Made by a program: the position numbers and the translations under genes. A stretch of DNA of 64,000 nt from Dehalococcoidales bacterium. Its GTDB lineage: Bacteria > Chloroflexota > Dehalococcoidia > Lucifugimonadales > Lucifugimonadaceae. The stretch lies in the NCBI GenBank assembly GCA_009937255.1, contig JAACCT010000037.1:1-64000 (forward strand). Reading direction: 5' to 3'. Numbering within the stretch: the first letter of the stretch is position 1; each line of letters opens with the position of its first letter. Below, piece by piece: positions 1 to 64,000 of the stretch. Under the pieces are notes generated by a model. That model was not told where the DNA came from. It was given only the letters and a program-made list of their open reading frames with translations, and made no database searches.

Positions 1-886
1 TAAAATTTATACTTAATTTCTTTTTGTTATAAAATGGTGTATCTAAATGTAAACAAAAATAATATTTATAATTTTTTGAAATTATTTTTCCATTGTTTCT
101 CCAATTATTTTTATGATAAGAAATTTTTAGTTTATTTCTACAAATATTGCAAAATAAGATACCTAACCAAATATTTTTATTATAGGTTTTAGATAGAGGT
201 TTAGAATTAAGAATCTTTGCAACATTATCATAGATTTCAGTAGAAATAAGTCTTTGGTGAGAATTTGGAATTACTACATTGTATCTTCTATAAACTCCTA
301 TATAAAAATCATTTCTTATTAAATGATTAACACTTTGACTCGTAAAATTTTTCTTACTTAAGGTATTTATTCTTTTAACAGTTTCTATTAATGAATTAGT
401 TTCTAAAAATATAGAAAAAAGAGATTTCACTATATTAGATTCATCCAAGTTTATTTCAAAAAAACCAGAAGAGGTTTTTTTATAACCAAAAGGAACTTTA
501 CCTAAAACTTGACCCCTCGACGCTTTATTATTTATAGATTCCTTAATTTTAGAAATTCTTTCTGGATTTTTTCCAAAATAAGGTAAATATCTAATAGCAT
601 TTTGAAATGGATCTGGATAATCATATGAAGAACAATATATCAATACTTGAGATTTTTCAAAAAAAATCATTTTTTTACAAAATCCCAATAAATCTTTATC
701 TAAGAGTTTAGGTTCTAATATAATAATTTTTGAAATAAATTCTTTTTTTATAATTTCTTTAATATATGAAAAATTATTATTATCTGTAAAAATATCTATT
801 TCAAAATTTTCAAAACTACAAAAATCTAAAATTTTATTCTTTTCTTCAATATTAGAAATATCAGAAATCAAAGCTAAAGATTTCAA
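1..886 (-). CDS. Serine-recombinase-like protein, partial at window edge
   Basis: My own translation; absent from the ORF track because it runs off the left edge. A TTG start at 886 sits 6 nt after a GGAGT ribosome site and just after the upstream zinc-ribbon frame ends. The 295 visible codons follow the large serine recombinase layout: a short resolvase-like N-terminal region, then a Recombinase domain (ERISKIKES, then KVPFGYKK, then NHLIRNDFYIGVYRR), then the start of a zinc beta-ribbon (LFCNICRNKL). The N-terminal region is poor: where the family has Y-x-R-V-S it reads LISDIS, and where it has the ldRlxR arginines it reads EPKLLDKDL, so the catalytic arginines appear missing. It may be a DNA-binding relic or a repurposed recombinase rather than an active enzyme. 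Family assignment is from motif order; loss of activity is inference. Confidence 0.7.
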   Translation of the reverse strand, partial: MKSLALISDISNIEEKNKILDFCSFENFEIDIFTDNNNFSYIKEIIKKEFISKIIILEPKLLDKDLLGFCKKMIFFEKSQVLIYCSSYDYPDPFQNAIRYLPYFGKNPERISKIKESINNKASRGQVLGKVPFGYKKTSSGFFEINLDESNIVKSLFSIFLETNSLIETVKRINTLSKKNFTSQSVNHLIRNDFYIGVYRRYNVVIPNSHQRLISTEIYDNVAKILNSKPLSKTYNKNIWLGILFCNICRNKLKISYHKNNWRNNGKIISKNYKYYFCLHLDTPFYNKKKLSINF

Positions 887-890
887 AATT

Positions 891-1592
891 TTACTCCGCT
901 ATTAGTGATTTCCCACAATTACAAACTATAGGAGTAGTTGTTGATTTAATTTTTTCAATAAATGCATTCGGAAGTTCCATTTTGCAACAAGAACTAATAT
1001 TATTTTCTAATTTTGCAATTCCTATATTTCCACTTTTAGATAAAAAATTTTAATATAAATTTAAAACATTTTTGTTTAAGTCTTTAGACAAAGAATTCTT
1101 AATCTCAATTAAGCTATTTTTTTTTGCATCAAATGATTTAATTTGTTCTTTTAATTTTATTTCTAAATTATTCCAATTATCTTCAGATGTCATTATTTTA
1201 ATTTCCAAACTTTCTTTAAGTTCAGTTAATTTATTAATATTTTCTATAACTTTTAAACTTTTAGGATTTAAATCTTCCAATATATTAGTTTTAGATTGTA
1301 GCTCAAGTTCAATAGCTTCTACTTCTTTATTATTTCTTATTTTTCCTGAATATAATGTAGTATTTAATCCGTTAATAATTTCACTACATTCATCAATTGA
1401 CTGATTAATTTGAATTTGTAATTTATTTTGTTGATTTAATTTATCATCAATTATATTAACTTTTTGTTTCATATCAGGAATCCCTTTTTGAGATAATAAT
1501 TCTTTTTTGATAATCAATATCTTATTATCGATTAAAATTATTTCAGAATCGTGTTTTTGTATTTCAAAATAATACTGGTTTTCTTCTGACAT
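891..1592 (-). pseudogene. CT398-type coiled-coil/zinc-ribbon protein, interrupted by an in-frame stop
   Basis: The tracked ORF (1050..1592, 180 aa) is a long charged coiled coil starting MSEENQYYF, with an AAGAGGAAT ribosome site upstream. Its TAA (1050-1052) is followed in the same frame by about 50 more codons, to a TAA at 891-893, that encode the family's C-terminal zinc ribbon (GNIGIAKLE, then CCKMELP, then VCNCGKSL). Coiled coil plus C-terminal ribbon is the layout of the CT398/zf-RING_7 family, where a residue of the Y-x-x-[IL] segment before the conserved G-x-A falls exactly at the stop. The cysteine spacing is also off: SSCC and CNC replace the usual two CxxC pairs. Either a decayed gene, a sequencing error, or a stop that is read through. 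The coiled coil alone could still be made. The recombinase-like gene follows immediately and is probably cotranscribed. Confidence 0.65.
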
Positions 1593-1708
1593 AGATTCCT
1601 CTTAGTTGTTTTTCTTTAATATATAATACGCTATATAAGATATAAATAAGATTCTAATTATAATAATAAAATTTTACTTTTTAAAAATTAGAAAAATATA
1701 AATGGAGA

Positions 1709-3148
1709 TTGAAAATTTCAAATTTAAATTTACAAAAAACTAAAATTGTATGTACGATTGGTCCTTCATCTGAATCAATTGAAATCATTAAGGATTTATT
1801 AAACGCTGGTATGAACGTAGCAAGAATAAACCTATCTCACGGTGAAAATAAAGACCATAAAAAAATAATTTCTAATTTAAGAGAAGCTTCTAATTCTTTA
1901 AATAAATCTTTACCTATACTTGCTGATTTGCCTGGTCCTAAATATAGAGTAGGCATAATTCCAAATAATTTTTTGAATACTAATAAAAACGATTTATTAA
2001 GCTTCGAATGTGATGAAAGTACAGACACAACCGATATAAAGATTTGGCCATCTAGACTACACAATGATGTTCAAATAGGAGCAATATTATTAGTTGATGA
2101 TGGTGCTGTAGAACTAGAAGTTACAGAAATTCAAAAAACTAAAATCATAACAAAAGTAAATTTGCCAGGAAAAATAAGTAGCAATAAAGCTGTGGTAGCA
2201 AGAGGATTTCCTTCTATGCTAGATTATTTTACAGAAGAAACACAAAATGCTTTAGACTTTGTAATAGCAAATGATATAGACTATATTGGACTTTCTTATG
2301 TTAGAAATTCTGAAGATATAAAGAGAGTAAAATCTAAAATTGGAAGTAAAAATCTAAAAATTATTTCTAAAATTGAGCTACAAACTGCTTTAGATAATTT
2401 AGAAGATATAATTGACTGCTCAGATTCTATTATGGTTGCAAGAGGAGATTTGGGCGTACATCTTCCTATTTCTCAGGTTCCTGCAGCTCAAAAATTTATA
2501 ATTAATTCATCTAATAAAAAAGGTAAAGAAGTTATAACTGCGACTCAAATGCTTGAATCATTGACAGATAACCCTCAACCTACAAGTGCAGAATCAACAG
2601 ATGTACATAATGCGGTACTAGATGGATCTGATGCAATAATGCTTTCAGGTGAAACTTCAATAGGAAATTATCCAGTTAGAGCCGTTGAATTTATGAGAGA
2701 AATATCAAAAATCGCTGAAAATGATATCAATCATAATAACTTAAGAAATAAAAGATTAAAACATGTTGATTCATCTAGTTCGAATATTATAGATGAATTA
2801 ATTGCTCATGGAGCAGCTAACATTGCCGAACAACTTGATGCAAAATTAATAATTGCATTTACAGAATCTGGGTCTACTGCTGCTAGACTTGCAGCATATA
2901 GACCTTCACAAATAGTAATCGCATTATCTCCAGATAAAAAAGCTAGTATTAATTTAGGTTTAAGGTGGGGTGTAAATGCTATTAAGACTGATGGTTTTGA
3001 TCAAATTGAAAAAATGTTTACTTTTGCAGAAAATTTAGTAAAGAAAGAAAACCTTGCTTCTGAAGGCGATACAATAGTAGTGGTAGCAGGTTTACCAATA
3101 GGTTATAAAGGAAATACTAATCTTATACGAGTAATAAATATAAATTAG
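1709..3148 (+). CDS. pyk: Pyruvate kinase
   Basis: Cytosolic last step of glycolysis: phosphoenolpyruvate plus ADP to pyruvate plus ATP. At 479 aa it has the usual bacterial length. Seen: the N-terminal KTKIVCTIGPSSES and MNVARINLSHG strands, a B-domain insert after the barrel start, the metal/substrate loop ARGDLGVHLP, the signature TQMLESLTDNPQPT followed by AESTDVHNAVLDG and SGETSIGNYP, and a C-terminal alpha/beta domain ending in VVVAGLPIGYKG. The track start is TTG, only about 1 nt after GGAGA, so the exact start is uncertain; an ATG at 1702 is in another frame that stops quickly. It stands alone on the plus strand and its 3' end overlaps the convergent FAH gene by 4 nt. Confidence 0.96.
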   Translation: MKISNLNLQKTKIVCTIGPSSESIEIIKDLLNAGMNVARINLSHGENKDHKKIISNLREASNSLNKSLPILADLPGPKYRVGIIPNNFLNTNKNDLLSFECDESTDTTDIKIWPSRLHNDVQIGAILLVDDGAVELEVTEIQKTKIITKVNLPGKISSNKAVVARGFPSMLDYFTEETQNALDFVIANDIDYIGLSYVRNSEDIKRVKSKIGSKNLKIISKIELQTALDNLEDIIDCSDSIMVARGDLGVHLPISQVPAAQKFIINSSNKKGKEVITATQMLESLTDNPQPTSAESTDVHNAVLDGSDAIMLSGETSIGNYPVRAVEFMREISKIAENDINHNNLRNKRLKHVDSSSSNIIDELIAHGAANIAEQLDAKLIIAFTESGSTAARLAAYRPSQIVIALSPDKKASINLGLRWGVNAIKTDGFDQIEKMFTFAENLVKKENLASEGDTIVVVAGLPIGYKGNTNLIRVININ

Positions 3149-3999
3149 ACTTCTATAACAGTATTAGTTAATGTCCCTATATTTTCAATTGATATAGAAA
3201 TTTCATCACCTGGCTGTAGCGTAAAATCTTCTGGAGGTATAGTTCCTGTTCCTGTCATTACGGTTGAACCGTCAGGAATATCATTGCTTCTATGAAGCCA
3301 TTCATTAAGTTCCTCACATTTTCTTTTCATTAGATTTGTATTCCCTGAACCTGAAAATACTTCTTTAGAATTTCTTTTAATTATCATTTCAACTTTTAAG
3401 TTATTATAATCAATTAATTCAATTGGAACCCAACAAGGTCCAATTGATGCAGAATTATTAAAAATTTTCGCCTGAGGTATATATAGAGGATTTTCACCTT
3501 CAATAGATCTGCTTGACATATCATTACCTATTGTAAAACCAACTATTTTTCCATGAAATACAATAAAAGTTAGTTCAGGTTCTGGTACATCCCAAGTTGA
3601 ATCTTTTCGTATACCTACTTGATCATTATTACCCTTAATTCTCGCTAATGTACTCTTAAAAAAAGCCTCTGGTCTATCTGCTACATATACCTTTCCATAT
3701 ACATCTGGGGTATCAGATTCTGCTTGTCTTTCTTTCATAGAATCTTCATAAGTCACACCAAATGCCCAAGTTTCCAATGAATCAATTGGTATTCTTGGAT
3801 TAGAAAGCATTGGTTTAGGAAAAGTTCCATCTGTTGTATCCATGGTTTTTTTTAGATATTCAGAAACTGTTAGATCATTACTTAAAGCAACCTTAATTAA
3901 ATCTATAGATGTTTTTATAGATGGTCGTAATTTAGTAATATCTTTTATCTTTTTATCATCTTCTACAACTACTCTTTTTCCTATTTGATAAATTTTCAT
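3145..3999 (-). CDS. Fumarylacetoacetate hydrolase (FAH) family enzyme, possibly a 2-keto-3-deoxy-acid dehydratase
   Basis: An FAH-fold enzyme of 284 aa. Seen: the metal-ligand motif EPEL (in WDVPEPELTF), GFTIGNDMSSRSIEGENP, and the C-terminal MTGTGTIPP loop typical of the superfamily. The GNDMSSRSIEGENPLY stretch resembles 2-keto-3-deoxy-D-arabinonate dehydratases more than true fumarylacetoacetases, so sugar-acid breakdown is plausible, but substrate cannot be fixed from sequence. The track start is GTG at 4005, directly abutting AGAGAG; the ATG at 3999 has that purine-rich site about 6 nt upstream and is preferred. It is the last gene of the hspR-grpE-dnaK transcript (8-9 nt after dnaK), which is functionally unexpected, and it ends convergent with pyk. 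Confidence 0.85.
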   Translation of the reverse strand: MKIYQIGKRVVVEDDKKIKDITKLRPSIKTSIDLIKVALSNDLTVSEYLKKTMDTTDGTFPKPMLSNPRIPIDSLETWAFGVTYEDSMKERQAESDTPDVYGKVYVADRPEAFFKSTLARIKGNNDQVGIRKDSTWDVPEPELTFIVFHGKIVGFTIGNDMSSRSIEGENPLYIPQAKIFNNSASIGPCWVPIELIDYNNLKVEMIIKRNSKEVFSGSGNTNLMKRKCEELNEWLHRSNDIPDGSTVMTGTGTIPPEDFTLQPGDEISISIENIGTLTNTVIEV

Positions 4000-4008
4000 A
4001 ATCACTCT

Positions 4009-5901
4009 CTAAACTTCTTTATATTCACCATCAACAGTATCATCTTCATCAGATTTGTCATCATCATTTGTGGGTTCAGTAGGATTATTTTCCGGTTGAG
4101 GTAAATTTTGGCCAAAGGCTTGTAAGGCTAAATTTAATTTTTCTATGGCCTCATTAATTTCTTCAGATTCAGATTCTTCTACAGATAAAATATTTTTAAC
4201 ATTATCGATTTCGCTCTGGAGATCAGAAGTTATATTTTCTGGTACTTTTTCAGAATTTTCTTTAATAAGTTTTTCAGATTGATAAACAACAGCTTCTGCG
4301 GAGTTTTTTGCTTCAATTTTTGATCTGGATTTTTTATCTTCTTCAGCAAATTTTTCTGCATCTTTAATAATTTTATCTATTTCATCATCAGACATTCCAG
4401 ATCTTCCAGTTATAGTTATCTGTTGCTCTTTGTTTGTTGCTCTATCTTTAGCCTTAACTGTAACTATTCCATCAGCATCAATATCAAAAGTAACATCAAT
4501 TTGAGGTACGCCTCTAGGAGCTGGTTGTATACCATCTAATGAAAATCTTCCAATAGATACATTATCAGAAACCATATCTCTTTCACCTTGAACTACATGT
4601 ATTTCAACACTTGGTTGATTATCACCTGCTGTTGTAAATGTTTCAGTTTTAGAAGTTGGAATTGTAGTATTTCTTTCAATTAATGGTGTCTTTACTCCTC
4701 CTAATGTCTCTATACCTAAGGTTAGTGGAGTAACATCCAATAATAATACATCCTTGACATCACCTTGTAGAACACCAGCTTGAATAGCAGCCCCAAGTGC
4801 AACTACTTCATCAGGGTTGATAGATTTATTAGGTTCTTTCTTAAATAATTCTTTAACTTTTTTTCCAACAAGTGGCATTCTTGTCATGCCACCTACTAAT
4901 ACAACTTCATTTATCTCTTCGGCTTTTATTCCAGCATCTTTAATTGCATTCAAAGTTGGTTTTACTGTTTTTTCTACCAAAGGACCAGTAAGTTCTTCAA
5001 GTTTAGCGCGAGATAATGACATTTGAAGATGCTTAGGTCCGTTAGAATCTGCAGAAATAAAAGGGAGATTTATCTCTGTTTGATTCAAAGAAGATAATTC
5101 AATTTTAGATCTTTCAGCCTCAACTCTTATACGTTGTAATGCGGCAGCATCACTTTTTAAATCTATTCCATTTTCGTTTTGAAAATCATTACAAATGTAA
5201 TCAACAATTACATTATCAAAATCATCTCCTCCTAATTGAGTATCACCATTTGTAGATTTTACTTCAAAAACACCTTCTCCCAGTTGCAATATAGTAACAT
5301 CAAATGTTCCTCCACCAAGATCATAGACAGCTATAACTCTATCTCCTTCTTTATCAAGACCATATGCTAGAGAAGCAGCAGTTGGTTCATTAATTATTCT
5401 GAGAACTTCTAAACCAGCAATTTGTCCTGCTACTTTAGTTGCTTCTCTCTGAGAGTCATTGAAATAAGCAGGAACTGTAATTACAGCTTGATCAACTTTC
5501 TCTCCTAGCTTATTTTCTGCATCCTCTTTTAATTTTCTTAAAACCATAGCTGATATCTCAGCTGGAGCATGATCTTTATCACCTAACTTAATACCCAAAT
5601 CTCCATTAGTTCTCTTATTAAGCTTATAGGAGACCTTTGAAGATTCTTTTTTTATATCTGAATCTGCAATTCTGCGTCCCATAAATCTTTTTGCAGAGTA
5701 CACAGTATTTTCAGGATTAGTTATAGACTGTCTTTTTGCAGTCTCCCCAACAAATCTTTCATTAGACTTAACATTGAGTGCTACAACTGAAGGAGTTGTT
5801 CTTTTTCCTTCATTATTTTCAATTACAGAAGGCTCTCCTGATTCCATAACTGCCATAGCAGAATTAGTTGTTCCTAAATCTATACCTATTACTTTTGCCA
5901 T
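4009..5901 (-). CDS. dnaK: Chaperone protein DnaK (Hsp70)
   Basis: ATP-driven chaperone that binds exposed hydrophobic segments in the cytosol with GrpE and a J-protein (none is encoded in this window). 630 aa, normal length. Seen: the N-terminal phosphate loop [10 protein letters not shown], the actin-fold strand [23 protein letters not shown], the interdomain linker region [14 protein letters not shown], the substrate-binding domain ([14 protein letters not shown]-like [10 protein letters not shown]), and a disordered acidic tail ending [18 protein letters not shown]. The start ATG follows a purine-rich AAGGAAA stretch. Third gene of the hspR-grpE-dnaK transcript, so likely under HspR repression that DnaK itself may assist, as known for HspR systems. 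Confidence 0.98.
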
Positions 5902-5926
5902 TATAAATTTCCTTTTCTATTAAAAA

Positions 5927-6424
5927 TTATTTTTCTTTTTTTTCAGCTATTGATACTAATATTGGTCGTAACAAATAGTCATTTTGTTTATATCCTGATG
6001 AGATTTGATTAACTATATCTCCATCTTCAAAATCAGTTGTTTGAATTTTGGTAATGGCTTCGTGAATATTAGGGTCAAATTTATCACCTTCTGTATAGTT
6101 AATTTCTATAAAATTAAAAGTTGAGAGAGTCGCAATAAAATTTTTATTGATAGAATCAATCCCTTGAATCCAAGATTTATACGTTTTAGTATTCACTTTA
6201 GCAGTCAGTGCCATATTCATTTGATCGATAATATTAATTATTTGATATAAAATTTTACGTTGAGATTTAACTTCAGAATCTTTCATATCTATACTAATTT
6301 TTTTTCTCAAATTAACTAGATCTGCTTGAGCTCTCTGAGCTATATCTAAATATTTATCTCTTTCATCCGATAGTTTTTCAATTTCATTTTCTAAATCTTT
6401 TATTTTTTTATTTGACTTTGCCAT
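5927..6424 (-). CDS. grpE: Nucleotide exchange factor GrpE
   Basis: Exchanges ADP for ATP on DnaK. 165 aa, slightly short for the family. The first 60 residues form the expected long charged coiled coil (LENEIEKLSDERDKYLDIAQRAQADLVNLRKK), followed by the four-helix region and the C-terminal beta domain with FDPNIHEAITKIQT and a GYKQNDYLLRPILVSIA ending, matching the family's G-Y-x-x-x-x-R-x-L-R-P-A-x-V signature. The gene lies 25 nt upstream of dnaK and 17 nt downstream of hspR on the same strand, consistent with one transcript and coordinated stoichiometry. Confidence 0.95.
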   Translation of the reverse strand: MAKSNKKIKDLENEIEKLSDERDKYLDIAQRAQADLVNLRKKISIDMKDSEVKSQRKILYQIINIIDQMNMALTAKVNTKTYKSWIQGIDSINKNFIATLSTFNFIEINYTEGDKFDPNIHEAITKIQTTDFEDGDIVNQISSGYKQNDYLLRPILVSIAEKKEK

Positions 6425-6441
6425 AAATACCTTTTTATTTT

Positions 6442-6888
6442 CTAAATCTTAATACCTAAATCTAAAAAAAGCTTTCTCAATTCTAAAGAAGCAACTTTTG
6501 CAGAATTTTTATAAAATTGACTACTAACCCCTTGTTCTAACAAGCCAACTATTTCTTGAATTCGCATAGATAAAGCTAACACTAATTTTGCACCTTCTAA
6601 ATTTAATCCATATTTTTCTGTAAGCAGTTTAACAATTTGTAACTTAATTAAGTCATTTTTAGAATATAACCTTCTTTTACCAATAGTTCTTGAGGGCTTA
6701 ACTAAACCATTTCTATCATATTTCCTCAAGGTATTAGGATGCATTGAAATCAAATCAGAAGCTACACTAATAGTATAAACACCTATAACTGGGTCATAAG
6801 CAAACTCTTGGCTTTCAATTTTTTGTTCATTTCTGCCAGTTGTAATTGAAACTGACTTAGAAATCATCCAACCTCGATTATTAATCAT
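6442..6888 (-). CDS. hspR: HspR-type MerR-family heat-shock repressor
   Basis: DNA-binding repressor of the dnaK operon. 148 aa from the start chosen here. Seen: the MerR helix-turn-helix preceded by PVIGVYTISVASDLISMHPNTLRKYDRNGL, then PSRTIGKRRLYSKNDL, then a coiled helix (ILxL-type) for dimerisation; VYxISVAxxLxxMHPxTLRxYDRxGLV is the HspR signature. The tracked ORF starts at 6924, but a near-consensus promoter lies over 6908-6936, so the real start is the ATG at 6888 (MINNRGW), which has AAGGG about 8 nt upstream. First gene of hspR-grpE-dnaK, so autoregulation is expected. A second HspR homologue sits upstream of clpC at 58.5 kb. Confidence 0.9.
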   Translation of the reverse strand: MINNRGWMISKSVSITTGRNEQKIESQEFAYDPVIGVYTISVASDLISMHPNTLRKYDRNGLVKPSRTIGKRRLYSKNDLIKLQIVKLLTEKYGLNLEGAKLVLALSMRIQEIVGLLEQGVSSQFYKNSAKVASLELRKLFLDLGIKI

Positions 6889-6907
6889 AAGTATTCCCTT
6901 GGTATAA

Positions 6908-6936
6908 AGTATAATTATTAACACGACTCATGTCAA
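6908..6936 (-). promoter_or_regulatory. Sigma-70-type promoter of the hspR-grpE-dnaK transcript
   Basis: On the minus strand a perfect TTGACA (-35, 6931-6936) and TATACT (-10, 6908-6913) are separated by 17 nt. The predicted transcription start is near 6901, giving a leader of about 13 nt before the ATG at 6888. The spacer contains TGAGTCGTG; I do not see a full HAIR operator (CTTGAGT-N7-ACTCAAG), so where HspR binds is not clear. Confidence 0.8.
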
Positions 6937-6956
6937 TTTAAAAAAGAATGAATCCG

Positions 6957-6999
6957 ACTAATTAATATTATAAATTTAATTAGTTAACACTTTGTTAAC
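6957..6999. repeat. Two nested inverted repeats between divergent promoters
   Basis: A 9-bp perfect inverted repeat (ACTAATTAA at 6957-6965, TTAATTAGT at 6976-6984) is followed directly by two copies of the palindrome GTTAAC (6983-6988 and 6994-6999) spaced by 5 nt. The cluster sits between the hspR promoter and the promoter of the small zinc-ribbon gene, so it is a candidate operator for either. No known consensus is matched. Confidence 0.45.
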
Positions 7000-7018
7000 G
7001 AATAAATTATAAAAAAGC

Positions 7019-7047
7019 TTGATTATTACGATAAGTGCAGTTATTAT
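7019..7047 (+). promoter_or_regulatory. Promoter of the small zinc-ribbon gene
   Basis: TTGATT (-35, 7019-7024) and TATTAT (-10, 7042-7047) with a 17-nt spacer on the plus strand. The predicted start near 7054 gives a leader of about 34 nt to the GTG at 7088. Confidence 0.55.
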
Positions 7048-7087
7048 ATTGGATTGAAAATAGTAAAAAATTATAAGGAAGTATTAA

Positions 7088-7246
7088 GTGATTTATTCTA
7101 AAATGTGCCAATGTGGTGGCGATATAGAGATAAATAGTCATTCAGAGGGCAAATATCACCTTGCTTGCATTCAATGTAGTAGGGAAATATCCAAAGATGA
7201 AGCTTTAGGCATGCTAAAAAAGATACAAAGTAGCAAAGTAGCCTAA
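7088..7246 (+). CDS. Small zinc-ribbon protein (52 aa)
   Basis: Below the ORF-track cutoff. A GTG start has AAGGAAG 6 nt upstream and a promoter at the right distance. The 52-aa product begins MIYSKMCQCGGDIEIN and carries CxC, then about 19 residues later CxxC (CIQCSREI), so it probably folds as a single zinc-binding ribbon. The C-terminus is a short basic helix. No family is recognised with certainty; small ribbon proteins of this kind are often accessory or nucleic-acid-binding proteins. It is convergent with atpC and shares its terminator. Promoter, ribosome site, cysteine pattern and terminator together make a real gene likely. Confidence 0.7.
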   Translation: MIYSKMCQCGGDIEINSHSEGKYHLACIQCSREISKDEALGMLKKIQSSKVA

Positions 7247-7247
7247 G

Positions 7248-7295
7248 TAATTATAGAGAAACTAATAAATTATTGAGAAAGTTTCTCTATAATTA
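7248..7295. terminator. Bidirectional terminator between the zinc-ribbon gene and atpC
   Basis: Perfect 16-bp inverted repeat (TAATTATAGAGAAACT at 7248-7263; its reverse complement at 7280-7295) around a 16-nt loop. The right arm lies in the last codons of atpC. Located between convergent genes, with A/T-rich arm ends that supply U-tracts in both directions. Confidence 0.75.
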
Positions 7296-7530
7296 TCGTT
7301 AACTTATCATTTGAAACTTCTAAAAAGCCTGCATCTATTTCGAATTCCGAACCTTCACCATTTTCCAAATTTACTATAATTTTACCTTTTGATAAAGATG
7401 ATAGTAGTGATGCATGTTTTGGCAAAATAGTCATTTGACCTAATGATCCCGGAGCAATAACACTTTTAGCTTCCCCTGAAAGTATTTCACCAGAAGGAGA
7501 TACTATATTTACATTTAAATTATTTGGCAT
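7270..7530 (-). CDS. atpC: ATP synthase epsilon chain
   Basis: F1 central-stalk subunit that couples rotation and regulates hydrolysis. 86 aa: only the N-terminal beta-sandwich is present (LNVNIVSPSGEILSGEAKSVIAPGSLGQMTILPKHA), without the C-terminal helical hairpin found in the longer, usually 130-140 aa versions. Family members of this short type are known, so it is not evidently truncated, but the C-terminal inhibitory function is expected to be absent. Last gene of the atp operon, 5 nt after atpD, ending inside the bidirectional terminator hairpin. Confidence 0.93.
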   Translation of the reverse strand: MPNNLNVNIVSPSGEILSGEAKSVIAPGSLGQMTILPKHASLLSSLSKGKIIVNLENGEGSEFEIDAGFLEVSNDKLTIIIEKLSQ

Positions 7531-7535
7531 TTAAT

Positions 7536-8957
<1,422 letters not shown>

Positions 8958-8965
8958 TTACTCCT

Positions 8966-9829
8966 TTATTTACCTTCTAATGCAGATATACCGCCAATTA
9001 AGTCTAGTAGTTCTGCAGTTATTGTTTCTTGCCTTGCTTTATTTAAATCTAATGTAAGTTCTCCGATTAGTTCGTTTGCATTATCTGTTGCATTTTGCAT
9101 AGCTACCATTCTCGCAGAATGTTCGCTTGCAAAAGATTCTAAAATTGACTGATAAATTTGAGACCTAACATATTTAGGCGTTATATCTTTTAAAACATCA
9201 TATGCTGAAGGCTCATAAATATAATCTTTAGATCCAATTAAATTTGTAGATTCAGGATTAGAAATAGGGAGTATTACTTGAGACTTAGGTACTTGGGATG
9301 TCGTGTTGAAGAATTCACTGTAAAGTAAATCTACTTGATCCCACTTTTTCTCAAGAAATCCTTTAATTGCAATTTCTGAAATTTTAATAGTATCTGATAA
9401 TTCAGGTCTATCAGGTATTATTAATTGTTCAACTATATCATGTCCTCTAGAGTTTAAAAATCTAAATCCTTTTTTACCAACTGACAAAATAGTATAATTT
9501 TCTTCAGAAGAACTTATAACTTCTAGAGCTTTTTTATTTATATTTCCCACCAAAGCTCCAGCAAGTCCTCTTTCAGGAGTAATTAAAATCATCAGTTTAT
9601 TTTTGATTACTCTATTTTCTAGTAAGGGTATATTTTCTTTTTCTTCATCGACTGATGAAGAAAGATTCATTAATAATTTATATAAAGTTTCTGAATATTT
9701 TTTACCCTGCATTACTTGATCTTGTGCTCTTCTCATCTTAGAGGCAGCAATTAACTGCATAGCACCTGTTACTTTTGAAGTATTAGATACAGATCGTATT
9801 CTAGCTCTTAATTCTTTAGTACTTGGCAT
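8966..9829 (-). CDS. atpG: ATP synthase gamma chain
   Basis: Rotor shaft of F1. 287 aa, normal length. Seen: the N-terminal coiled-coil helix (MPSTKELRARIRSVSNTSKVTGAMQLIAASKMRRAQ), the central Rossmann-like domain containing ITPERGLAGALVGNINK, and the conserved C-terminal helix SARMVAMQNATDNANELIGELTL. It is 11 nt upstream of atpD and 5 nt downstream of atpA; likely one transcript. Confidence 0.97.
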   Translation of the reverse strand: MPSTKELRARIRSVSNTSKVTGAMQLIAASKMRRAQDQVMQGKKYSETLYKLLMNLSSSVDEEKENIPLLENRVIKNKLMILITPERGLAGALVGNINKKALEVISSSEENYTILSVGKKGFRFLNSRGHDIVEQLIIPDRPELSDTIKISEIAIKGFLEKKWDQVDLLYSEFFNTTSQVPKSQVILPISNPESTNLIGSKDYIYEPSAYDVLKDITPKYVRSQIYQSILESFASEHSARMVAMQNATDNANELIGELTLDLNKARQETITAELLDLIGGISALEGK

Positions 9830-9834
9830 ATTAA

Positions 9835-11346
9835 TTAATTCCCAAAAGTTCCCTTAAATGTTTTTATTGCTTCATCAAGTTTTTTCTTAGAATCATCAGA
9901 TAGTATTCCTTCTTCAGATATAGCTTTCATAGTTTCTGGTGAATTAGCTGATATAAAATCATACCAACTAGTTTCAAAATTTCTAATTTCTTCTATTGGG
10001 ATGTCATCTAAAGCTCCTTGATTAGCAGCATAAAATATAGAAACTTGATTTTGAAAAGAGAGTGGCTCATTTTCATTTTGTTTTAATAATTCTGTAAGCC
10101 TTTCACCTCTAGCTAACTGCTGTTTAGTAATAGCATCAAGATCATCTGTTCCAAATTGAGCAAACGTCTTAAGAGAATCATATTGAGCCATTTCACCTTT
10201 TAGTGAACCAGATACTTCTTTCATAGCTTTTCTTTGAGCTGATGAACCAACACGTGTAACTGACAAACCTGCATTAACAGCTGGCCTTATTCCAGAGTTA
10301 AACAAATCTGGTTCAAGATATAATTGGCCATCTGTAATAGAAATAACATTTGTAGGTATGTAACCAGAAACATCTCCAGCTTGAGTTTCTATTATTGGGA
10401 GTGCAGTAATTGACCCTCCTCCATATTTTTCATCTAATTTTGCAGCTCTTTCTAACAATCGAGAATGTAGATAAAAAACATCACCTGGATATGCTTCTCT
10501 ACCTGGAGGCCTTCTTAATAAAAGTGACATTTGCCTGTAAGCCCAAGCATGTTTACTTAAGTCATCGTACACAATAAGAACATCTTTTCCTTGTGCCATA
10601 AAAAATTCAGCCATGGTAACTCCTGCGTAAGGAGCTAAATATTGAAGAGCAGCAGAATCAGATGCATTTGCTGTAACTATAATTGTATTTTCTAACGCCC
10701 CTTGCTCTTCTAATCTAGTCACAACTGAAGCTACTTTAGATGCTTTTTGTCCTATTGCTACATAAATCCCTATAATATCAGAGTCTTTTTGATTAATTAA
10801 TGCATCAATACATAGAGAGGTTTTACCCGTTGTTCTGTCACCAATAACTAATTCTCTTTGGCCTCTTCCAACAGGAACCATAGCATCAACAATTTTTAAT
10901 CCAAATTGTACAGGCTGATCAATTGATTTTCTTTCAACAACACCTGCAGCAATTTTTTCTACAGGAAAAGATTCTGAAGTATCAATATCGCCTCTACCAT
11001 CAATAGGTCTACCAAGTGGATCAACCACTCTACCTAAAAGATTTTCTCCAACAGGAACTTCAACAATTCTTCCTGTAGATTTAACTTCATCACCTTCTTT
11101 AATTCCAATATAGTCACCTAAAATAACAGCTCCAACACTATCTTCTTCAAGATTTAATGCCAGGCCAATAATATCATTTGGAAATTGTAAAAGTTCATTT
11201 ACTTTAACTCCTGACAGGCCATGTATTCTAACAACTCCATCTCCAGCTTCGACTACGGTTCCTATATCAACCATAGTAAAGTCTCCACCAAAATCTTCAA
11301 TTTGGCGCTTAATTATTGATGCTATATCTTGACTATTTGGTGACAT
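9835..11346 (-). CDS. atpA: ATP synthase subunit alpha
   Basis: Non-catalytic nucleotide-binding F1 subunit. 503 aa, standard length. Seen: the N-terminal beta-barrel ([24 protein letters not shown]), the P-loop [50 protein letters not shown], and the ATP-synthase alpha/beta signature [17 protein letters not shown]. Starts [19 protein letters not shown], the alpha N-terminal helix that contacts the delta subunit. Lies 15 nt after atpH and 5 nt before atpG. Confidence 0.98.
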
Positions 11347-11361
11347 GATTTTTCTCCATAT

Positions 11362-11907
11362 TTAATTTACTAACGTTGATTTCAACAAGTGTTTTTCTAG
11401 TTCATTCAGTTTATTTTTTGTAGATGAATCTATAATAGTATCTCCAACTCTAATGATGAAACCACCAAGAATAGATTCATCTATATTCTCTATGATTTCA
11501 ACATCTGTAACATTAAAAATATTACAGATTTTCTCAATCAACATTTTCTTCTGGTCATTTGATAACTTGATTGAAGAAGTAATAGTAGCTGAAACTTTAC
11601 CTTTTAATATTTGATTTTGATCATAAAATTCACTCATAATATGTTTAAATAAATCTACATGATTTCTATTTATTAATACTTTGATGAAATTTAAAAACAA
11701 AGGCTCATAATTCTTCATTAAAGTATCAATTGATTTAAACTTTTCAGCAAAAGGGACTTGAGGAGAACTTAAAAAAGAATTTAAATCTTCATCTAATATA
11801 ATTTCCTCAGCATTCTTAAAATCTTTACCCCAAGCATCCATTTTTTTTGTTTCAGATGCTATTTCTAAAATTGCTTTTGCATATCTTTTTACAATTGAAC
11901 TTGCCAT
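11362..11907 (-). CDS. atpH: ATP synthase delta chain
   Basis: Joins the peripheral stalk to the top of F1. 181 aa, typical. Seen: the N-terminal six-helix domain starting with the VKRYAKAILEIASETKKMDAW pattern and a C-terminal domain with the conserved ESILGGFIIRVGDTIIDSSTKNKLNELEKHL segment, the OSCP/delta signature. Gene order and 7-nt spacing to atpF support the call independently. Confidence 0.96.
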   Translation of the reverse strand: MASSIVKRYAKAILEIASETKKMDAWGKDFKNAEEIILDEDLNSFLSSPQVPFAEKFKSIDTLMKNYEPLFLNFIKVLINRNHVDLFKHIMSEFYDQNQILKGKVSATITSSIKLSNDQKKMLIEKICNIFNVTDVEIIENIDESILGGFIIRVGDTIIDSSTKNKLNELEKHLLKSTLVN

Positions 11908-11914
11908 AATTTAT

Positions 11915-12406
11915 TTATTTTTCAACTTCCTCTTTGAGTACATTATCAATTAAATCTTTATGGTCTTTTTCTTCAATAGACTTTTCAACCACTTTAGAAG
12001 CTGCAGAAATTACTAATGATGAAAATTCTTTTCTAACACTTTGAATTGCTAGATCTCGTTCTTTTTCTATAGCCTTATTGGCCTTATTTACAATATCTAA
12101 AGATTCCTCTTTAGCTTTTTCCATTTCCTGAGTTCTATATTTCTCAGCAGACTCTCTAGCATCACTTATAAGTTTCTGACCTTCTTGCCTAGCTATATTA
12201 ATTTCTTTTTCTAATCTTTCAGCAGATTCATCTGCTTCATTTTTAACCCTCTCAGCTGTATCTAAGCTTTCTTGAATTTTATTAGCTCTAGTTTGCAGCA
12301 TTGAACTAATAGGTCCAAAAAGAAGTTTTCTTAAAATTAAAAACAAAATTACAAAACTTATAAGTTGAGTTAATAATCCTGATAAATTTATTCCTAATGC
12401 ATCCAT
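11915..12406 (-). CDS. atpF: ATP synthase subunit b
   Basis: Peripheral-stalk dimer subunit. 163 aa. Seen: one N-terminal membrane helix (about residues 10-30, LLTQLISFVILFLILRKLLF) followed by an almost uninterrupted charged coiled coil to the C-terminus (ESLDTAERVKNEADESAERLEKEI and onward). The start ATG follows CTGGAGAT with good spacing. A strong hairpin separates it from the upstream atpE, so its mRNA level may differ from that of subunit c. Confidence 0.96.
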   Translation of the reverse strand: MDALGINLSGLLTQLISFVILFLILRKLLFGPISSMLQTRANKIQESLDTAERVKNEADESAERLEKEINIARQEGQKLISDARESAEKYRTQEMEKAKEESLDIVNKANKAIEKERDLAIQSVRKEFSSLVISAASKVVEKSIEEKDHKDLIDNVLKEEVEK

Positions 12407-12424
12407 ATTTTTATCTCCAGTTTT

Positions 12425-12453
12425 TTTTCAGCTGAGTTATCCTCAGCTGAAAA
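12425..12453 (-). promoter_or_regulatory. Intercistronic hairpin between atpE and atpF
   Basis: Perfect 12-bp stem (TTTTCAGCTGAG / CTCAGCTGAAAA) with a 5-nt loop, starting 2 nt after the atpE stop. In the transcript it is followed by an A-run and then the atpF ribosome site, so it is not a standard terminator in the operon direction. It could stabilise the atpE 3' end or slow processing; read from the other strand it does end in a T-run. Confidence 0.7.
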
Positions 12454-12455
12454 TT

Positions 12456-12683
12456 TTATAGTACAAATAATATCAATATGGCTACAACTAATGAATAAAT
12501 AGCAATCGCTTCAGTAAAAGCAATAGCTAAAATCATACTTTGTTGAATAGGTCCTCTTGCTTCAGGATTTCTTCCCAATGATTGCAAAGCTCCGTTTGCT
12601 AACATTCCTATTCCTAAACCAGAACCTACTGCACCTAAACCCATTGATAAAGCTGCTCCGATTGGTTGCCATTCACTTGCCAT
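12456..12683 (-). CDS. atpE: ATP synthase subunit c
   Basis: Membrane rotor ring subunit. 75 aa, a two-helix hairpin: helix 1 with the glycine-rich packing motif GAVGSGLGIGMLANGAL, the polar loop RNPEARG, and helix 2 with the ion-binding glutamate in AFTEAIAIYSLVVAIL. The residue after the glutamate is Ala, not Ser/Thr, and no helix-1 Gln is at the usual sodium-ligand site, so proton coupling is inferred. It is followed by an intercistronic hairpin that may favour the higher copy number this subunit needs. Confidence 0.97.
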   Translation of the reverse strand: MASEWQPIGAALSMGLGAVGSGLGIGMLANGALQSLGRNPEARGPIQQSMILAIAFTEAIAIYSLVVAILILFVL

Positions 12684-12723
12684 CTTATGCTCCCTTCATT
12701 TTATTTACTTACTAAAAAATTTG

Positions 12724-13983
12724 CTAATCATGTTCTTCATGCTCTTCATGTGCTGTAACCGCCATCACACCAAAAACTAAAGTTAACATTGAAAATATAA
12801 ATGCTTGGATTACACCAACAAATAATTCTAATCCCATAAATGGAATCATTCCTATTAAAGGAAGTAAAAATCCCATAGAAATTAAAACAATTTCACCAGC
12901 AAACATATTTCCAAAAAGTCTAAACGTAAAACTTATAGTTTTAGCAAATTCTCCAAATAATTCTAAAATACCTACAAAGGCATTGATAGGGCCATGAGAA
13001 AAGTTTATAAATTTTCCTCCATAACCTTTAAACCCTAAAGAAGAAAAACCCCAGAATTGGATAGCAATCATTGAAAAAATAGCAATTGCTAATGTGGTAT
13101 TAACATCCGTTGATGCTCCTCTGAAAAATGGGATTAATTCTCCTGTTGATTTTCCTAAATATGATCTAGGGCTTATTTTTCCATCACTAGGATCTTCATA
13201 TAAATTAATTACTTTACCTGAATGAATATTTTCTTGAATAGCTACTAATTCTGGTATATCTTCAGGTTTTGATCCAGATTCAATTTTCTTTTTAATTTCG
13301 TGGATTTCTTCTGGTTCATATCCACCAATAGCACTTAATGGAGCTCTAGCAGATTCTCCTCTTCCGAGAGGCATTATACTTAAAAATCCAGCATCATCAA
13401 AAACTACAAATCCATGAGAAGATTCCTCTTCTAATACGCATAATTCTGAAATTATTTTGCTTATACTATGATCATCACTTCCTACTTCAGAGCAATGCCC
13501 CGAATGAGAATGATGATGAACCCATTCTTCTACTGTTTCAATTTTTCCAATTGATCCAACTCCAGGCAAAATACCCATCCAGTTAAATGCTAGTACACCT
13601 AAAAATATTGTAATTACTACAGGTAAGAATCTTTTAGCATTTTTTCCACCGGCTTCTTCAGCTGTGTCAATGAAGAATTGAAAAATCAATTCAAATATAT
13701 TTTGTAACCCAGATGGAATTTCTTTAATATTTCTTGTGGCAAACCAGGATAAAACTATTAGTAGTAACATCGCCATCCAGAGCATGATTGTAGAATTTTT
13801 TAAATCATAACTAAAAGGAGAAGAAACACTAAAAACGGTCTCAGCTGCAATTGAAATAAATGGCATAGGTCCACCAAGAAACCCAAACCCAAAGCTAGCG
13901 CCAAGTGCACCACCAAGTACAGAAATGACAAATATTGCAAAAATTGAGGTAAATAAAATTATAAATTTAGGCTTTAAAAACAT
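12724..13983 (-). CDS. atpB: ATP synthase subunit a with a large central insertion
   Basis: Membrane stator subunit forming the proton half-channels. Seen: an N-terminal membrane segment, EIPSGLQNIFELIFQFF, the GILPGVGSIGK region, then after the insertion PFFRGASTDVNTTLAIAIF, the essential-arginine helix TFRLFGNMFAGEI, and the final helix ELFVGVIQAFIFSMLTLVF. At 419 aa it is far longer than the usual 230-310 aa: roughly residues 150-285 form an extra soluble segment that begins His-rich (VHHHSHSGHCSEVGSDDHS) and continues charged. The tail AHEEHEEHD is also His/Glu-rich. The insertion lies between membrane helices, so it would sit on one face of the membrane; its role is unknown. Confidence 0.95.
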   Translation of the reverse strand: MFLKPKFIILFTSIFAIFVISVLGGALGASFGFGFLGGPMPFISIAAETVFSVSSPFSYDLKNSTIMLWMAMLLLIVLSWFATRNIKEIPSGLQNIFELIFQFFIDTAEEAGGKNAKRFLPVVITIFLGVLAFNWMGILPGVGSIGKIETVEEWVHHHSHSGHCSEVGSDDHSISKIISELCVLEEESSHGFVVFDDAGFLSIMPLGRGESARAPLSAIGGYEPEEIHEIKKKIESGSKPEDIPELVAIQENIHSGKVINLYEDPSDGKISPRSYLGKSTGELIPFFRGASTDVNTTLAIAIFSMIAIQFWGFSSLGFKGYGGKFINFSHGPINAFVGILELFGEFAKTISFTFRLFGNMFAGEIVLISMGFLLPLIGMIPFMGLELFVGVIQAFIFSMLTLVFGVMAVTAHEEHEEHD

Positions 13984-14008
13984 TAAGTAAGTATTCTTAT
14001 ATTATTTT

Positions 14009-14248
14009 TTAACTTTTTAAAATTCTAACCGTTCCAATAATACCTATAAAAAGTCCAATCATCAAACCAATTAAGGTCATAAAATAGCCAAGATTTAACT
14101 TATTATCAAAAAAATTTCCAATGAAAGTTAGAATTATAGTTGGAGTCACCATAATCCAACCTAAACCTAAATATTTTCCTGCAAGAAGAATTGAATAGTA
14201 AATTGATTTTGATGAAGGATCATTTGTTGATTTATTATTTTTCATCAA
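14009..14248 (-). CDS. atpI: AtpI/AtpZ-like small membrane protein
   Basis: 79 aa with two hydrophobic helices (about residues 22-45 and 54-75, ending GLMIGLFIGIIGTVRIL) separated by FFDNKLNLGYF, the layout of the AtpI/AtpZ family encoded at the head of many atp operons and linked to c-ring assembly or divalent-ion transport. The call leans on this position directly upstream of atpB. Its start overlaps the end of the bfn gene by 14 nt, implying translational coupling. Confidence 0.8.
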   Translation of the reverse strand: MMKNNKSTNDPSSKSIYYSILLAGKYLGLGWIMVTPTIILTFIGNFFDNKLNLGYFMTLIGLMIGLFIGIIGTVRILKS

Positions 14249-14774
14249 TATCTAAACTCTCAATAAAAGATTCAAAAACTGAAAGACTTCTTCTTTCCTT
14301 TTCACCAAGTGGAGAATAAGTAGAAGTTTTGTCATCAATTTCAGTTTGCTCTTCTAAAGGATTATCAATATCCAATTTAGATTTTTGGAAACCAGCTTTT
14401 TCTAAAACTTTCTTATCACAAAGAATATCTATATTTAATTTCAGTGCAATTACTAAAGCATCAGAAGGCCTAGCATCTAATTCAATTTCTTTTCCTTGAA
14501 AAGAGATGATTATGTTTGCAAAATAAGTTCCATTATCAAGATTATTAATAATAATTTTTTCTACAGTTGCTCCAAATTTTTCAACTGTATTACAAAAAAG
14601 ATCATGAGTCAGTGGTCTAGGGATTTCAACTTTTTGCATTCGAATTGCAATTGCATCAGCTTCTGCTGCAGCAATCCAAATAGCAAGAAATAATGAACCA
14701 GACTTTTGTTTAAGAATTAAAACTCTCTGACCCATTGCATTAATCTTTAAGCTATCTACAAGCATTTTATACAT
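14235..14774 (-). CDS. Bifunctional nuclease (DUF151/BFN) domain protein
   Basis: 179 aa; the BFN domain covers residues 1-130. Seen: LKINAMGQRVLILKQKSGSLFLAIWIAAAEADAI, matching the family's L-P-I-W-I-G-x-x-E-A-x-x-I core, then RPLTHDLF and IELDARPSDALVIALKLNIDI, which is the diagnostic DxRPSDAlaLAl motif. A charged tail follows. DUF151 proteins have reported nuclease activity in some plants and bacteria, but the physiological role here is unknown. No ribosome site is visible, while a promoter predicts a transcript starting close to the first ATG, so translation could be leaderless; the ATG 9 nt further in is an alternative. It heads the atp genes. Confidence 0.88.
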   Translation of the reverse strand: MYKMLVDSLKINAMGQRVLILKQKSGSLFLAIWIAAAEADAIAIRMQKVEIPRPLTHDLFCNTVEKFGATVEKIIINNLDNGTYFANIIISFQGKEIELDARPSDALVIALKLNIDILCDKKVLEKAGFQKSKLDIDNPLEEQTEIDDKTSTYSPLGEKERRSLSVFESFIESLDIDEK

Positions 14775-14780
14775 ATTAAT

Positions 14781-14808
14781 AGAATATATAATTTGAAATT
14801 TAGGTCAA
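14781..14808 (-). promoter_or_regulatory. Promoter upstream of bfn-atp operon
   Basis: TTGACC (-35, 14803-14808) and TATTCT (-10, 14781-14786) with a 16-nt spacer on the minus strand, in the 52-nt gap between pyrF and bfn. The predicted start falls at about 14774, the first ATG of bfn, which would fit a leaderless or near-leaderless mRNA. Confidence 0.5.
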
Positions 14809-14826
14809 CAAATTTAAGACATGTTT

Positions 14827-15639
14827 TTAAAATGAATAAATATTATTAATTTGTTCATTAATACCCAAAACTTTTTCTCTAGCTTTTAAATCGAAATCAT
14901 TTTTATCATCAGATGCATAAATAATACCTCTAGATGAATTAATAAGAATGATGGGCTTAGTAGTGATTGCTGATTTTAACACTTTATTAAGATCTCCTTT
15001 TTGATGTCCTATCCCAGGAATCAAAAAAGGAAGATCAGGTGCTGATTTCCTTATTATAGAAAGTTGGTCTGGATATGTTGCTCCCATCACAAGTCCTACA
15101 TTATTATTATTATTCAAATCATTAGATAATTTAGCAATTTTTTCGTATAGATACATATTTTCTTTTTCAGAAAAAAAATCTTGTATTTGTCCACCTGATT
15201 TATTTGAGGATTTACAAATTATAAAAACTCCTTTTTCAGGACGAGATATAAAAGGTTCAATACCATCAGTTCCAAAAAAAGGTACAACTGTAATAGAATC
15301 AAAATCCCAAAATTCAAACATTGCTTTCGCATAAGCCTCTGAAGTAGAGTCTATATCTGATCTTTTACAATCTCCAATAATTATTTTTTTTTCTGGTAAA
15401 TCTTTAATATACTGGATTGTATTTTCTAAAGCTTTTAATCCTTCAAAGCCATAAGATTCATAAAAAGCTAATTGAGGTTTATAACCAATAACTAAGTCAT
15501 ATGTAGAATCAATTATCTTTTTATTAAAATCAAAAATGTTCTTGATAGGCATTTTATCTAAATTAGGATCAAGACCAACAATTACAAAAGATTTTTTTTC
15601 TTTTATATTTTTTAATAATTTTTGATTAAAAGTTATCAT
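14827..15639 (-). CDS. pyrF: Orotidine 5'-phosphate decarboxylase (type 2)
   Basis: Makes UMP from OMP, last step of de novo UMP synthesis. 270 aa, the length of type-2 enzymes. Seen: the N-terminal FVIVGLDPNLDKMP, the catalytic lysine/aspartate strand IIGDCKRSDIDSTSEAYA, and the C-terminal phosphate-binding segment FLIPGIGHQKGDL followed by INSSRGIIYAS. It overlaps the end of modC by 4 nt, so it is translated with the molybdate genes rather than with the pyr operon at 19-26 kb. Confidence 0.95.
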   Translation of the reverse strand: MITFNQKLLKNIKEKKSFVIVGLDPNLDKMPIKNIFDFNKKIIDSTYDLVIGYKPQLAFYESYGFEGLKALENTIQYIKDLPEKKIIIGDCKRSDIDSTSEAYAKAMFEFWDFDSITVVPFFGTDGIEPFISRPEKGVFIICKSSNKSGGQIQDFFSEKENMYLYEKIAKLSNDLNNNNNVGLVMGATYPDQLSIIRKSAPDLPFLIPGIGHQKGDLNKVLKSAITTKPIILINSSRGIIYASDDKNDFDLKAREKVLGINEQINNIYSF

Positions 15640-16601
15640 GAGATTAAATTTCTATATACAAAGCAATTTACTTCTGACTTTAGGGTTAAGTTTAGACTAT
15701 CTAAAAGATTATTATCTATGGAAATATAATAATCTTTATTTGAAAATACTTTGATTAATGACATTTTTTCACTTTTATATATATTCTCTACTTGCCCTGT
15801 AAAATAAAATCCTGAATTCATATCAGAAAAATTCTTCTTTGATAAAATAACACTTAGAGAAGAAAAAAACTTCCTATCAAATTCTCCATCACTTTCAATT
15901 TGATTCAAAAATTCGTCATCATTTTCCCAATGCTTTAAAATATTTTCTTTTAGGACTTTCTTTTTAGCTAAACCCTTATCAACTAAAAGTATATTATTAG
16001 AAGATTCAAATATATCATCAAGGAAATGTGTAACAAATAGAATACAAAGATTTAAATCTTTTGCAGATTTTTTTAAAATATATAAAATTTCTTTTCTTGA
16101 AAAAAGATCTAATGAATTTATAGGTTCATCTAACAGTAAAACTTTACCATTTCTAGCCATAGCTCTAGCTAATGACACTTTTTGCTTTTGACCTCCAGAT
16201 AAGTTGTGAGGATACATATGAGATAATTCATTTAATTTAAACAAAGATAGACATTCATTTGGAGTTATTTTTTTTTCATTTTGTTTTAAAAATTTATATC
16301 CAAATTGTATATTTTCTAAAACTGTAAAATTTTGAAACAGTTTATCGGTTTGCTGTATATAAGATATTTCTCTTTCTTCAGGAGACAAATTGATTTTTTT
16401 ATCAGTGGAATATAAAACTTTGTCATTTAGTTTAATTTCACCATTTTTTATAGGTATAAATCCGGCTAAGGAATTCAAAATAGTTGTTTTTCCGTTTCCA
16501 GATCTTCCCCAAATATAATTTATTCCATCAGCAAACTCAGCAGCTGAAGAAATTTCAAAATTACCTATTTGAGTAGTAATATCAAATTTTATTTTGTTCA
16601 T
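15636..16601 (-). CDS. modC: Molybdate ABC transporter ATP-binding protein
   Basis: Cytosolic ATPase of a molybdate/tungstate importer. 321 aa. Seen: Walker A WGRSGNGKTTILNS (an unusual GRSGNGKT loop), Q-loop region SYIQQTDKLF, signature NLSGGQKQKVSLARAM, Walker B VLLLDEPINSLD and the H-loop FVTHFLDD. A C-terminal extension of about 90 residues (GFYFTGQVENIYKSEK onward) matches the position of the oxyanion-sensing TOBE/mop domain of ModC but is short and divergent. Overlaps modB and pyrF by 4 nt each. Confidence 0.88.
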   Translation of the reverse strand: MNKIKFDITTQIGNFEISSAAEFADGINYIWGRSGNGKTTILNSLAGFIPIKNGEIKLNDKVLYSTDKKINLSPEEREISYIQQTDKLFQNFTVLENIQFGYKFLKQNEKKITPNECLSLFKLNELSHMYPHNLSGGQKQKVSLARAMARNGKVLLLDEPINSLDLFSRKEILYILKKSAKDLNLCILFVTHFLDDIFESSNNILLVDKGLAKKKVLKENILKHWENDDEFLNQIESDGEFDRKFFSSLSVILSKKNFSDMNSGFYFTGQVENIYKSEKMSLIKVFSNKDYYISIDNNLLDSLNLTLKSEVNCFVYRNLIS

Positions 16602-17227
16602 AAAAGGTTATCAAAGTTTTGTTTTTTTCTAATAATATTAAAAATAATAACTGTTATTACTGCTAAAAAAATCGACACACTAGATAATTGAATAAGTTTA
16701 GTAGTGTTACCATTCTGTATTGAAGTATAAATAGCCGTAGATAAAGTCTGAGTTTTTCCAGAAATATTACCTGATACAATCATTGTTGCTCCAAACTCAG
16801 AAATAGATCTAATAAATCCTAAAAAAATTGCAGAAAAAATACCAGTTTTAATAACTGGAAATATAACATATAAAAAAGTATTTCTCTTATTAGCACCTAA
16901 TATTCTAGAAGTATTTATTAAAGAAGAATCAATAGAATTTAATGTAATTAAAATAGTCCTATAAACTAAAGGAAGAGCTATTATTGCACAAGCCAAGCTT
17001 CCCCCAATCCATTCAAAAGCTATGTTTCCATCACTGATAAATATCAAAAAATAACCAGTTATTACTGGAGGTAAAGCTAAAGGAAGAGTTGTAATAATAT
17101 CTATAAAAAAAGTTAATTTAGTAAATTTAATAGAAATGTAAGAAAATATAAGAGAAAATACAAAACAAATAAATGTAGCCAATAAAGAAATTTTCAGAGT
17201 TACCATTATTATATTTAATATATCCAT
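16598..17227 (-). CDS. modB: Molybdate ABC transporter permease
   Basis: Membrane channel of the importer; 209 aa with about five to six hydrophobic helices. Seen: LPLALPPVITGYFLIF in the first half and the permease EAA-type loop SRILGANKRNTFLYVIFPVIKTGIFSAIFLGFIRSISEFGATMIV, which is the typical ModB stretch ending in E-F-G-A-T. The usual ModB length is about 220 aa, so it is complete. It begins directly after modA and overlaps modC by 4 nt. Confidence 0.93.
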   Translation of the reverse strand: MDILNIIMVTLKISLLATFICFVFSLIFSYISIKFTKLTFFIDIITTLPLALPPVITGYFLIFISDGNIAFEWIGGSLACAIIALPLVYRTILITLNSIDSSLINTSRILGANKRNTFLYVIFPVIKTGIFSAIFLGFIRSISEFGATMIVSGNISGKTQTLSTAIYTSIQNGNTTKLIQLSSVSIFLAVITVIIFNIIRKKQNFDNLL

Positions 17228-17971
17228 TTATTTAACCAAGAATCCCAGCTCCCTAAGTTTATCTTTAATACTTTCTGATCTAATTATATTTAAAAACTCG
17301 CTAATTTTTTCATTGTCATTATTTTTTAAAACGCCCACTTTATACTCTATTTTATCGTGATAATCTAAAGGTATTCTATAAATCACGTTTAAATCATTTT
17401 TTATTGCTTCTGTATTATAAATAATTCCAAAAAGATCTTTATCATTTTTAAGTATATTTGAAACATAAGTTACATCTCCTGAATATATAATATTTTTATT
17501 TATAAAGTCTTCTGAAAATATATTTTTGATAGCTTGAGAAGCATAAACTCCTGCAGGAGCAATTTCAGGGTCAGAAACTAATAATGTATTATTGATATTA
17601 AATATATCCTCCAGTGTGTATCTATTTTTAGAATTTGTAACTATTACCAGAGAATTTGAAGCTAATATGTTTATAGAACTTTCATCAATTAGATTCTTAT
17701 TAATAAGAATATCTAAAGAATCTTTAGATGCAAAAATAACACCTCCAATTTTTTTATTATTTGATTGTATCCTTCTAGCTAAACTTAATGATCCTCCATA
17801 ATTAATAAATATTTCATTACTTCCAAATTTTATATACTCATTATTAACTACATCTTCCAATGAAGCAGCTACCATTATGATTTCTCTTTTATCACTACAT
17901 CCAGTAATAGATAATAATATAAATATTATTAATAAGACGAATAGTTTTTTTTTAGATCTAGTTTTTTTCAT
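17228..17971 (-). CDS. modA: Molybdate-binding lipoprotein
   Basis: Extracytoplasmic oxyanion-binding component. 247 aa. A basic N-terminus and hydrophobic stretch end in a lipobox LLSITGC (about residue 25), so it should be lipid-anchored. Mature start IIMVAASLEDVV corresponds to the ModA AAASL motif, followed by FGSNEIFINYGGSLSLARRI, VTNSKNRYTLED and SDPEIAPAGVYASQAI, all in family positions. Upstream are a TATAAT box and a 17-bp palindrome, suggesting oxyanion- or cofactor-dependent control. First gene of modA-modB-modC-pyrF. Confidence 0.9.
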   Translation of the reverse strand: MKKTRSKKKLFVLLIIFILLSITGCSDKREIIMVAASLEDVVNNEYIKFGSNEIFINYGGSLSLARRIQSNNKKIGGVIFASKDSLDILINKNLIDESSINILASNSLVIVTNSKNRYTLEDIFNINNTLLVSDPEIAPAGVYASQAIKNIFSEDFINKNIIYSGDVTYVSNILKNDKDLFGIIYNTEAIKNDLNVIYRIPLDYHDKIEYKVGVLKNNDNEKISEFLNIIRSESIKDKLRELGFLVK

Positions 17972-17985
17972 TTTTACACAATAGT

Positions 17986-18014
17986 ATTATAAAAATAATA
18001 ACATTTGATGTTAT
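17986..18014 (-). promoter_or_regulatory. Mod operon promoter with palindromic operator
   Basis: A -10 box TATAAT (17986-17991, minus strand) lies just upstream of modA. A perfect palindrome ATAACAT-TTG-ATGTTAT (17998-18014) overlaps the expected -35 region. It does not match the E. coli ModE consensus. A repressor site is likely by position; the regulator is not in the window. Confidence 0.55.
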
Positions 18015-18074
18015 CCTAATATAAGATAATCAAATGATTAAATCATACTTAAATAAAACAATTATATAGTTAAA

Positions 18075-18899
18075 ATGTCAAACCAATCACAAAGTGAACA
18101 ATATGCATTCAATGCTTTTGCAAATCTACCTTTTTATAGTTCAATCAATTCAGAATTTGTTGAACTTGCAGATATTTACGATAGAAAAGCAATAGTTGAT
18201 CTTGGATGTGGAACTGGAAATATTACTAAATTAATATTAGAAAAAATAATATCTGCAAAAGAATCAGTAATTTATGCTGTTGATACTTCAAAAAGTGCTT
18301 TAAAAACTGCCGCAAGTGAACTTGAAAATAATCCTATAGTAAAATTTGTACATTCAGAAGTTCAAAATTTAACTGATGCTGTAAAAGATAAAGCTGATGC
18401 AATGATTTATTGCAATTCAATTCATTATGTTCCTGATAAGATTCAATTGCTTAAAGATATTGGTAATAAATTATCAAATAATGGTGTATTAGCATTTAAC
18501 ACATCTTTTTATGAAGGTTCTCATCCAACAGAATCTCATCAATTTTACAGAAAATGGATGTTTAGATCTCTAAGACTACTAAATAAAGATTATAATTTGA
18601 AACCTGTTAAGAGTGAAAAAGTTTCATCGAGAAAACAACTAACTCCAGAAGATTATAAGTCTCTATTAGAAAATACTGGATATAAAATTGAGCACATGAA
18701 AGCAAGTGCATATCAAGTTCCTATTGATGGCTTTCATTATATAAGTGAATTTAAAGACTGGATTGAAGGAGTGTTACCAGGTGTGCCACTTGAAATAGGG
18801 AAAAAAACCTTACAAAAAGCTCTTAAGGAAGTTTTCAGTGAAATGTCTTTGACAACAGTTCCAAGAAATTGGTTGTCCGTAAGAGCAGTGAAAGCCTAG
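18075..18899 (+). CDS. Class I SAM-dependent methyltransferase
   Basis: 274 aa. Seen: motif I VDLGCGTGNITKLIL (about residues 39-53), an acidic motif II AVDTSKSALKTA, and the post-I region AMIYCNSIHYVPDKIQLLKDIG, the ordinary Rossmann methyltransferase order. The C-terminal half (FRSLRLLNKDYNLKP; PVDGFHYISEF-like) is a substrate domain I cannot assign. Acceptor unknown; small-molecule and lipid methyltransferases both look like this. It is divergent from modA and convergent with carB, overlapping it by 4 nt. Confidence 0.85.
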   Translation: MSNQSQSEQYAFNAFANLPFYSSINSEFVELADIYDRKAIVDLGCGTGNITKLILEKIISAKESVIYAVDTSKSALKTAASELENNPIVKFVHSEVQNLTDAVKDKADAMIYCNSIHYVPDKIQLLKDIGNKLSNNGVLAFNTSFYEGSHPTESHQFYRKWMFRSLRLLNKDYNLKPVKSEKVSSRKQLTPEDYKSLLENTGYKIEHMKASAYQVPIDGFHYISEFKDWIEGVLPGVPLEIGKKTLQKALKEVFSEMSLTTVPRNWLSVRAVKA

Positions 18900-21800
18900 C
18901 CATTTTTCAAGTAATCATCTACAGTTCCAACTTTAAAAGATTTAGTAAAGTTGTTAGCTATAGTCGCATAAGCTGTATCTATTGAAGTGTAGCAAGGAAT
19001 AGAAAATTCTGTTGCTTTTCTTCTTATATGATATCCATCTTGCATAGAAGATCTATTACCTGTAACAGTATTCAATACTGCTCCAACATTACCCTGATTA
19101 ATAACATCTAAAACAGTTGGAGATTGAGATAAAATTTTGTTAACCATTGTTGAGTCAATTCCAAGGGATTTTATAAAATTATGAGTCCCTTCTGTGGCGT
19201 ACATTTTATTCCCATTAGCAGCTAGTTTTTTTATAAAACCAACAGAATCTTCTTTATCTCTATCTGCTATAGATAATAAAAAGTTCGTTTGGGGATTTAT
19301 TTCCATTCCAGCTCCAATCATAGCTTTTTTCATAGCATCAGGTAAATTATCATCAATTCCCATTACTTCTCCTGTAGATTTCATTTCTGGTCCAAGATAA
19401 GTATCTACTCCAGATAGTTTAGACATAGAAAAAACTGGAGATTTTACAGCAAATAATTTTTTTTCTTTGATCAAACCTGTACCATATTTCAAGTTTTTCA
19501 ATTTCTCTCCAAGCATAACTTTTATTGCTAAATCAATCATTGGAACGTCAGTTACTTTAGAGATAAAAGGTATTGTTCTGCTCGATCTAGGATTTACTTC
19601 TATTACATATAAAACTGATTTTTCTTGAAATTTATTTAAATCTTTATTATCAAAAAAAGATTTTTTTGATCTCTTAACTATGAACTGAATATTCATTAAC
19701 CCTTCAATACCTAATGTTTTACCTAAGCTTTCTGTAGCATTAATTATTGATTTTTTTTCATCTGATGAAAGATCATATGCAGGATAAACAGCTGTACTGT
19801 CTCCTGAATGCACTCCTGCCCTTTCAACATGTTGCATAATTCCTGGAATTAATACATTTTCTTTATCACAAACAGCATCAATTTCAATTTCAATTCCATC
19901 AATATATTGATCAACTAATATAGTTTGACCAGGTACAAAATTTTGAGCTCTAGTAAAATATCTTTTAAGTTCAGTTTCTGAATGGACTATTTCCATCGCT
20001 CTTCCACCTAAAACATAAGATGGTCTTACCATGACAGGATAACCTACTTTATTAGCTATCTCTATTGCTTCAGAAAGCTTAATAGTTACTGAACCTTTTG
20101 GTTGTAAGACTCCTGCTTTTTCAGCAATTTTCTCAAAGCTACCTCTTTCTGAAGCTAAATTAATTACATTAGCTGATGATCCTAATATTGGAAATTTATT
20201 TCTTCCTAAATCTTGTGACATATTGATAGCAGTTTGACCTCCAAACTGAACTAATGTTTTGGATAATTTATTATCTAAAGATTCATTCTCAATAATATCT
20301 AAAACACTTTCAGAATCTAAAGGCTCAAAATATAAACGTGAAGAAGTATCAAAATCAGTTGAAACAGTTTCTGGGTTTGAATTGATTAAAATTGATTTAA
20401 CACCACTTTTTAACAAACTTCTAGAAGCATGAACTGAACAATAATCAAATTCTATCCCTTGACCAATTCTTATAGGGCCAGATCCAAGAACTATTGCTTT
20501 TTCCCCTTCTAAAGGAGTAGCTTCATTTTCATCTTCATAAGTACTGTAGAAATATGTTGTAATTGCCTCAAATTCAGCAGCACAAGTATCAACCATTTTA
20601 TAGGTTGGGGTAATATTATGTTCTTTTCTAAAGTTTCTAACATCAATTTCACTAATATTTTTTAATTTAGAAATATAACTATCAGAAAATCCTAATTCTT
20701 TAGATTCTAAAATGATTTCTTTTGAAAGTTCTTTATTAATTATGTTTTTTTCATGATTAATTATTTTTTCTATAGCGTTTGTAAACCAAAAATCAATATA
20801 TGTCCTTTTTGTCTCTTCTAATGCTGAAGATCCATTTCGTATTCTATGAGCAATATCCCAAATTCTTTCATCCATAGGAAGATTTGATTCTTCATAGTCA
20901 GGTTTAAATAATAAATCAGGCTTATTATTTTCAAGTGATCTAATAGATTTTAATAGAGCAGCTTCAAAAGATCTTTCAATTCCCATAACTTCACCTGTAG
21001 CTTTCATTTGTGTTCCTAATGTTCTATCTGCATCAGGAAATTTATCAAAAGGCCATCTTGGAATTTTAACAACACAATAATCTAAAGAAGGTTCAAAAAC
21101 TGAAAAAGTTTTTCCTGTTACAGGATTTGTAATTTCATCTAAATTTTTTCCCACTGCTATTTTTGAAGCTATTCTAGCTATAGGATATCCTGTTGCTTTT
21201 GATGCAAGTGCAGAAGATCTAGAAACACGCGGATTTACTTCTATAATGTAGTATTCTGGATCATTAGCAAAGTTATCTCCTATAGCCTTTTTCACTTCTT
21301 TAGAAGGTTTTAATGCAAGTTGAACATTACACCCACCTTTAATCTCAAGTTTAGAAATTATTTCTAAACTTGCAGTTCTAAGCATTTGGTATTCTTTATC
21401 ATTTAGTGTTTGAGAAGGAGCTACTACTATAGAGTCTCCAGTATGAACACCCATAGGATCTAAATTTTCCATATTACAAATAGTAATAACATTTCCAACA
21501 TTATCTCTCATAACCTCATATTCTACTTCTTTCCATCCAACTAATGATTTTTCAATCAAAACTTGTCCTACTCTGGAAAGACTAATTCCATGATTTGCAA
21601 TTTCAACAAGTTCATTTTTATTTTTTGCTATGCCTCCACCAGTACCTCCTAATGTATAGGCAGGTCTTATAACTACTGGATATCCAATTTGATCTGCTGC
21701 ATTTTTTGCATCAGAAATATTATTAACAGCTATTGAAGGTGGAGTAGGTTGGTTGATTTCTATCAAAAAAGATCTAAATTTATCTCTATCTTCAGCTACT

Positions 21801-22159
21801 TCTATAGAGGTAATACTTGTACCTAGTATTTTTACATTATATTTTTCTAAAATACCAAGATTATTTAATTCTGAAGTTAAATTTAAACCTGTTTGACCTC
21901 CTAAAGTCCCTAATATACCGAAAGGTTTTTCTTTTTTTATAATACTTTCAACAATTTCTGGAGTAATAGGCTCTATATAAATCCTATCTGCCATCTCTTT
22001 ATCAGTCATAATCGTAGCTGGATTAGAATTAATCAAAACCACTCTATAACCTTCTTCTCTTAATGATTTACATGCTTGAGCTCCTGCATAATCAAATTCA
22101 GCAGCCTGCCCTATAATAATTGGTCCAGAACCTACAACTAATACTGTATTATTTTTCAT
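18896..22159 (-). CDS. carB: Carbamoyl-phosphate synthase large subunit
   Basis: Makes carbamoyl phosphate from bicarbonate, ammonia passed from CarA, and two ATP. 1087 aa, full length, with the expected duplicated ATP-grasp architecture: the first half starts VLVVGSGPIIIGQAAEFDYAGAQA and the second half AIVLGSGPIRIGQGIEFDYCSVHA. Each has its own ATP-binding glycine loop (TLGGTGGGIAKN; YVLGGRAMEIV) and metal site (IEVNPRVSRSSALASKATG; IEVNPRSSRTIPFISKVT). The C-terminal 150 residues form the MGS-like allosteric domain. Last gene of pyrR-pyrB-pyrC-carA-carB, adjacent to carA. Confidence 0.98.
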   Translation of the reverse strand: MKNNTVLVVGSGPIIIGQAAEFDYAGAQACKSLREEGYRVVLINSNPATIMTDKEMADRIYIEPITPEIVESIIKKEKPFGILGTLGGQTGLNLTSELNNLGILEKYNVKILGTSITSIEVAEDRDKFRSFLIEINQPTPPSIAVNNISDAKNAADQIGYPVVIRPAYTLGGTGGGIAKNKNELVEIANHGISLSRVGQVLIEKSLVGWKEVEYEVMRDNVGNVITICNMENLDPMGVHTGDSIVVAPSQTLNDKEYQMLRTASLEIISKLEIKGGCNVQLALKPSKEVKKAIGDNFANDPEYYIIEVNPRVSRSSALASKATGYPIARIASKIAVGKNLDEITNPVTGKTFSVFEPSLDYCVVKIPRWPFDKFPDADRTLGTQMKATGEVMGIERSFEAALLKSIRSLENNKPDLLFKPDYEESNLPMDERIWDIAHRIRNGSSALEETKRTYIDFWFTNAIEKIINHEKNIINKELSKEIILESKELGFSDSYISKLKNISEIDVRNFRKEHNITPTYKMVDTCAAEFEAITTYFYSTYEDENEATPLEGEKAIVLGSGPIRIGQGIEFDYCSVHASRSLLKSGVKSILINSNPETVSTDFDTSSRLYFEPLDSESVLDIIENESLDNKLSKTLVQFGGQTAINMSQDLGRNKFPILGSSANVINLASERGSFEKIAEKAGVLQPKGSVTIKLSEAIEIANKVGYPVMVRPSYVLGGRAMEIVHSETELKRYFTRAQNFVPGQTILVDQYIDGIEIEIDAVCDKENVLIPGIMQHVERAGVHSGDSTAVYPAYDLSSDEKKSIINATESLGKTLGIEGLMNIQFIVKRSKKSFFDNKDLNKFQEKSVLYVIEVNPRSSRTIPFISKVTDVPMIDLAIKVMLGEKLKNLKYGTGLIKEKKLFAVKSPVFSMSKLSGVDTYLGPEMKSTGEVMGIDDNLPDAMKKAMIGAGMEINPQTNFLLSIADRDKEDSVGFIKKLAANGNKMYATEGTHNFIKSLGIDSTMVNKILSQSPTVLDVINQGNVGAVLNTVTGNRSSMQDGYHIRRKATEFSIPCYTSIDTAYATIANNFTKSFKVGTVDDYLKNG

Positions 22160-23251
22160 TTATTTACCTTTATATTGGTTTATTTTTTCTACAAATTCAT
22201 CAAATATATACTCTGAATCTTTTGGTCCAGGTGAGGCTTCAGAGTGATATTGTATAGAAAAAACAGGAAGTTTTTTATGATTAAGGCCCGAAACAGTTCC
22301 ATCATTCATATTTGTATGAGTAATTTCTAGATCACTATGAATATTCTTATTTGACACAGCATATCCATGGTTTTGAGAAGTTACATATACCCTATTTTGT
22401 TTTATATCTTTTACCGGTTGGTTACCACCTCTATGACCAAAAGGAAGCTTAAATGTTTGTAAACCAAAAGATTTTGCAATTAATTGATGTCCCAAGCATA
22501 TACCTAATATAGGAGTTCCTGAATCAATTAATTTCTTAATATTTGGAATTAAATTATCTAAATTTTTTGGATCACCTGGTCCTGGAGATAAAACAATACC
22601 ATCAGGTTTTTCAAATAAAATTTCTTCAGCCTTAGAGTCATAAGGAAAAATATTTACAGCACAATTTCTTTTTTTCAATAATCGTAAAATATTATTTTTA
22701 ACTCCAAGATCTAATACAGAAATTTTTATATCAAAGTCATTTTTTTTATCATAAATAATTTCTTTTCTAGAAACTTGAGATACAAAATTTTCTTCATCAT
22801 AATGTTTAATTGAGTTTATTTTATTTAAAATATTTTTTAAGCTATTATCAGAGGTTATAGCTCCCATCATTACTCCTGCATTTCTAATTTGTTTTACAAT
22901 TGATCTTGTATCTAAACCATAAATACCAGGGATTTTATTTTCTAACAAATATTGATCAAGATTCATTACAGAATTATTATGAGATGGTTTCTCACAAAAC
23001 TGTCTTACAACAAATCCTTGTACTTGAATTTCGGATGATTCCACATCTTCTTTACTAATTCCATAGTTACCTATGAGTGGATAAGTAGGTATTAGTATTT
23101 GTCCTCTATAAGATGGATCAGTTAACATTTCTTGATAACCAGTCATAGATGTGTTAAAAACTACTTCTCCAATAATCTCTTTTTCAAATCCGAAAGAAAA
23201 GCCATTATAAATAGAACCATCTTGTAATACTAGATTTATTTTTTTAATCAT
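22160..23251 (-). CDS. carA: Carbamoyl-phosphate synthase small subunit
   Basis: Glutamine amidotransferase that supplies ammonia to CarB. 363 aa, normal. Seen: the N-terminal CPSase small-chain domain (GEVVFNTSMTGYQEMLTDPSYRGQI) and a class-I glutaminase with the nucleophile elbow ILGICLGHQLIA and the catalytic His-x-Glu in QYHSEASPGP. Its start overlaps the pyrC stop by 1 nt and its stop abuts carB, so translation is coupled. Confidence 0.98.
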   Translation of the reverse strand: MIKKINLVLQDGSIYNGFSFGFEKEIIGEVVFNTSMTGYQEMLTDPSYRGQILIPTYPLIGNYGISKEDVESSEIQVQGFVVRQFCEKPSHNNSVMNLDQYLLENKIPGIYGLDTRSIVKQIRNAGVMMGAITSDNSLKNILNKINSIKHYDEENFVSQVSRKEIIYDKKNDFDIKISVLDLGVKNNILRLLKKRNCAVNIFPYDSKAEEILFEKPDGIVLSPGPGDPKNLDNLIPNIKKLIDSGTPILGICLGHQLIAKSFGLQTFKLPFGHRGGNQPVKDIKQNRVYVTSQNHGYAVSNKNIHSDLEITHTNMNDGTVSGLNHKKLPVFSIQYHSEASPGPKDSEYIFDEFVEKINQYKGK

Positions 23252-24579
23252 TAGTGCTCCTTATAAACAATTTTTCCTCCATATATCGTCATATAAACTT
23301 TCCCAAAAAGTTCTGAGTTGATTAGTGGAGAATTTATACTTTTAGACAAAAAGGTTTTTTTACTAACTATAAAAGATTTACTTTCATCTATGATTGTAAA
23401 ATCAGCTTCGTAGCCTTTTTTAATTTTTCCTACTTTTAAATTCATAATTTTATTAAGTAATTCCCCTGGTGCATTAGACATAAATTTAATGACTTCTTGA
23501 ATGCTAAGTTCTTCATTATTAACTAAAGTAAGCATTGTAGAAAGAGCTAATTCTGCACCATTAATTCCAGCAGGTGCATCTTCAAAAGTATTTAATTTAT
23601 CACCTTGAGAATGAGGAGCATGATCAGTTGCAATTAAATTAATAGTTCCATCTTTTAATGCACTGATTAACTCTTTTCTATCTTCTTCGGTTCTTAAAGG
23701 AGGATTAACTCTAGTATTAGTATCATATGAATTTAAATTAAGAAATTCAGGAACATTTCCTTTTAATCCATATGTCCAAAGTTCATTCATAAATAAATGG
23801 TGAGGAGTTACTTCTGCAATAATATTAATTCCTAATTTTTTAGCATTTCTGATAAGTTCAATACTTTTTTTTGAAGATATATGTTGAAAATAAAGAGAAT
23901 ATTTATTTTTCTTAGCAATTTTAATATCTCTTTCAATTATTTTTGACTCAGCTTCGCTAGAACGAGGATTTAGTCCTAGTCTTATAGATATAGGGCTGTC
24001 ATTGATTACACCATTATTTATCAAATCTGTATCTTCACAGTGCTGAAAAATCAATTTGTTATTATTTTTAGCTTTTAATAATCCTTTTGTAAATAACTCA
24101 GGATTTTCTACAACATCTCCATCGTCACTAAAACCTACTACTCCATAATTTGACAAAGCATCAATATCAACTAGCTTTTCCCCTTTTCTTCCTACTGTTA
24201 CAGAAGCTGTTTGCAAAACTCTTATTGAAGCATTTTTATTTATAATATCTTTTTGTTTTTCTAAAACTTCCACACAATCCATAGTAGGTGTTGTATTTGC
24301 CATCATTAAAACTGTCGTAAATCCTCCTTTTGCAGAAGATTTCGAACCAGATTCTATATTTTCTTTATAAGTTTCTCCAGGATCTCTATAGTGAACATGT
24401 AAATCAATTAAGCCAGGGATTAATGTTTTTTTATTGAGATCAATGATTTCTAAATTACTAATATCTATATTTTTAGAAATTTGAATAATTTTTCCATCAT
24501 CAATTAACAGATCAGAGATTTCATTTAAATTTTCAGAAGGATCTATAATTTTTGCATTTTTGATTATAAATTTTTTCAT
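23251..24579 (-). CDS. pyrC: Dihydroorotase (class I)
   Basis: Cyclises carbamoyl-aspartate to dihydroorotate. 442 aa, the length of class-I (type B) enzymes. Seen: the metal-binding LIDLHVHYRDPGETYKE, FQHCEDTDL, the helix HHLFMNE, and the late aspartate motif LIATDHAPHSQGDK. A lysine ligand position is not called. It follows pyrB by 4 nt and runs into carA. Confidence 0.96.
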   Translation of the reverse strand: MKKFIIKNAKIIDPSENLNEISDLLIDDGKIIQISKNIDISNLEIIDLNKKTLIPGLIDLHVHYRDPGETYKENIESGSKSSAKGGFTTVLMMANTTPTMDCVEVLEKQKDIINKNASIRVLQTASVTVGRKGEKLVDIDALSNYGVVGFSDDGDVVENPELFTKGLLKAKNNNKLIFQHCEDTDLINNGVINDSPISIRLGLNPRSSEAESKIIERDIKIAKKNKYSLYFQHISSKKSIELIRNAKKLGINIIAEVTPHHLFMNELWTYGLKGNVPEFLNLNSYDTNTRVNPPLRTEEDRKELISALKDGTINLIATDHAPHSQGDKLNTFEDAPAGINGAELALSTMLTLVNNEELSIQEVIKFMSNAPGELLNKIMNLKVGKIKKGYEADFTIIDESKSFIVSKKTFLSKSINSPLINSELFGKVYMTIYGGKIVYKEH

Positions 24580-24583
24580 AAAT

Positions 24584-25513
24584 CTATTTACCTAATAAAC
24601 TTTCTATAATAATTTGCCTAACATATACTCCATTTTTAACTTGGTTATTGATTAAAGATTTATCAGAGTGAACTAGTTTATGAGAAATTTCAATTTCTTC
24701 ATTAACTGGACCTGGATGCATAATTAATACATTTTTTTTACATTTTTCTATTAAATCTTCATCAATTTTCCAATTATTTTGATATTTCTCAAAATCAACA
24801 TCAAAATTATTATTAAATCTTTCTTTTTGAATTCTTAAGGGCATAATTATATCTGAATTTAGTATTGGTTTTTCAAGTTCATCATAAATTTTTATTTTTC
24901 CTGAATTTTTTTTATTTAGAAATTCATATGCCTGTAAAATCTCATCTGATATTAATTCTTTAGGTCCTAAAATATTTACATTACAACCCATTTTTATAAA
25001 TCCTATAATATTTGATCTAGCTACCCTACTAAAAATAAAATCGCCCACAATAGAAATTTCTAAATTATCAAAGTTTTTATTTTTTTCATAAATAGTGAAT
25101 AAATCTGCAATAGTTTGAGTAGGATGAGCATGCGAACCATCTCCAGCATTGAGAACTGACGAGGTTACATGTTTAGCTGCAAAGTGTGAAGCTCCTGATG
25201 AGGGATGTCTAATAATAATTAAATCCATACCAATACTATCAATAGTTTTGAGGGTATTGTAAAAAGATTCACCTTTATTTTTACTAGATTTTGAACCATC
25301 TAAATTATGAAATTTCAGTCCTAAGTTATTTGAAGCTTTTTCAAAGCTAAGCTTAGTTCTTGTTGAATCTTCATAAAAAAGTGCACAAATATTTTTATTA
25401 AAATTTTCTTTCCTATTACTAATTTTAAGTTTTGATGTTTTATTAAGAATTTCTAAAATATAGTCTTTTTCAAAAAGATCTACATCCAAAAAATGTTTTT
25501 TTAAATCACTCAT
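24584..25513 (-). CDS. pyrB: Aspartate carbamoyltransferase catalytic subunit
   Basis: Joins carbamoyl phosphate and aspartate, the committed pyrimidine step. 309 aa. Seen: carbamoyl-phosphate loop FYEDSTRTKLSFEKA (family F-x-E-x-S-T-R-T), the HPTQTIADLFTIYE segment, and the C-terminal MHPGPVNEEIEIS aspartate-binding loop. No regulatory subunit (pyrI) is present. Its start overlaps pyrR by 8 nt, so it is probably translationally coupled to the PyrR-controlled leader. Confidence 0.97.
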   Translation of the reverse strand: MSDLKKHFLDVDLFEKDYILEILNKTSKLKISNRKENFNKNICALFYEDSTRTKLSFEKASNNLGLKFHNLDGSKSSKNKGESFYNTLKTIDSIGMDLIIIRHPSSGASHFAAKHVTSSVLNAGDGSHAHPTQTIADLFTIYEKNKNFDNLEISIVGDFIFSRVARSNIIGFIKMGCNVNILGPKELISDEILQAYEFLNKKNSGKIKIYDELEKPILNSDIIMPLRIQKERFNNNFDVDFEKYQNNWKIDEDLIEKCKKNVLIMHPGPVNEEIEISHKLVHSDKSLINNQVKNGVYVRQIIIESLLGK

Positions 25514-26069
25514 TGATATGTGTCTCTTCTTTATATAGTTCTATCTTGTCTACTCCATCAATTTCTTTCATTGAAACTTTCACATGCTCATTATTAGAGG
25601 TTGGGATATTTTTACCAACAAAATCTGGCCTTATAGTAACTTCTCTATGGCCTCTATCAATTAGTGCTGCAAGCTTGATATTATTTGGTCTACCTAGAGT
25701 AAAAATAGCTTCCAAAGAAGCCCTTATAGTCCTTCCCGTAAATAAAACATCATCAATTAATACTAAATTTTTATCCTGTACAGAAATTTCAATATTTAAA
25801 GATTTTATTTTATTTGAGGTTTTTATATCATCTCTAAAGAATTTTGTATCAAAAGGATAATAATTTAATGTCGTATTCTCATAGGAACTAATTGCTTCAG
25901 AAATTCTTTTAGCAATATGCTGTCCTCTAGTCTTAATGCCTAAAAGAATTAGATTTTTAGTTCCTTCATTTGATTCAATAATTTCATGTGAAATACGAGC
26001 TATAGCTCTACGAATATCATTTTCATCAAACAGTGTTTTATAATAATATTTATTTTTATCTGTAAACAA
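25506..26069 (-). CDS. pyrR: PyrR regulator / uracil phosphoribosyltransferase
   Basis: UMP-sensing RNA-binding regulator with a phosphoribosyltransferase fold. 187 aa. Seen: RRAIARISHEIIESN near the start, the PRPP-binding motif NLVLIDDVLFTGRTIRASLEAI, and LIDRGHREVTIRPDFVGKNIPTS, the PyrR signature end (R-E-L-P-I-x-x-D-x-V-G-K-N-x-P-T). The start is TTG with AAGGA 6 nt upstream. A PyrR-type hairpin overlaps this ribosome site, implying self-control of pyrR and the four coupled genes downstream. Confidence 0.94.
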   Translation of the reverse strand: MFTDKNKYYYKTLFDENDIRRAIARISHEIIESNEGTKNLILLGIKTRGQHIAKRISEAISSYENTTLNYYPFDTKFFRDDIKTSNKIKSLNIEISVQDKNLVLIDDVLFTGRTIRASLEAIFTLGRPNNIKLAALIDRGHREVTIRPDFVGKNIPTSNNEHVKVSMKEIDGVDKIELYKEETHINE

Positions 26070-26075
26070 AATTTG

Positions 26076-26107
26076 TCCTTGTGGTTTCTCTGAACCCGCT
26101 TAAAGAA
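26076..26107 (-). promoter_or_regulatory. PyrR-binding RNA hairpin overlapping the pyrR ribosome binding site
   Basis: In the minus-strand leader the sequence GGTT-CAGAGA-AACC forms a 4-bp stem capped by the hexaloop CAGAGA, the CNGNGA loop of PyrR binding sites. Below a purine-containing internal bulge (TAAGCG / AC), TTCTT can pair with AAGGA, the Shine-Dalgarno sequence of pyrR. Binding of PyrR-UMP would therefore hold the ribosome site closed. The loop match is seen; the mechanism is inferred from PyrR systems that repress translation. Confidence 0.75.
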
Positions 26108-26121
26108 ATTTGATCAAATAA

Positions 26122-26149
26122 ATAATAACAATTTATGGAAATAATTCAA
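26122..26149 (-). promoter_or_regulatory. Promoter of the pyr operon
   Basis: TTGAAT (-35, 26144-26149) and TATTAT (-10, 26122-26127) with a 16-nt spacer on the minus strand. The predicted start near 26115 gives a leader of about 46 nt containing just the PyrR hairpin and the ribosome site, with no room for a separate attenuator. Confidence 0.6.
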
Positions 26150-26346
26150 CGATTATCTTATTAAATTAAACTTATTAAAGATTTAAATAATTTATAAAAT
26201 ATCAAATTTTAAAGTTTTCTATATAAATAACTGCAATAAGTGGCAATAATACTACCGTTTTTTAATTAACAATATGTGATAAATAACAGATAATAAAAAG
26301 ATAAATAATAGATAATAATAAGATAACTATTTAGGAGGCTAATGCA

Positions 26347-27084
26347 ATGACATTAAATGTTGTTAAAGGAAAATTTATGTGGGCTAAACTCACAAAAAGA
26401 GAACAACTAACTGAAGATTTATGGAAAATGTGGCTTCAACCAGAGGAAAAATTTGATTTTAAACCTGGGCAATATTGCACAATTGGATCAGGTGGAATTG
26501 AAAGAGCATATTCTATAGCTTCTTCTCCAGATGAAGATCAAATAGAGCTGTTTGTTGAACTAGTTCCTCCTCCAGATGGTAATTTGACTCCTCTTTTAAA
26601 TGAACTAAAAGTTGGAGATGCTGTAACTATTAGACCAAGAGCAAAGGGAATTTTTGTACTAAAACCAGATTTTAAGAATCATGTTATGGTTGGAACTGTT
26701 ACTGGTGTTGCACCTTACGTAAGTATGCTTAGAAAACATTTAAAAAATGAAGAATTTTCAAATAATAATTATTATGTACTTGAAGGAGCTTCTTACACTG
26801 ATGAATTTGGCTATGATGAAGAACTTAGAAATTTGGCCGATAATAATAATAATGTTTTATTTGAAGGTTCAATTAGCAGGCCAAATGAAGATAAAAATAA
26901 TAATTGGAAGGGTTTAGAAGGAAGAATTAATAATTTAGTAGTGGCAAAGATGGAAGAATGGGGCATAAAACCAAGTGAAACTATTGTTTATGCATGTGGG
27001 CATCCAGGAATGATAGAAGATGTAAAAGAAAAACTAGAAAATACTGAATATACTTTTCTTGAAGAAAGATTTTGGAAAGATTAA
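26347..27084 (+). CDS. Ferredoxin-NADP reductase-type FAD/NAD(P) oxidoreductase
   Basis: 245 aa, cytosolic flavoprotein. Seen: an FAD-binding barrel with the RAYSIASSP motif (here ERAYSIASSPDED) and a following GNLTPLLNELKVGDAVTIRPRAKG, then an NADP-binding domain beginning VMVGTVTGVAPYVSMLRKH and ending YACGHPGMIEDVKEKL. This is the compact bacterial FNR (Fpr) layout. Electron partner unknown. A strong AGGAGG lies 9 nt upstream of the ATG. Upstream is an AT-rich stretch with short GATAATA-like repeats. The next gene follows by 34 nt and may be cotranscribed. Confidence 0.88.
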   Translation: MTLNVVKGKFMWAKLTKREQLTEDLWKMWLQPEEKFDFKPGQYCTIGSGGIERAYSIASSPDEDQIELFVELVPPPDGNLTPLLNELKVGDAVTIRPRAKGIFVLKPDFKNHVMVGTVTGVAPYVSMLRKHLKNEEFSNNNYYVLEGASYTDEFGYDEELRNLADNNNNVLFEGSISRPNEDKNNNWKGLEGRINNLVVAKMEEWGIKPSETIVYACGHPGMIEDVKEKLENTEYTFLEERFWKD

Positions 27085-27118
27085 ATATAAAAAAATAAAT
27101 TTATAAAAGGAGTAAATT

Positions 27119-28012
27119 ATGGGAGAAAAAATAGCATTTATTGGTTTAGGAATAATGGGAAAGCCAATGGCAAAAAACTTAATTAAAGAAGGATATGAAT
27201 TATATGTATACGATTTATTTCCTGAACCAGTATCAGAATTAGTGAAAGAAGGAGCAACTGCATGTAAATCAGCAGCTGAAGCTTCATCTAATACAAATAT
27301 AACTCTAACTATGGTGCAAGATGGACCTCAAGCAGAGTCTGCTATTACTGGAAAAGGTGGAGTTATAGAAGGAGCATCTAAAGGTCATTTAGTTATTGAT
27401 ATGAGCTCTATTGCACCTGGTGTTTCACAAAGAATTGGAGAAATATGTGATAAAAATGGTGTCAATTTTCTTGATGCTCCAGTTTCTGGAGGAGAACCAT
27501 TCGCAATTTCTGGAGATTTAGCAATAATGGTTGGTGGGTCTGCAGGAGATTTTGAGCAGGCAAAACCTTTATTTGATATTTTAGGTAAATCAGCAATTTT
27601 GTGTGGTAAGCACGGAGCAGGACAAGTAACAAAGTTAGCTAATCAAATATGTGTGGGAGCAAATATTCATGCTCTAGCAGAAGCTTTGGCATTAGCTGCT
27701 AAATCTGGAGTTAACCCAGAAACAGTATATAAGGCGATTGAAGGTGGACTTGCAGGTTCTAATGTAATAAACGCAAAAGCTCCAATGATGGTTGACAGAA
27801 ATTTTGAACCAGGATTCAGAATTGAGTTGCACTATAAAGATATAAATAACGCAATGGAAGCAGCAAGAGACTTAAACTTACCACTACAAGTAACTTCTAA
27901 CTTACAACAAGTTCTTACTAGCTTAATGATCCAAGGTGAAGGAAAAAGTGATCATTCTGCTATTGCAAAATATGTAGAACAATTAGCTGGTGTTGAAATT
28001 AAAAAACATTAG
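27119..28012 (+). CDS. Beta-hydroxyacid dehydrogenase, likely 2-hydroxy-3-oxopropionate (tartronate semialdehyde) reductase type
   Basis: 297 aa NAD(P)-dependent dehydrogenase of the HIBADH family. Seen: dinucleotide loop FIGLGIMGKPMAKNL, substrate motif FLDAPVSGGEPFA, the catalytic-lysine motif GAGQVTKLANQICVG, and FRIELHYKDINNAMEAA near the end. GarR/GlxR-like enzymes reduce tartronate semialdehyde to glycerate; 3-hydroxyisobutyrate dehydrogenase is the main alternative. An AAAGGAG site precedes the ATG. A strong hairpin follows the stop. Confidence 0.88.
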   Translation: MGEKIAFIGLGIMGKPMAKNLIKEGYELYVYDLFPEPVSELVKEGATACKSAAEASSNTNITLTMVQDGPQAESAITGKGGVIEGASKGHLVIDMSSIAPGVSQRIGEICDKNGVNFLDAPVSGGEPFAISGDLAIMVGGSAGDFEQAKPLFDILGKSAILCGKHGAGQVTKLANQICVGANIHALAEALALAAKSGVNPETVYKAIEGGLAGSNVINAKAPMMVDRNFEPGFRIELHYKDINNAMEAARDLNLPLQVTSNLQQVLTSLMIQGEGKSDHSAIAKYVEQLAGVEIKKH

Positions 28013-28021
28013 AGATTAAAA

Positions 28022-28063
28022 AAAATCAATCAACTCCAAAGATTATTGGGGTTGATTGATTTT
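28022..28063 (+). terminator. Rho-independent-type terminator after the dehydrogenase
   Basis: 16-bp stem (AAAATCAATCAACTCC / GGGGTTGATTGATTTT, one G-T wobble) with a 10-nt loop, 9 nt after the stop; the T-run is inside the right arm. It may also serve the convergent 28.1-kb gene. Confidence 0.85.
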
Positions 28064-28098
28064 AAAATTACCGAAAACTTATAAAAATAATTTTTATA

Positions 28099-28419
28099 TT
28101 AATCAATACCTTCCCAAAATTCTACCCAACTTCCAGGACCATCTGATTTATCAACTAATTCGTTAAGTTTTGAGTATGATTCAGATTTTGGAATTTGGTT
28201 ACCTTTTCTGTAAGGAGAATCAATTATATCGGCTGTCCACTGCATATATACTCTGTTTAATTCATCTTTAGGACTAGGAAGAGTTCCTCCATTAAAATAA
28301 ATCATTGATTTGGACCTTGGCCCAGCACTAGAATATTCAGTAGCAATTTCTTTGACTAATTCAGCTGCTTTCCTAGCTTGACCATTCTGTACTTTCCATA
28401 CTCTTCTAATATGATACAT
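28099..28419 (-). CDS. Conserved hypothetical protein, 106 aa
   Basis: I do not recognise a family. The protein starts MYHIRRVWKVQNGQARKAAELVKEIA, a beta strand followed by an amphipathic helix, then another strand set, and ends PGSWVEFWEGID. The strand-helix-strand rhythm and size recall dimeric alpha/beta-barrel (ABM-like) proteins, but no signature proves it. No signal peptide or membrane segment. The ATG has AAAGAGG upstream. It lies 51 nt downstream of the Nudix gene on the same strand. Confidence 0.7.
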   Translation of the reverse strand: MYHIRRVWKVQNGQARKAAELVKEIATEYSSAGPRSKSMIYFNGGTLPSPKDELNRVYMQWTADIIDSPYRKGNQIPKSESYSKLNELVDKSDGPGSWVEFWEGID

Positions 28420-28470
28420 TTTTACCTCTTTAAATATTTGAATATATAATTATCTGAAGTTATTATATAT

Positions 28471-28944
28471 TCAATTTGAATTATTAACTATTTTTATAGC
28501 ATCAACACCTAACTTAATTACATCATCAGGTGGAGATTTTAATAATCCATTTTTATTAATAAGTTTTTTTTCAGATAAGAGTTCTTGAGTTGTAACCCAA
28601 ATCCAATCATCAGACAGAGATGTTTTTCCTGAAGTTGGAATAGCAAAATAAATAAAATCTATGTGTTCATGGTTTCCAATTTTTTTATCAAATACTGATT
28701 CAATCAATATTGCTTCTGGAACAGGGATGTTTGTTAAGTGATCAAAAGAATATCTAGATTTTGTTAAAATTTCAACTTCGATACCCATTTCTTCCTTAAC
28801 TTCTCTTAATCCAGCTTCTACAGGAGTTTCATTTTTATCTATGTGACCACCAGCTGGCAACCACTCTTCAACCTTATTATGCCAATGCAAAGCAATTTTA
28901 CTTTTATATATTACAAATATTGTAGCTGTGAAATGTTTTATCAT
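28471..28944 (-). CDS. Nudix hydrolase
   Basis: 157 aa. The Nudix box is complete: GGHIDKNETPVEAGLREVKEEMG (residues about 32-54), fitting GX5EX7REUXEEXGU, with metal-binding glutamates in REVKEE. Substrate cannot be read from the sequence; nucleotide or isoprenoid diphosphates are possible. Upstream lies the unexplained two-hairpin element, which would be in its 5' leader if the gene is transcribed from beyond 29.07 kb. Confidence 0.9.
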   Translation of the reverse strand: MIKHFTATIFVIYKSKIALHWHNKVEEWLPAGGHIDKNETPVEAGLREVKEEMGIEVEILTKSRYSFDHLTNIPVPEAILIESVFDKKIGNHEHIDFIYFAIPTSGKTSLSDDWIWVTTQELLSEKKLINKNGLLKSPPDDVIKLGVDAIKIVNNSN

Positions 28945-28970
28945 TTTAAAATCTTAAGGCCTCTTAATTA

Positions 28971-29027
28971 ACTAAGGGTGAAATTATCGGGTAAGGAGTT
29001 TCCTTACCGGATAATTTCACCCTTAGT
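28971..29027. repeat. 27-bp near-perfect hairpin
   Basis: Arms 28971-28997 and 29001-29027 match at 26 of 27 positions around a 3-nt centre (GTT). Neither flank carries a T-run, so it is not an ordinary terminator. Candidate small structured RNA, cruciform, or remnant of a hairpin-type mobile repeat. Confidence 0.85.
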
Positions 29028-29028
29028 G

Positions 29029-29070
29029 GAGGTATCTTAACCTTCTGGGCGCCCTAAGTTAGGACACCTC
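29029..29070. repeat. Second long imperfect hairpin centred on GGGCGCCC
   Basis: Outer pairs GAGGT/ACCTC continue through a stem of about 15 positions with two wobble pairs and one mismatch, around the palindrome GGGCGCCC. It starts 1 nt after the first hairpin, so the two probably act together. The GAGG of its left arm could alternatively pair with CCTC at 28960-28963 beyond hairpin 1. Confidence 0.75.
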
Positions 29071-29275
29071 GCTTATCATTAATATCCAATTTAAAATATC
29101 CTCCTTTCATTTAACTAGTTTATATTTCATGATGTTTTTCAACATCTAATTAAATGATAAAGCGAAAATAGAATAAATTCAATATATTTTTAATTCAATA
29201 AATTACCTAGATAATTATTTTATAGGAAATTTATATGTAGTATCTTTAAAATAATCAAACATATAAATATACACA

Positions 29276-30130
29276 GTGAACATAGAAGAATTTAATTTAA
29301 ATATACCTTTAGCAAGTTATAAAAATAGCCATTTTATAAGTATTTTAAGACCATGGATAAATGTAGGGAATGTTGGTCATAATGCAATAAGCAGATTAGT
29401 AAAAATTTTCGATTTAGAAGAGATCGGTAGGCTAAAAAAGCCTAGTAAGTATTATGATATGACTAGATATAGACCTGAAATTTTAGAAGAAAATGGGGAA
29501 AGAAAAGTTAGAGTTCCAAATACTGTAATATTTGGAAATAAAATTCCATCAGATAGAAATATTTTCCTTTTATATATGCTTGAACCTCATAATTATGCTG
29601 AAGATTACAATGACGCATTTATTGATTTAATAAAAAAACTAAATGGACAACGTTATACATCTATAGGAGGTATGTTTGACTCTGTTCCACACACAAGACC
29701 TCTACCAGTAACAGGCAGTTACAAAGGATGGATACCTCCTAGTCCTTTAGACCAAACATTAAAGAGAAAATCAAATTATGTCGGACCTACTAGTATGACT
29801 TCTCAACTTTCTCAGATATTAAGTAAAGAATTTTCAATAGAAACTTTATCTTTAATGGTACATATACCACTTTATATTAAGCTTGAAGACGATTTTTTAG
29901 CAACATATCGCTTATTAGAAACTTTATCAAAAATTTATAATTATCCAATAGATTTACCGGAAAGAGAAAAAGGTGAAAAACAATATAAAGAAATTCATAA
30001 AAATTTAGATGGAAATAGCCAAGTTACAGATTTAATAAAACAATTTGAGGCAAATGAAAAATTAAATAATGATGAATTAGGCCTATCTCCTAAAATTGAA
30101 GATTTCCTGAAAGATTTAGAAGATAATTAG
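29276..30130 (+). CDS. PAC2 family protein
   Basis: 284 aa. The PAC2 (proteasome-assembly-chaperone-like, ATP-grasp-associated) pattern is seen as FISILRPWINVGNVGHNAISRLV at the start, then GQRYTSIGGMFDSVPHTRPLPVTGSYKG, the family's G-x-D-x-x-P-H-T-R-P motif, and later VHIPLYIKLEDDFLATYRLLETLSKI. Function of bacterial members is poorly known. GTG start; no strong ribosome site seen. It converges with the aminopeptidase gene, overlapping it by 4 nt. Confidence 0.85.
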   Translation: MNIEEFNLNIPLASYKNSHFISILRPWINVGNVGHNAISRLVKIFDLEEIGRLKKPSKYYDMTRYRPEILEENGERKVRVPNTVIFGNKIPSDRNIFLLYMLEPHNYAEDYNDAFIDLIKKLNGQRYTSIGGMFDSVPHTRPLPVTGSYKGWIPPSPLDQTLKRKSNYVGPTSMTSQLSQILSKEFSIETLSLMVHIPLYIKLEDDFLATYRLLETLSKIYNYPIDLPEREKGEKQYKEIHKNLDGNSQVTDLIKQFEANEKLNNDELGLSPKIEDFLKDLEDN

Positions 30131-32658
30131 ATTCTTTCTCTGAGCCTTACATTTATTTCTAATTTTTCTAGGTGTTGATCTAACTGTAGTTTACCTTGTT
30201 TAATTTTATTTGGATCTTCAAAAAACTTCTTAATTTCTATCAAATATTTTCTATGATTCAATGCTCTGATACCAGATAACATTCTAACAATAGAGTTTTC
30301 AGGGAATTTCTTTGTTAATATTTCCCAATTATTAGATATAAATAACCATGTCATCCAACCATTTGTCTCATTATTTAAAGCTGAAGCTAATAAGTAAGGT
30401 GAATCTTGAGATCTTATTTTATCTTCAAGGATAAACGTAAAAAGTTTATTTATATTTTGTTCATCTTGAAACAAAGCTAAAGATCTTTGGAATCTGACTT
30501 CATCCTGTGGAGTTTTAGCATTTTCCATCAAATTAACAAATTTATCAAAAACTTCTTTATCCCCAAAAAAGGCATTTATAGAAATAACACTAGAAATAAT
30601 ATCTGGTTCAAAGTTTTGTTTTTTGTGATTAACATAATTATCAAAAATTTGACCTGAAAGATTTATTACATTTTCATCTTTTATAATTATGCAAAGAGCT
30701 CTAAAAGAAATTGCTAAAGATTGTATTTCTCTTATAGATCTATTAGATAAATTTAAAAGTTTATTATAGGAATTTTCAAAAATTATTTTTACTACTTTAT
30801 GGATAATATTTTTATTTTTATAAGATCTATTTAAACTAGCTAAACATGAATATAATAAGCCTAAAATATCTGGGTCAAGTTCATCTTTAAAGCTTTCACA
30901 AAATTCTATAAATTCTTCAGGATTTTTTGATCCATTTAATACTAAACTCCAATAATCATCAATTAAGGAATATTTTTCTTCAGAGGTATAATTTTTAGTT
31001 AATATTCGATTAGATTTAAAATCGTTATTAACTCTATAAAAGCCATATGCATTTGAATTTAATAAAATTTCATTCGGTATTATTGGCAATGAAATATTAT
31101 CACTTTTTTTATCAAGGAGAAATTTATGAGATTTATATTCATTATTTTCTTTATATTTAATAAAAATAGGGATTCCCCAAATTGTATTATTTTCTGAATC
31201 TTCAATATATTTAAATATTTTTTGATTGATATTTAAGGAATTGTTTTTAAAAGAATAAGAAATTATAGGATGACCAGGCTGAAAAATCCAAGTATCCATA
31301 ATTTTTTTTACAGGTAATATTGAAATTTTTTCTAATGAATCCCATAAATCATCTGTTTCAGTATTACCATAAGAATGTTTAGTTAAATAATGAGAAACTC
31401 CATCTCTAAATAAATTTTCTCCTAAGAATTGTTCTAACATCCTAAGTATAGACCCTCCTTTTTCGTAAGTTATTAAATCAAACATTCCATCAGCATCAGT
31501 AGGAGAAATAACTGGATATTCAATAGGTCTGGTAGAACTAAGTGAATCTATATCCATTGCCATAGATTTTTCTAGAGAAAATTGAGCCCATCTATCCCAA
31601 TCTTTATTGTAATCAGCAACAGCTTTGGTTGCCATAAAAGTTGCAAATGCCTCATTTAACCAAATGCCATTCCACCATTTCATTGTAACTAAGTCTCCAA
31701 ACCACATATGAGCTATTTCATGACATATAACATCTGCAATTCTGATCAATTCATTTGAAGTAGCCTGATCAGTATCGACCAACAGTAGTGCCTCTCTGTA
31801 GGTAATACATCCTAGATTTTCCATCGCACCAAAAGCAAAATCAGGTACGGCAATCATATCTAATTTATCACCAGGATAAGGTATCTTATAATATTTTGAA
31901 AAATAATCTAAAGCATATTCTCCAAGTTCAAGAGCAAAGTCACATAAATGCCCCTTGCCTATGGGATAAATAATTCTTAAGTTTGTTCCATTCACATTAA
32001 TTTCTTTAGAAGCTTCAAATGGACCAACTATAAATGCTACTAAATAAGTAGACATAGGAATAGTGTCATGAAATTCTACTTTTTTTAAAGTTTTTCCTTC
32101 AGATTTTAGATATTCGTCATCAATACTTTTTTCAGCTGCATTAGAAACACAAAATAATTCATTCTCTAAAATAAGAGATACTGAAAATACAGATTTATAT
32201 TCTGGTTCATCAAAACAAGGAAAAGCTCTTCTAGCATCAGTTGACTCGAATTGAGTAGTTGCAATAGATTGAATATTACCATTATGATCTTTAAAACTAG
32301 AATGATAAAAGCCTCTTAATTTATCATTTAATATTCCAGAAAATCCTATACTTAAAGAGTATTCACCTATAGAAATTGGTTTTTCAAAATTAATAGACAT
32401 AATTTCATAATCATTATCTATATTCCAAGAAATAGAATTATCTATTTCTGCAGAATTTTTTTTCAAAATAATCGTCTTAATTTCTAAATCAGCAACATTT
32501 ATTGAAATGTTTTTAGATTCTTCCAAAATATTTAATAAAATTTCAACTTTACCTTCAAAAGCCTTAGCTTCTAAATCTGGATGCAATTCTATTTTATACT
32601 TTGTAGGTGATGCATTTTTTGGTAATCTAAACTTTTTTTTATCTAACATTTGACTCAT
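30127..32658 (-). CDS. pepN: M1 family zinc aminopeptidase
   Basis: 843 aa, cytosolic (no signal peptide). Seen: the N-terminal beta domain (LPKNASPTKYKIELHPDLEAKAFEGKV), the exopeptidase motif FGAMENLGCITYRE, the zinc site HEIAHMWFGDLVTMKWWNGIWLNEAFATF (HExxH with the third ligand E), and a downstream tyrosine region TYEKGGSILRMLEQFLGE; the last 300 residues form the helical C-terminal domain. Closer in layout to eukaryotic-type/ERAP-like M1 enzymes than to E. coli PepN, so the symbol denotes the family only. Its start is 122 nt from divergent ilvD. Confidence 0.93.
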   Translation of the reverse strand: MSQMLDKKKFRLPKNASPTKYKIELHPDLEAKAFEGKVEILLNILEESKNISINVADLEIKTIILKKNSAEIDNSISWNIDNDYEIMSINFEKPISIGEYSLSIGFSGILNDKLRGFYHSSFKDHNGNIQSIATTQFESTDARRAFPCFDEPEYKSVFSVSLILENELFCVSNAAEKSIDDEYLKSEGKTLKKVEFHDTIPMSTYLVAFIVGPFEASKEINVNGTNLRIIYPIGKGHLCDFALELGEYALDYFSKYYKIPYPGDKLDMIAVPDFAFGAMENLGCITYREALLLVDTDQATSNELIRIADVICHEIAHMWFGDLVTMKWWNGIWLNEAFATFMATKAVADYNKDWDRWAQFSLEKSMAMDIDSLSSTRPIEYPVISPTDADGMFDLITYEKGGSILRMLEQFLGENLFRDGVSHYLTKHSYGNTETDDLWDSLEKISILPVKKIMDTWIFQPGHPIISYSFKNNSLNINQKIFKYIEDSENNTIWGIPIFIKYKENNEYKSHKFLLDKKSDNISLPIIPNEILLNSNAYGFYRVNNDFKSNRILTKNYTSEEKYSLIDDYWSLVLNGSKNPEEFIEFCESFKDELDPDILGLLYSCLASLNRSYKNKNIIHKVVKIIFENSYNKLLNLSNRSIREIQSLAISFRALCIIIKDENVINLSGQIFDNYVNHKKQNFEPDIISSVISINAFFGDKEVFDKFVNLMENAKTPQDEVRFQRSLALFQDEQNINKLFTFILEDKIRSQDSPYLLASALNNETNGWMTWLFISNNWEILTKKFPENSIVRMLSGIRALNHRKYLIEIKKFFEDPNKIKQGKLQLDQHLEKLEINVRLRERI

Positions 32659-32691
32659 TAAAAAACTCCAAAAATATATAAATTCATGAAA

Positions 32692-32728
32692 TAGTATACT
32701 CTAACAGACAGGTTAGAGTTATATACTA
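32692..32728. promoter_or_regulatory. Inverted repeat in the pepN-ilvD divergent gap
   Basis: TAGTATA-CTCTAAC and GTTAGAG-tta-TATACTA pair as two 7-bp blocks around a 6-nt loop, with a 3-nt bulge in the right arm. By position it could be an operator or an RNA hairpin in the ilvD leader. It is not followed by a T-run. Confidence 0.55.
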
Positions 32729-32780
32729 CCTTAAAGATAATAAACATAAAATTAATTAATTCATATCTTTTGGAGAGAAC

Positions 32781-34481
32781 ATGAACAAGAAATTAAGAGA
32801 AAAAAGACAAATTGGTAAATGGCGTAGTTGGGAAACTACCGAGGGAGTCATAAGAGCTCCGCATAGATCAATGATGAGAGCTATGGGTTTAAATGATGAT
32901 GATATTAATGCGCCCTTTATAGGAGTTGCATCAACACATAATGAAGTAACTCCTTGTAATTCAGGAATTAAACCTTTAGTAGATTCTGTAAAAAAAGGAA
33001 TAAATTATTCGAAAGGGACTCCTTTTGAGTTTGGGACTATAACAGTATCAGATGCTATTTCAATGGGAACTGAAGGAATGAAAGGTTCATTAGTATCTAG
33101 AGAAATTATTGCCGATTCAATTGAAACTGTTTGTTTTGCAGAAAGATACGATGGTTTAGTAGCTGTGGCTGGATGTGATAAATCTTTGCCAGGAGCAATG
33201 ATGGCTATGGCAAGACTAGATATTCCTAGTGTTTTTGTATATGGAGGATCAATACTACCAGGGAACTTAAATGGAGAAGATCTTACAATTATTAGTGCCT
33301 TCGAAGCTGTAGGGAGAAGGCAATCTGGCGAAATTACGGATAAAGAATTATATGATATAGAAACTCATGCTTGCCCTGGAACAGGATCATGTGGAGGAAT
33401 GTTTACTGCAAATACAATGTCTAGTATAGGAGAAGCATTAGGGTTAAGTCTTCCCGGATCTGCTTCTGAAGCTAATGTTGATCAAAGAAAAGTATCATCT
33501 TCAAGAGATGCAGGTATGGCTGTTATGAATTTAGTAAGAAAAAATATTAGACCATCTGATATTTTAACTAAAAAAGCATTTGAAAATGCTGTTACGTTAG
33601 TTGTCGCTATGGGAGGATCTACTAATACTGCATTACACCTTCCAGCAATAGCAAGTGAGATGGGTGTAAAGCTAACCTTAAAAGATATACATAATATTTC
33701 AATGAAAACTCCTTTATTAGCAGATTTAAAACCTGGCGGTAAATATGTGATGTTAGATTTAGATAAAGTTGGAGGAGTTCCGCTTGTAATGAAGAGATTA
33801 TTAGAAGCAGGCTTAATTCATGGAGATGAACTAACTGTTACTGGTAAAACTATAAGAGAAAATTTAAAGCATGTAGATATAAATATTGGAGAAAATAACA
33901 TAGTCAGACATATTGATAGTCCTATTTCTAAAACAGGAGGACTAGTAACATTATTCGGTAATCTAGCTACAGATGGCTGTGTATTAAAAGTTGCAGGCCA
34001 TGATTTTGGTAAAAAATTTACAGGTCCAGCAAAGGTATTTGACCAAGAAGAAGAAGCAATGGAGGCTTTGAAAAAAAGAGAAATAAAAGCTGGAGATGTA
34101 GTAATAATTAGGTATGAAGGGCCGAAAGGAGGTCCGGGTATGAGGGAAATGTTATCAATTACAGGCGCTTTAGTAGGACAAGGATTAAGTGAAAGTGTTT
34201 ATCTAATTACAGATGGAAGATTTTCAGGAGGATCTACTGGTGCTATAATAGGACATCTTGGTCCTGAAGCAGCTTTGGGTGGACCTATAGCTGCTGTAGA
34301 AAATGGAGATGAAATAGAAATAAATTTAGATAAATTTGAACTAAATTTGAAAGTTTCTTCAGAAATAATTAATAAAAGATTAGCAAATTGGAAACCTAGA
34401 AAGCCTTTATATGAAAGAGGCACTTTAGGAAAATACATAAAACTAGTTCAGCCAGCTTCTGAAGGAGCTGTTACTAGATAA
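32781..34481 (+). CDS. ilvD: Dihydroxy-acid dehydratase
   Basis: Fe-S enzyme of valine, isoleucine and pantothenate synthesis. 566 aa, standard. Seen: cysteine motifs [18 protein letters not shown] and [22 protein letters not shown], the substrate loop [27 protein letters not shown], and [12 protein letters not shown]. The cofactor is assembled by SUF genes such as those at 48-52 kb. ATG preceded by TTGGAGAG. No other branched-chain genes are adjacent; a hairpin lies upstream in the divergent gap. Confidence 0.97.
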
Positions 34482-35838
34482 TTGGTTTACATAATTCCCA
34501 AATGACACCCAACATAGTTTGTGTAGAACTTACTAAAGACTTAACACCATAGTTTTCGTTTGTTCCATGAACATTTTCTAAATTAGGGTTATCATCAGGG
34601 TGAGTTCCTCTAAATCCGTATGTTATAACTCCAAGTTCTCTAGTAAATCTCGAATCTGTAAATCCATTAGAAACAGAAGGAATCCATTGAATATCATCTC
34701 TTTCAACACTTCTAGATTGAGATATTTTTATAGCCTCAAGTAATTCTGTTTGAAAAGGAGAGGAATTGGGTTTTGCCATATAGTCAATTTCATAAGAAAT
34801 ATCTTCAATATTACTAAAAATTTCATCTAATTGTTCTTTTACATCACTTTCGGTTTGATTAGGTAAACTTCTTACATCTAAAACAAGTTGAATACTTTCA
34901 GGTACAGAATTTGACTTTATTCCTCCTTTTATTATTGTTGGAGTTATTGTCATTCTTGATAGTGCTTTTAATAAAGAACCTAGACTTTCATTTTTTTCAT
35001 AAGCTTCTTCAATAATAATTTCTAAATTTTCTACAGAGGGTTTAGTTTCAATTCCAAATAAATTCAAGTAGCTAAATATATCTGTTGAGCAATCAAGGTC
35101 TGGAGTATAGTCTAAAATTTTTTGTATTGCTTTTGCAGTTGAACCCATCGCATTTTTACCTAACCAAGGAACTGAAGCATGAGAACTTTCTCCTTTTATT
35201 TTTATATTAATCTCAAGCCTACCTTTTTCGCCAGTTCCTAATAAATAATATAAATTTTTACCTATAGTTACTGGAGAACCTCCACCTTCATTAATAGCAT
35301 ATTTAAATCTTATTTCTTCAGGATGATTTTCTGCTAACCATCCAAATCCATATCTTCCTCCATGTGCTTCATCAGATCCACAAGCTAAGGTAAAGTTTTC
35401 TTGAAATTTTATTTCATTTTCAGCTAATATAGACATCGCCATCATTTGAGATGCCAGTAAACCTTTACAATCAGAAGATCCTCTTCCCCATATTCTTCCT
35501 TCAGAAAGTTTTGCACTGAAAGGATCGCTTTCCCATTTATCATAATTTTCAACCGGAACTACATCTGAGTGTGACATTAAGAGTAATTTTTTTTCATTAC
35601 CTGAATAAGGATATTTAGAAATCAAGTTACCTCGTTCTTTATCTCTAGAAAAAACATTTGAACTGATTTTATATTTTTTTAACCAATCGGAACAAAATTT
35701 TGTAACTTCAGTTTCATTGCCAGTAGGCATATAACCAGAATTTACTGATTGAATTTTAATTAAATTTTGATGTAATTCAATTAAATCATCGAGTTTATCA
35801 TCAACTTCTAAAAGTAAGTTATTTACATCATTTATCAT
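34474..35838 (-). CDS. M20 family metallopeptidase (ArgE/DapE/CPG2-like)
   Basis: 454 aa, cytosolic. Seen: the first metal His in [25 protein letters not shown], then [19 protein letters not shown] (bridging Asp), the catalytic-Glu segment [13 protein letters not shown], and a dimerisation domain around [20 protein letters not shown]. Substrate unassigned; amino-acyl or peptide amidohydrolases share this layout. It overlaps convergent ilvD by 8 nt and the upstream LLM oxidoreductase gene by 4 nt, so it is cotranslated with the latter. Confidence 0.9.
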
Positions 35839-37010
35839 CTGTTTAAGTGTAGGTTAGATTTATGTTTTTCCAAACTGGGACTTTTTTCTTTAGAGGATAA
35901 TGAAGGTATATTGTTATCTTTTCTGTCCTTTACTGTAATATCCCAAGCTTTTTTTAATGATTTAGTATGACCTTTAAATTCAGGCATAACATATCTTGCA
36001 AAAAGTTCCAAAGAATTATTTATTGAATGTTTATTGGTCCATTCATGAGTAGTAAGCATTAAACCTCCTAATCCATCTGCTTTATCATTAAGTTCATTGA
36101 TTTTCACAATAGCCTCTTCCGGAGTTCCAACTATCCAGTTTCTTTGCTTCACAATTTCTTTAGCAGTTAAAGAATATGGATCTTGATCTTTATCTATTAA
36201 CCAGCTATCAGCTCCACCAATAATATAAAAATACTCATGAATATCTCTTTCAATTGCTTTTTCTACTTCGTCCCAAGCTTGTTTGTTTGTCTCAGCTAAA
36301 TGAACGTAGGTGACTAATCTCCAATCATCTTTGATTGGGTTTGTACCAATTCTATTAGATATTTCTTCCATTTTTTTCCATTGTTTTGACCAGTGTATAG
36401 AATTTGGTGGAGTATTTTCATTACTTAATGACCATAATTGCATATCGTACATCGATGCAAATTCTAATGAACGTTCAGAACCAACAGATGCTGTTGCAAA
36501 TGGCAATCTTGGTTGTTGATATGACTTCAATTGTAAAAACATATTTTTTATATCCCAATATTTTCCCTTGAAATTAATGGGGTCTTCAGAAGTTAATAAC
36601 AAATCTATTATTTTCATAGATTCTCTCATCATAGGATTAAGATCTTGAGAAGGGATATTATATAGTTTGACATCAGGAGGCAAACTACATGGTCCAACTC
36701 CTAAAACTGCCCTTCCTTCAGTCAATTGATCAAGAAACGCAAATCTTTCTGCAACATTAAAAGGATGATGAAAAGGAAGACTAACTAATGAAGATCCTAA
36801 CTTAATTCTTGAAGCTGTAGCAGAAGCTTTAGATAAAATTAGCTCTGGAGAAGGAATATTTTCCCAAGCTGCTGTGTGGTGTTCACCTACAAAAAAACCA
36901 TCATAACCAAGATCATCTGCTAATTTAATTAATTCTATATCTCTTTTAAAAGCTAAAGATGGACTTTCATTAGGTAAATGTAAAGGCATTGAAAAAAAAG
37001 AAAACTTCAT
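35835..37010 (-). CDS. LLM-class flavin-dependent oxidoreductase
   Basis: 391 aa F420/FMN-type TIM barrel of the luciferase-like family. Seen: DDLGYDGFFVGEHH, IKLGSSLVSLPFHHPFNVAERFAFLDQLTEGRAVLGVGPCSLP, and late GTPEEAIVKINEL; these are the usual family segments. Substrate is not readable; monooxygenation of alkanals, terpenes or sulfonates is possible. Coupled by a 4-nt overlap to the M20 peptidase. SAR202 bacteria are known for expanded families of these enzymes, which is one reason for the taxonomic guess. Confidence 0.9.
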   Translation of the reverse strand: MKFSFFSMPLHLPNESPSLAFKRDIELIKLADDLGYDGFFVGEHHTAAWENIPSPELILSKASATASRIKLGSSLVSLPFHHPFNVAERFAFLDQLTEGRAVLGVGPCSLPPDVKLYNIPSQDLNPMMRESMKIIDLLLTSEDPINFKGKYWDIKNMFLQLKSYQQPRLPFATASVGSERSLEFASMYDMQLWSLSNENTPPNSIHWSKQWKKMEEISNRIGTNPIKDDWRLVTYVHLAETNKQAWDEVEKAIERDIHEYFYIIGGADSWLIDKDQDPYSLTAKEIVKQRNWIVGTPEEAIVKINELNDKADGLGGLMLTTHEWTNKHSINNSLELFARYVMPEFKGHTKSLKKAWDITVKDRKDNNIPSLSSKEKSPSLEKHKSNLHLNR

Positions 37011-37095
37011 ATTATCCTCTCATTATGTAAATTATGTAAAATGCTATAAATTTTGATATTGATTATAATTCATTAAAGAAAAAAAAAAATAATTT

Positions 37096-38133
37096 ATGAA
37101 AACCCTTACAAAGAAATTTTTATTACTAACAACATTTATTTATATATTATTACTTGTTTTATCTTGTAGTACTTATGATAAGACAAATATTTTAGCTGAA
37201 CAACAAATAGAAACTATTACAAGAATTGTACTAATAGAGCCTGGTAAATCACCAAACTATATATACATCACTGATCTCAATGTAATGTCTAGTAAACCAA
37301 AGTGGTCTCCAGACAGAAAAATATTTGCTTTCATTTCAGAGAAAAATAACTTAAAAGATTTATGGATAAGCGATGAAGATGGAATTTATACAAAAGTAAG
37401 TAATGATAGTTTTATGGAGGTTGAATCATTTGAATGGTCTCCAAATAGTAAAGAGATAGCTATAGAATACAAGTCCGTAGATAACTCAAGCAATATTTTT
37501 CTTTATACTTTAGAAAATAAAAACTTAATACCTATTACTAGATCAAATAAAATTGCTAAGTTAGGCACTTGGTCTCCAGATAATAAATGGATTACATATA
37601 CTATCGATAATTCTATATATATATCCAATCCTAAAGGAGTAAATGAAATTTATATATCTGAAGGAGAAAATCCAAAATGGAGTCCAAATGGTGAATATAT
37701 AGTTTTTACAAGAACAGAAAATAAACTTAAAAATTTATGGTTGTACAAAGATATTGATAAAGTTATAAAAGAAGTTGGAAAAGATAAACCTAATACTACT
37801 AATGAAAATAAATATATTGAAAAAATTCATAACAATAATGATATAAATATTATTGAATTTATATGGGTATATGGCGGGAATAAAATATTATATATAAGTG
37901 ATATAGAAAATAATAATGAAATTTATATTCACGAAATAAAAAATGGTCAAAATAAAAGATTGACTAATAATGAAGTTGATGAAAAAAATATCTCTTGGTC
38001 TGAAAAAAATAGAAGTATTCTTTTTACATCTGATGCTCATAGTAGAGCTGATATTTATAAAATGAAAGGTGATGGATCTGATCAAAGTATAATTTTGAAT
38101 TCAAATGAGAATTTTAATTATTTAGACTGGTAG
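37096..38133 (+). CDS. PD40/TolB-like beta-propeller lipoprotein
   Basis: 345 aa. Signal peptide with lipobox LLVLSC (Cys about residue 24), so it is probably lipid-anchored outside the membrane. The mature part repeats the PD40 (WD40-like) strand KWSPDRKIFAFISE, EWSPNSKEIAIEY, TWSPDNKWITYT, KWSPNGEYIVFTR, SWSEKNRSILFTSD about every 45-60 residues, giving a TolB-like propeller. Its role is unknown, possibly protein or ligand binding at the cell surface. An A-rich run precedes the ATG. Its 3' end overlaps the broken MFS gene by 20 nt in opposite orientation. Confidence 0.85.
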   Translation: MKTLTKKFLLLTTFIYILLLVLSCSTYDKTNILAEQQIETITRIVLIEPGKSPNYIYITDLNVMSSKPKWSPDRKIFAFISEKNNLKDLWISDEDGIYTKVSNDSFMEVESFEWSPNSKEIAIEYKSVDNSSNIFLYTLENKNLIPITRSNKIAKLGTWSPDNKWITYTIDNSIYISNPKGVNEIYISEGENPKWSPNGEYIVFTRTENKLKNLWLYKDIDKVIKEVGKDKPNTTNENKYIEKIHNNNDINIIEFIWVYGGNKILYISDIENNNEIYIHEIKNGQNKRLTNNEVDEKNISWSEKNRSILFTSDAHSRADIYKMKGDGSDQSIILNSNENFNYLDW

Positions 38134-39348
38134 TTATTTTAAAAACTTTTAGATATAAATATAAACTAATAAATATTAAAATAATAGAAAAAATATATCC
38201 ATAGCTTATACCAAAATAAGATCCAATTACAAAACCTAATATAGGACCAAAAGCTGCCCCTAAATCCTGCCAAGTTGAATATCTAGAAATAATACTAGAT
38301 TTCTCTTTTTCAGGTGCAGTTTCGCCAATTAAAGCATCAAGAGAAGTTTCTAAAGATACACTTATAAAAAACATAAGAATTATACAGAAAACGCTAACAT
38401 AAAAACTAATATTTGAAACAGCAATAATAATTGAAATTAGCATTGTTATAGCACTAATAATTATATTAGATTTCCTCCCAAATTTATCAGACAAAGTTCC
38501 AAATATTAATCCAAACATTATATCTGCTAACCATCTAAATCCAACAACTATACCTGCAAGTATTATTATAGATTCATAAGAAAAAGTATTCTTGTTTATA
38601 CTTATCAGAAAAGGGGTAATTGTTGCTATTGCTAATCCATTGGATGTAAAAGAAGATGAAAATTTAAAAAAAGATATTATAAGAATATTTTTTCTAATAT
38701 CTTTAATTTGGTCTATATAAAGCAAATTCCAACTTAAAGACGGTTTGGTAATACTATTAATATTAATTTCTTTTATATTATAAACAATAAAAAGTGCAGG
38801 AATTAATAGTAAAGATAACAATAATAGAACATTGAAATAACCGTATTTTACAGAAATATAAACTCCAAGTGTAACTGCAATAAACTACCTAACCTTTGTA
38901 TACTAAGACAAAATCCTATATGTCTTCCATAGTTGGTTATTTCATAAGAATAAACTTTTAGGTAATAACTAAGCCTAAATATAGAATATGAAAATCCCCA
39001 AATAATTCTCATAAGAACTATTAATAGAACTCCTTTAAACAATCCATATCCTAACGTAGATAAAGATCCCGCAAATGTTGCAACAAACATTGAGTTTCTT
39101 AGCCCTAAAATTTTTATTATCTTAACTGAAAAAACATTAGAAAATATTCTAACAAAACGATTAATAGATAGTATAAAGCCAATCCAAAATCCTGAGTCTA
39201 CTCCTAAGAAAGAATTAATCTTAAAAAATTCGTAGTTTGATGGTAGTATTACGTAAAGAATACTATCGCCCATTATTATCAGTCCTAACGGCACAATAGT
39301 AAAAATTATTTGAGGAGGAATTTTAAAAATACGGAGTACACGATCCAT
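38114..39348 (-). pseudogene. MFS transporter broken by a -1 frameshift
   Basis: Two ORFs (39348-38848 and 38821-38114 in the track) are the halves of one 12-helix transporter. The N-terminal half runs to SIQRLGS, after which its frame ends quickly; from 38881 the next frame continues as IAVTLGVYISVKYGYFNVLLLL into the tracked C-terminal half (RWLADIMFGLIFGTLSDKFGRKSN is the MFS loop motif). Restoring one base at the TTT of 38882-38884 would give one protein of about 411 aa. The rest of the gene is open in both halves, so the lesion is recent or a sequence error. Substrate unknown. It lies just downstream of the NYN gene, 7 nt away. Confidence 0.8.
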
Positions 39349-39354
39349 ATAAAA

Positions 39355-40068
39355 CTAACTTACAATTTTTCTTCTTTTGCTTTGAGAACGATTAACTTTA
39401 CTTTTATTATTATTTGATTCTTTACTGTTATTATTATTTGATTCTTTGGTGTTATTAATATTAGATTCTTTTCTATTTTTATAATTTGAGTTTTTATAAT
39501 TTGAGTTTTTATAATTTCTCTTTGGCATCCATAAATTATTAAAAAAAGACTTTCTTAACTTTATTACATTATTACTAGATTCACTTGCTTCTTTAGAAAT
39601 GTTAGATTCAAAAGCGGCAACTTCGATTCTTTTACCTTCTTTTTTTGCTGTTTCCATGGCAGGAAAAAAATCTCCATCTCCACTAACAATAATCGCTGTA
39701 TCAAAATTATTTTTTACAGCATGTAAAACTAAGTCAGTAGCAAGCATGACATCTACACCTTTTTCAACTATAGAACCATTTTGTTCTTTCCAAATTCCTA
39801 ACTTTACTTCCAATTTTGGAATTTTACGGAGACTAGTTAAAAATTTCTGTTGTTCTTCAGGAATTTTTATTTTACCTTGCAATTCTTGTCTTACATTATA
39901 ATAATAGATTTTTTCTAAGTTTCTTTTTGAGCCAGTTAATTTATTAGCAAAATCCAAAAATTTTAGATCACTTCTACCACAATTTTTTAATAAAACATGA
40001 TAGAGATTAGATCCATCAATGAATATCATAACTTTATTTTTTTTCTTAAATATTGAGAACATTTTCAA
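39355..40068 (-). CDS. NYN-domain (LabA/DUF88-like) nuclease with repeat tail
   Basis: 237 aa. The PIN-like NYN domain covers residues 12-175: acidic residues in MIFIDGSNLYH, KGVDVMLATDLVLHAV and IIVSGDGDFFPAMETAK make the expected metal site, so RNase activity is plausible. After a linker the last 50 residues are low-complexity Asn/Ser/Lys (NYKNSNYKNS; KESNNNNS), encoded by tandem DNA repeats, and end in a basic KRRK patch that could bind RNA. Upstream of the broken MFS gene on the same strand. Physiological target unknown. Confidence 0.88.
   Translation of the reverse strand: MKMFSIFKKKNKVMIFIDGSNLYHVLLKNCGRSDLKFLDFANKLTGSKRNLEKIYYYNVRQELQGKIKIPEEQQKFLTSLRKIPKLEVKLGIWKEQNGSIVEKGVDVMLATDLVLHAVKNNFDTAIIVSGDGDFFPAMETAKKEGKRIEVAAFESNISKEASESSNNVIKLRKSFFNNLWMPKRNYKNSNYKNSNYKNRKESNINNTKESNNNNSKESNNNKSKVNRSQSKRRKIVS
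39404..39520. repeat. Tandem repeats coding the NYN-protein tail
   Basis: Three 24-bp units (39404-39475, encoding KESNNNNS-like octads) followed by three 15-bp units (39476-39520, encoding NYKNS-like pentads). Units differ at a few bases. All multiples of 3, so copy-number change would keep the frame. Confidence 0.85.
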
Positions 40069-40172
40069 TAGTTATATCACTTTTTTTAAATATTTGTATA
40101 TTTTAAAGATAATTTATATAATTATGGCATTATTTATATGTAATCACATCATAAAAATTAAACGAGGTTGAA

Positions 40173-40865
40173 ATGATAAGCAATGAGGTTTTTAATTCTC
40201 CATGTAAACATCCAAATGGTCTTCAATGGACTGAAAAAGGGCTTTATGTAATAGATCAAGAATTAGATGATATATATGTTTTAGATGAAAGAGGTAATAT
40301 TAATTCTAAGATAGAGACCATAACAGAAAATGGATCTGGAATTACTGTTGGAGATGGTTATATTTGGACAGCTTCCAATGGTAGGACTCAAGCAAGACCT
40401 TTTAAAAATACAGATACACATAAAAATATTATATATAAACTTGATATCAAGTCTGGTAAATTTATAGATAGTTTCCCTACACCTGATGGAGGAGGTGTGC
40501 ACGGATTAGAGTGGGATAATGGAATAATTTGGGTAACAGCATTTAACCCCAAAGCAATTTATAAAATAAATTCAAAAAATTATCAAATTGAAGCTAAGTT
40601 TTTAGTTGATGAAGACAGACTTCATGGACTTGCAAGGCACGATAATGGTATTTGGTGTGCTCATACAAGTAATAAAAAAATTATTAAATATGACATAAAT
40701 AATGGATCAATAGTTGAAGAAATTCAATTAGATAAAGATGACCCTTATCCGCACGGAATGTCTATAAAAAATAATAAAATATGGATCTGTGATGCAAATT
40801 TTGGTGGAAAACAACATAGCAATACATTAATGGGTAAAGCTAGCTTTAATACTATACAACTATAA
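40173..40865 (+). CDS. NHL/Vgb-type beta-propeller protein
   Basis: 230 aa, no signal peptide. A repeating blade pattern is seen: GLQWTEKGLYVIDQELDDIYVLD, GITVGDGYIWTASN, GLEWDNGIIWVTAFNPKAIYKIN, GLARHDNGIWCAHTSNKKIIKYD, GMSIKNNKIWICDANF. This resembles streptogramin-lyase/SMP-30-like propellers, with histidines HG in several blades that could hold a metal. The enzymatic role is unknown. It sits alone on the plus strand, tail to tail with the enolase-superfamily gene 7 nt away, and might act in the same catabolic pathway. Confidence 0.75.
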   Translation: MISNEVFNSPCKHPNGLQWTEKGLYVIDQELDDIYVLDERGNINSKIETITENGSGITVGDGYIWTASNGRTQARPFKNTDTHKNIIYKLDIKSGKFIDSFPTPDGGGVHGLEWDNGIIWVTAFNPKAIYKINSKNYQIEAKFLVDEDRLHGLARHDNGIWCAHTSNKKIIKYDINNGSIVEEIQLDKDDPYPHGMSIKNNKIWICDANFGGKQHSNTLMGKASFNTIQL

Positions 40866-40872
40866 AAAAAGC

Positions 40873-42066
40873 TTAACTGACAATATGATCTGCTAAAACT
40901 TTTTCATCAAATTCTACTCCTAAACCAGGCCCTGTAGGAACTTTTATGAATCCATCTGAAAAAACTATAGGATCTTTAAATATTTTTTTATGAAGAGAAC
41001 CTTGATTAGCTTCTGCAATCATAAAATTTGGAGAACAAGTAGCAACTTGAAGTGCAGCTGCTGCTGCAACAGGACCACAATACATATGAGGTGCTATCAC
41101 TGCATAACTTGCTTCAGCCATTGAAGCAACTTTTTTTCCAACCATTATACCTCCCGCTTGTCCTATATCGATTTGTATAATTTGAGCAGCTTGTTTTCGA
41201 ATTAACTCAGAAAATTGAAAAATAGTTGCAAGTCTTTCTCCTGTTGCAATGGGTATACTAGTATGGGCTGCTACTCTAGCCATTTCATCAATATTTTCTG
41301 GAGATACAGGTTCTTCAAACCAAAAAGGTTGATAAGGTTCAATTGCTTTTGCAACTCTTATTGCACTATAGGTTGTAAGTTGACCATGTGTTCCTAAGGC
41401 AACTTCTAATTCATTTCCCACAGCTGATCTTATGCTTTTAAATATATTTTCAGTATAAGTAATTTCTTTTAATCCAATATCTCTAGGAACACCTGTAATA
41501 GGGTGAAATGGATCAAATTTACAAGCTGTATTACCCTCCTTAAGTAATTGTTCAGCAACTTTACCTGCATTTTCTGCTTTACCCTCGGGTATTGGTGGCA
41601 TATAAGCGTAAGATCTTAATTTATCCCAACATTTACCACCTAGCATATTATAAATAGGTTGATTATTTGCTTTTCCAACAATATCCCACAAAGCCATCTC
41701 AATTCCAGAAATAACCATTCCAAAGTGTAAACTTGGAAGTCTGTAATCATGCCTTCCGGCATACATATTGTAATATATTTTTTCAATATTAAATGGATTT
41801 TCTCCAATAACAAAATGTTCTACTGTTTCATGAATAAGTTGTATTTGAGATCTAAAATCTTTCCAGGTCATTTTACCAGTGAAGGAACTTCCAGTAAGTT
41901 TCTCTCCCAGACCTATTATACCTTCATCTGTCATAAGTTCTAAAATCAGGAAATATTTCCCTCCAATATACCATTCTTCTACTTGATCATTTCCAAAAGA
42001 TGTAGATCCAGTTCTTACTCCTGGCTCATTTTCAATAACATATGTTTTGACCCCAGTGACTTTCAT
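40873..42066 (-). CDS. Enolase-superfamily (mandelate racemase/MLE) enzyme
   Basis: 397 aa, likely an acid-sugar dehydratase. Seen: N-terminal capping domain (GEKLTGSSFTGKMTW), barrel motifs ACKFDPFHP, metal-ligand strands WFEEPVSPENIDEMA and IATGERLATIF, then QIDIGQAGGIMVGKKVASMAE and IAPHMYCGPVAAAAALQ. The first barrel motif reads ALGTHGQLT where galactonate-dehydratase-like enzymes have DxHGR, so the first Asp metal ligand is not obvious; this may mark a subgroup. The reaction is unknown. Last gene of the rlmB-MFS-SDR-ABM transcript, 28 nt after the ABM gene; ATG with AAGGG upstream. Confidence 0.9.
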   Translation of the reverse strand: MKVTGVKTYVIENEPGVRTGSTSFGNDQVEEWYIGGKYFLILELMTDEGIIGLGEKLTGSSFTGKMTWKDFRSQIQLIHETVEHFVIGENPFNIEKIYYNMYAGRHDYRLPSLHFGMVISGIEMALWDIVGKANNQPIYNMLGGKCWDKLRSYAYMPPIPEGKAENAGKVAEQLLKEGNTACKFDPFHPITGVPRDIGLKEITYTENIFKSIRSAVGNELEVALGTHGQLTTYSAIRVAKAIEPYQPFWFEEPVSPENIDEMARVAAHTSIPIATGERLATIFQFSELIRKQAAQIIQIDIGQAGGIMVGKKVASMAEASYAVIAPHMYCGPVAAAAALQVATCSPNFMIAEANQGSLHKKIFKDPIVFSDGFIKVPTGPGLGVEFDEKVLADHIVS

Positions 42067-42094
42067 TTTTTATATCCCTTTTATGTTAAAAAAT

Positions 42095-42793
42095 TTATTT
42101 TCTTTGACCAGAGCTCCAAGACCAATTATCTGGAGGCCATATATTTTTACCTACTCTAGAACCCGAACCTTTTCTAGACTCATCATACATATCTTTTACA
42201 GTTTCTTTCCATTTTTTAATATGAGGAGTAGATTTATGGTATTCAAATGCGTCTGCATTTACATATACTTCATAAAGATATAACTCTGTAGGATCATTAA
42301 CATTTTGATATACATCAAATCTAAGACAACCAGGTTCCTCATTTGTAGATCCTATGCTATCTAGAGTTATAGATTTAATAAATTCATCAACATTTTCATT
42401 TTTTACATACTGAGGTGCTGCAATAATCATTAGAGAAGAGTTTGAAAAATAAGAATCTACTGAAGCTTCTGTTCTAATAGAATCCCAATTTACTTTTTCA
42501 ATTGGATAAATGGGCTTACAAAAAGAGACTTCTGTTTCTGCGTCATAAAAATCTTTAGTATTTTCAGCCCAAATTTTAAAATGTTCATAACTAGTATGAG
42601 CTTTAAATGAATCTTCATTGTCATATATTTCGCAAAATCCAAATAAAGATGGATCATTTTGATCTTGAATAATATCAAATCTTCTACAGCCTGGTTCATT
42701 AATTACTGATCCATGAGAATCCCCAATTGATTCTTTTATAAATTCATTTATTTTGTCTTCTTTTACTTTTAATCTAACCATTAATATATACAC
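42095..42793 (-). CDS. Tandem antibiotic-biosynthesis-monooxygenase (ABM) domain protein
   Basis: 232 aa containing two copies of the ABM fold. Copy 1: LMVRLKVKEDKINEFIKES, EPGCRRFDIIQDQNDPSLFGFCEIYDNEDSFKAHTSYEHFKIW. Copy 2: QYVKNENVDEFIKSITLD, EPGCLRFDVYQNVNDPTELYLYEVYVNADAFEYHKSTPHIKKW. Each has the E-P-G-C-x-R-F-D and H-x-x-x-x-H-x-x-x-W pattern. Single-domain members often form dimers, so this is a fused dimer. GTG start with AGGAGG 5 nt upstream. Could be a small-substrate oxygenase or isomerase (LsrG-like) in the operon. Confidence 0.88.
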   Translation of the reverse strand: MYILMVRLKVKEDKINEFIKESIGDSHGSVINEPGCRRFDIIQDQNDPSLFGFCEIYDNEDSFKAHTSYEHFKIWAENTKDFYDAETEVSFCKPIYPIEKVNWDSIRTEASVDSYFSNSSLMIIAAPQYVKNENVDEFIKSITLDSIGSTNEEPGCLRFDVYQNVNDPTELYLYEVYVNADAFEYHKSTPHIKKWKETVKDMYDESRKGSGSRVGKNIWPPDNWSWSSGQRK

Positions 42794-42830
42794 ATATTCC
42801 TCCTAATTTTTTTTATTATACAATTTATTT

Positions 42831-43574
42831 TTATCCTCTACCTATAAATTCTTGTTTTATAGGCAAAACAGTAGCATCTAACATATTAGTTCCTTTAGGT
42901 AATGTAGCCATTAATAATGCAGTTCTAGCTATATCATTTGCTTCTATTAAGACTTCTGCTCCCTCATCTTTTCCTGTAGCTGACTTTCCATCAGCTCTTC
43001 TTTCGACCATAGTATTACCAGGATTTAAACAACTAACAGAGATTCCAAATTCCCTTCCATCAAGTGCAGCTGATTTAGTTAATCCTTTAACTGCGTGCTT
43101 ACTTGTTGTATAAGGAGATGAAAACATTCTTGGTGAGTCACCTGCAATTGATCCAATATTTATAATTTTCCCACCATTGGATTTCATATATTTAAATCCT
43201 TCTCTTGTACATTTAAATGTTCCTGTAACATTTACTGAAATAACACTTTCCCATTGTTCATCTGAAACTTGATCAATTGGATTTCCAGCCATTACTCCAC
43301 TGTTATTTACTAATATATCCAATGACCCATATTTATTAAAAGTAAATGAAAATAAATCAGCAACATTTTCTGTATTAGTAATATCAGTTTGAAAATAATC
43401 AATAATTTCATTTCCAGTCTGTCTAATATCATTTACTGTATTAATTAGATTCTCCTTAGTCCTTGAAGCAATAATAACTTTTGCTTTTTCAGAACAAAAA
43501 AGTTTAGCAATAGCTTTTCCTATTCCAGTTCCTCCTCCAGTTATTATTGCTACTTTATTTTCTAATAAACTCAT
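42831..43574 (-). CDS. Short-chain dehydrogenase/reductase
   Basis: 247 aa NAD(P)-dependent oxidoreductase. Seen: cofactor loop ITGGGTGIGKAIAKLF, NNSGVMAG, catalytic Ser in IINIGSIAGD and Tyr-x-x-x-Lys in SSPYTTSKHAVKG, then SCLNPGNTM. The tracked ORF starts at 43607, but the ATG at 43574 (MSLLENK) has AGAGG 7-8 nt upstream and avoids overlapping the MFS gene, so it is preferred. Lies 4 nt after the MFS gene. Probably oxidises a sugar or hydroxy acid of the same pathway as the enolase-superfamily enzyme. Confidence 0.9.
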   Translation of the reverse strand: MSLLENKVAIITGGGTGIGKAIAKLFCSEKAKVIIASRTKENLINTVNDIRQTGNEIIDYFQTDITNTENVADLFSFTFNKYGSLDILVNNSGVMAGNPIDQVSDEQWESVISVNVTGTFKCTREGFKYMKSNGGKIINIGSIAGDSPRMFSSPYTTSKHAVKGLTKSAALDGREFGISVSCLNPGNTMVERRADGKSATGKDEGAEVLIEANDIARTALLMATLPKGTNMLDATVLPIKQEFIGRG

Positions 43575-43578
43575 TTTT

Positions 43579-45015
43579 TTACCTCTCGTTTGTTTTATAT
43601 GATGCAAAAACTGATATAAGAACTATAATACTAGAAATTATTAAAGTTGTTCTCCATCCATTAATAAATAAACCTAAAACTTCCTCAGAAGAATTTGAGT
43701 TTATTTCGCTTAATTGTATGTTTAATGAATTAGAAGCAATAAATAAAACTAATATTGTAGCTGCCAAACTCTGTCCAAAAGCCATCCCAATATTTCTAAC
43801 TAAATTTAAATATGCACTAACTGAACCATATTGATCTTTATTAACACTACTCAGCACTGCACTCATATTAGGAGCCATCCAAAGGCCTATTCCAAATCCA
43901 TTTATAAACATAAACAAAGTAAAAAATTGTAAATTAAAATCATTTGCTAAAAACGAAAGTGATATATTTGCAATAAAAGATAGAATCATTCCTGAAACTG
44001 TAAAAACTCTATGCCCAAATTTATCCGAAAGTCTACCAGAAATAGCAGAAGCTATAACAGTCCCTGTTCCTGAATAAAATAAGATTGTTCCAGTTGAGCT
44101 TTCACTTAAACCAATTACTTTTTGCAAAAATATTGGATTAATAAAAATTAATATTGAAAATCCAGCAAACCCAAAAGTTCTTGAAATGGATCCCCACAAA
44201 TAAAGTGGTTTTTTGTAATTATGAAAATTTAAAATAGGTTTTGAAGTATTATTTTCATGTTTATAAAATATGTAGGTTAAAAATAAAAAAACTATGATTT
44301 GTAAAAAATGTATAAGAGAAAAAAATCCAAAAGAAAAAGGATCATTAATAATAAAAACAAATAAAGTCATGATTATTATAAAATATACTATTCCTTTAAT
44401 ATCAAAAGAATTTTTATCTACTTTAGGTTTTTCTAATTTAGGTACAAATAATAAAGCCATTAAAACTGTAAATAAACCTATAACAAAAATTAATTTATAA
44501 GCAAACCTCCAACCATAATTATCCAAAAGTAATCCTGCAAAGAAAGGAGAAATCATCATCCCAAAAGCTACAGAAGTTGTAATAATACTTAGTCCTAATC
44601 CTTGATATTTTTTAGGAAAAGTTGATGTAATAACAACAAACATCATTATAGAAGATCCTACAGAACCTATAGCGGCAATAGTCTTAAAAAATATTAATAT
44701 ATATACATTATCAGAATAGCTAGCCAACATCATTCCACATAAATAAATAACTAATGACAACACATAAAAAAACTTTCTATCAAGAAGATCTGCAATTCTT
44801 CCTATAGGCATTAAAAATGCCGTCATAACTATTGAAGAAGAAAGTATAATCCAAGAAGCAAGTTTTAAAGATAAATCAAACTCATCTGCCATTGCAGGAA
44901 TTGCTAAAATTGTGGTGTTAAAATCTAAAAGATAAATATTAGCAGTAAATATAACAGGAAATACAATAAAAAAAAGCTTCTTATCCATTATGTATATTTT
45001 TCGCGCATAACTCAT
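43579..45015 (-). CDS. MFS transporter, DHA2-like
   Basis: 478 aa integral membrane protein with about 14 hydrophobic helices. Seen: LLDFNTTILAIPAMADEFDLS in helix 1, the loop motif MPIGRIADLLDRKFFYV, a cytoplasmic-loop hydrophilic break at mid-protein (KLEKPKVDKNSFD), and YSGTGTVIASAISGRLSDKFGHRVF in the second half. DHA2-type exporters or acid-sugar importers look alike, so direction is uncertain; the catabolic neighbours favour uptake of a substrate. The start at 45015 overlaps the rlmB end by 35 nt; an ATG at 44988 (MDKKLF), 8 nt of overlap, is the likelier coupled start. Confidence 0.85.
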   Translation of the reverse strand: MSYARKIYIMDKKLFFIVFPVIFTANIYLLDFNTTILAIPAMADEFDLSLKLASWIILSSSIVMTAFLMPIGRIADLLDRKFFYVLSLVIYLCGMMLASYSDNVYILIFFKTIAAIGSVGSSIMMFVVITSTFPKKYQGLGLSIITTSVAFGMMISPFFAGLLLDNYGWRFAYKLIFVIGLFTVLMALLFVPKLEKPKVDKNSFDIKGIVYFIIIMTLFVFIINDPFSFGFFSLIHFLQIIVFLFLTYIFYKHENNTSKPILNFHNYKKPLYLWGSISRTFGFAGFSILIFINPIFLQKVIGLSESSTGTILFYSGTGTVIASAISGRLSDKFGHRVFTVSGMILSFIANISLSFLANDFNLQFFTLFMFINGFGIGLWMAPNMSAVLSSVNKDQYGSVSAYLNLVRNIGMAFGQSLAATILVLFIASNSLNIQLSEINSNSSEEVLGLFINGWRTTLIISSIIVLISVFASYKTNER

Positions 45016-45754
45016 AAAGTGTTATACCTGTAGCAACTGATACATTTAAAGAAGAAATTTCACCCTTCATTGGAATTGATACTATGTAATCTGAATTTTC
45101 AATAATAGTTTTACTCACACCATTATGCTCGCTTCCAACAATAAGAGCAGTTGGAATTAGCTTATCTATTTTAAAATTATTAATATCTTTGCCTTCCATA
45201 TCTAGTGAAATAATTTGGAAATTTAATTTTTTAAGATAATTAATAGATTTATTTATAGAATTTACTATAGTGAAATTTATATGTTCCAATGCTCCAGAGG
45301 ATGCTCTTATAGCACCAGGCGAAATCTTAGCAGATTCTTTAGAAGGTACTATTATCCCATGAATACCAAAGACTTCGGCTGATCTAGCTATAGCTCCTAA
45401 ATTATGAGGGTCTTGTACTCTATCAAGAATTATAAGAAAAGGAACTTCTTTTTTTTTATCAGCTAAAAATATCATATCTTCAATAGATGATTGATGATTA
45501 TCATCAAGATATAAAATAACACCTTGAGATTTCTTTGTAGCTGATTTTTTTTCAATATTTTTTTTATCTAAAAAGTTTAAATTAATATTACTTTCTTTTG
45601 CAAGAGCGATTATTTTTTGGATTTCATTACCTTCATCACTAGAATTAGAAATATCAATGTGAGAAACTTTTTTTTGGGACAATAGGGTTTCAATTACTGA
45701 ATGTCTTCCTTCAATTTGACGAAGAGTACTTTTATTTCTAGAAAATCTTGACAA
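44981..45754 (-). CDS. rlmB: TrmH/RlmB-family 23S rRNA 2'-O-ribose methyltransferase
   Basis: 257 aa SPOUT methyltransferase. Seen: the N-terminal substrate-binding domain with IEGRHSVIETLL, then the three SPOUT motifs: ILDRVQDPHNLGAIARSAEVFGIHGIIVP, ALIVGSEHNGVSKTIIENSDYIVSIPM, and SSLNVSVATGITLYEL. That matches RlmB, which methylates G2251 of 23S rRNA in E. coli. It is the first gene of the minus-strand cluster; a downstream catabolic operon coupled to it is unusual. Confidence 0.9.
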   Translation of the reverse strand: MSRFSRNKSTLRQIEGRHSVIETLLSQKKVSHIDISNSSDEGNEIQKIIALAKESNINLNFLDKKNIEKKSATKKSQGVILYLDDNHQSSIEDMIFLADKKKEVPFLIILDRVQDPHNLGAIARSAEVFGIHGIIVPSKESAKISPGAIRASSGALEHINFTIVNSINKSINYLKKLNFQIISLDMEGKDINNFKIDKLIPTALIVGSEHNGVSKTIIENSDYIVSIPMKGEISSLNVSVATGITLYELCAKNIHNG

Positions 45755-45851
45755 GTTAGCCTTTGTATATGAATTTTAATGTAATTTTATTATAGAATGT
45801 TCTCAAAAATACACTATTAAATTAACTTAATCTTCTTTAAAAAGGAACCTT

Positions 45852-46733
45852 ATGAAAATAATAAATATAACTGCTTCAAGACACGCCGTTTTTTATAGTC
45901 CACTATTAGCAATGGTAAATGGCAACTTCCTTGAAGAAGAAGGCCTCAAAGGTAGATATCATAAACCAAAAGAAAATATTAATATATATGAAAAAATAAA
46001 ATCTAAAGAAATAGATGTTGCACAATCAGCAGTTTCAGGTAGTTGGAATTTTTTAACAAAAAAAATAGATTCTTCAATAAAACATTTTGCTCTTATAAAT
46101 TCTAGAGACGGGTTTTTTATAATTTCTAAAAATTTAAACCCATTTCAGTGGAACGATTTATATAAAGATCCATTCTATTATGTAAAAGGAGGGCAACCAG
46201 AAGCAATGTTGTCATATGCTTTATCAAAAAAAAACATTGATATATCTAAAATACCAAATGTCTCTAATAAAGCATTATCAACATCTGAAATGATTTCTGA
46301 ATATAAAAAAGAAAAAAAGGGATTTTTTCATGAGCAAGGCTCTTATCCGCATGAACTTAGTAGAGAAAATCAAGGTAAAATTATAAAATCCATAGGAGAA
46401 ATTATTGGTCCTGTTGCCTTTTCTAGTCTCTGTGCTGAAAAAGAATGGATAAAATCTCAAGAAGGGAAGAAGTTTTCTAGAGCATTTGAAAAAGCAAAAA
46501 AATGGGTTAATACTTCAGATCCAATTGACATAGGAAAGCTAATTAAAAATCATTTTGAAAACTTTAGTTTAGAATCAGTGACTAAAGCAATAAAAGATTA
46601 TCAAATTCTTAAAACTTGGGAATCAGGAATTGAAATTTCTCAAGAAGAATATTATAAATCTTTAGATGTTTTTGAACACTCTAAAATAATTTCCAAAAGA
46701 TATTCAATAAATGATGTAGTAATGTATTCGTAA
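45852..46733 (+). CDS. NMT1/THI5-like solute-binding-fold protein without signal peptide
   Basis: 293 aa. The start HAVFYSPLLAMVNGNFLEEEGLKGRYH matches the NMT1/THI5/SsuA-like periplasmic-binding fold (substrate loop followed by 'gyF-x-x-x-G-L'). It lacks an N-terminal hydrophobic segment, so it looks cytosolic. I see no CCCFC motif of yeast-type HMP-P synthase, and no ABC transporter genes nearby. It might be a ligand-binding or thiamine-pyrimidine-related enzyme, but the assignment is weak. AAAGGAACC lies upstream of the ATG. The epimerase pseudogene begins 9 nt downstream and is probably cotranscribed. Confidence 0.6.
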   Translation: MKIINITASRHAVFYSPLLAMVNGNFLEEEGLKGRYHKPKENINIYEKIKSKEIDVAQSAVSGSWNFLTKKIDSSIKHFALINSRDGFFIISKNLNPFQWNDLYKDPFYYVKGGQPEAMLSYALSKKNIDISKIPNVSNKALSTSEMISEYKKEKKGFFHEQGSYPHELSRENQGKIIKSIGEIIGPVAFSSLCAEKEWIKSQEGKKFSRAFEKAKKWVNTSDPIDIGKLIKNHFENFSLESVTKAIKDYQILKTWESGIEISQEEYYKSLDVFEHSKIISKRYSINDVVMYS

Positions 46734-46742
46734 AATATAGTT

Positions 46743-47659
46743 ATGTTAAAAAATAAAAAAATTATTATCACTGGTGGTCTAGGATTTTTAGGGTTTTCTA
46801 TTTTCAATCAACTAAAACAAGTTAATAAATTGCTTATAATTGATAATTTATCGACTAATACCCATAATAAAAAAAATATTGAAAAATATGATAATTGTAA
46901 ATTTATAGATTTAGATATCAATAGTAAAACAATAGGTAAAACTTTAGAAGATTATAATCCTGATATAGTTATACATTGCGCAGCGCAAACTAGTGTAATT
47001 AATTCAATAAAAAATCCATCAAATACAAATAAAATTAATATTGAAGGAACAAAAAATATTTTAAATGGAATAAAAAATTTAAAAAAATGTTTTTTTGTTT
47101 TTATTTCTTCAGGAGGAGCAATATATGGAAATCCTATTTATTTACCTGTAGATGAAAAACACCAAATAAATCCTATTTCGACATATGGAATTTCAAAAAA
47201 TGAAGGAGAAATTTTAACAAAAAAAATTCTTGATTCCCATAATATAGATTACTCTATAATAAGACCTTCAAATATTTATGGACCAAACCAACAAAGTGAT
47301 AACGTCATCCCAAAATTTATTGATTTAATGAAACAAAATCAAGAAATAAATATTTTTGGAAATGGTTCTTCAACTAGAGACTATATATTTATAGATGACC
47401 TAGTAAACGTAATAAATATTATTTGTAAAAAAAGATTAAATGTATAATAAATGCATCAAGTAATGAAGAGACTAAAATTATTGAAATTTTTAAAATTTTG
47501 AGTAAACACTTAGAATATAATCAATCTCCAAAGTTTTTAGACTTCAGAGAAGGAGAAATAAATAAAATCTATCTAGATAATACAAAAATAAAAGAACTAA
47601 CAGGTATAAAAAAATTTATAGGGATAGAGGAAGGTTTAAAGAAAACTATATTGTTTTAA
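46743..47659 (+). pseudogene. NAD-dependent sugar epimerase/dehydratase with a 3'-end frameshift
   Basis: The tracked 234-aa ORF has the extended-SDR signature: IITGGLGFLGFSIFNQL, CAAQTSVINSIKNP, SSGGAIYGNP, YGISKNEGEIL (catalytic Tyr-x-x-x-Lys) and DYIFIDDLVNVINII. It stops at 47447, but from 47444 the next frame continues without stops for 71 codons (INASSNEETKIIEIFKILSK onward) to a TAA at 47657, with the expected C-terminal helices of a GalE/RmlB-like enzyme. One missing base near 47443 explains it; intact length would be about 305 aa. Substrate unknown. Its end overlaps sufU, which is convergent. Confidence 0.8.
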
Positions 47660-48096
47660 TCTTTTTTACTTAGTAATTCTTCTAAAGCAACCCATGATAG
47701 CATTGCACATTTTATTCTTACAGGAAATTTTCTTACTCCAGATAACGCTGAAACATCTCCTAATTTATCCAAATCAGTTTCAGATAAATCTTCACTTTTA
47801 ATCAACCTACGAAAAAGATCAATATTTCCTTGAAGATCATCAATAGGTAGTTGATTTATTGTTTCTGCCATTAAAGATCCAGATGCTTGTGATATGGCAC
47901 AACCTCTACCAGTTACACTAATTGTAGATTTATTATCTTTACCAATGGATAATTGTACTTTTATCTCATCACCACAAAAAGGGTTATTTTTTTCAACTTC
48001 GAAATCAGGCTCTGTAATTAATTCAGTATTTCTAGGGTTATGATAATGATCCATAACTATTTCCTCATACATTTCATTTAATTCATCATTAACCAT
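47656..48096 (-). CDS. sufU: SUF Fe-S assembly protein SufU (NifU-like)
   Basis: 146 aa. Seen: MDHYHNPRN, the first ligand region NPFCGDEIKVQL, the GRGCAISQASGSLMAE loop and the late IKCAMLSWVAL cysteine, i.e. the three conserved cysteines plus the GDEI aspartate of SufU-type proteins. The insert between GC and C (about 40 residues) is typical of SufU rather than IscU. It acts as sulfur acceptor or scaffold with SufS and SufBCD. Four nt after sufD. No sufS is adjacent. Confidence 0.94.
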   Translation of the reverse strand: MVNDELNEMYEEIVMDHYHNPRNTELITEPDFEVEKNNPFCGDEIKVQLSIGKDNKSTISVTGRGCAISQASGSLMAETINQLPIDDLQGNIDLFRRLIKSEDLSETDLDKLGDVSALSGVRKFPVRIKCAMLSWVALEELLSKKD

Positions 48097-48100
48097 AAAA

Positions 48101-49408
48101 TTAAATAATTCCTTCTATATCTAATTTTTTAATTGTATTATTTAAAATATTTCCTAAGAAATTAATTATATTTTCATCATCAAATTCTTCAATTATTTCT
48201 TGAGCAAAACCTCTGATTAACATTGATGTTGCTTCATCTTCATTAATCCCTCTACTTTGCAAATAAAACAACATACTATTATCCATATTTCCAGCAGTTG
48301 CTCCATGACTACATTCAACATCATCAGCATATATTTCAAGACTTGGCTTAGTATTTACTTCAGCTTTTTTAGACAATAAAAAGTTAAGGTCTTTTTGAAA
48401 AGCTTTAGTTTTTTGTGCATCTTTTTTTACAAGAACTTTTCCGCTAAAAACAGCTTTGGATTCTCCAGCTAAAATACCCTTAAACATTTGATCACTTGAA
48501 CATTTAGGAACTGAATGTGTAATAGAAATCTCATTTTCTTGTTGTTGTTTTTTATCAGTAATATATAAACCATGAAAATTACAATTTGAATCAATACCGT
48601 TCAAATTACTGTGTATATCGTATCTTGAAAGAAAACCAGCATTAGAATAAGAAGTAGAAATAAAATTAGAATTCCTTTTTTGTAAAATCCTATCAAAATG
48701 AAAAAGGAAGGATTTCCCTGAATCTAACTGAATATGTTTATGATTTAATTTAGAGTCTTCTTCTAGTAAATATTCTACGACAGGAACAGTAAGATTTTTA
48801 CTTTCAACATCTGAAAGATTTATATATGTTTCCACAACAGTAGAATTAGTTTTGGGTTTAGCTTTAACAAAAACTCTAGGAAAGTTACAGAAATTAGAAT
48901 TTTGATCCACAGTTATCATAACAATATTTATATTTTTAATTGTTTTTTGATCATTTATTGAAATTATTACAGGATCTTGCATTAAAGATGAATTAAGAGA
49001 AATAAATTCGTTTTCACTATCATCAGCAATAGACCCAATTTTATTACTTAAATATTTTAATTTATCTAAGTTTGAAAAGTTTTCAACTACTATTTCATTC
49101 GAAAAGTTTGATTGAGATTCATCAAAAAAACCATTTATAATAAATATATTATTCCATTGATCATTTTTTAAAATATTAATATTATCTTTTACTAAAAAAT
49201 CATTTTTATATGAATTATCAAAATCTATTTTTTTTAAATCTGAAAAATTAGTATATTTCCATAATTCTGTTGTATTTGTACTTGGTGGAAGACCACTTTT
49301 ATTAAACAAATCCCAAGCATTTTGTTTGAGTTTTTTTATATCATCATTCAAAATAATATTTTTAGAAAAAATACTATTAAATTTATTTAAAGGTTTAATA
49401 GAAGACAT
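48101..49408 (-). CDS. sufD: SUF Fe-S assembly protein SufD
   Basis: Scaffold partner of SufB and SufC. 435 aa, normal length. Seen: the beta-helix core and C-terminal landmarks SDQMFKGILAGESKAVFSGKVLVKKDAQKTKAFQ, and NTKPSLEIYADDVECSHGATAGNMD with the conserved C/H, then FYLQSRGINEDEATSMLIRGFAQEI. The N-terminal 200 residues are divergent, as usual for SufD. It follows sufC by 1 nt. Confidence 0.94.
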   Translation of the reverse strand: MSSIKPLNKFNSIFSKNIILNDDIKKLKQNAWDLFNKSGLPPSTNTTELWKYTNFSDLKKIDFDNSYKNDFLVKDNINILKNDQWNNIFIINGFFDESQSNFSNEIVVENFSNLDKLKYLSNKIGSIADDSENEFISLNSSLMQDPVIISINDQKTIKNINIVMITVDQNSNFCNFPRVFVKAKPKTNSTVVETYINLSDVESKNLTVPVVEYLLEEDSKLNHKHIQLDSGKSFLFHFDRILQKRNSNFISTSYSNAGFLSRYDIHSNLNGIDSNCNFHGLYITDKKQQQENEISITHSVPKCSSDQMFKGILAGESKAVFSGKVLVKKDAQKTKAFQKDLNFLLSKKAEVNTKPSLEIYADDVECSHGATAGNMDNSMLFYLQSRGINEDEATSMLIRGFAQEIIEEFDDENIINFLGNILNNTIKKLDIEGII

Positions 49409-49409
49409 A

Positions 49410-50168
49410 TTAATTACTTACTTCAGAAATTATTTTTTCATAACCATTATTTTCAATATCTAGAGCTAACTCTTTATTACCTGATTTAACTATTTTTCCA
49501 TCAACAAGAACATGTACAAAATCTGGAGTTATATAATTTAATATTCTTTGATAATGAGTAACTATTATAAAAGATCTATCCTTAGATAACATGGAATTAA
49601 CTCCTTCTGAAACTTCTCTTAATGCATCAACATCCAAGCCTGAATCAGTTTCATCTAATATAGCTAAACTTGGTTCTAGCACCGACAATTGTAATATTTC
49701 ATTTTTTTTCTTTTCTCCACCAGAAAACCCAAAATTTAAAGATCTTTTTGTTAGATCAATATCAATTCCAATATCTTTAACCTTTTGATCATAAATTTTA
49801 GAAAATTCCCTTACTGAAAGTTTTTTTTCTTTAAAATAGTCTTTTTTTGCATCAATTGATGCTTTAAGCATTTGAAAAGATCTTACACCTGGTATTTCAG
49901 ATGGATATTGAAAAGCTAAAAATATACCTAAATGAGATCTTTCGTCAGGGGGTAAATCATTGATTTTTTTAGATTCAAATTCAACATCACCTTCTGTAAT
50001 TTCATAGTCTGGCCTTCCAGCTAAAACGTTTGCTAATGTACTTTTACCTGATCCATTAGGACCCATAATTGCATGTACTTCGCCTTTTTTGATTGATAAA
50101 TTAATCCCTTTTAAAATTAATTCATCATTTTCAATAACTTTAGCCTTAAGATTTTTTATATTTAACAA
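49410..50168 (-). CDS. sufC: SUF ATPase SufC
   Basis: ABC-type ATPase of the SufBC2D complex. 252 aa. Seen: Walker A IMGPNGSGKSTLANVL, Q-loop FLAFQYPSEIPGV, signature NFGFSGGEKKKNEILQL (SufC-type FSGGEKKRNE), Walker B LAILDETDSGLDVDAL and the H-loop VTHYQRIL. The FSGGEKK and DETDSGLD forms distinguish SufC from importer ATPases. Lies between sufB (53 nt) and sufD (1 nt). Confidence 0.97.
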   Translation of the reverse strand: MLNIKNLKAKVIENDELILKGINLSIKKGEVHAIMGPNGSGKSTLANVLAGRPDYEITEGDVEFESKKINDLPPDERSHLGIFLAFQYPSEIPGVRSFQMLKASIDAKKDYFKEKKLSVREFSKIYDQKVKDIGIDIDLTKRSLNFGFSGGEKKKNEILQLSVLEPSLAILDETDSGLDVDALREVSEGVNSMLSKDRSFIIVTHYQRILNYITPDFVHVLVDGKIVKSGNKELALDIENNGYEKIISEVSN

Positions 50169-50221
50169 ATTTATTCTCCTTTATGAAATAAGTAACTAAA
50201 AAATATAATTATTCAGAAGTA

Positions 50222-51685
50222 TTATCCTACTGCGCCTTCTAAACTAACTTTCAGAAGCTGAGAAGCTTCTAATGCAAATTCAAAAGGGAGCTCTTTGATA
50301 ACATCTTTACTCCAACCAGTAATTATCATGTGATTTGCTTCTTCTTCTGACAATCCACGAGACATCAAATAAAAAAGTTGATCCTCTGATACTTTAGATG
50401 TAGAAGCTTCATGCTCCAATCTAGCAGATGAATTTTTTACTTCAATATAAGGAACTGTATGAGCCCCACATTGATCACCAATTAGAAGAGAATCACATTG
50501 TGTATGATTCATCGCCCCTTCTGCAGAAGGCATTATTTTAATTTGACCTCTATAAGTATTTTGTCCTTTTCCAGCAGATATCCCTTTGGCAACAACTGTT
50601 GATTTAGTATTTTTCCCTATATGGATCATTTTTGTTCCAGTATCTGCTTGTTGATAATTATTAGCCATTGCGACTGAATAAAACTCTCCCACTGAATTAT
50701 CTCCTTGGAGAATAACTGAAGGATATTTCCATGTAATAGCTGAGCCTGTCTCTACTTGAGTCCAAGAAATTTTTGAATTTTTACTTGCTTTACCTCTTTT
50801 TGTAACAAAGTTATATACTCCACCTTCACCTTCTTTAGTACCAGGAAACCAATTTTGAACAGTTGAATATTTTATTTCAGAGTTATCTAAAGCTATCAAT
50901 TCTACAACTGCTGCATGCAATTGCGAAGTTTTTCTAAATGGGGCAGTACAACCTTCTAAATAAGAAACTGAAGCTCCTTCATCAGCAATGATCAAAGTTC
51001 TTTCAAACTGACCAGAACCTTCGGTATTAATTCTAAAATAAGTCATCAATTCTATTGGACATTTAACTCCAGGAGGTATGTAAGCAAAAGAGCCATCTGA
51101 AAATACAGCCGAATTTAATGATGCAAAAAAATTATCAGAATATGGCACCACTGAACCTATATATTTCTTTACTAAATCAGGATGTTTTTTCACAGCTTCA
51201 TTGAAAGAACAAAATATTATTCCTAAATCTTTCAATTGATCATCTAATGTGTTGGCAACTGATACTGAGTCAAAGACTGCATCTACCGCAACTCCAGCAA
51301 GTTTTGCTCTTTCATTTATAGGAATTCCAAGCTTTTCAAAAGTTTCAAGCATCTTTGGGTCAACATCATCCAATGATTTTGGAGCATCTGTCATCGATTT
51401 AGGAGCTGCATAATAATAGATATCTTGATAATCAATGGGAGGGTATTTAACTTTTGCCCATGTAGGCTCTTTATGATTTTGATTGATTTTTTCCCAGTGT
51501 TTAAAAGCCCTCAATCTCCATTCAAGCATCCATGAAGGCTCTTGTTTTTTCTTAGAAATCAACCGCACTATAGATTCATTAATTCCTTTTGGAGCCAGTT
51601 CAGTTTCTACATCAGTAGAAAAACCCCATTTATATTCTATTCCTGAAAGATCAGTTTCTCTTGAAATACTGTCAGGTGTTGGCAT
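50222..51685 (-). CDS. sufB: SUF Fe-S assembly protein SufB
   Basis: Core scaffold on which clusters are built. 487 aa, normal length. Seen: the [27 protein letters not shown]-terminus, [46 protein letters not shown], and the C-terminal [42 protein letters not shown] stretch with the conserved His, Cys and Glu. First gene of the B-C-D-U order; a good AGGAGAT ribosome site precedes the ATG. 132 nt of AT-rich DNA separate it from divergent gatB. Confidence 0.97.
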
Positions 51686-51817
51686 ATATTAATCTCCTGA
51701 AATTTTATTAATTAATAATTATTTATAATTTAACTCTTATGTATTATTATATTCTTATAATTTGTAATATAAAATGTTTTCTTAGACATAATTTAAAAAT
51801 TCACAATCAATATATAT

Positions 51818-53278
51818 ATGCAGTTTGAAGCAGTAATAGGTTTAGAAACACATGTTCAACTAAACACAAACTCTAAAATGTTTAGTCAATCTAGTTCAAA
51901 ATATCAAAATTCAGAGCCAAATACATATGTAGATCCAACTTCAATGGGATTACCTGGAGCTTTGCCTGTAGTAAATATAAATGCAGTAGAAAGTGCTATA
52001 AAAATTGGGTTGGCACTAGATTGTGGAATTGCAAGCTTCACAAAATTTGATAGAAAACAATATTTTTATCCAGATTTGATGAAAGGTTATCAAATATCTC
52101 AATTTGATGAGCCAATATGTACTGAAGGATTCTTAACAGTTTCCAATGCAAAAAAAATTAGAATCAATAGAGTACATATGGAAGAAGATGTTGCAAAACT
52201 TACTCATGTGAATAATAGTAGCTCAAATTATAGTCTTTTAGATATAAATAGGTCAGGTACTCCTTTAATGGAAATTGTTACCGAACCTGATTTAAGCTCT
52301 TCAAAAGAAGTAATTGAATATATTGAAAAATTACAGCAAATAATTCGCTACATAGGAGTGGGGTCAGCAAATATGGAAGAAGGTTCTTTTAGGTGTGATG
52401 CAAATATTAGTATTAGAGAAAAAGGTTCTGATTTGCTAGGAACAAAAGTTGAAATTAAAAATATGAATAGGATTTCAGCTGTTGCAAACGCAGTAGATTA
52501 TGAAATAAAAAGACAAATAAAATGTACAGAAACAAAAGAAAGAATTATTCAAGAGACAAGAGGTTGGTCTGAAGAAAAATCTATTACAATTCCTCAAAGA
52601 ACAAAAGAAGAGTCAAATGACTACAGATATTTTCCAGAACCAGATATCCCTCCATTGAGAATAAATAATAAATGGGTTGAAGAAATTAAAAATAAAATTC
52701 CAACATTACCTGAAAAAAGAAAAGATAAATATTTAAACGACTATGGATTAAGTTCTTATGATGCAAATTTACTAGCTAGTGAAATAAATTTCTCAGATTT
52801 TTTTGAAAAAATTATACTCAAATTACCTAAAATATATAAAGATAATGAGACTATTAAGTACATAGCTAATTTAATGAACGGAGAATTCAATAGATTATTA
52901 AATATTGATACTAGAATGAGTATTATAGATATAAAATTTACCGCTGAAGATTTAGTAGATTTAATCATAAGTTATAAAGAGAATAAAATTAATAATAAAA
53001 TATTAAAAACTGTTTTTGAAGAAATGTGGGTTAGTGGTAAAACATCAAAACAAATAATTTCAAGTAAAAATTTAGCAATAATATCAAATACTGAAGAACT
53101 AGAAGAGAAAATTAATAATATAATTGAAAATAACCCTAAGGCTGTTGAAGATTATAAAGCAGGTAAAGAACAATCAAAGAAATTTCTTCTTGGGCAAGTC
53201 ATGAGGGAAACAAAAGGACAAGCTGATCCTGTGATTTCAGAAGAAATCATAAATAATTTGATGGAACAAAAAAAATAA
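51818..53278 (+). CDS. gatB: Asp/Glu-tRNA(Asn/Gln) amidotransferase subunit B
   Basis: 486 aa. Transamidates misacylated tRNA with GatA and GatC (not in window). Seen: the GatB N-terminus FEAVIGLETHVQLNTNSKMF, LPGALPVVN, FDRKQYFYPDLMKGYQISQFDEPI, RIHMEED-like RVHMEEDVAKLTH, DINRSGTPLMEIVTEPD, and the YqeY-like C-terminal helices. The zinc-binding cysteines often found after MF (C-x-C then C-x-x-C) are replaced by Ser/Asp/Met here (MFSQSSSKYQ). Followed by secG 16 nt later. Confidence 0.97.
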   Translation: MQFEAVIGLETHVQLNTNSKMFSQSSSKYQNSEPNTYVDPTSMGLPGALPVVNINAVESAIKIGLALDCGIASFTKFDRKQYFYPDLMKGYQISQFDEPICTEGFLTVSNAKKIRINRVHMEEDVAKLTHVNNSSSNYSLLDINRSGTPLMEIVTEPDLSSSKEVIEYIEKLQQIIRYIGVGSANMEEGSFRCDANISIREKGSDLLGTKVEIKNMNRISAVANAVDYEIKRQIKCTETKERIIQETRGWSEEKSITIPQRTKEESNDYRYFPEPDIPPLRINNKWVEEIKNKIPTLPEKRKDKYLNDYGLSSYDANLLASEINFSDFFEKIILKLPKIYKDNETIKYIANLMNGEFNRLLNIDTRMSIIDIKFTAEDLVDLIISYKENKINNKILKTVFEEMWVSGKTSKQIISSKNLAIISNTEELEEKINNIIENNPKAVEDYKAGKEQSKKFLLGQVMRETKGQADPVISEEIINNLMEQKK

Positions 53279-53294
53279 AAAGAAAGAAAAAAAA

Positions 53295-53507
53295 TTGGAC
53301 TTACTTTTCTCAATATTAATGATGGTTTTTGCAATAATAATTGTAATCATAATTTTACTTCAAACTAGAGGAAGTAGTGCGGGATTATTTGGTCAGTCTG
53401 ATGGATCTTATAGGTCAAGGAGAGGTATTGAACAAATTTTATTTAGACTAACTATAGTCTTGATTATAGCTTTTGTAGCGATAGCTGTCTTAAATGTAAG
53501 ATTCTAA
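53295..53507 (+). CDS. secG: Protein-export membrane protein SecG
   Basis: 70 aa with two hydrophobic helices (about 2-24 and 49-68) around the polar loop RGSSAGLFGQSDGSYRSRRGIEQ, the SecG layout; the G-L-F-G motif is conserved. Part of the SecYEG translocon. Start is a TTG with only an A-rich run upstream, so translation is probably coupled to gatB, which ends 16 nt before. Overlaps convergent cysS by 4 nt. Confidence 0.88.
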   Translation: MDLLFSILMMVFAIIIVIIILLQTRGSSAGLFGQSDGSYRSRRGIEQILFRLTIVLIIAFVAIAVLNVRF

Positions 53508-54838
53508 ATATTTCTGTAGGAAGTCCCATCTTTAGAATCAAGAATTTCAATCCCTTTCAATAATAATTCTTCTCTTATATTATCTGCCTCATTATAATTT
53601 TTTTCTGATCTCAACATATTTCGCTTATTAATTAGAGACATAATTTCATTATCATCAAGGTTCTTTTCAGTAATATTAAATCCTAAGATTAATAACATTT
53701 TTTTTAATAACATTATTCCTTCAAATACTCTATTATTTTCTGAATTTGATTTATTAATTTCATGTACTAAATCAAAAATAGTAGCTATAGCAGATGGTGT
53801 TCCCAAATCATCATTCATTGCATTTTCAAATCTATCTAAAAAGTTAGAGGTATTGAATCCTTTTTCTGAATCTAAAGATAAGACTCTTTCAATTCTTTGA
53901 AATGATTTTTGAGCAATTTTCAAAGAATCATCATCTAAGGTACTAGGTTGCCTATAATGACTTTGTAAAATCCATAATCTTATTGAATTTCCAGAATATA
54001 AACTTAAAGCATCTCTGACATCAAATGAATTACCAAGAGATTTACTCATTTTTTCATCACCAGATCTTTTCAACAACCCGTTATGAACCCATAACTTTGC
54101 AAAAGGTTTTTCTTCTGTTACAGATTCGCTTTGAACAATTTCATTTTCATGATGAGGAAAAATTAAATCTAATCCTCCTCCATGAATATCAATTGTCTCA
54201 CCTAAATGTTTTCTAACCATAGCTGAGCACTCAATATGCCAACCTGGTCTGCCTATCCCCCAAGGACTATCCCAATGAGTTTCGTTTTCAGGAGCTTTTT
54301 TCCACAATGCAAAATCTGCTGAATTATGTTTATCCATATCTTTTTCTATTCTAGTTCCACCTATTTCATCTTCTAGGTTTCTCCTTGATAATTTACCATA
54401 ATCAGAAGAATAGGAAACATCAAAATAAACACTTCCGTTAGAAACATAAGCTGCTTTTTTTTGAATTAAATTTCCAATAAATTCTATAATTTCTTTCATA
54501 TCTTCTGTTGCTCTGGGATGAACATCTGCTCTTCTAACACCTAGAGCATCCATATCTTCAAAAAATGATTTAATATATTTTTCTGCTACTTCTTCAGCAG
54601 AAATTTTTAGTTCTTTAGATTTATTAATTATTTTATCGTCAACATCTGTAAAATTTTGAACACGCTTAACCTTAAAACCTTTATATTCAAGATATCTATG
54701 TAGAACATCAAAAGTTACAGTAGAAAGTGCATGTCCAAGATGTGGTCTATCGTAAACAGTAACTCCACAAACATACATATTGATTTTTTTTTGTTTTAAT
54801 TCTTCTTTATTCCGAGTAAGTGTATTATATAAAATCAT
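53504..54838 (-). CDS. cysS: Cysteinyl-tRNA synthetase
   Basis: 444 aa. Class Ia synthetase. Seen: first zinc Cys and HIGH motif in YVCGVTVYDRPHLGHALS, the KMSKS loop GDEKMSKSLGNSFD, the WHIECSAM zinc region with IDIHGGGLDLIFPHHENEIVQSE, and the helical anticodon-binding end. Lies 4 nt after ispDF on one transcript with clpC. Slightly short compared with the 460-aa E. coli enzyme, but no domain is missing by eye. Confidence 0.96.
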   Translation of the reverse strand: MILYNTLTRNKEELKQKKINMYVCGVTVYDRPHLGHALSTVTFDVLHRYLEYKGFKVKRVQNFTDVDDKIINKSKELKISAEEVAEKYIKSFFEDMDALGVRRADVHPRATEDMKEIIEFIGNLIQKKAAYVSNGSVYFDVSYSSDYGKLSRRNLEDEIGGTRIEKDMDKHNSADFALWKKAPENETHWDSPWGIGRPGWHIECSAMVRKHLGETIDIHGGGLDLIFPHHENEIVQSESVTEEKPFAKLWVHNGLLKRSGDEKMSKSLGNSFDVRDALSLYSGNSIRLWILQSHYRQPSTLDDDSLKIAQKSFQRIERVLSLDSEKGFNTSNFLDRFENAMNDDLGTPSAIATIFDLVHEINKSNSENNRVFEGIMLLKKMLLILGFNITEKNLDDNEIMSLINKRNMLRSEKNYNEADNIREELLLKGIEILDSKDGTSYRNI

Positions 54839-54842
54839 CAGA

Positions 54843-56018
54843 TTATTTTATTTTCTTTATAGTTGTTATAGATTGAGCTGCAATAGCTTTTTCTGTACCA
54901 ATTATACCTAACTTATCTGTTGTAGTACTTTTGATATTTATATGATTTATTTGAATATTTAGTATGTTACAAATTTTATTTTTCATCTCATTTATATGAC
55001 ACGACATTTTAGGTTTTTGAGCTATAATTGTATTATCAATATATATTATTTCATAACCTTTTTTATTACATAAAAGAGAAATATCTTTTAACATTTTGGT
55101 TGAGTCTATATTTTTTATTGATTTATTTTCAGAAGGAAAATAAATACCTATATCACCTAAATTACAACCTCCTAGAATTGAGTCAATTATAGAATGTATC
55201 AAAACATCACCATCCGAATGACCTTGCAATTTATAAGGATAATCAATATCAATTCCACCTATTCTCAAACTTTCGGAAGGAACTAATTTATGCATATCAA
55301 AACCAATACCATAAAAAATAGAATGTAGATTATCTACATCATTTTTAGTAGTAATTTTAATATTTTTTTCGTCCCCTTTTAAAACTTTAATTTTAAAAAA
55401 AGATGGATCAAGAAATGAAGAGTCATCAGTAATGTTAGCTAGATCAATTACATTCTTTGATTCAAGATCAACATTTTTATAAAGAACCTTTGATTTAAAA
55501 AATTGAGGAGTTTGTATATTAGAAAGGTTTCTACGATCTAGATTTTTCAAAACAAAATTATTTTTATCAATAATTTTTACAGTATCTGTAGGTTGTAATC
55601 CAAAAATAACAGCATCATTAGTATCTAGTTCTTCTATGCCTTCCAAATACATACTTTCTTTAGTAAATGGTCTTGCTATATCTTGGACAATTATAAATTC
55701 AGATTTAATACTTTTATGTTTAAGGAACTTTAGTCCATTAATTAAAGATCCTGCTCTAGTTTCTGAACCGATAATTATATCTATTCTAGTATCAATAAAA
55801 GAAAATTTTCCTAGTAAATCTTCAAAATTAGGTTTATTAGTTTCTGAACAAACTATTACAATAGAATCTACAAATTCTAATAAATTTATAGTTCTAAGAG
55901 TTTTTTCTGCAACAGAAAGTCCATTGATATCAAAACAAATCTTATCTTCCTTAAATCTTTTAGACTCGCCTGCAGCTAAAATTATTACAGTAACATTTTT
56001 ATTTAATTTTTCGCTCAC
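54843..56018 (-). CDS. ispDF: Bifunctional IspD/IspF of the MEP isoprenoid pathway
   Basis: 391 aa fusion. N-terminal half (1-225): cytidylyltransferase with VTVIILAAGESKRFKEDKICFDINGLSV, IVQDIARPFTKESMYLEG, and LSNIQTPQFF. C-terminal half (from about 230): 2-C-methyl-D-erythritol 2,4-cyclodiphosphate synthase with the metal-ligand motif FYGIGFDMHKLV, LQGHSDGDVLIHSIIDSILGG, GDIGIYFPSEN, and STTTDKLGIIGTEKAIAAQSI. Supplies isopentenyl units, for which the prenyl synthase at 59 kb is a consumer. Two nt after clpC. Confidence 0.96.
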   Translation of the reverse strand: MSEKLNKNVTVIILAAGESKRFKEDKICFDINGLSVAEKTLRTINLLEFVDSIVIVCSETNKPNFEDLLGKFSFIDTRIDIIIGSETRAGSLINGLKFLKHKSIKSEFIIVQDIARPFTKESMYLEGIEELDTNDAVIFGLQPTDTVKIIDKNNFVLKNLDRRNLSNIQTPQFFKSKVLYKNVDLESKNVIDLANITDDSSFLDPSFFKIKVLKGDEKNIKITTKNDVDNLHSIFYGIGFDMHKLVPSESLRIGGIDIDYPYKLQGHSDGDVLIHSIIDSILGGCNLGDIGIYFPSENKSIKNIDSTKMLKDISLLCNKKGYEIIYIDNTIIAQKPKMSCHINEMKNKICNILNIQINHINIKSTTTDKLGIIGTEKAIAAQSITTIKKIK

Positions 56019-56019
56019 A

Positions 56020-58554
56020 TTAATTATTTTTTTTCTTTGATACTATTATTTCATCATCTTTTAATCTAAGTGATAAAGTATTGCCTTCTTTAACTTCTTT
56101 AGCGATAATCATTTTTGATATTTTATTTTCTACTTCTTTTTGTAATAATCTTTTTAAAGGTCTTGCACCATAAAATTTATCAAAACCTCTATCTGAAATC
56201 CATTCTTTAACTTTCTTACCAGTTTGAAGATTTATGTTCATTTTAAGTAATTTATGTGTCAATTCATCAAAAACTTTATCTACTATTTTAATTAAATCCT
56301 CTTTAGTTAAAGAGTCAAAAATTATAATTTCATCAATTCTATTTAAAAATTCTGGCCTAAAATAAGCTTTTAAAGAATCTTGTACTTCATTTTTAATTTC
56401 ATTTGATGAGTTTACTGATTTTTTCACAAACCCTAAAGCTTCTTTTCCAACTATATTGCTACCTAAATTTGATGTCATAATGATTACAGTATTAGTAAAA
56501 TCTATAGTTCTTCCTTGACCGTCGGTTAATCTACCGTCATCTAATACTTGAAGTAAAATATTAAAAATATCTTGATGAGCTTTTTCAACTTCATCTAATA
56601 AAATTACACTATAAGGATTTCTTCTAACAGCTTCTGTTAATTGACCAGCATCATCATAACCTACATAGCCAGGAGGAGCTCCTATAAGTCTAGCCATAGA
56701 GTAACTTTCTTTATATTCAGACATATCAACTCTAATCATATTATTTTCATTATCAAATAAAAACTCTGCTAGTGATTTTGCTAGTTCAGTTTTTCCTACA
56801 CCTGTTGGACCTAAAAATATAAATGAACCAATAGGTTTAGTAGGATCTTGTAAACCTGCTCTACTTCTTCTTATTGCATTAGCAACACTTTCTACTGCTT
56901 GAGATTGACCAATGATTCTTTCATGCAATCTTTTTTCTAGTTTTAAAAGTTTATTAGCTTCTTTTTCAATTAAATTATCAACAGGAATACCTGTTTTATC
57001 AGCAACAATTTTTGCAATATGATCAGGTTCTACGATTTCGATAAGTTTATTATTAAATTTCCATTTTTCGAATTCTTTTTTTCTTTTTTCTAGTAGCAAT
57101 ATCCTTTTTTCTCGAATATCATCTGCTTCGACATCATTATTTTGAGAAAAAAGAAAATCTTCTTCTTCTTGATATTTTTCAATTTCTTCATCATATTCTA
57201 AAATTTGACTAGGAATAGTTGGATTGTCTATATTAGCTCGTGATAAAGCTTCATCCATCAGGTCGATAGCTTTATCAGGTAAAAATCTATTTTTAATATA
57301 TCTATCAGAAAGAATTACTGAAGATTTAATTGCATTATCTGAAATTTTCAAACCATGATGATTTTCATATTTAGACCTTAATCCTTCAAGCATACTTATG
57401 GAATCATCAATATTAGGTTCTTTTATAATTACAGGAGAAAATCTTCTTTCTAAAGCTTGATCTGATTCAATATATTTCCTATATTCATCTGGAGTAGTAG
57501 CTCCAATTGTTTGCAGTTTACCTCTAGCTAAAGCAGGTTTCATCATATTTGAAGCATCTAATGCTCCACCTCCTGAACCTGCACCCACAACCGTATGTAT
57601 TTCATCAATGAAAAGAATAATTTCGCCTTTAGCCTCTTCCATTTCTTTTAAAATAGATTGTAATCTTTCCTCAAACTCTCCTCTTACTCCAGTGCCTGCT
57701 AATAATTGCCCTAATTGAAGTGATAACAATCTTTTATCTTTCATAGACTCAGGAACATTTCCACCAACTATATTTAGAGCCAAACCTTCTGCAATAGCTG
57801 TTTTCCCAACTCCAGCATCACCAATTACGACAGGATTATTTTTAGTTCTCCTAGAAAGTATTTGTTGGACTCTTTTGATTTCTGATTCTCTACCTATAAT
57901 AGGATCTATAAGATTCTCTTTTGCTAATTCAGTAAGGTCTATAGAAAATTTTTCCAGATTTTCATATCTATTTTTAGATTTTGGTTCAATTTTGTCTTTT
58001 ATAGCATTATTATTTTTTGTATCTTTTCCAGATATTTGTTGATTATCATCAATAGTCGTTTTATGAGAATTCACTACATTTATAGCAGCAGCTAAATTAC
58101 CTAATGTGAGCCTTGAACCAATAATAAGATTTTGTGTTTCAAAAGGCATCTCATATGGATAATTTTTTACCACTTGGATAATTCCCATTAACACTAAATC
58201 TACTGAAATTTCTTGAATATGATTATATTCTGCTTGTTTTAAGGCAAAATCATAAACTGGTTTCATAAAATCTGGAACAAAATCTAGAGAATCATATTTA
58301 CCCATGGATTTTATTTTTTGGCTAATTTTAGATTTGTAAGAAACTAAAAATTTCTTTTTTCTCTGCTCTGGAGCATCTAAAGCAGTTAACAAAACTTCAA
58401 CTGCCCTTTTATTATCTAAAAGAGCCAACATTAAGTGATCCAATGTATAATAATGACTTTTGTAAACTTGATCAACGTAATGTTTACCTACTTGATATGC
58501 ATCATTCAAATTATCATCCATTGTTCCTTCAAGCCATAATTCAGATGTAATCAT
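56020..58554 (-). CDS. clpC: ClpC-type AAA+ chaperone/unfoldase
   Basis: 844 aa. Two AAA modules: D1 with VVIGDAGVGKTAIAEGL and IILFIDEIHTVVGAG, D2 with IFLGPTGVGKTELAKSLA and VILLDEVEKAHQDIFNILLQVLDDGRLTDGQGR. The N-terminal Clp repeat domain (LNDAYQVGKHYVDQVYKSHYYTLDHLMLALL) and the LGF motif in EALGFVKKS plus NRIDEIIIF favour ClpC, which feeds ClpP, over ClpB. Tracked start 58566 overlaps hspR2 more; the ATG at 58554 has GGAG 6 nt upstream and is preferred. Downstream of HspR2, so likely heat-responsive. Confidence 0.9.
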   Translation of the reverse strand: MITSELWLEGTMDDNLNDAYQVGKHYVDQVYKSHYYTLDHLMLALLDNKRAVEVLLTALDAPEQRKKKFLVSYKSKISQKIKSMGKYDSLDFVPDFMKPVYDFALKQAEYNHIQEISVDLVLMGIIQVVKNYPYEMPFETQNLIIGSRLTLGNLAAAINVVNSHKTTIDDNQQISGKDTKNNNAIKDKIEPKSKNRYENLEKFSIDLTELAKENLIDPIIGRESEIKRVQQILSRRTKNNPVVIGDAGVGKTAIAEGLALNIVGGNVPESMKDKRLLSLQLGQLLAGTGVRGEFEERLQSILKEMEEAKGEIILFIDEIHTVVGAGSGGGALDASNMMKPALARGKLQTIGATTPDEYRKYIESDQALERRFSPVIIKEPNIDDSISMLEGLRSKYENHHGLKISDNAIKSSVILSDRYIKNRFLPDKAIDLMDEALSRANIDNPTIPSQILEYDEEIEKYQEEEDFLFSQNNDVEADDIREKRILLLEKRKKEFEKWKFNNKLIEIVEPDHIAKIVADKTGIPVDNLIEKEANKLLKLEKRLHERIIGQSQAVESVANAIRRSRAGLQDPTKPIGSFIFLGPTGVGKTELAKSLAEFLFDNENNMIRVDMSEYKESYSMARLIGAPPGYVGYDDAGQLTEAVRRNPYSVILLDEVEKAHQDIFNILLQVLDDGRLTDGQGRTIDFTNTVIIMTSNLGSNIVGKEALGFVKKSVNSSNEIKNEVQDSLKAYFRPEFLNRIDEIIIFDSLTKEDLIKIVDKVFDELTHKLLKMNINLQTGKKVKEWISDRGFDKFYGARPLKRLLQKEVENKISKMIIAKEVKEGNTLSLRLKDDEIIVSKKKNN

Positions 58555-58900
58555 ACATATCTCCATTTCTTTCAGGTAATTCTTTCATATATCCTCTACT
58601 TTTATATCGCAATAACTCAGATTCTAGAAAATTATTTTTATTTTCTAGCTCAAGTATTTCTTTCATTAATTCTGTAATTATTTCAATACCAGCTCTATTT
58701 ATTCCAAATTTATCAATCCAGTCTTTAACCTTTTCAATTTTTTCTATATCGATGACAGAATAGTATCTAGTCCCACCAGGAGAACGATAAGGAACAATTA
58801 AATTCCATCTTTCGTAGTTCCTAAGTGTTTGTTGATGCAATCCAACCATTTTAGAAACAATTCCAATTGCATATACTGGTTCATCTCTAGAAAAACTAAT
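58541..58900 (-). CDS. Second HspR-type MerR repressor (apparent ATT/ATA start)
   Basis: The tracked ORF starts at an internal ATG (58849), inside the conserved HspR segment. Upstream, the same frame encodes the missing N-terminus EPVYAIGIVSKMVGLHQQTLRNYERW with no ATG, GTG or TTG; AAGGA is found 8 nt before an ATT at 58900 (or 5 nt before an ATA at 58903). From that ATT the protein is 119 aa: helix-turn-helix, GTRYYSVIDIEKI, then a coiled helix. ATT starts are rare and known from infC. The gene overlaps clpC, so it probably represses clpC and itself. Confidence 0.75.
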   Translation of the reverse strand: MSFSRDEPVYAIGIVSKMVGLHQQTLRNYERWNLIVPYRSPGGTRYYSVIDIEKIEKVKDWIDKFGINRAGIEIITELMKEILELENKNNFLESELLRYKSRGYMKELPERNGDMYDYI

Positions 58901-58975
58901 TATTATTATCCTTACATGTGTTAATTTTATTATAACATATTATTGAAATAATGTATAAATAATAATTAATATTAC

Positions 58976-58994
58976 CTTATAACTTAATTATAAG
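58976..58994. promoter_or_regulatory. Palindrome in the hspR2-prenyl synthase gap
   Basis: Perfect inverted repeat CTTATAA-N5-TTATAAG (CTTAA centre), in the 186-nt divergent region. It recalls the size of an HspR-like operator, but does not match the HAIR consensus. Possible repressor site for hspR2-clpC. Confidence 0.45.
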
Positions 58995-59086
58995 ATAATA
59001 ATTGGTTTATATGCTGAATTAGTACTATTGTTATATATAAGGATTGGGTTATATAATTTAAATTCACAACCAAAAACTTTTTTTTA

Positions 59087-60109
59087 ATGATAAAAGCAGA
59101 ATTACCTAAAATTTTTGAAAGCTACCAGCATCAGCTAAATACTTATACTAAATTATTTTACAAAGATTTGAATAATGAGCTTTATCAAACACATAAATAT
59201 TTTCTTGGGTGGATAGATGAAAAGGGTAAAGAAACGGATGTTTCTGGTAAATCATTCAGACCTTCATTAATGATGCTAATTAACGAATCATTAGGAGGGG
59301 ATAGTAAAAATGTCTTGCCACTAGCTATGTCAATTGAACTTTTCCATAATTTTTCACTTATTCATGATGATATTGAAGATAAAGATGAAATAAGAAGAAA
59401 TAGAAAAACTGTTTGGAAAATTTGGGGTGAAGAAATAGGAATTATTTCTGGTTCTTCAATGCATGCATTAGCAAGTAAATCTCTAGATTTGATTGAAAAA
59501 AAATACAATAACAAAAAAATTTATTTTAGGAAACTAATAAACAAAATATGCTTGGCTGTAATCGAGGGGCAATATTTAGACATATCATTTGAGTCAAATT
59601 TTAATATTTCTGTAGATAATTACACCAGTATGATTGAAAAAAAAACAGGAGCACTAATAGAAGCATCAGCAATTATTGGTGCAAATATTGAAAATACCAC
59701 AAAAGAAAACTTACTTAATTTTTCTAAAATAGGAAAACTATTTGGGCATATGTTTCAAATAAAAGATGATTACTTAGGTATATGGGGAGATCATAATCTG
59801 GGCAAACCAGTAGGAAGCGATATCATAAAAAAGAAAAAATCTTTACCAATTCTAAAATTAATTGAATCTTCTAATATGATAGATAATAAAAACATAAAAA
59901 TGATTTTTAGTTCTGAAATTTTAGATGATAAATCGAAAGAAGAAATTTTAACTTATATGAAAAAATATTCTATACAACAATTTTGCGAAAAAAAATTGCA
60001 AAATATTTATAAGGAATGTGAAAAAACTATTGAGAATTTAGAAATAGATACAATACATAAAAATATTTTCAAAAAAATTAATTATTTTTTGATGTATCGA
60101 GACAAATAA
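59087..60109 (+). CDS. Polyprenyl (farnesyl/geranylgeranyl) diphosphate synthase
   Basis: 340 aa trans-prenyltransferase. Seen: first Asp-rich motif SLIHDDIEDKDEIRRNRKTVW, GQYLDISFE, and second motif region MFQIKDDYLGIWGDHNLGKPVGSDIIKKKKSLPIL. Product chain length (C15 or C20) cannot be read securely. The second motif is DDxxG, as in many bacterial long-chain or GGPP synthases. It is immediately followed (0 nt) by the HpnG-like gene and the squalene genes, so it probably supplies farnesyl or geranylgeranyl diphosphate to them. No Shine-Dalgarno seen. Confidence 0.9.
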   Translation: MIKAELPKIFESYQHQLNTYTKLFYKDLNNELYQTHKYFLGWIDEKGKETDVSGKSFRPSLMMLINESLGGDSKNVLPLAMSIELFHNFSLIHDDIEDKDEIRRNRKTVWKIWGEEIGIISGSSMHALASKSLDLIEKKYNNKKIYFRKLINKICLAVIEGQYLDISFESNFNISVDNYTSMIEKKTGALIEASAIIGANIENTTKENLLNFSKIGKLFGHMFQIKDDYLGIWGDHNLGKPVGSDIIKKKKSLPILKLIESSNMIDNKNIKMIFSSEILDDKSKEEILTYMKKYSIQQFCEKKLQNIYKECEKTIENLEIDTIHKNIFKKINYFLMYRDK

Positions 60110-60772
60110 ATGAACTTAATTATCTTAAATAAGAGTTTTAGAAATTTTGAAAACACCAAAGAAGCAATTTTTTACAAACTAAAAGACAACCAAGATTTTA
60201 AAGAATTAAAAAAACTTATTATTGAAAATAATCCTAAAAATATAATATCAATAGATTTTGGGTTTCAAACAAATAAATATATAAATAACAATATCCTTAT
60301 GGTTGGTAAAGAATCAATTATGATTAATTCTAAGCCAGTTGATTGGAGTATTCCTAGGCCAGATAGATGGTTAGAAACTTCTCAAAAATTAAATCTTAAA
60401 ATCTGTAATTTATTAGAAGAAAACTGTATCGCACATGAAATAGCTTCAAGTGCACAACTTGAACATACAGAAAAGATAAATAAAAGAGAAAAAGCTATCG
60501 AATGGATTTATAAAAATATCAAGGTTAGTTTCATTGATAATAATTCAGCAGAAATACTCAAAATAATTAATGAAATAAATATTAGTCATAAATTTACTTT
60601 TATTAGATTAATTAATAATAAATATCAAATATCAAATAATAAAAAAAACAATCTCCTAAAAAAAAATATAGATTATTTTTACTCAAAATTTTTTACTAAA
60701 TTTTATTTGAAAAAACCTTTGTCAGAAATCTATGAAAAAAAAATAATCAATAAACTATCAGAAATTAATTAA
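60110..60772 (+). CDS. Unassigned protein, possibly divergent HpnG-like phosphorylase fold
   Basis: 220 aa, no signal peptide or membrane helix. Strands such as NIISIDFGFQTN and MVGKESIMIN followed by KREKAIEWIYKNIKVSFIDNNSAEILKIINEINI and FTFIRLI have the order of the nucleoside-phosphorylase superfamily, to which the hopanoid protein HpnG belongs. The usual catalytic motifs are not obvious, so this is a weak structural guess. Its position in a prenyl synthase-HpnC-HpnE operon, adjoining both neighbours at 0-1 nt, supports a role in hopanoid or related lipid synthesis. Confidence 0.5.
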   Translation: MNLIILNKSFRNFENTKEAIFYKLKDNQDFKELKKLIIENNPKNIISIDFGFQTNKYINNNILMVGKESIMINSKPVDWSIPRPDRWLETSQKLNLKICNLLEENCIAHEIASSAQLEHTEKINKREKAIEWIYKNIKVSFIDNNSAEILKIINEINISHKFTFIRLINNKYQISNNKKNNLLKKNIDYFYSKFFTKFYLKKPLSEIYEKKIINKLSEIN

Positions 60773-60773
60773 T

Positions 60774-61682
60774 ATGCATAATCTTTTATTTCAGAAAAAT
60801 AAGATGAATAAAAAAGATTCTTTAAAAGAATCTATAAAGATATGCTACAAAATAATAAATAAAAATTATGAAAATTTCCCAATATTTTTATTTTTTCTAA
60901 GTAAAACATCAATGGATGATTATGCAGCAATATATGCTTTTTCACGAGGAGTAGACTATATAGGTGATAATTCTAGTGGAAACAGGTTAGAGGAATTGAA
61001 AATTTGGCAAAAAGAATTAAAAAAAGCTTTTGAAAAAAAAGCTTCCCTTCCAGTATTTATAGCTTTACAAAATACAATTACAAATCATAATTTAGAATTT
61101 AATACATTCAATCGTCTAATACAAGCAAACATAATGGATCAAAAAATAAAAAAGTACAACACTTTTAATGATTTACTAAATTATTGTTCGTATTCAGCAA
61201 ATCCAGTAGGAGAAATAGTGCTGCACATAATGGGATACCAAAATAAAAGCTTAATTTTATTATCAAACGAAATATGTTCTGGATTACAAATAACAAATTT
61301 TTTACAAGATTTAGTTGAAGATAAAAAAATAGACAGATGTTATGTACCTCAGGATTTGATAAAGAAACATGGTCTAACAGATGAAATTTTTAATGTAAGT
61401 CATGAATTTGACCATAAAAGTACTGATGGATTAAAAAAAATCCTCAAAGAAATGATTAAATTGAATAGAGAGTTATATTTAAAAGGAAAAGAATTGACTC
61501 AGCTATTAAGCCTAAAAGACAAAATAATTATTCAAATATTTTTATCATCTGGAGAAAAGGTATTAAATAAAATTGAGAAGAACGGATTAAATATATTAAG
61601 TAAAAAACCAAAAACTAATAAACTTGAAAAGTTATTGATAATAACATTATCAGTAATTAAATCTATTTTTTTAAAAAAGTAA
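60774..61682 (+). CDS. hpnC: HpnC-like squalene synthase-family enzyme
   Basis: 302 aa head-to-head prenyl transferase family. Seen: YAAIYAFSRGVDYIGDNSSGNRLEEL (Asp-rich site, here DYIGD), LLNYCSYSANPVGEIVLHIMGY, and TNFLQDLVEDKKIDRCYVPQDLI (second Asp-rich helix). The YSANPVG form is typical of HpnC, which makes hydroxysqualene from presqualene diphosphate; phytoene synthases and HpnD differ here. An internal ATG (MNKKDS) 10 codons in is an alternative start. The next gene overlaps its stop by 1 nt. Confidence 0.82.
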   Translation: MHNLLFQKNKMNKKDSLKESIKICYKIINKNYENFPIFLFFLSKTSMDDYAAIYAFSRGVDYIGDNSSGNRLEELKIWQKELKKAFEKKASLPVFIALQNTITNHNLEFNTFNRLIQANIMDQKIKKYNTFNDLLNYCSYSANPVGEIVLHIMGYQNKSLILLSNEICSGLQITNFLQDLVEDKKIDRCYVPQDLIKKHGLTDEIFNVSHEFDHKSTDGLKKILKEMIKLNRELYLKGKELTQLLSLKDKIIIQIFLSSGEKVLNKIEKNGLNILSKKPKTNKLEKLLIITLSVIKSIFLKK

Positions 61683-62938
61683 TGATTAAGAAAAAAGTAT
61701 CAATAATAGGAGGAGGAATTGCAGGTATGGCATCTGCAATTTCACTTATCGAAAAAGGTTACACAGTAGAAATCTTTGAATCAAAAAAAAACTTAGGTGG
61801 AAGAGCTGGTTCAATAAGTAGTAATGACGGAGTTATAGATATAGGACAACATATTTTTTTAGATAGTTATAAAAATTTTATTTATATTTTAAAAAAATTA
61901 AAAGTCATGGATAGAATCAAAATTAACCAAAATCTCAAAATTCCCATTATTGAGAATAAAAGAAAATATTATATTCAATCAAATTTTAGATTCTTCCCTT
62001 TTTCAATTATATTTGCAATATTAAATTATAAAAACCTTAGCCTCATTAATAGATTAAGGGTAATTTATGGATTAATTAAATTACGTTCATTTAAACAAGA
62101 AAATAAAGACCAGAAAGTAATAAATTGGTTATTTGAAAATAATCAAAATAATGAAACTATCAATAAATTTTGGAGTATTATTTGCAAACCAGCTTTTAAT
62201 CAAGATTTAGAAAAAATTTCGATTTTACATTTCACTAACCTATTTGAAACCATGATTTTTAAACCTAAAAAAAGTATTTCTATATGTTATTGGAAAGAAC
62301 CATTCACAAAATTAATACAAAAAGAATTTTTAAATTTTTTAAAAAAATCTAATTCTAAAATATTTTTAGGTGAAAATATAAATCACATAAAAGAGGAAAA
62401 TAACGAAATTATACTAATAGGTAATAGTAAAGAATATAAATCAAAAAACTTAATTATTGCCACTAATTTAGAAAATGCTTTTAAAATCACCAAAAATAAA
62501 ATAACAGAATTTAAATATATACAGTCTTCAATCATTAATATTTATTTTTGGTTTGATCGGAAAATTATGACTGATGATTTTATTGCTTTTACAAACTCTG
62601 ATTTACAGTGGGTTTTTTCTGAAAATATAAGAAATAATAAAAATCAAAAAATAGTAATTTCTTTAAGTGACGCTGAGAAATTATTAAAAGTTAATAATGA
62701 AAAATTAATAAAAATTTTTGAAAATAAATTAAGAAATGAAATGCAGATTAATAAAAAAACAAAATTAATAAAAAGCAAAGTAATAAGATCTCCTAAGGCT
62801 ACTCAAAATATAAGTTCAATAAAATTAAATACAAGTAAAAAAATACATTTTATCGGTGATTGGACTATCACTGATTTACCCAATACCTTAGAAAGCGCAG
62901 CTATATCAGGAATAAATTTAGTTAAGAATAAATTTTAA
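61682..62938 (+). CDS. hpnE: HpnE-like FAD-dependent oxidoreductase
   Basis: 418 aa amine-oxidase-fold flavoprotein. Seen: N-terminal FAD loop VSIIGGGIAGMASAISLIEKGYTVEIFESKKNLGGRAGS, DIGQHIFLDSY, and the C-terminal FIGDWTITDLPNTLESAAISGINLVK FAD-closing motif. In hopanoid clusters HpnE converts hydroxysqualene to squalene. Carotenoid desaturases share the fold. Overlaps HpnC by 1 nt. HpnD and squalene-hopene cyclase are not in the window, so the final product is inferred. Confidence 0.85.
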   Translation: MIKKKVSIIGGGIAGMASAISLIEKGYTVEIFESKKNLGGRAGSISSNDGVIDIGQHIFLDSYKNFIYILKKLKVMDRIKINQNLKIPIIENKRKYYIQSNFRFFPFSIIFAILNYKNLSLINRLRVIYGLIKLRSFKQENKDQKVINWLFENNQNNETINKFWSIICKPAFNQDLEKISILHFTNLFETMIFKPKKSISICYWKEPFTKLIQKEFLNFLKKSNSKIFLGENINHIKEENNEIILIGNSKEYKSKNLIIATNLENAFKITKNKITEFKYIQSSIINIYFWFDRKIMTDDFIAFTNSDLQWVFSENIRNNKNQKIVISLSDAEKLLKVNNEKLIKIFENKLRNEMQINKKTKLIKSKVIRSPKATQNISSIKLNTSKKIHFIGDWTITDLPNTLESAAISGINLVKNKF

Positions 62939-63390
62939 TCAAGTATTCTTCCTACTATTACGTCATTGTTCAAAGAACCTACTGAAAATGAATCACAGTT
63001 TTTTCCACGCGTCATAAAGTTATCAGAAAAAGTAAAAAAAGAATTGTCACAAACTAAAATATTGAAAGTTACAGATCCAAATTTATGATAATTAATAAAT
63101 CGATTGTCTATATATAACTTACCTTTTCTTATTTCAAGTTTTTCATTAGAAAAAGCTAAAAGTCTTTTCAAATGTAATTTATTATGAATCTTACAAAAAT
63201 ATATAATAGGCTCAAATCTATTAAAAAAATTAATACTTTTAGTCTTCTTTAGTATATAAGTTTCACCCTCTAAAAAATTTGGATGCATACTTTCACCAGA
63301 AATTCTTATTTTCATATATTTTTTATTAAAAAAAAATATATTTAAAGAATTCTTAACAAAAGTTGACATTAATTTTTTTAAATTTAGCAT
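62935..63390 (-). CDS. sodX: SodX-type nickel-SOD maturation protease (S26/S24 family)
   Basis: 151 aa signal-peptidase-like protein. The catalytic serine is in ISGESMHPNFLEGE (about residue 33) and the likely lysine base in LHLKRLLAFSNEKLEIRKG, the compact S26 layout; no clear membrane anchor beyond hydrophobic patches in the N-terminus. It lies head to head with sodN, 46 nt apart, and Ni-SOD precursors need such a protease to expose the N-terminal His. ATG at 63390 or an internal ATG (MSTF) at 63369. Confidence 0.82.
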   Translation of the reverse strand: MLNLKKLMSTFVKNSLNIFFFNKKYMKIRISGESMHPNFLEGETYILKKTKSINFFNRFEPIIYFCKIHNKLHLKRLLAFSNEKLEIRKGKLYIDNRFINYHKFGSVTFNILVCDNSFFTFSDNFMTRGKNCDSFSVGSLNNDVIVGRILD

Positions 63391-63436
63391 ATTATATATT
63401 TTATAAGTTTAGAAAAAAAAATAACAAGGAGAAAAA

Positions 63437-63862
63437 ATGTTAGCTAAATTATTAGATAAAATTTTACCTGTAACAGAAGTGTCTTGTCATTGTGATATAC
63501 CGTGTGGAATATACGATCCTCACGATGCTCTTCAAGCTGCTCAAACAGTTATAAGGATGACAGAATTAATTGAAGGATTAGATTATTCAGAAGGCCCTTC
63601 CGCATCACTAGGTAATTCTATGGCACGTTTTGTAAATGCGAAAGAAGAACATGCTAAGAAAGCCAAAGATGATATTTTAGTTATTTGGACAGATTACTTC
63701 AAACCTGAACATTTAGAAAAATATCCTGATCTACATGAAAAAGTTTGGAATGCATGTAAGCTTGGTTCATACGTTAAAGTAAATGTAGATTTAGATAAAG
63801 CAAAAGAATTCAAAGCTGCCTTAGAAGAAATTGGAGAAATTTTTTGGGAAACTAAAAAATAA
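63437..63862 (+). CDS. sodN: Nickel superoxide dismutase precursor
   Basis: 141 aa. Disproportionates superoxide using a Ni hook. The hook motif HCDIPCGIYDP is complete, giving the nickel ligands His1, Cys2 and Cys6 after cleavage. The 17-residue leader MLAKLLDKILPVTEVSC must be removed by the protease; an extra Cys directly precedes the cleavage site. The rest is a four-helix bundle (MTELIEGL, ARFVNAKEEHAKKAKDDILVIWTDYF, WNACKLGSYVKVNVDLDKA). A strong AAGGAG precedes the ATG and a hairpin terminator follows. Advantage: independent of iron. Confidence 0.96.
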   Translation: MLAKLLDKILPVTEVSCHCDIPCGIYDPHDALQAAQTVIRMTELIEGLDYSEGPSASLGNSMARFVNAKEEHAKKAKDDILVIWTDYFKPEHLEKYPDLHEKVWNACKLGSYVKVNVDLDKAKEFKAALEEIGEIFWETKK

Positions 63863-63872
63863 TTATATTTAT

Positions 63873-63911
63873 ATTTCTATAGATGAGTTATAAAAATTCA
63901 TCTATAGAAAT
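63873..63911 (+). terminator. sodN terminator hairpin
   Basis: Perfect 14-bp inverted repeat (ATTTCTATAGATGA / TCATCTATAGAAAT) with an 11-nt loop, 10 nt after the sodN stop. It overlaps the end of the convergent edge gene and probably serves both directions. Confidence 0.75.
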
Positions 63912-64000
63912 CTTACCAAAATAAAAATCGATAAAATCAATAAAATTATACCTAGCAATCTTCTGAGTTGATCTTGATTTGCAATCCTTACGAATTTAGA
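63902..64000 (-). CDS. Partial membrane-protein gene, C-terminus only (TauE/SafE-like?)
   Basis: My translation of the last 99 nt gives SKFVRIANQDQLRRLLGIILLILSIFILVRFL and a TAG at 63902-63904. It is one hydrophobic helix preceded by polar LRR, the kind of ending seen in TauE/SafE anion exporters, but 32 residues are too few to prove it. It is not in the ORF track because it runs off the edge. Confidence 0.4.
   Translation of the reverse strand, partial: SKFVRIANQDQLRRLLGIILLILSIFILVRFL

Follow-up and report, generated by a model that had tools for sequence, protein, structure and literature searches.

The first gene of the stretch of Dehalococcoidales DNA analyzed here (64,000 nucleotides, referred to as the window) resembles a large serine recombinase (LSR) that has lost the residues needed for cutting DNA, which raises the question of what such a protein does in a bacterial chromosome. 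An earlier note, made from the letters of the window, had suggested that a recombinase fold was kept here as a DNA-binding protein of the chromosome. As that note had claimed, the ORF starts from a TTG behind a ribosome site: the start lies at base 886 of the minus strand, a GGAG sits a few bases 5' of it, and the 295-aa frame reaches window base 2 and is open at the edge. Window base 1 is the true first base of contig C88, so that the contig end cuts the gene in this MAG of 1.47 Mb and 108 contigs. Extending past the left edge located the remainder of the gene at C86:5-232, about 77 aa including the terminal stop codon. Residues 1 to 293 of a same-genus relative match C88 and residues 296 to 371 match C86, which runs on from the end of the recombinase into the RNase P RNA. 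The joined gene of about 373 aa is similar in length to those of same-genus relatives (372 to 383 aa). Contig breaks inside the recombinase gene were seen in three genomes of the genus (G000:C88/C86, G004:C5 at L043, and G001:C6 at L055), and in G001 one full copy is accompanied by a C-terminal piece of 182 aa located at the end of a contig. Such breaks suggest that the locus either varies between strains or was assembled wrongly. The features of the region are collected in Table 1.

Table 1. Features at the recombinase end of the window
Feature	Coordinates	Strand	Remarks
LSR homologue without catalytic residues	2..886	-	Residues 1-295 of about 373; TTG start; continues at C86:5-232 (G000, L076)
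N-terminal resolvase-fold domain, eroded	542..886	-	Approximately residues 1-115; fold kept; R8/S10/R68/R71 absent; boundary approximate
Recombinase DNA-binding domain and zinc-ribbon region	50..490	-	PF07508 at residues 148-227; C246/C249 pair, C278; net charge about +21; boundaries approximate
CT398-like coiled-coil/C4 zinc-ribbon protein gene	891..1592	-	233 codons in relatives; in-frame TAA at 1050-1052
Intergenic region between zinc-ribbon gene and pyruvate kinase (divergent)	1593..1708	.	TATTATATATTA element conserved in genus
Pyruvate kinase by sequence	1709..3148	+	Conserved neighbour cluster 2, divergently transcribed

Both the domain content and the predicted fold identify the protein as an LSR by descent. 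In Pfam, the window protein matched the Recombinase domain alone (PF07508, E 2.4e-11). The Resolvase domain (PF00239) gave no score on the window protein or on its relative L107, and scored 2e-9 in relative L151. PF07508 and the recombinase zinc ribbon PF13408 were both detected in L107; L037 gave just a weak PF13408 match and the window protein none. A PDB sequence search matched the window protein to the DNA-binding half of the A118 integrase, and its PHROGs match was annotated as integrase. AlphaFold (AF2) models of L107 (pLDDT 88.6) and of the window protein (pLDDT 84.9) both show a resolvase-like beta-alpha fold, helix E, and the recombinase and zinc-ribbon domains, to which L107 adds a helical arm. 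The best Foldseek matches for these models were the LSR-DNA complexes of SPbeta, phiC31, Bxb1, and A118. The TM-scores were modest, which hinging between the domains probably explains. Structure prediction, which the earlier note had put forward as a check, thus returned an LSR fold. The note's view that the recombinase and zinc-ribbon domains look intact needs a correction, in that the zinc ribbon of the window protein retains three of its four Cys ligands. The window's genus is among the most diverged in the family, and its C terminus is shortened.

The N-terminal domain, by contrast with the Recombinase domain, is eroded in the way the note had described: PF00239 is unscored, R68 and R71 align with L61 and K64, and the R-V-S motif is absent. 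This is a property of the family. When 117 members and 14 ordinary LSRs were tallied on one alignment, Ser10, Arg68, and Arg71 occurred together in none of the members versus all 14 of the ordinary LSRs. Position 10 is Ser in 7 of the 117 members and position 71 is Arg in 4, and Arg68 is found in none (it is His in 81). Deeper members of the class, readable at these two arginine positions in 16 of 20 cases, gave Arg at R68 in none and at R71 in 2. Where ordinary LSRs have Y-x-R-V-S, the family N terminus reads M-R-A-x-G-Y-F, and L-D-R-L-x-R is replaced by P-D-x-x-H-L-x-x-D-L-E. The alignment outcome that the note had named as a refutation did not occur: no conserved Ser or Arg was placed in the active site of any of the 117 relatives, and the set that marks an active LSR (catalytic Ser10 with Arg8, Arg68, and Arg71) is not found in the family. 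Loss of catalysis is therefore well supported.

The gene is widespread within one class of bacteria. A first search gave a family match in 52 of 60 relatives, and in a sample of the class 127 of 245 genomes had a match, exactly one each (threshold 1e-60). Across 301 genomes of the phylum, scores separated members (at least 315 bits) from other LSRs (no more than 155), and every member came from the window's class. Named records carrying the gene are SAR202 cluster, Dehalococcoidia, and Chloroflexi MAGs. Outside the genus the ORF is mostly 405 to 475 aa long; some of the longer ORFs come from a start placed at an earlier codon. No family relative was encoded on the viral contigs searched, and the phage proteins that matched were ordinary integrases, 22 to 28% identical in the best matches. 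On these grounds a phage origin of the window copy was rejected.

In a quick tree with SH-aLRT support only, the family forms one clade against the active LSRs (SH-aLRT 99). The window's genus and family form clades within the recombinase tree, which tracks genome groups. Between the recombinase and the zinc-ribbon protein encoded next to it, distances correlate at r = 0.81 (n = 103), against 0.24 in the best of 999 permutations, as expected under mainly vertical inheritance. A member on a MAG titled Thermoflexus hugenholtzii (L174) groups with Dehalococcoidia members, and this bin is likely misnamed or contaminated. Another member, L050 (G053), is fast-evolving, with an end branch of 2.3 and neither the zinc-ribbon gene nor rnpB recognised beside it; it may be relaxing.

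Pairwise dN/dS over whole proteins was about 0.05 to 0.37 (member pairs sharing >60% residues) and was low in the N-terminal domain and in the DNA-binding part alike. Because its dN/dS is low, the once catalytic N-terminal domain must still do something. It has conserved features of its own under constraint (Cys33 and PDPxQNA) and has turned acidic, with a median net charge of -6 versus +0.5 in active LSRs. The recombinase/zinc-ribbon half carries a net charge of +21 versus +17.5 in active LSRs and is the most conserved and most basic part of the protein; zinc ligands C1 to C3 are present in 116 to 117 of 117 members. Present in single copy, inherited mainly vertically, and held under purifying selection, the family has the characters of a domesticated chromosomal protein, and domestication of the recombinase is well supported. 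Purifying selection is equally expected for a role without DNA binding.

The recombinase gene nearly always follows the same partner. Its start lies 4 nt from the stop codon (891-893) of a zinc-ribbon gene whose product has CT398_CC and C4 zinc-ribbon domains. The earlier note was thus right that the recombinase stands just downstream of such a gene, but the gene is interrupted here: its first ORF covers 180 of 233 aa owing to the TAA at 1050-1052 (minus strand), which replaces a Glu codon of same-genus relatives and after which the frame is open to the normal end. This TAA may be a true nonsense mutation or an assembly error. Upstream, the TATTATATATTA element is a probable promoter. CT398-type zinc-ribbon proteins bind sigma54 and RNA polymerase (PMC5947703). 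The gene pair that the note had suggested looking for in relatives was recovered in every named locus with upstream sequence, with the zinc-ribbon gene immediately 5' of the recombinase in 77 of 77, mostly within about 10 nt; of the 38 same-order loci, 32 had a recognisable zinc-ribbon gene. The pairing is not universal, since no such gene was present in the stretch examined for several of the deepest members of the class (L261-L264, L269-L272, and L274). The note's remark that no insertion sequence or att site lies nearby agrees with our findings, in that none was seen in the examined part of C88, a contig that ends inside the gene, and no flanking element, the other finding that the note had named as a refutation, was found. 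A fixed chromosomal operon in 77 of 77 named loci, with no viral contig, is not what a mobile-element gene would present.

On the other side of the recombinase, a co-directional rnpB lies within 2.5 kb downstream in 56 of 74 named loci and in 32 of 36 loci from the same order. One part of the class has an RNase HI gene between the two; it overlaps or directly follows the recombinase in L151, L152, L156, L157, L159, L170, L171, L173, L177, L186, and others, mostly before rnpB. A TATAAT box is conserved a few nucleotides past the recombinase stop, just before rnpB, in the genus (L036-L042 and L076), and it is a probable rnpB promoter overlapping the gene end. With a probable promoter of its own here, rnpB may be linked to the recombinase without sharing its function. 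In many genomes without the recombinase the zinc-ribbon gene stays near rnpB, at a distance of about 50 nt or separated from it by an RNase H or other gene. Most of the same-order genomes with no match in the single-protein search were checked, and these have the zinc-ribbon and rnpB genes with other genes or none between, except for two in which neither was found. The recombinase is thus dispensable for the locus in some lineages. Retention of the zinc-ribbon-(rnhA)-rnpB block in these genomes implies one of two histories: the recombinase entered a block that was already there, or it dropped out of such a block repeatedly. In L244 (G040, no recombinase), unrelated ORFs, one HNH-like by eye, lie between the zinc-ribbon gene and rnpB at 2100-4750 and represent a possible insertion at the same junction.

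In LSRs, the N-terminal domain dimerises and cuts. Binding of the half-sites falls to helix E, the recombinase domain, and the zinc ribbon, and protein contacts to the coiled-coil arm. If the cutting residues alone were removed, a site-specific DNA-binding dimer would remain. The explanation that we consider likely is accordingly a domesticated LSR, now non-catalytic and probably a dimeric DNA-binding protein with a regulatory or architectural role, co-expressed with the zinc-ribbon protein. This is also the reading of the earlier note that the data support best, DNA binding itself being deduced from homology and charge. Dimerisation, partnership with the zinc-ribbon protein, and regulation are predictions of the same model. 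On this explanation, an integrase of the SPbeta/A118/phiC31 type became fixed in a Dehalococcoidia ancestor beside the zinc-ribbon gene, upstream of (rnhA)-rnpB, lost its catalytic Ser and Arg, and has descended mainly vertically, with losses in some lineages. Its basic recombinase/zinc-ribbon half most likely binds a specific double-stranded site. Helix E and the resolvase fold that has been kept would probably mediate dimer formation, and longer members could also use the coiled-coil arm. The role would be that of a transcriptional regulator or a DNA-architecture protein, probably acting with the CT398-like protein from the same transcript. Charge, zinc ligands, and the modelled fold are consistent with a sequence-specific regulator. 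No DNA target was found: the regions upstream of the zinc-ribbon gene in close relatives contain promoter-like conserved blocks, in which no common palindrome was recognised by eye. We hold it somewhat less firmly, though still favor it, that across the Dehalococcoidia an integrase has become a non-catalytic DNA-binding regulator in an operon with the CT398-like protein and the RNase H/RNase P RNA genes, that is, a recombinase-derived transcription or chromosome factor.

Several other readings of the locus were weighed against this one. The conserved linkage of the zinc-ribbon gene, the recombinase, (rnhA), and rnpB could point to the RNA side, with a protein that binds RNA or RNA-DNA hybrids and cooperates with what the adjacent genes encode (RNase P RNA, RNase HI, and the zinc-ribbon protein), and HP0958, a relative of the zinc-ribbon protein, has been reported to bind an mRNA (PMC5947703). 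What has been retained, however, is the half with which LSRs bind DNA, a TATAAT box of its own precedes rnpB in the genus, and one clade (L051; G041) has moved rnpB away and kept the zinc-ribbon-recombinase pair; we regard this role as unlikely. Even less probable is a protein-interaction scaffold, in which the fold persists because it assembles with the zinc-ribbon protein and no nucleic acid is bound. The acidic N-terminal domain, with its own constrained features, would suit such a scaffold, but it is the basic, DNA-binding half that is the most conserved. Scarcely different in probability, and if anything slightly lower, is the idea of a guard, in which the dead integrase still sits on an ancestral att site close to where the zinc-ribbon gene meets rnpB and keeps active relatives from integrating. 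Integrases usually adjoin their att site, and the gene does sit between two genes that are adjacent in relatives lacking it, sometimes about 50 nt apart; yet no active element was seen integrated at the junction in the loci examined, and a guarding role is not obviously tenable across the whole class.

Two further readings deny that catalysis was lost or that the gene is maintained. Retention of the fold and the zinc ribbon might suggest a recombinase still active through other residues, but Arg68 occurs in no member, the Ser position is variable, the gene is single copy and vertical, and no att site or element accompanies it. This reading was rejected on the catalytic-residue tally and is very improbable. 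The least probable of all is a decaying integrase pseudogene or a local assembly error. It draws on the source MAG, where the gene is cut by a contig end and its neighbour carries a stop, and it is refuted by stop-free intact ORFs in more than 100 genomes and by dN/dS well below 1.

Comparison with known systems places the domesticated, non-catalytic LSR closest to the phage large serine integrases, namely SPbeta YokA/SprA (PDB 9dxh and 9y66), phiC31 (9rah), A118/Listeria (4kis and 6dnw), and Bxb1 (9iu2), with which it has in common a resolvase-fold N terminus, helix E, the Recombinase domain, the zinc ribbon, and a coiled-coil arm. Unlike them, every member lacks the catalytic Ser/Arg set, and the family is present as one chromosomal copy in a fixed operon, without an element and with mainly vertical descent; members are also about 450 aa long (370 to 380 aa in the window's genus). 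The best NCBIfam match was to the XisF/SpoIVCA-type chromosomal LSRs (NF041201; 41.6 bits for the window protein and 68.5 for L107, with a cut-off of 375 that is far above both). These are likewise used by the host chromosome but are active excision enzymes. Recombinase exaptation is already well known: mobile-element recombinases such as Hin have been recruited by hosts and kept by selection, as in this family, and the serine cases in a review of the subject act by DNA inversion or excision (PMC8987985). Judged by its residues, the present family would be incapable of either. In the open-licence literature we found no description of such a catalytically dead, single-copy LSR family and nothing on SAR202 or rnpB with serine recombinases, a silence that is weak evidence of novelty.

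Host-recruited recombinases usually keep their chemistry. Here the chemistry has been lost, with the rest of the molecule under selection and the gene in a fixed operon. The bearers are an environmentally abundant and mostly uncultured class of bacteria, about half of whose sampled genomes carry the gene, and annotation pipelines will enter it as a recombinase and include it among the mobile-element genes. The family offers a natural experiment on what an LSR does without catalysis, as well as a ready set of inert LSR DNA-binding modules. For the Dehalococcoidia themselves, a candidate DNA-binding protein is now tied to an unexplained conserved zinc-ribbon gene and to the RNase P RNA locus.

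Follow-up and report, generated by a model that had tools for sequence, protein, structure and literature searches.

Leader-peptide attenuators include those of the trp/his type and translational attenuators such as ermC. Regulatory minigenes consist of two codons, act in cis inside an operon, and have no hairpin directed against a Shine-Dalgarno (SD) sequence (PMC8708949). The Downstream-peptide motif and Yfr6 are cyanobacterial, with an aptamer-like motif placed before open reading frames (ORFs) of 17 to 100 residues (PMC2864571), and dual-function small RNAs form a further class (PMC5521070).

Layout of the locus

The window, that is, the whole stretch of 64,000 nucleotides that was analyzed, contains two hairpins between a Nudix gene (PF00293; 157 amino acids [aa]; minus strand, positions 28471 to 28944, start at 28944) and a PAC2 gene (plus strand, start at 29276). 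Both belong to an element that spans about 175 nt of the minus strand (approximately positions 29147 to 28971), and the 126 bases noted in the preliminary description are its 3' half. Read toward the Nudix gene, which lies downstream, the order is a promoter-like box, a 5' hairpin (P1), the SD sequence AAAGGAGG, an 11-codon ORF with a TTG start (mini-ORF), and the hairpins P2 and P3. The region has a predicted folding energy of -62.1 kcal/mol, versus -32.9 ± 3.9 kcal/mol in 200 shuffled sequences (z = -7.4), none of which folded equally well. Downstream of the Nudix gene, a 106-aa protein (MYHIRRVWKV..; positions 28099 to 28419, minus strand) is without a Pfam or NCBIfam match.

The promoter-like box (TTGAAT-17 nt-TATCAT; positions 29154 to 29182, on the minus strand like all features of the element) keeps its TTGAA and TAT.AT blocks in the genus alignment. 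Because a scan for sigma-70-like promoters gave one match, versus 3.3 expected in shuffled sequences, support for this candidate promoter comes from conservation and place and not from the scan. P1 (GATGTT gaaa AACATC; 29131 to 29146) stays a hairpin while the sequences within the genus differ. The SD sequence (29100 to 29107) is complementary to the 3' end of 16S rRNA, and the corresponding tail, GGCTGGATCACCTCCTT, is present in the window's genome. The mini-ORF (29054 to 29089) has the codons TTG GAT ATT AAT GAT AAG CGA GGT GTC CTA ACT TAG (LDINDKRGVLT*), and its length and place are kept in the genus. An ATG in ATGAAAGGAGG was rejected as the ORF start, since its spacing from the ORF differs by one base among genus members and its frame is thus not kept. 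P2 (GAGGTGTCCTAAC / GTTAAGATACCTC around GGGCGCCC; 29029 to 29070), recognized by folding and covariation, has in its 3' arm an internal anti-SD, ACCTCC (29028 to 29033), recognized from sequence and folds; in predicted folds, ACCTCC plus positions 29034 to 29040 can pair with the SD region (29091 to 29104) instead of with P2. P3 (28971 to 29027), with 27 pairs, one C·C mismatch, and a 3-nt loop, stands where other families have an intrinsic terminator and ends 26 nt ahead of the Nudix ATG.

Several claims of the preliminary description bear on this layout. Its 27-bp stem with one mismatch and a 3-nt center is P3, whose arms (28971 to 28997 and 29001 to 29027, 27 nt each) are 96% complementary, and its second long stem was located as P2; the higher G+C content was also borne out, with 0.40 to 0.41 at the hairpins versus 0.15 to 0.29 in most surrounding windows. 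In line with the reported absence of T-runs, no terminator-like site was found here: hairpin P3 is there, with no T-run behind it. The statement that the region holds no ORF has to be withdrawn, as the minus strand carries the 11-codon ORF under a strong SD; the ORF list in use had a length limit above 11 codons, and the mini-ORF fell below it. A leader of the PAC2 gene, one of the roles suggested, is untenable because the element is read from the other strand. The switch proposed for the Nudix SD, with CCTC competing for GAGG, is not conserved (genomes G002 and G005 are without such a GAGG), and the competition that is conserved concerns the SD of the mini-ORF, not that of the Nudix gene.

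Distribution of the element

The element is syntenic in all nine genomes of the window's genus; the search of related genomes that had been recommended located it at the same place in 8 of the 8 other genomes and located no second copy in the rest of its own genome, where the second match is the palindrome matching itself. In genome G008, it occurs at two contig ends, most likely as one copy split by assembly. Among 250 genomes of the order, covariance models detect the element in about 102, from 20 families, nearly always in one copy; matches in the order were inspected by eye, and many genomes in the set are incomplete. The first model (R1, built on SD, ORF, and P2) accounts for 47 genomes of the window's family (f1), and its weak matches beyond f1 are relatives with the promoter-like box, P1, AGAAAGGAGG or a close sequence, a TTG mini-ORF (for example, LDSSTWRCSR*), P2, and usually a terminator. 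The second model (R2) adds about 55 genomes in 19 further families, with matches in family f37 left out. The f37 matches (L200, L201, and L214), like L159 and L164, have no SD/ORF/P2 pattern and were taken as false. Four f1 genera (g5, g6, g8, and g10) gave no convincing copy of the RNA, though most of their genomes keep the Nudix gene. Outside the order, two samples drawn from the class and phylum (393 and 400 genomes) yielded no convincing match; the matches in G930 and G845 were read and judged unconvincing. The match in G930 (L219; same class, other order) has GGAGG..TTGAATAGTAATACATGA and a hairpin and is too weak for a relative.

A search of Rfam 15 at gathering and at lenient thresholds gave only sub-threshold chance matches of long stems. 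Together with the covariation of P1 and P2, this favors the new structured RNA that the preliminary description had considered. The element is not the tmRNA, which would have a tRNA-like domain and match RF00023 and which is a separate gene in this genome (G000:C6:31992-32345). Nothing relevant was found in the literature searched on SAR202 small RNAs. The occurrence at one place per genome speaks against a REP/MITE-type repeat, and the earlier suggestion of a hairpin-type repeat likewise fails on the single copy. Ordinary hairpins, whether a pair of terminators or a repeat element, would account for the T-run that follows P3 in relatives, but they are scarcely credible for an element that is single copy, has no T-run here, and is conserved across the order together with promoter, SD, ORF, and P2.

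Helices P1, P2, and P3 across relatives

Comparison among relatives shows a family marked by helices P1 and P2, a kept reading frame, and, in other families, a terminator. Within f1, 95.4% of P2 cells are paired (37 to 53% in slid controls), with two-sided changes in 7 of 12 pairs. The corresponding value in other families is 95.2%, with far lower slid controls and covariation in 6 of 14 pairs, and the outer stem of P1 is paired there in 92.1% of cells and covaries in 5 of 6 pairs. P3 pairing is kept in the genus despite two-sided changes (for example, GGTAAGG/CCTTACC versus GATAGAG/CTCTATC; AAGGGTG/CACCCTT versus AAGAGTG/CACTCTT).

The central C·C mismatch of P3 is common to the window's genus (g1) and genus g12 despite different sequences, and its flanks (ATC C GGT and ACC C GAT) appear reversed between the two. 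In the P1 loop of other families (alignment A4), a TGAAAGCTT-like stretch is kept across families and is perhaps a binding site. In genera g12 and g9 (L045-L082), promoter and SD are separated by a longer structured 5' part (CGGTCTTGACC..GGCCGTGGGCAG..), located about 100 nt upstream of the SD, that differs markedly from the short hairpin in the window's genus and has no Rfam match. A pseudoknot considered for this part in g12 was dropped, as it is not kept in all members.

Neighboring genes

In f1 genera with the element, a Nudix ortholog lies downstream in the same direction. Outside f1 (19 other families, with gene calls from a simple longest-ORF method), different genes lie downstream, mostly in convergent orientation; they encode, for instance, a phosphotriesterase family protein, CinA, or an aminotransferase, and in a few cases a codirectional ABC ATPase or Na/Ca exchanger. 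A VOC/glyoxalase-like gene (PF00903, about 125 aa) is often divergent upstream of the RNA in most other families (L165-L216) and is present in only 6 of 31 sampled f1 genomes. A terminator stands at the place of P3 in 35 to 39 of 42 relatives outside f1; in 35 of the 42, the hairpin is followed by a T-run of four or more. Judged by these surroundings, the element outside f1 looks like a stand-alone, independent RNA gene.

Since the downstream gene outside f1 varies and is usually convergent, the Nudix leader suggested in the preliminary description cannot be the general function of the element, and the gene neighborhoods of other families rule it out as such. For the window's genus, that suggestion retains some force: because P3 has no T-run, read-through into the Nudix gene is likely in the window, so that the RNA is probably continuous with the Nudix mRNA and the element may also be a Nudix 5' leader. 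A cis-acting leader, with translation of the mini-ORF controlling the downstream Nudix gene by attenuation or translational coupling, could hold in the window's genus alongside our main reading. Such a leader would suit the codirectional Nudix gene of f1, the missing T-run, and the short distance in the genus, where P3 ends 9 to 30 nt before a Nudix start that has little or no SD. It agrees poorly with the differing, mostly convergent neighbor behind a terminator in 19 other families, with the long and variable distance to the Nudix gene in genera g12 and g11, and with a mini-ORF that contains no stretch of identical amino acids; as the explanation of the element, we consider it rather doubtful.

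The mini-ORF

Every copy read in the genus has an ORF of 11 codons with TAG, TAA, or TGA as the stop, all three of which also occur within f1, and the length across the element family is 9 to 12 codons. Outside f1, the distance from start to stop, anchored by nucleotide motifs, is 27, 30, or 33 nt in 40 of 40 unique sequences, while the spacer from SD to start varies from 7 to 12 in the same sequences; this multiple-of-three argument is only moderate because few separate indel events are involved. The f1 relatives upstream of the orthologous Nudix gene encode, among others, M[SC]STKRG[VA]L[RHL]* (g12), MSDSTNGG[SCD]LL* (g9), and MNSSTGGVLL* (one g11 genome), and a [KR]RG or RRC core recurs in the peptides. 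Substitutions in the mini-ORF outside f1 show no third-position excess and hence no classical coding signature. The reading frame seems to be kept, and the peptide much less so.

Were the basic peptide of 9 to 12 residues itself the acting product of a micropeptide gene, the strong SD, the conserved ORF length, and the recurrent core would be readily accounted for. However, third-position changes are not in excess, and the peptide differs among families and even genera (MSDSTNGGSLL versus MSSTKRGVLR), which leaves this reading very improbable. It is also unlikely, though less extremely so, that the element is a noncoding, trans-acting RNA with an incidental ORF, in which the SD- and anti-SD-like stretches serve for pairing to 16S rRNA or to other mRNAs. 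The joint preservation of start, length, and stop and the interchange of stop codons in f1 speak against this, even if the stand-alone gene structure outside f1, the weak peptide conservation, and an SD that is strongly complementary to the 16S tail would all agree with it.

Proposed mechanism

In our main reading, the RNA would be read from its own promoter on the minus strand, and its strong, often extended SD would bind ribosomes. A ribosome would read the 9- to 12-codon mini-ORF, which ends within hairpin P2. The 3' arm of P2 would act as an internal anti-SD with competing partners, namely, the SD, the mini-ORF codons, and, in most families, a repeat within the loop of P2. A ribosome melting P2 would free the anti-SD arm, which would then close the SD, so that loading would limit itself, and the position of the ribosome would count more than the peptide. 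Transcription, translation, switching, and an effect on other genes are what we infer for this RNA.

In constrained ensemble folds with rough ribosome footprints, the predicted partner of the anti-SD arm depends on where the ribosome sits: the leader codons for a ribosome at the start (group means, 0.82 to 0.97), the SD for one at the stop (0.59 to 0.98), and, outside f1, the P2 loop for one on the ORF (0.61). This modeling suggests that the arm returns to the SD once the ribosome reaches the stop, as in a self-closing mini-mRNA. Counting against a switch, the fold model predicts the SD to be closed already in the free window RNA (0.88).

Our best explanation, taken as a whole, is that the element represents a previously undescribed small RNA gene family of marine SAR202-type bacteria, with its own minus-strand promoter, a ribosome-bound mini-ORF, and self-limiting loading by way of the anti-SD; we put the chances of this combined explanation at about even. 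Going further, we would tentatively suggest an order-wide RNA gene whose job is the translation of about 10 codons, ribosome gated, self-closing, and trans-acting, with the sensing of ribosome supply as one example of a role, and with selection on frame length and ribosome place and not on the peptide; this is possible rather than probable. If true, genomes across a large part of an order of ocean bacteria would each keep a single copy of a new RNA family, overlooked so far because gene callers pass over so short an ORF and Rfam has no model for it. With the models and sequence anchors from this analysis, existing marine metatranscriptomes can be searched.

Comparison with known systems

The element resembles leader-peptide attenuators in what appears to be a short ORF under an SD of its own; the alternative hairpins across it, which in the folding model depend on the ribosome, would be a further parallel. 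In contrast to them, its ORF contains no stretch of identical amino acids, its anti-SD arm targets the ORF's own SD, and a regulated gene in the same transcript, possible in f1, is mostly missing in the other families. With regulatory minigenes (PMC8708949), it shares a very short ORF in a regulatory role, which for the element is a proposed one. The Downstream-peptide motif and Yfr6 (PMC2864571) likewise combine a structured RNA with a short conserved ORF and draw support from multiple-of-three indels, whereas the element is not cyanobacterial, has a shorter ORF, and matches no Rfam family. Closest in gene structure to dual-function small RNAs (PMC5521070) would be the copies in other families, with a small transcript, a promoter and terminator of their own, and an ORF that looks translated, while the window is without the terminator T-run; the element differs from that class in its ORF of about 10 codons, its weakly kept peptide, and its internal anti-SD. 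The element joins attenuator-type parts within an apparent stand-alone gene, so that whether being translated can be the function of a small RNA becomes directly testable.
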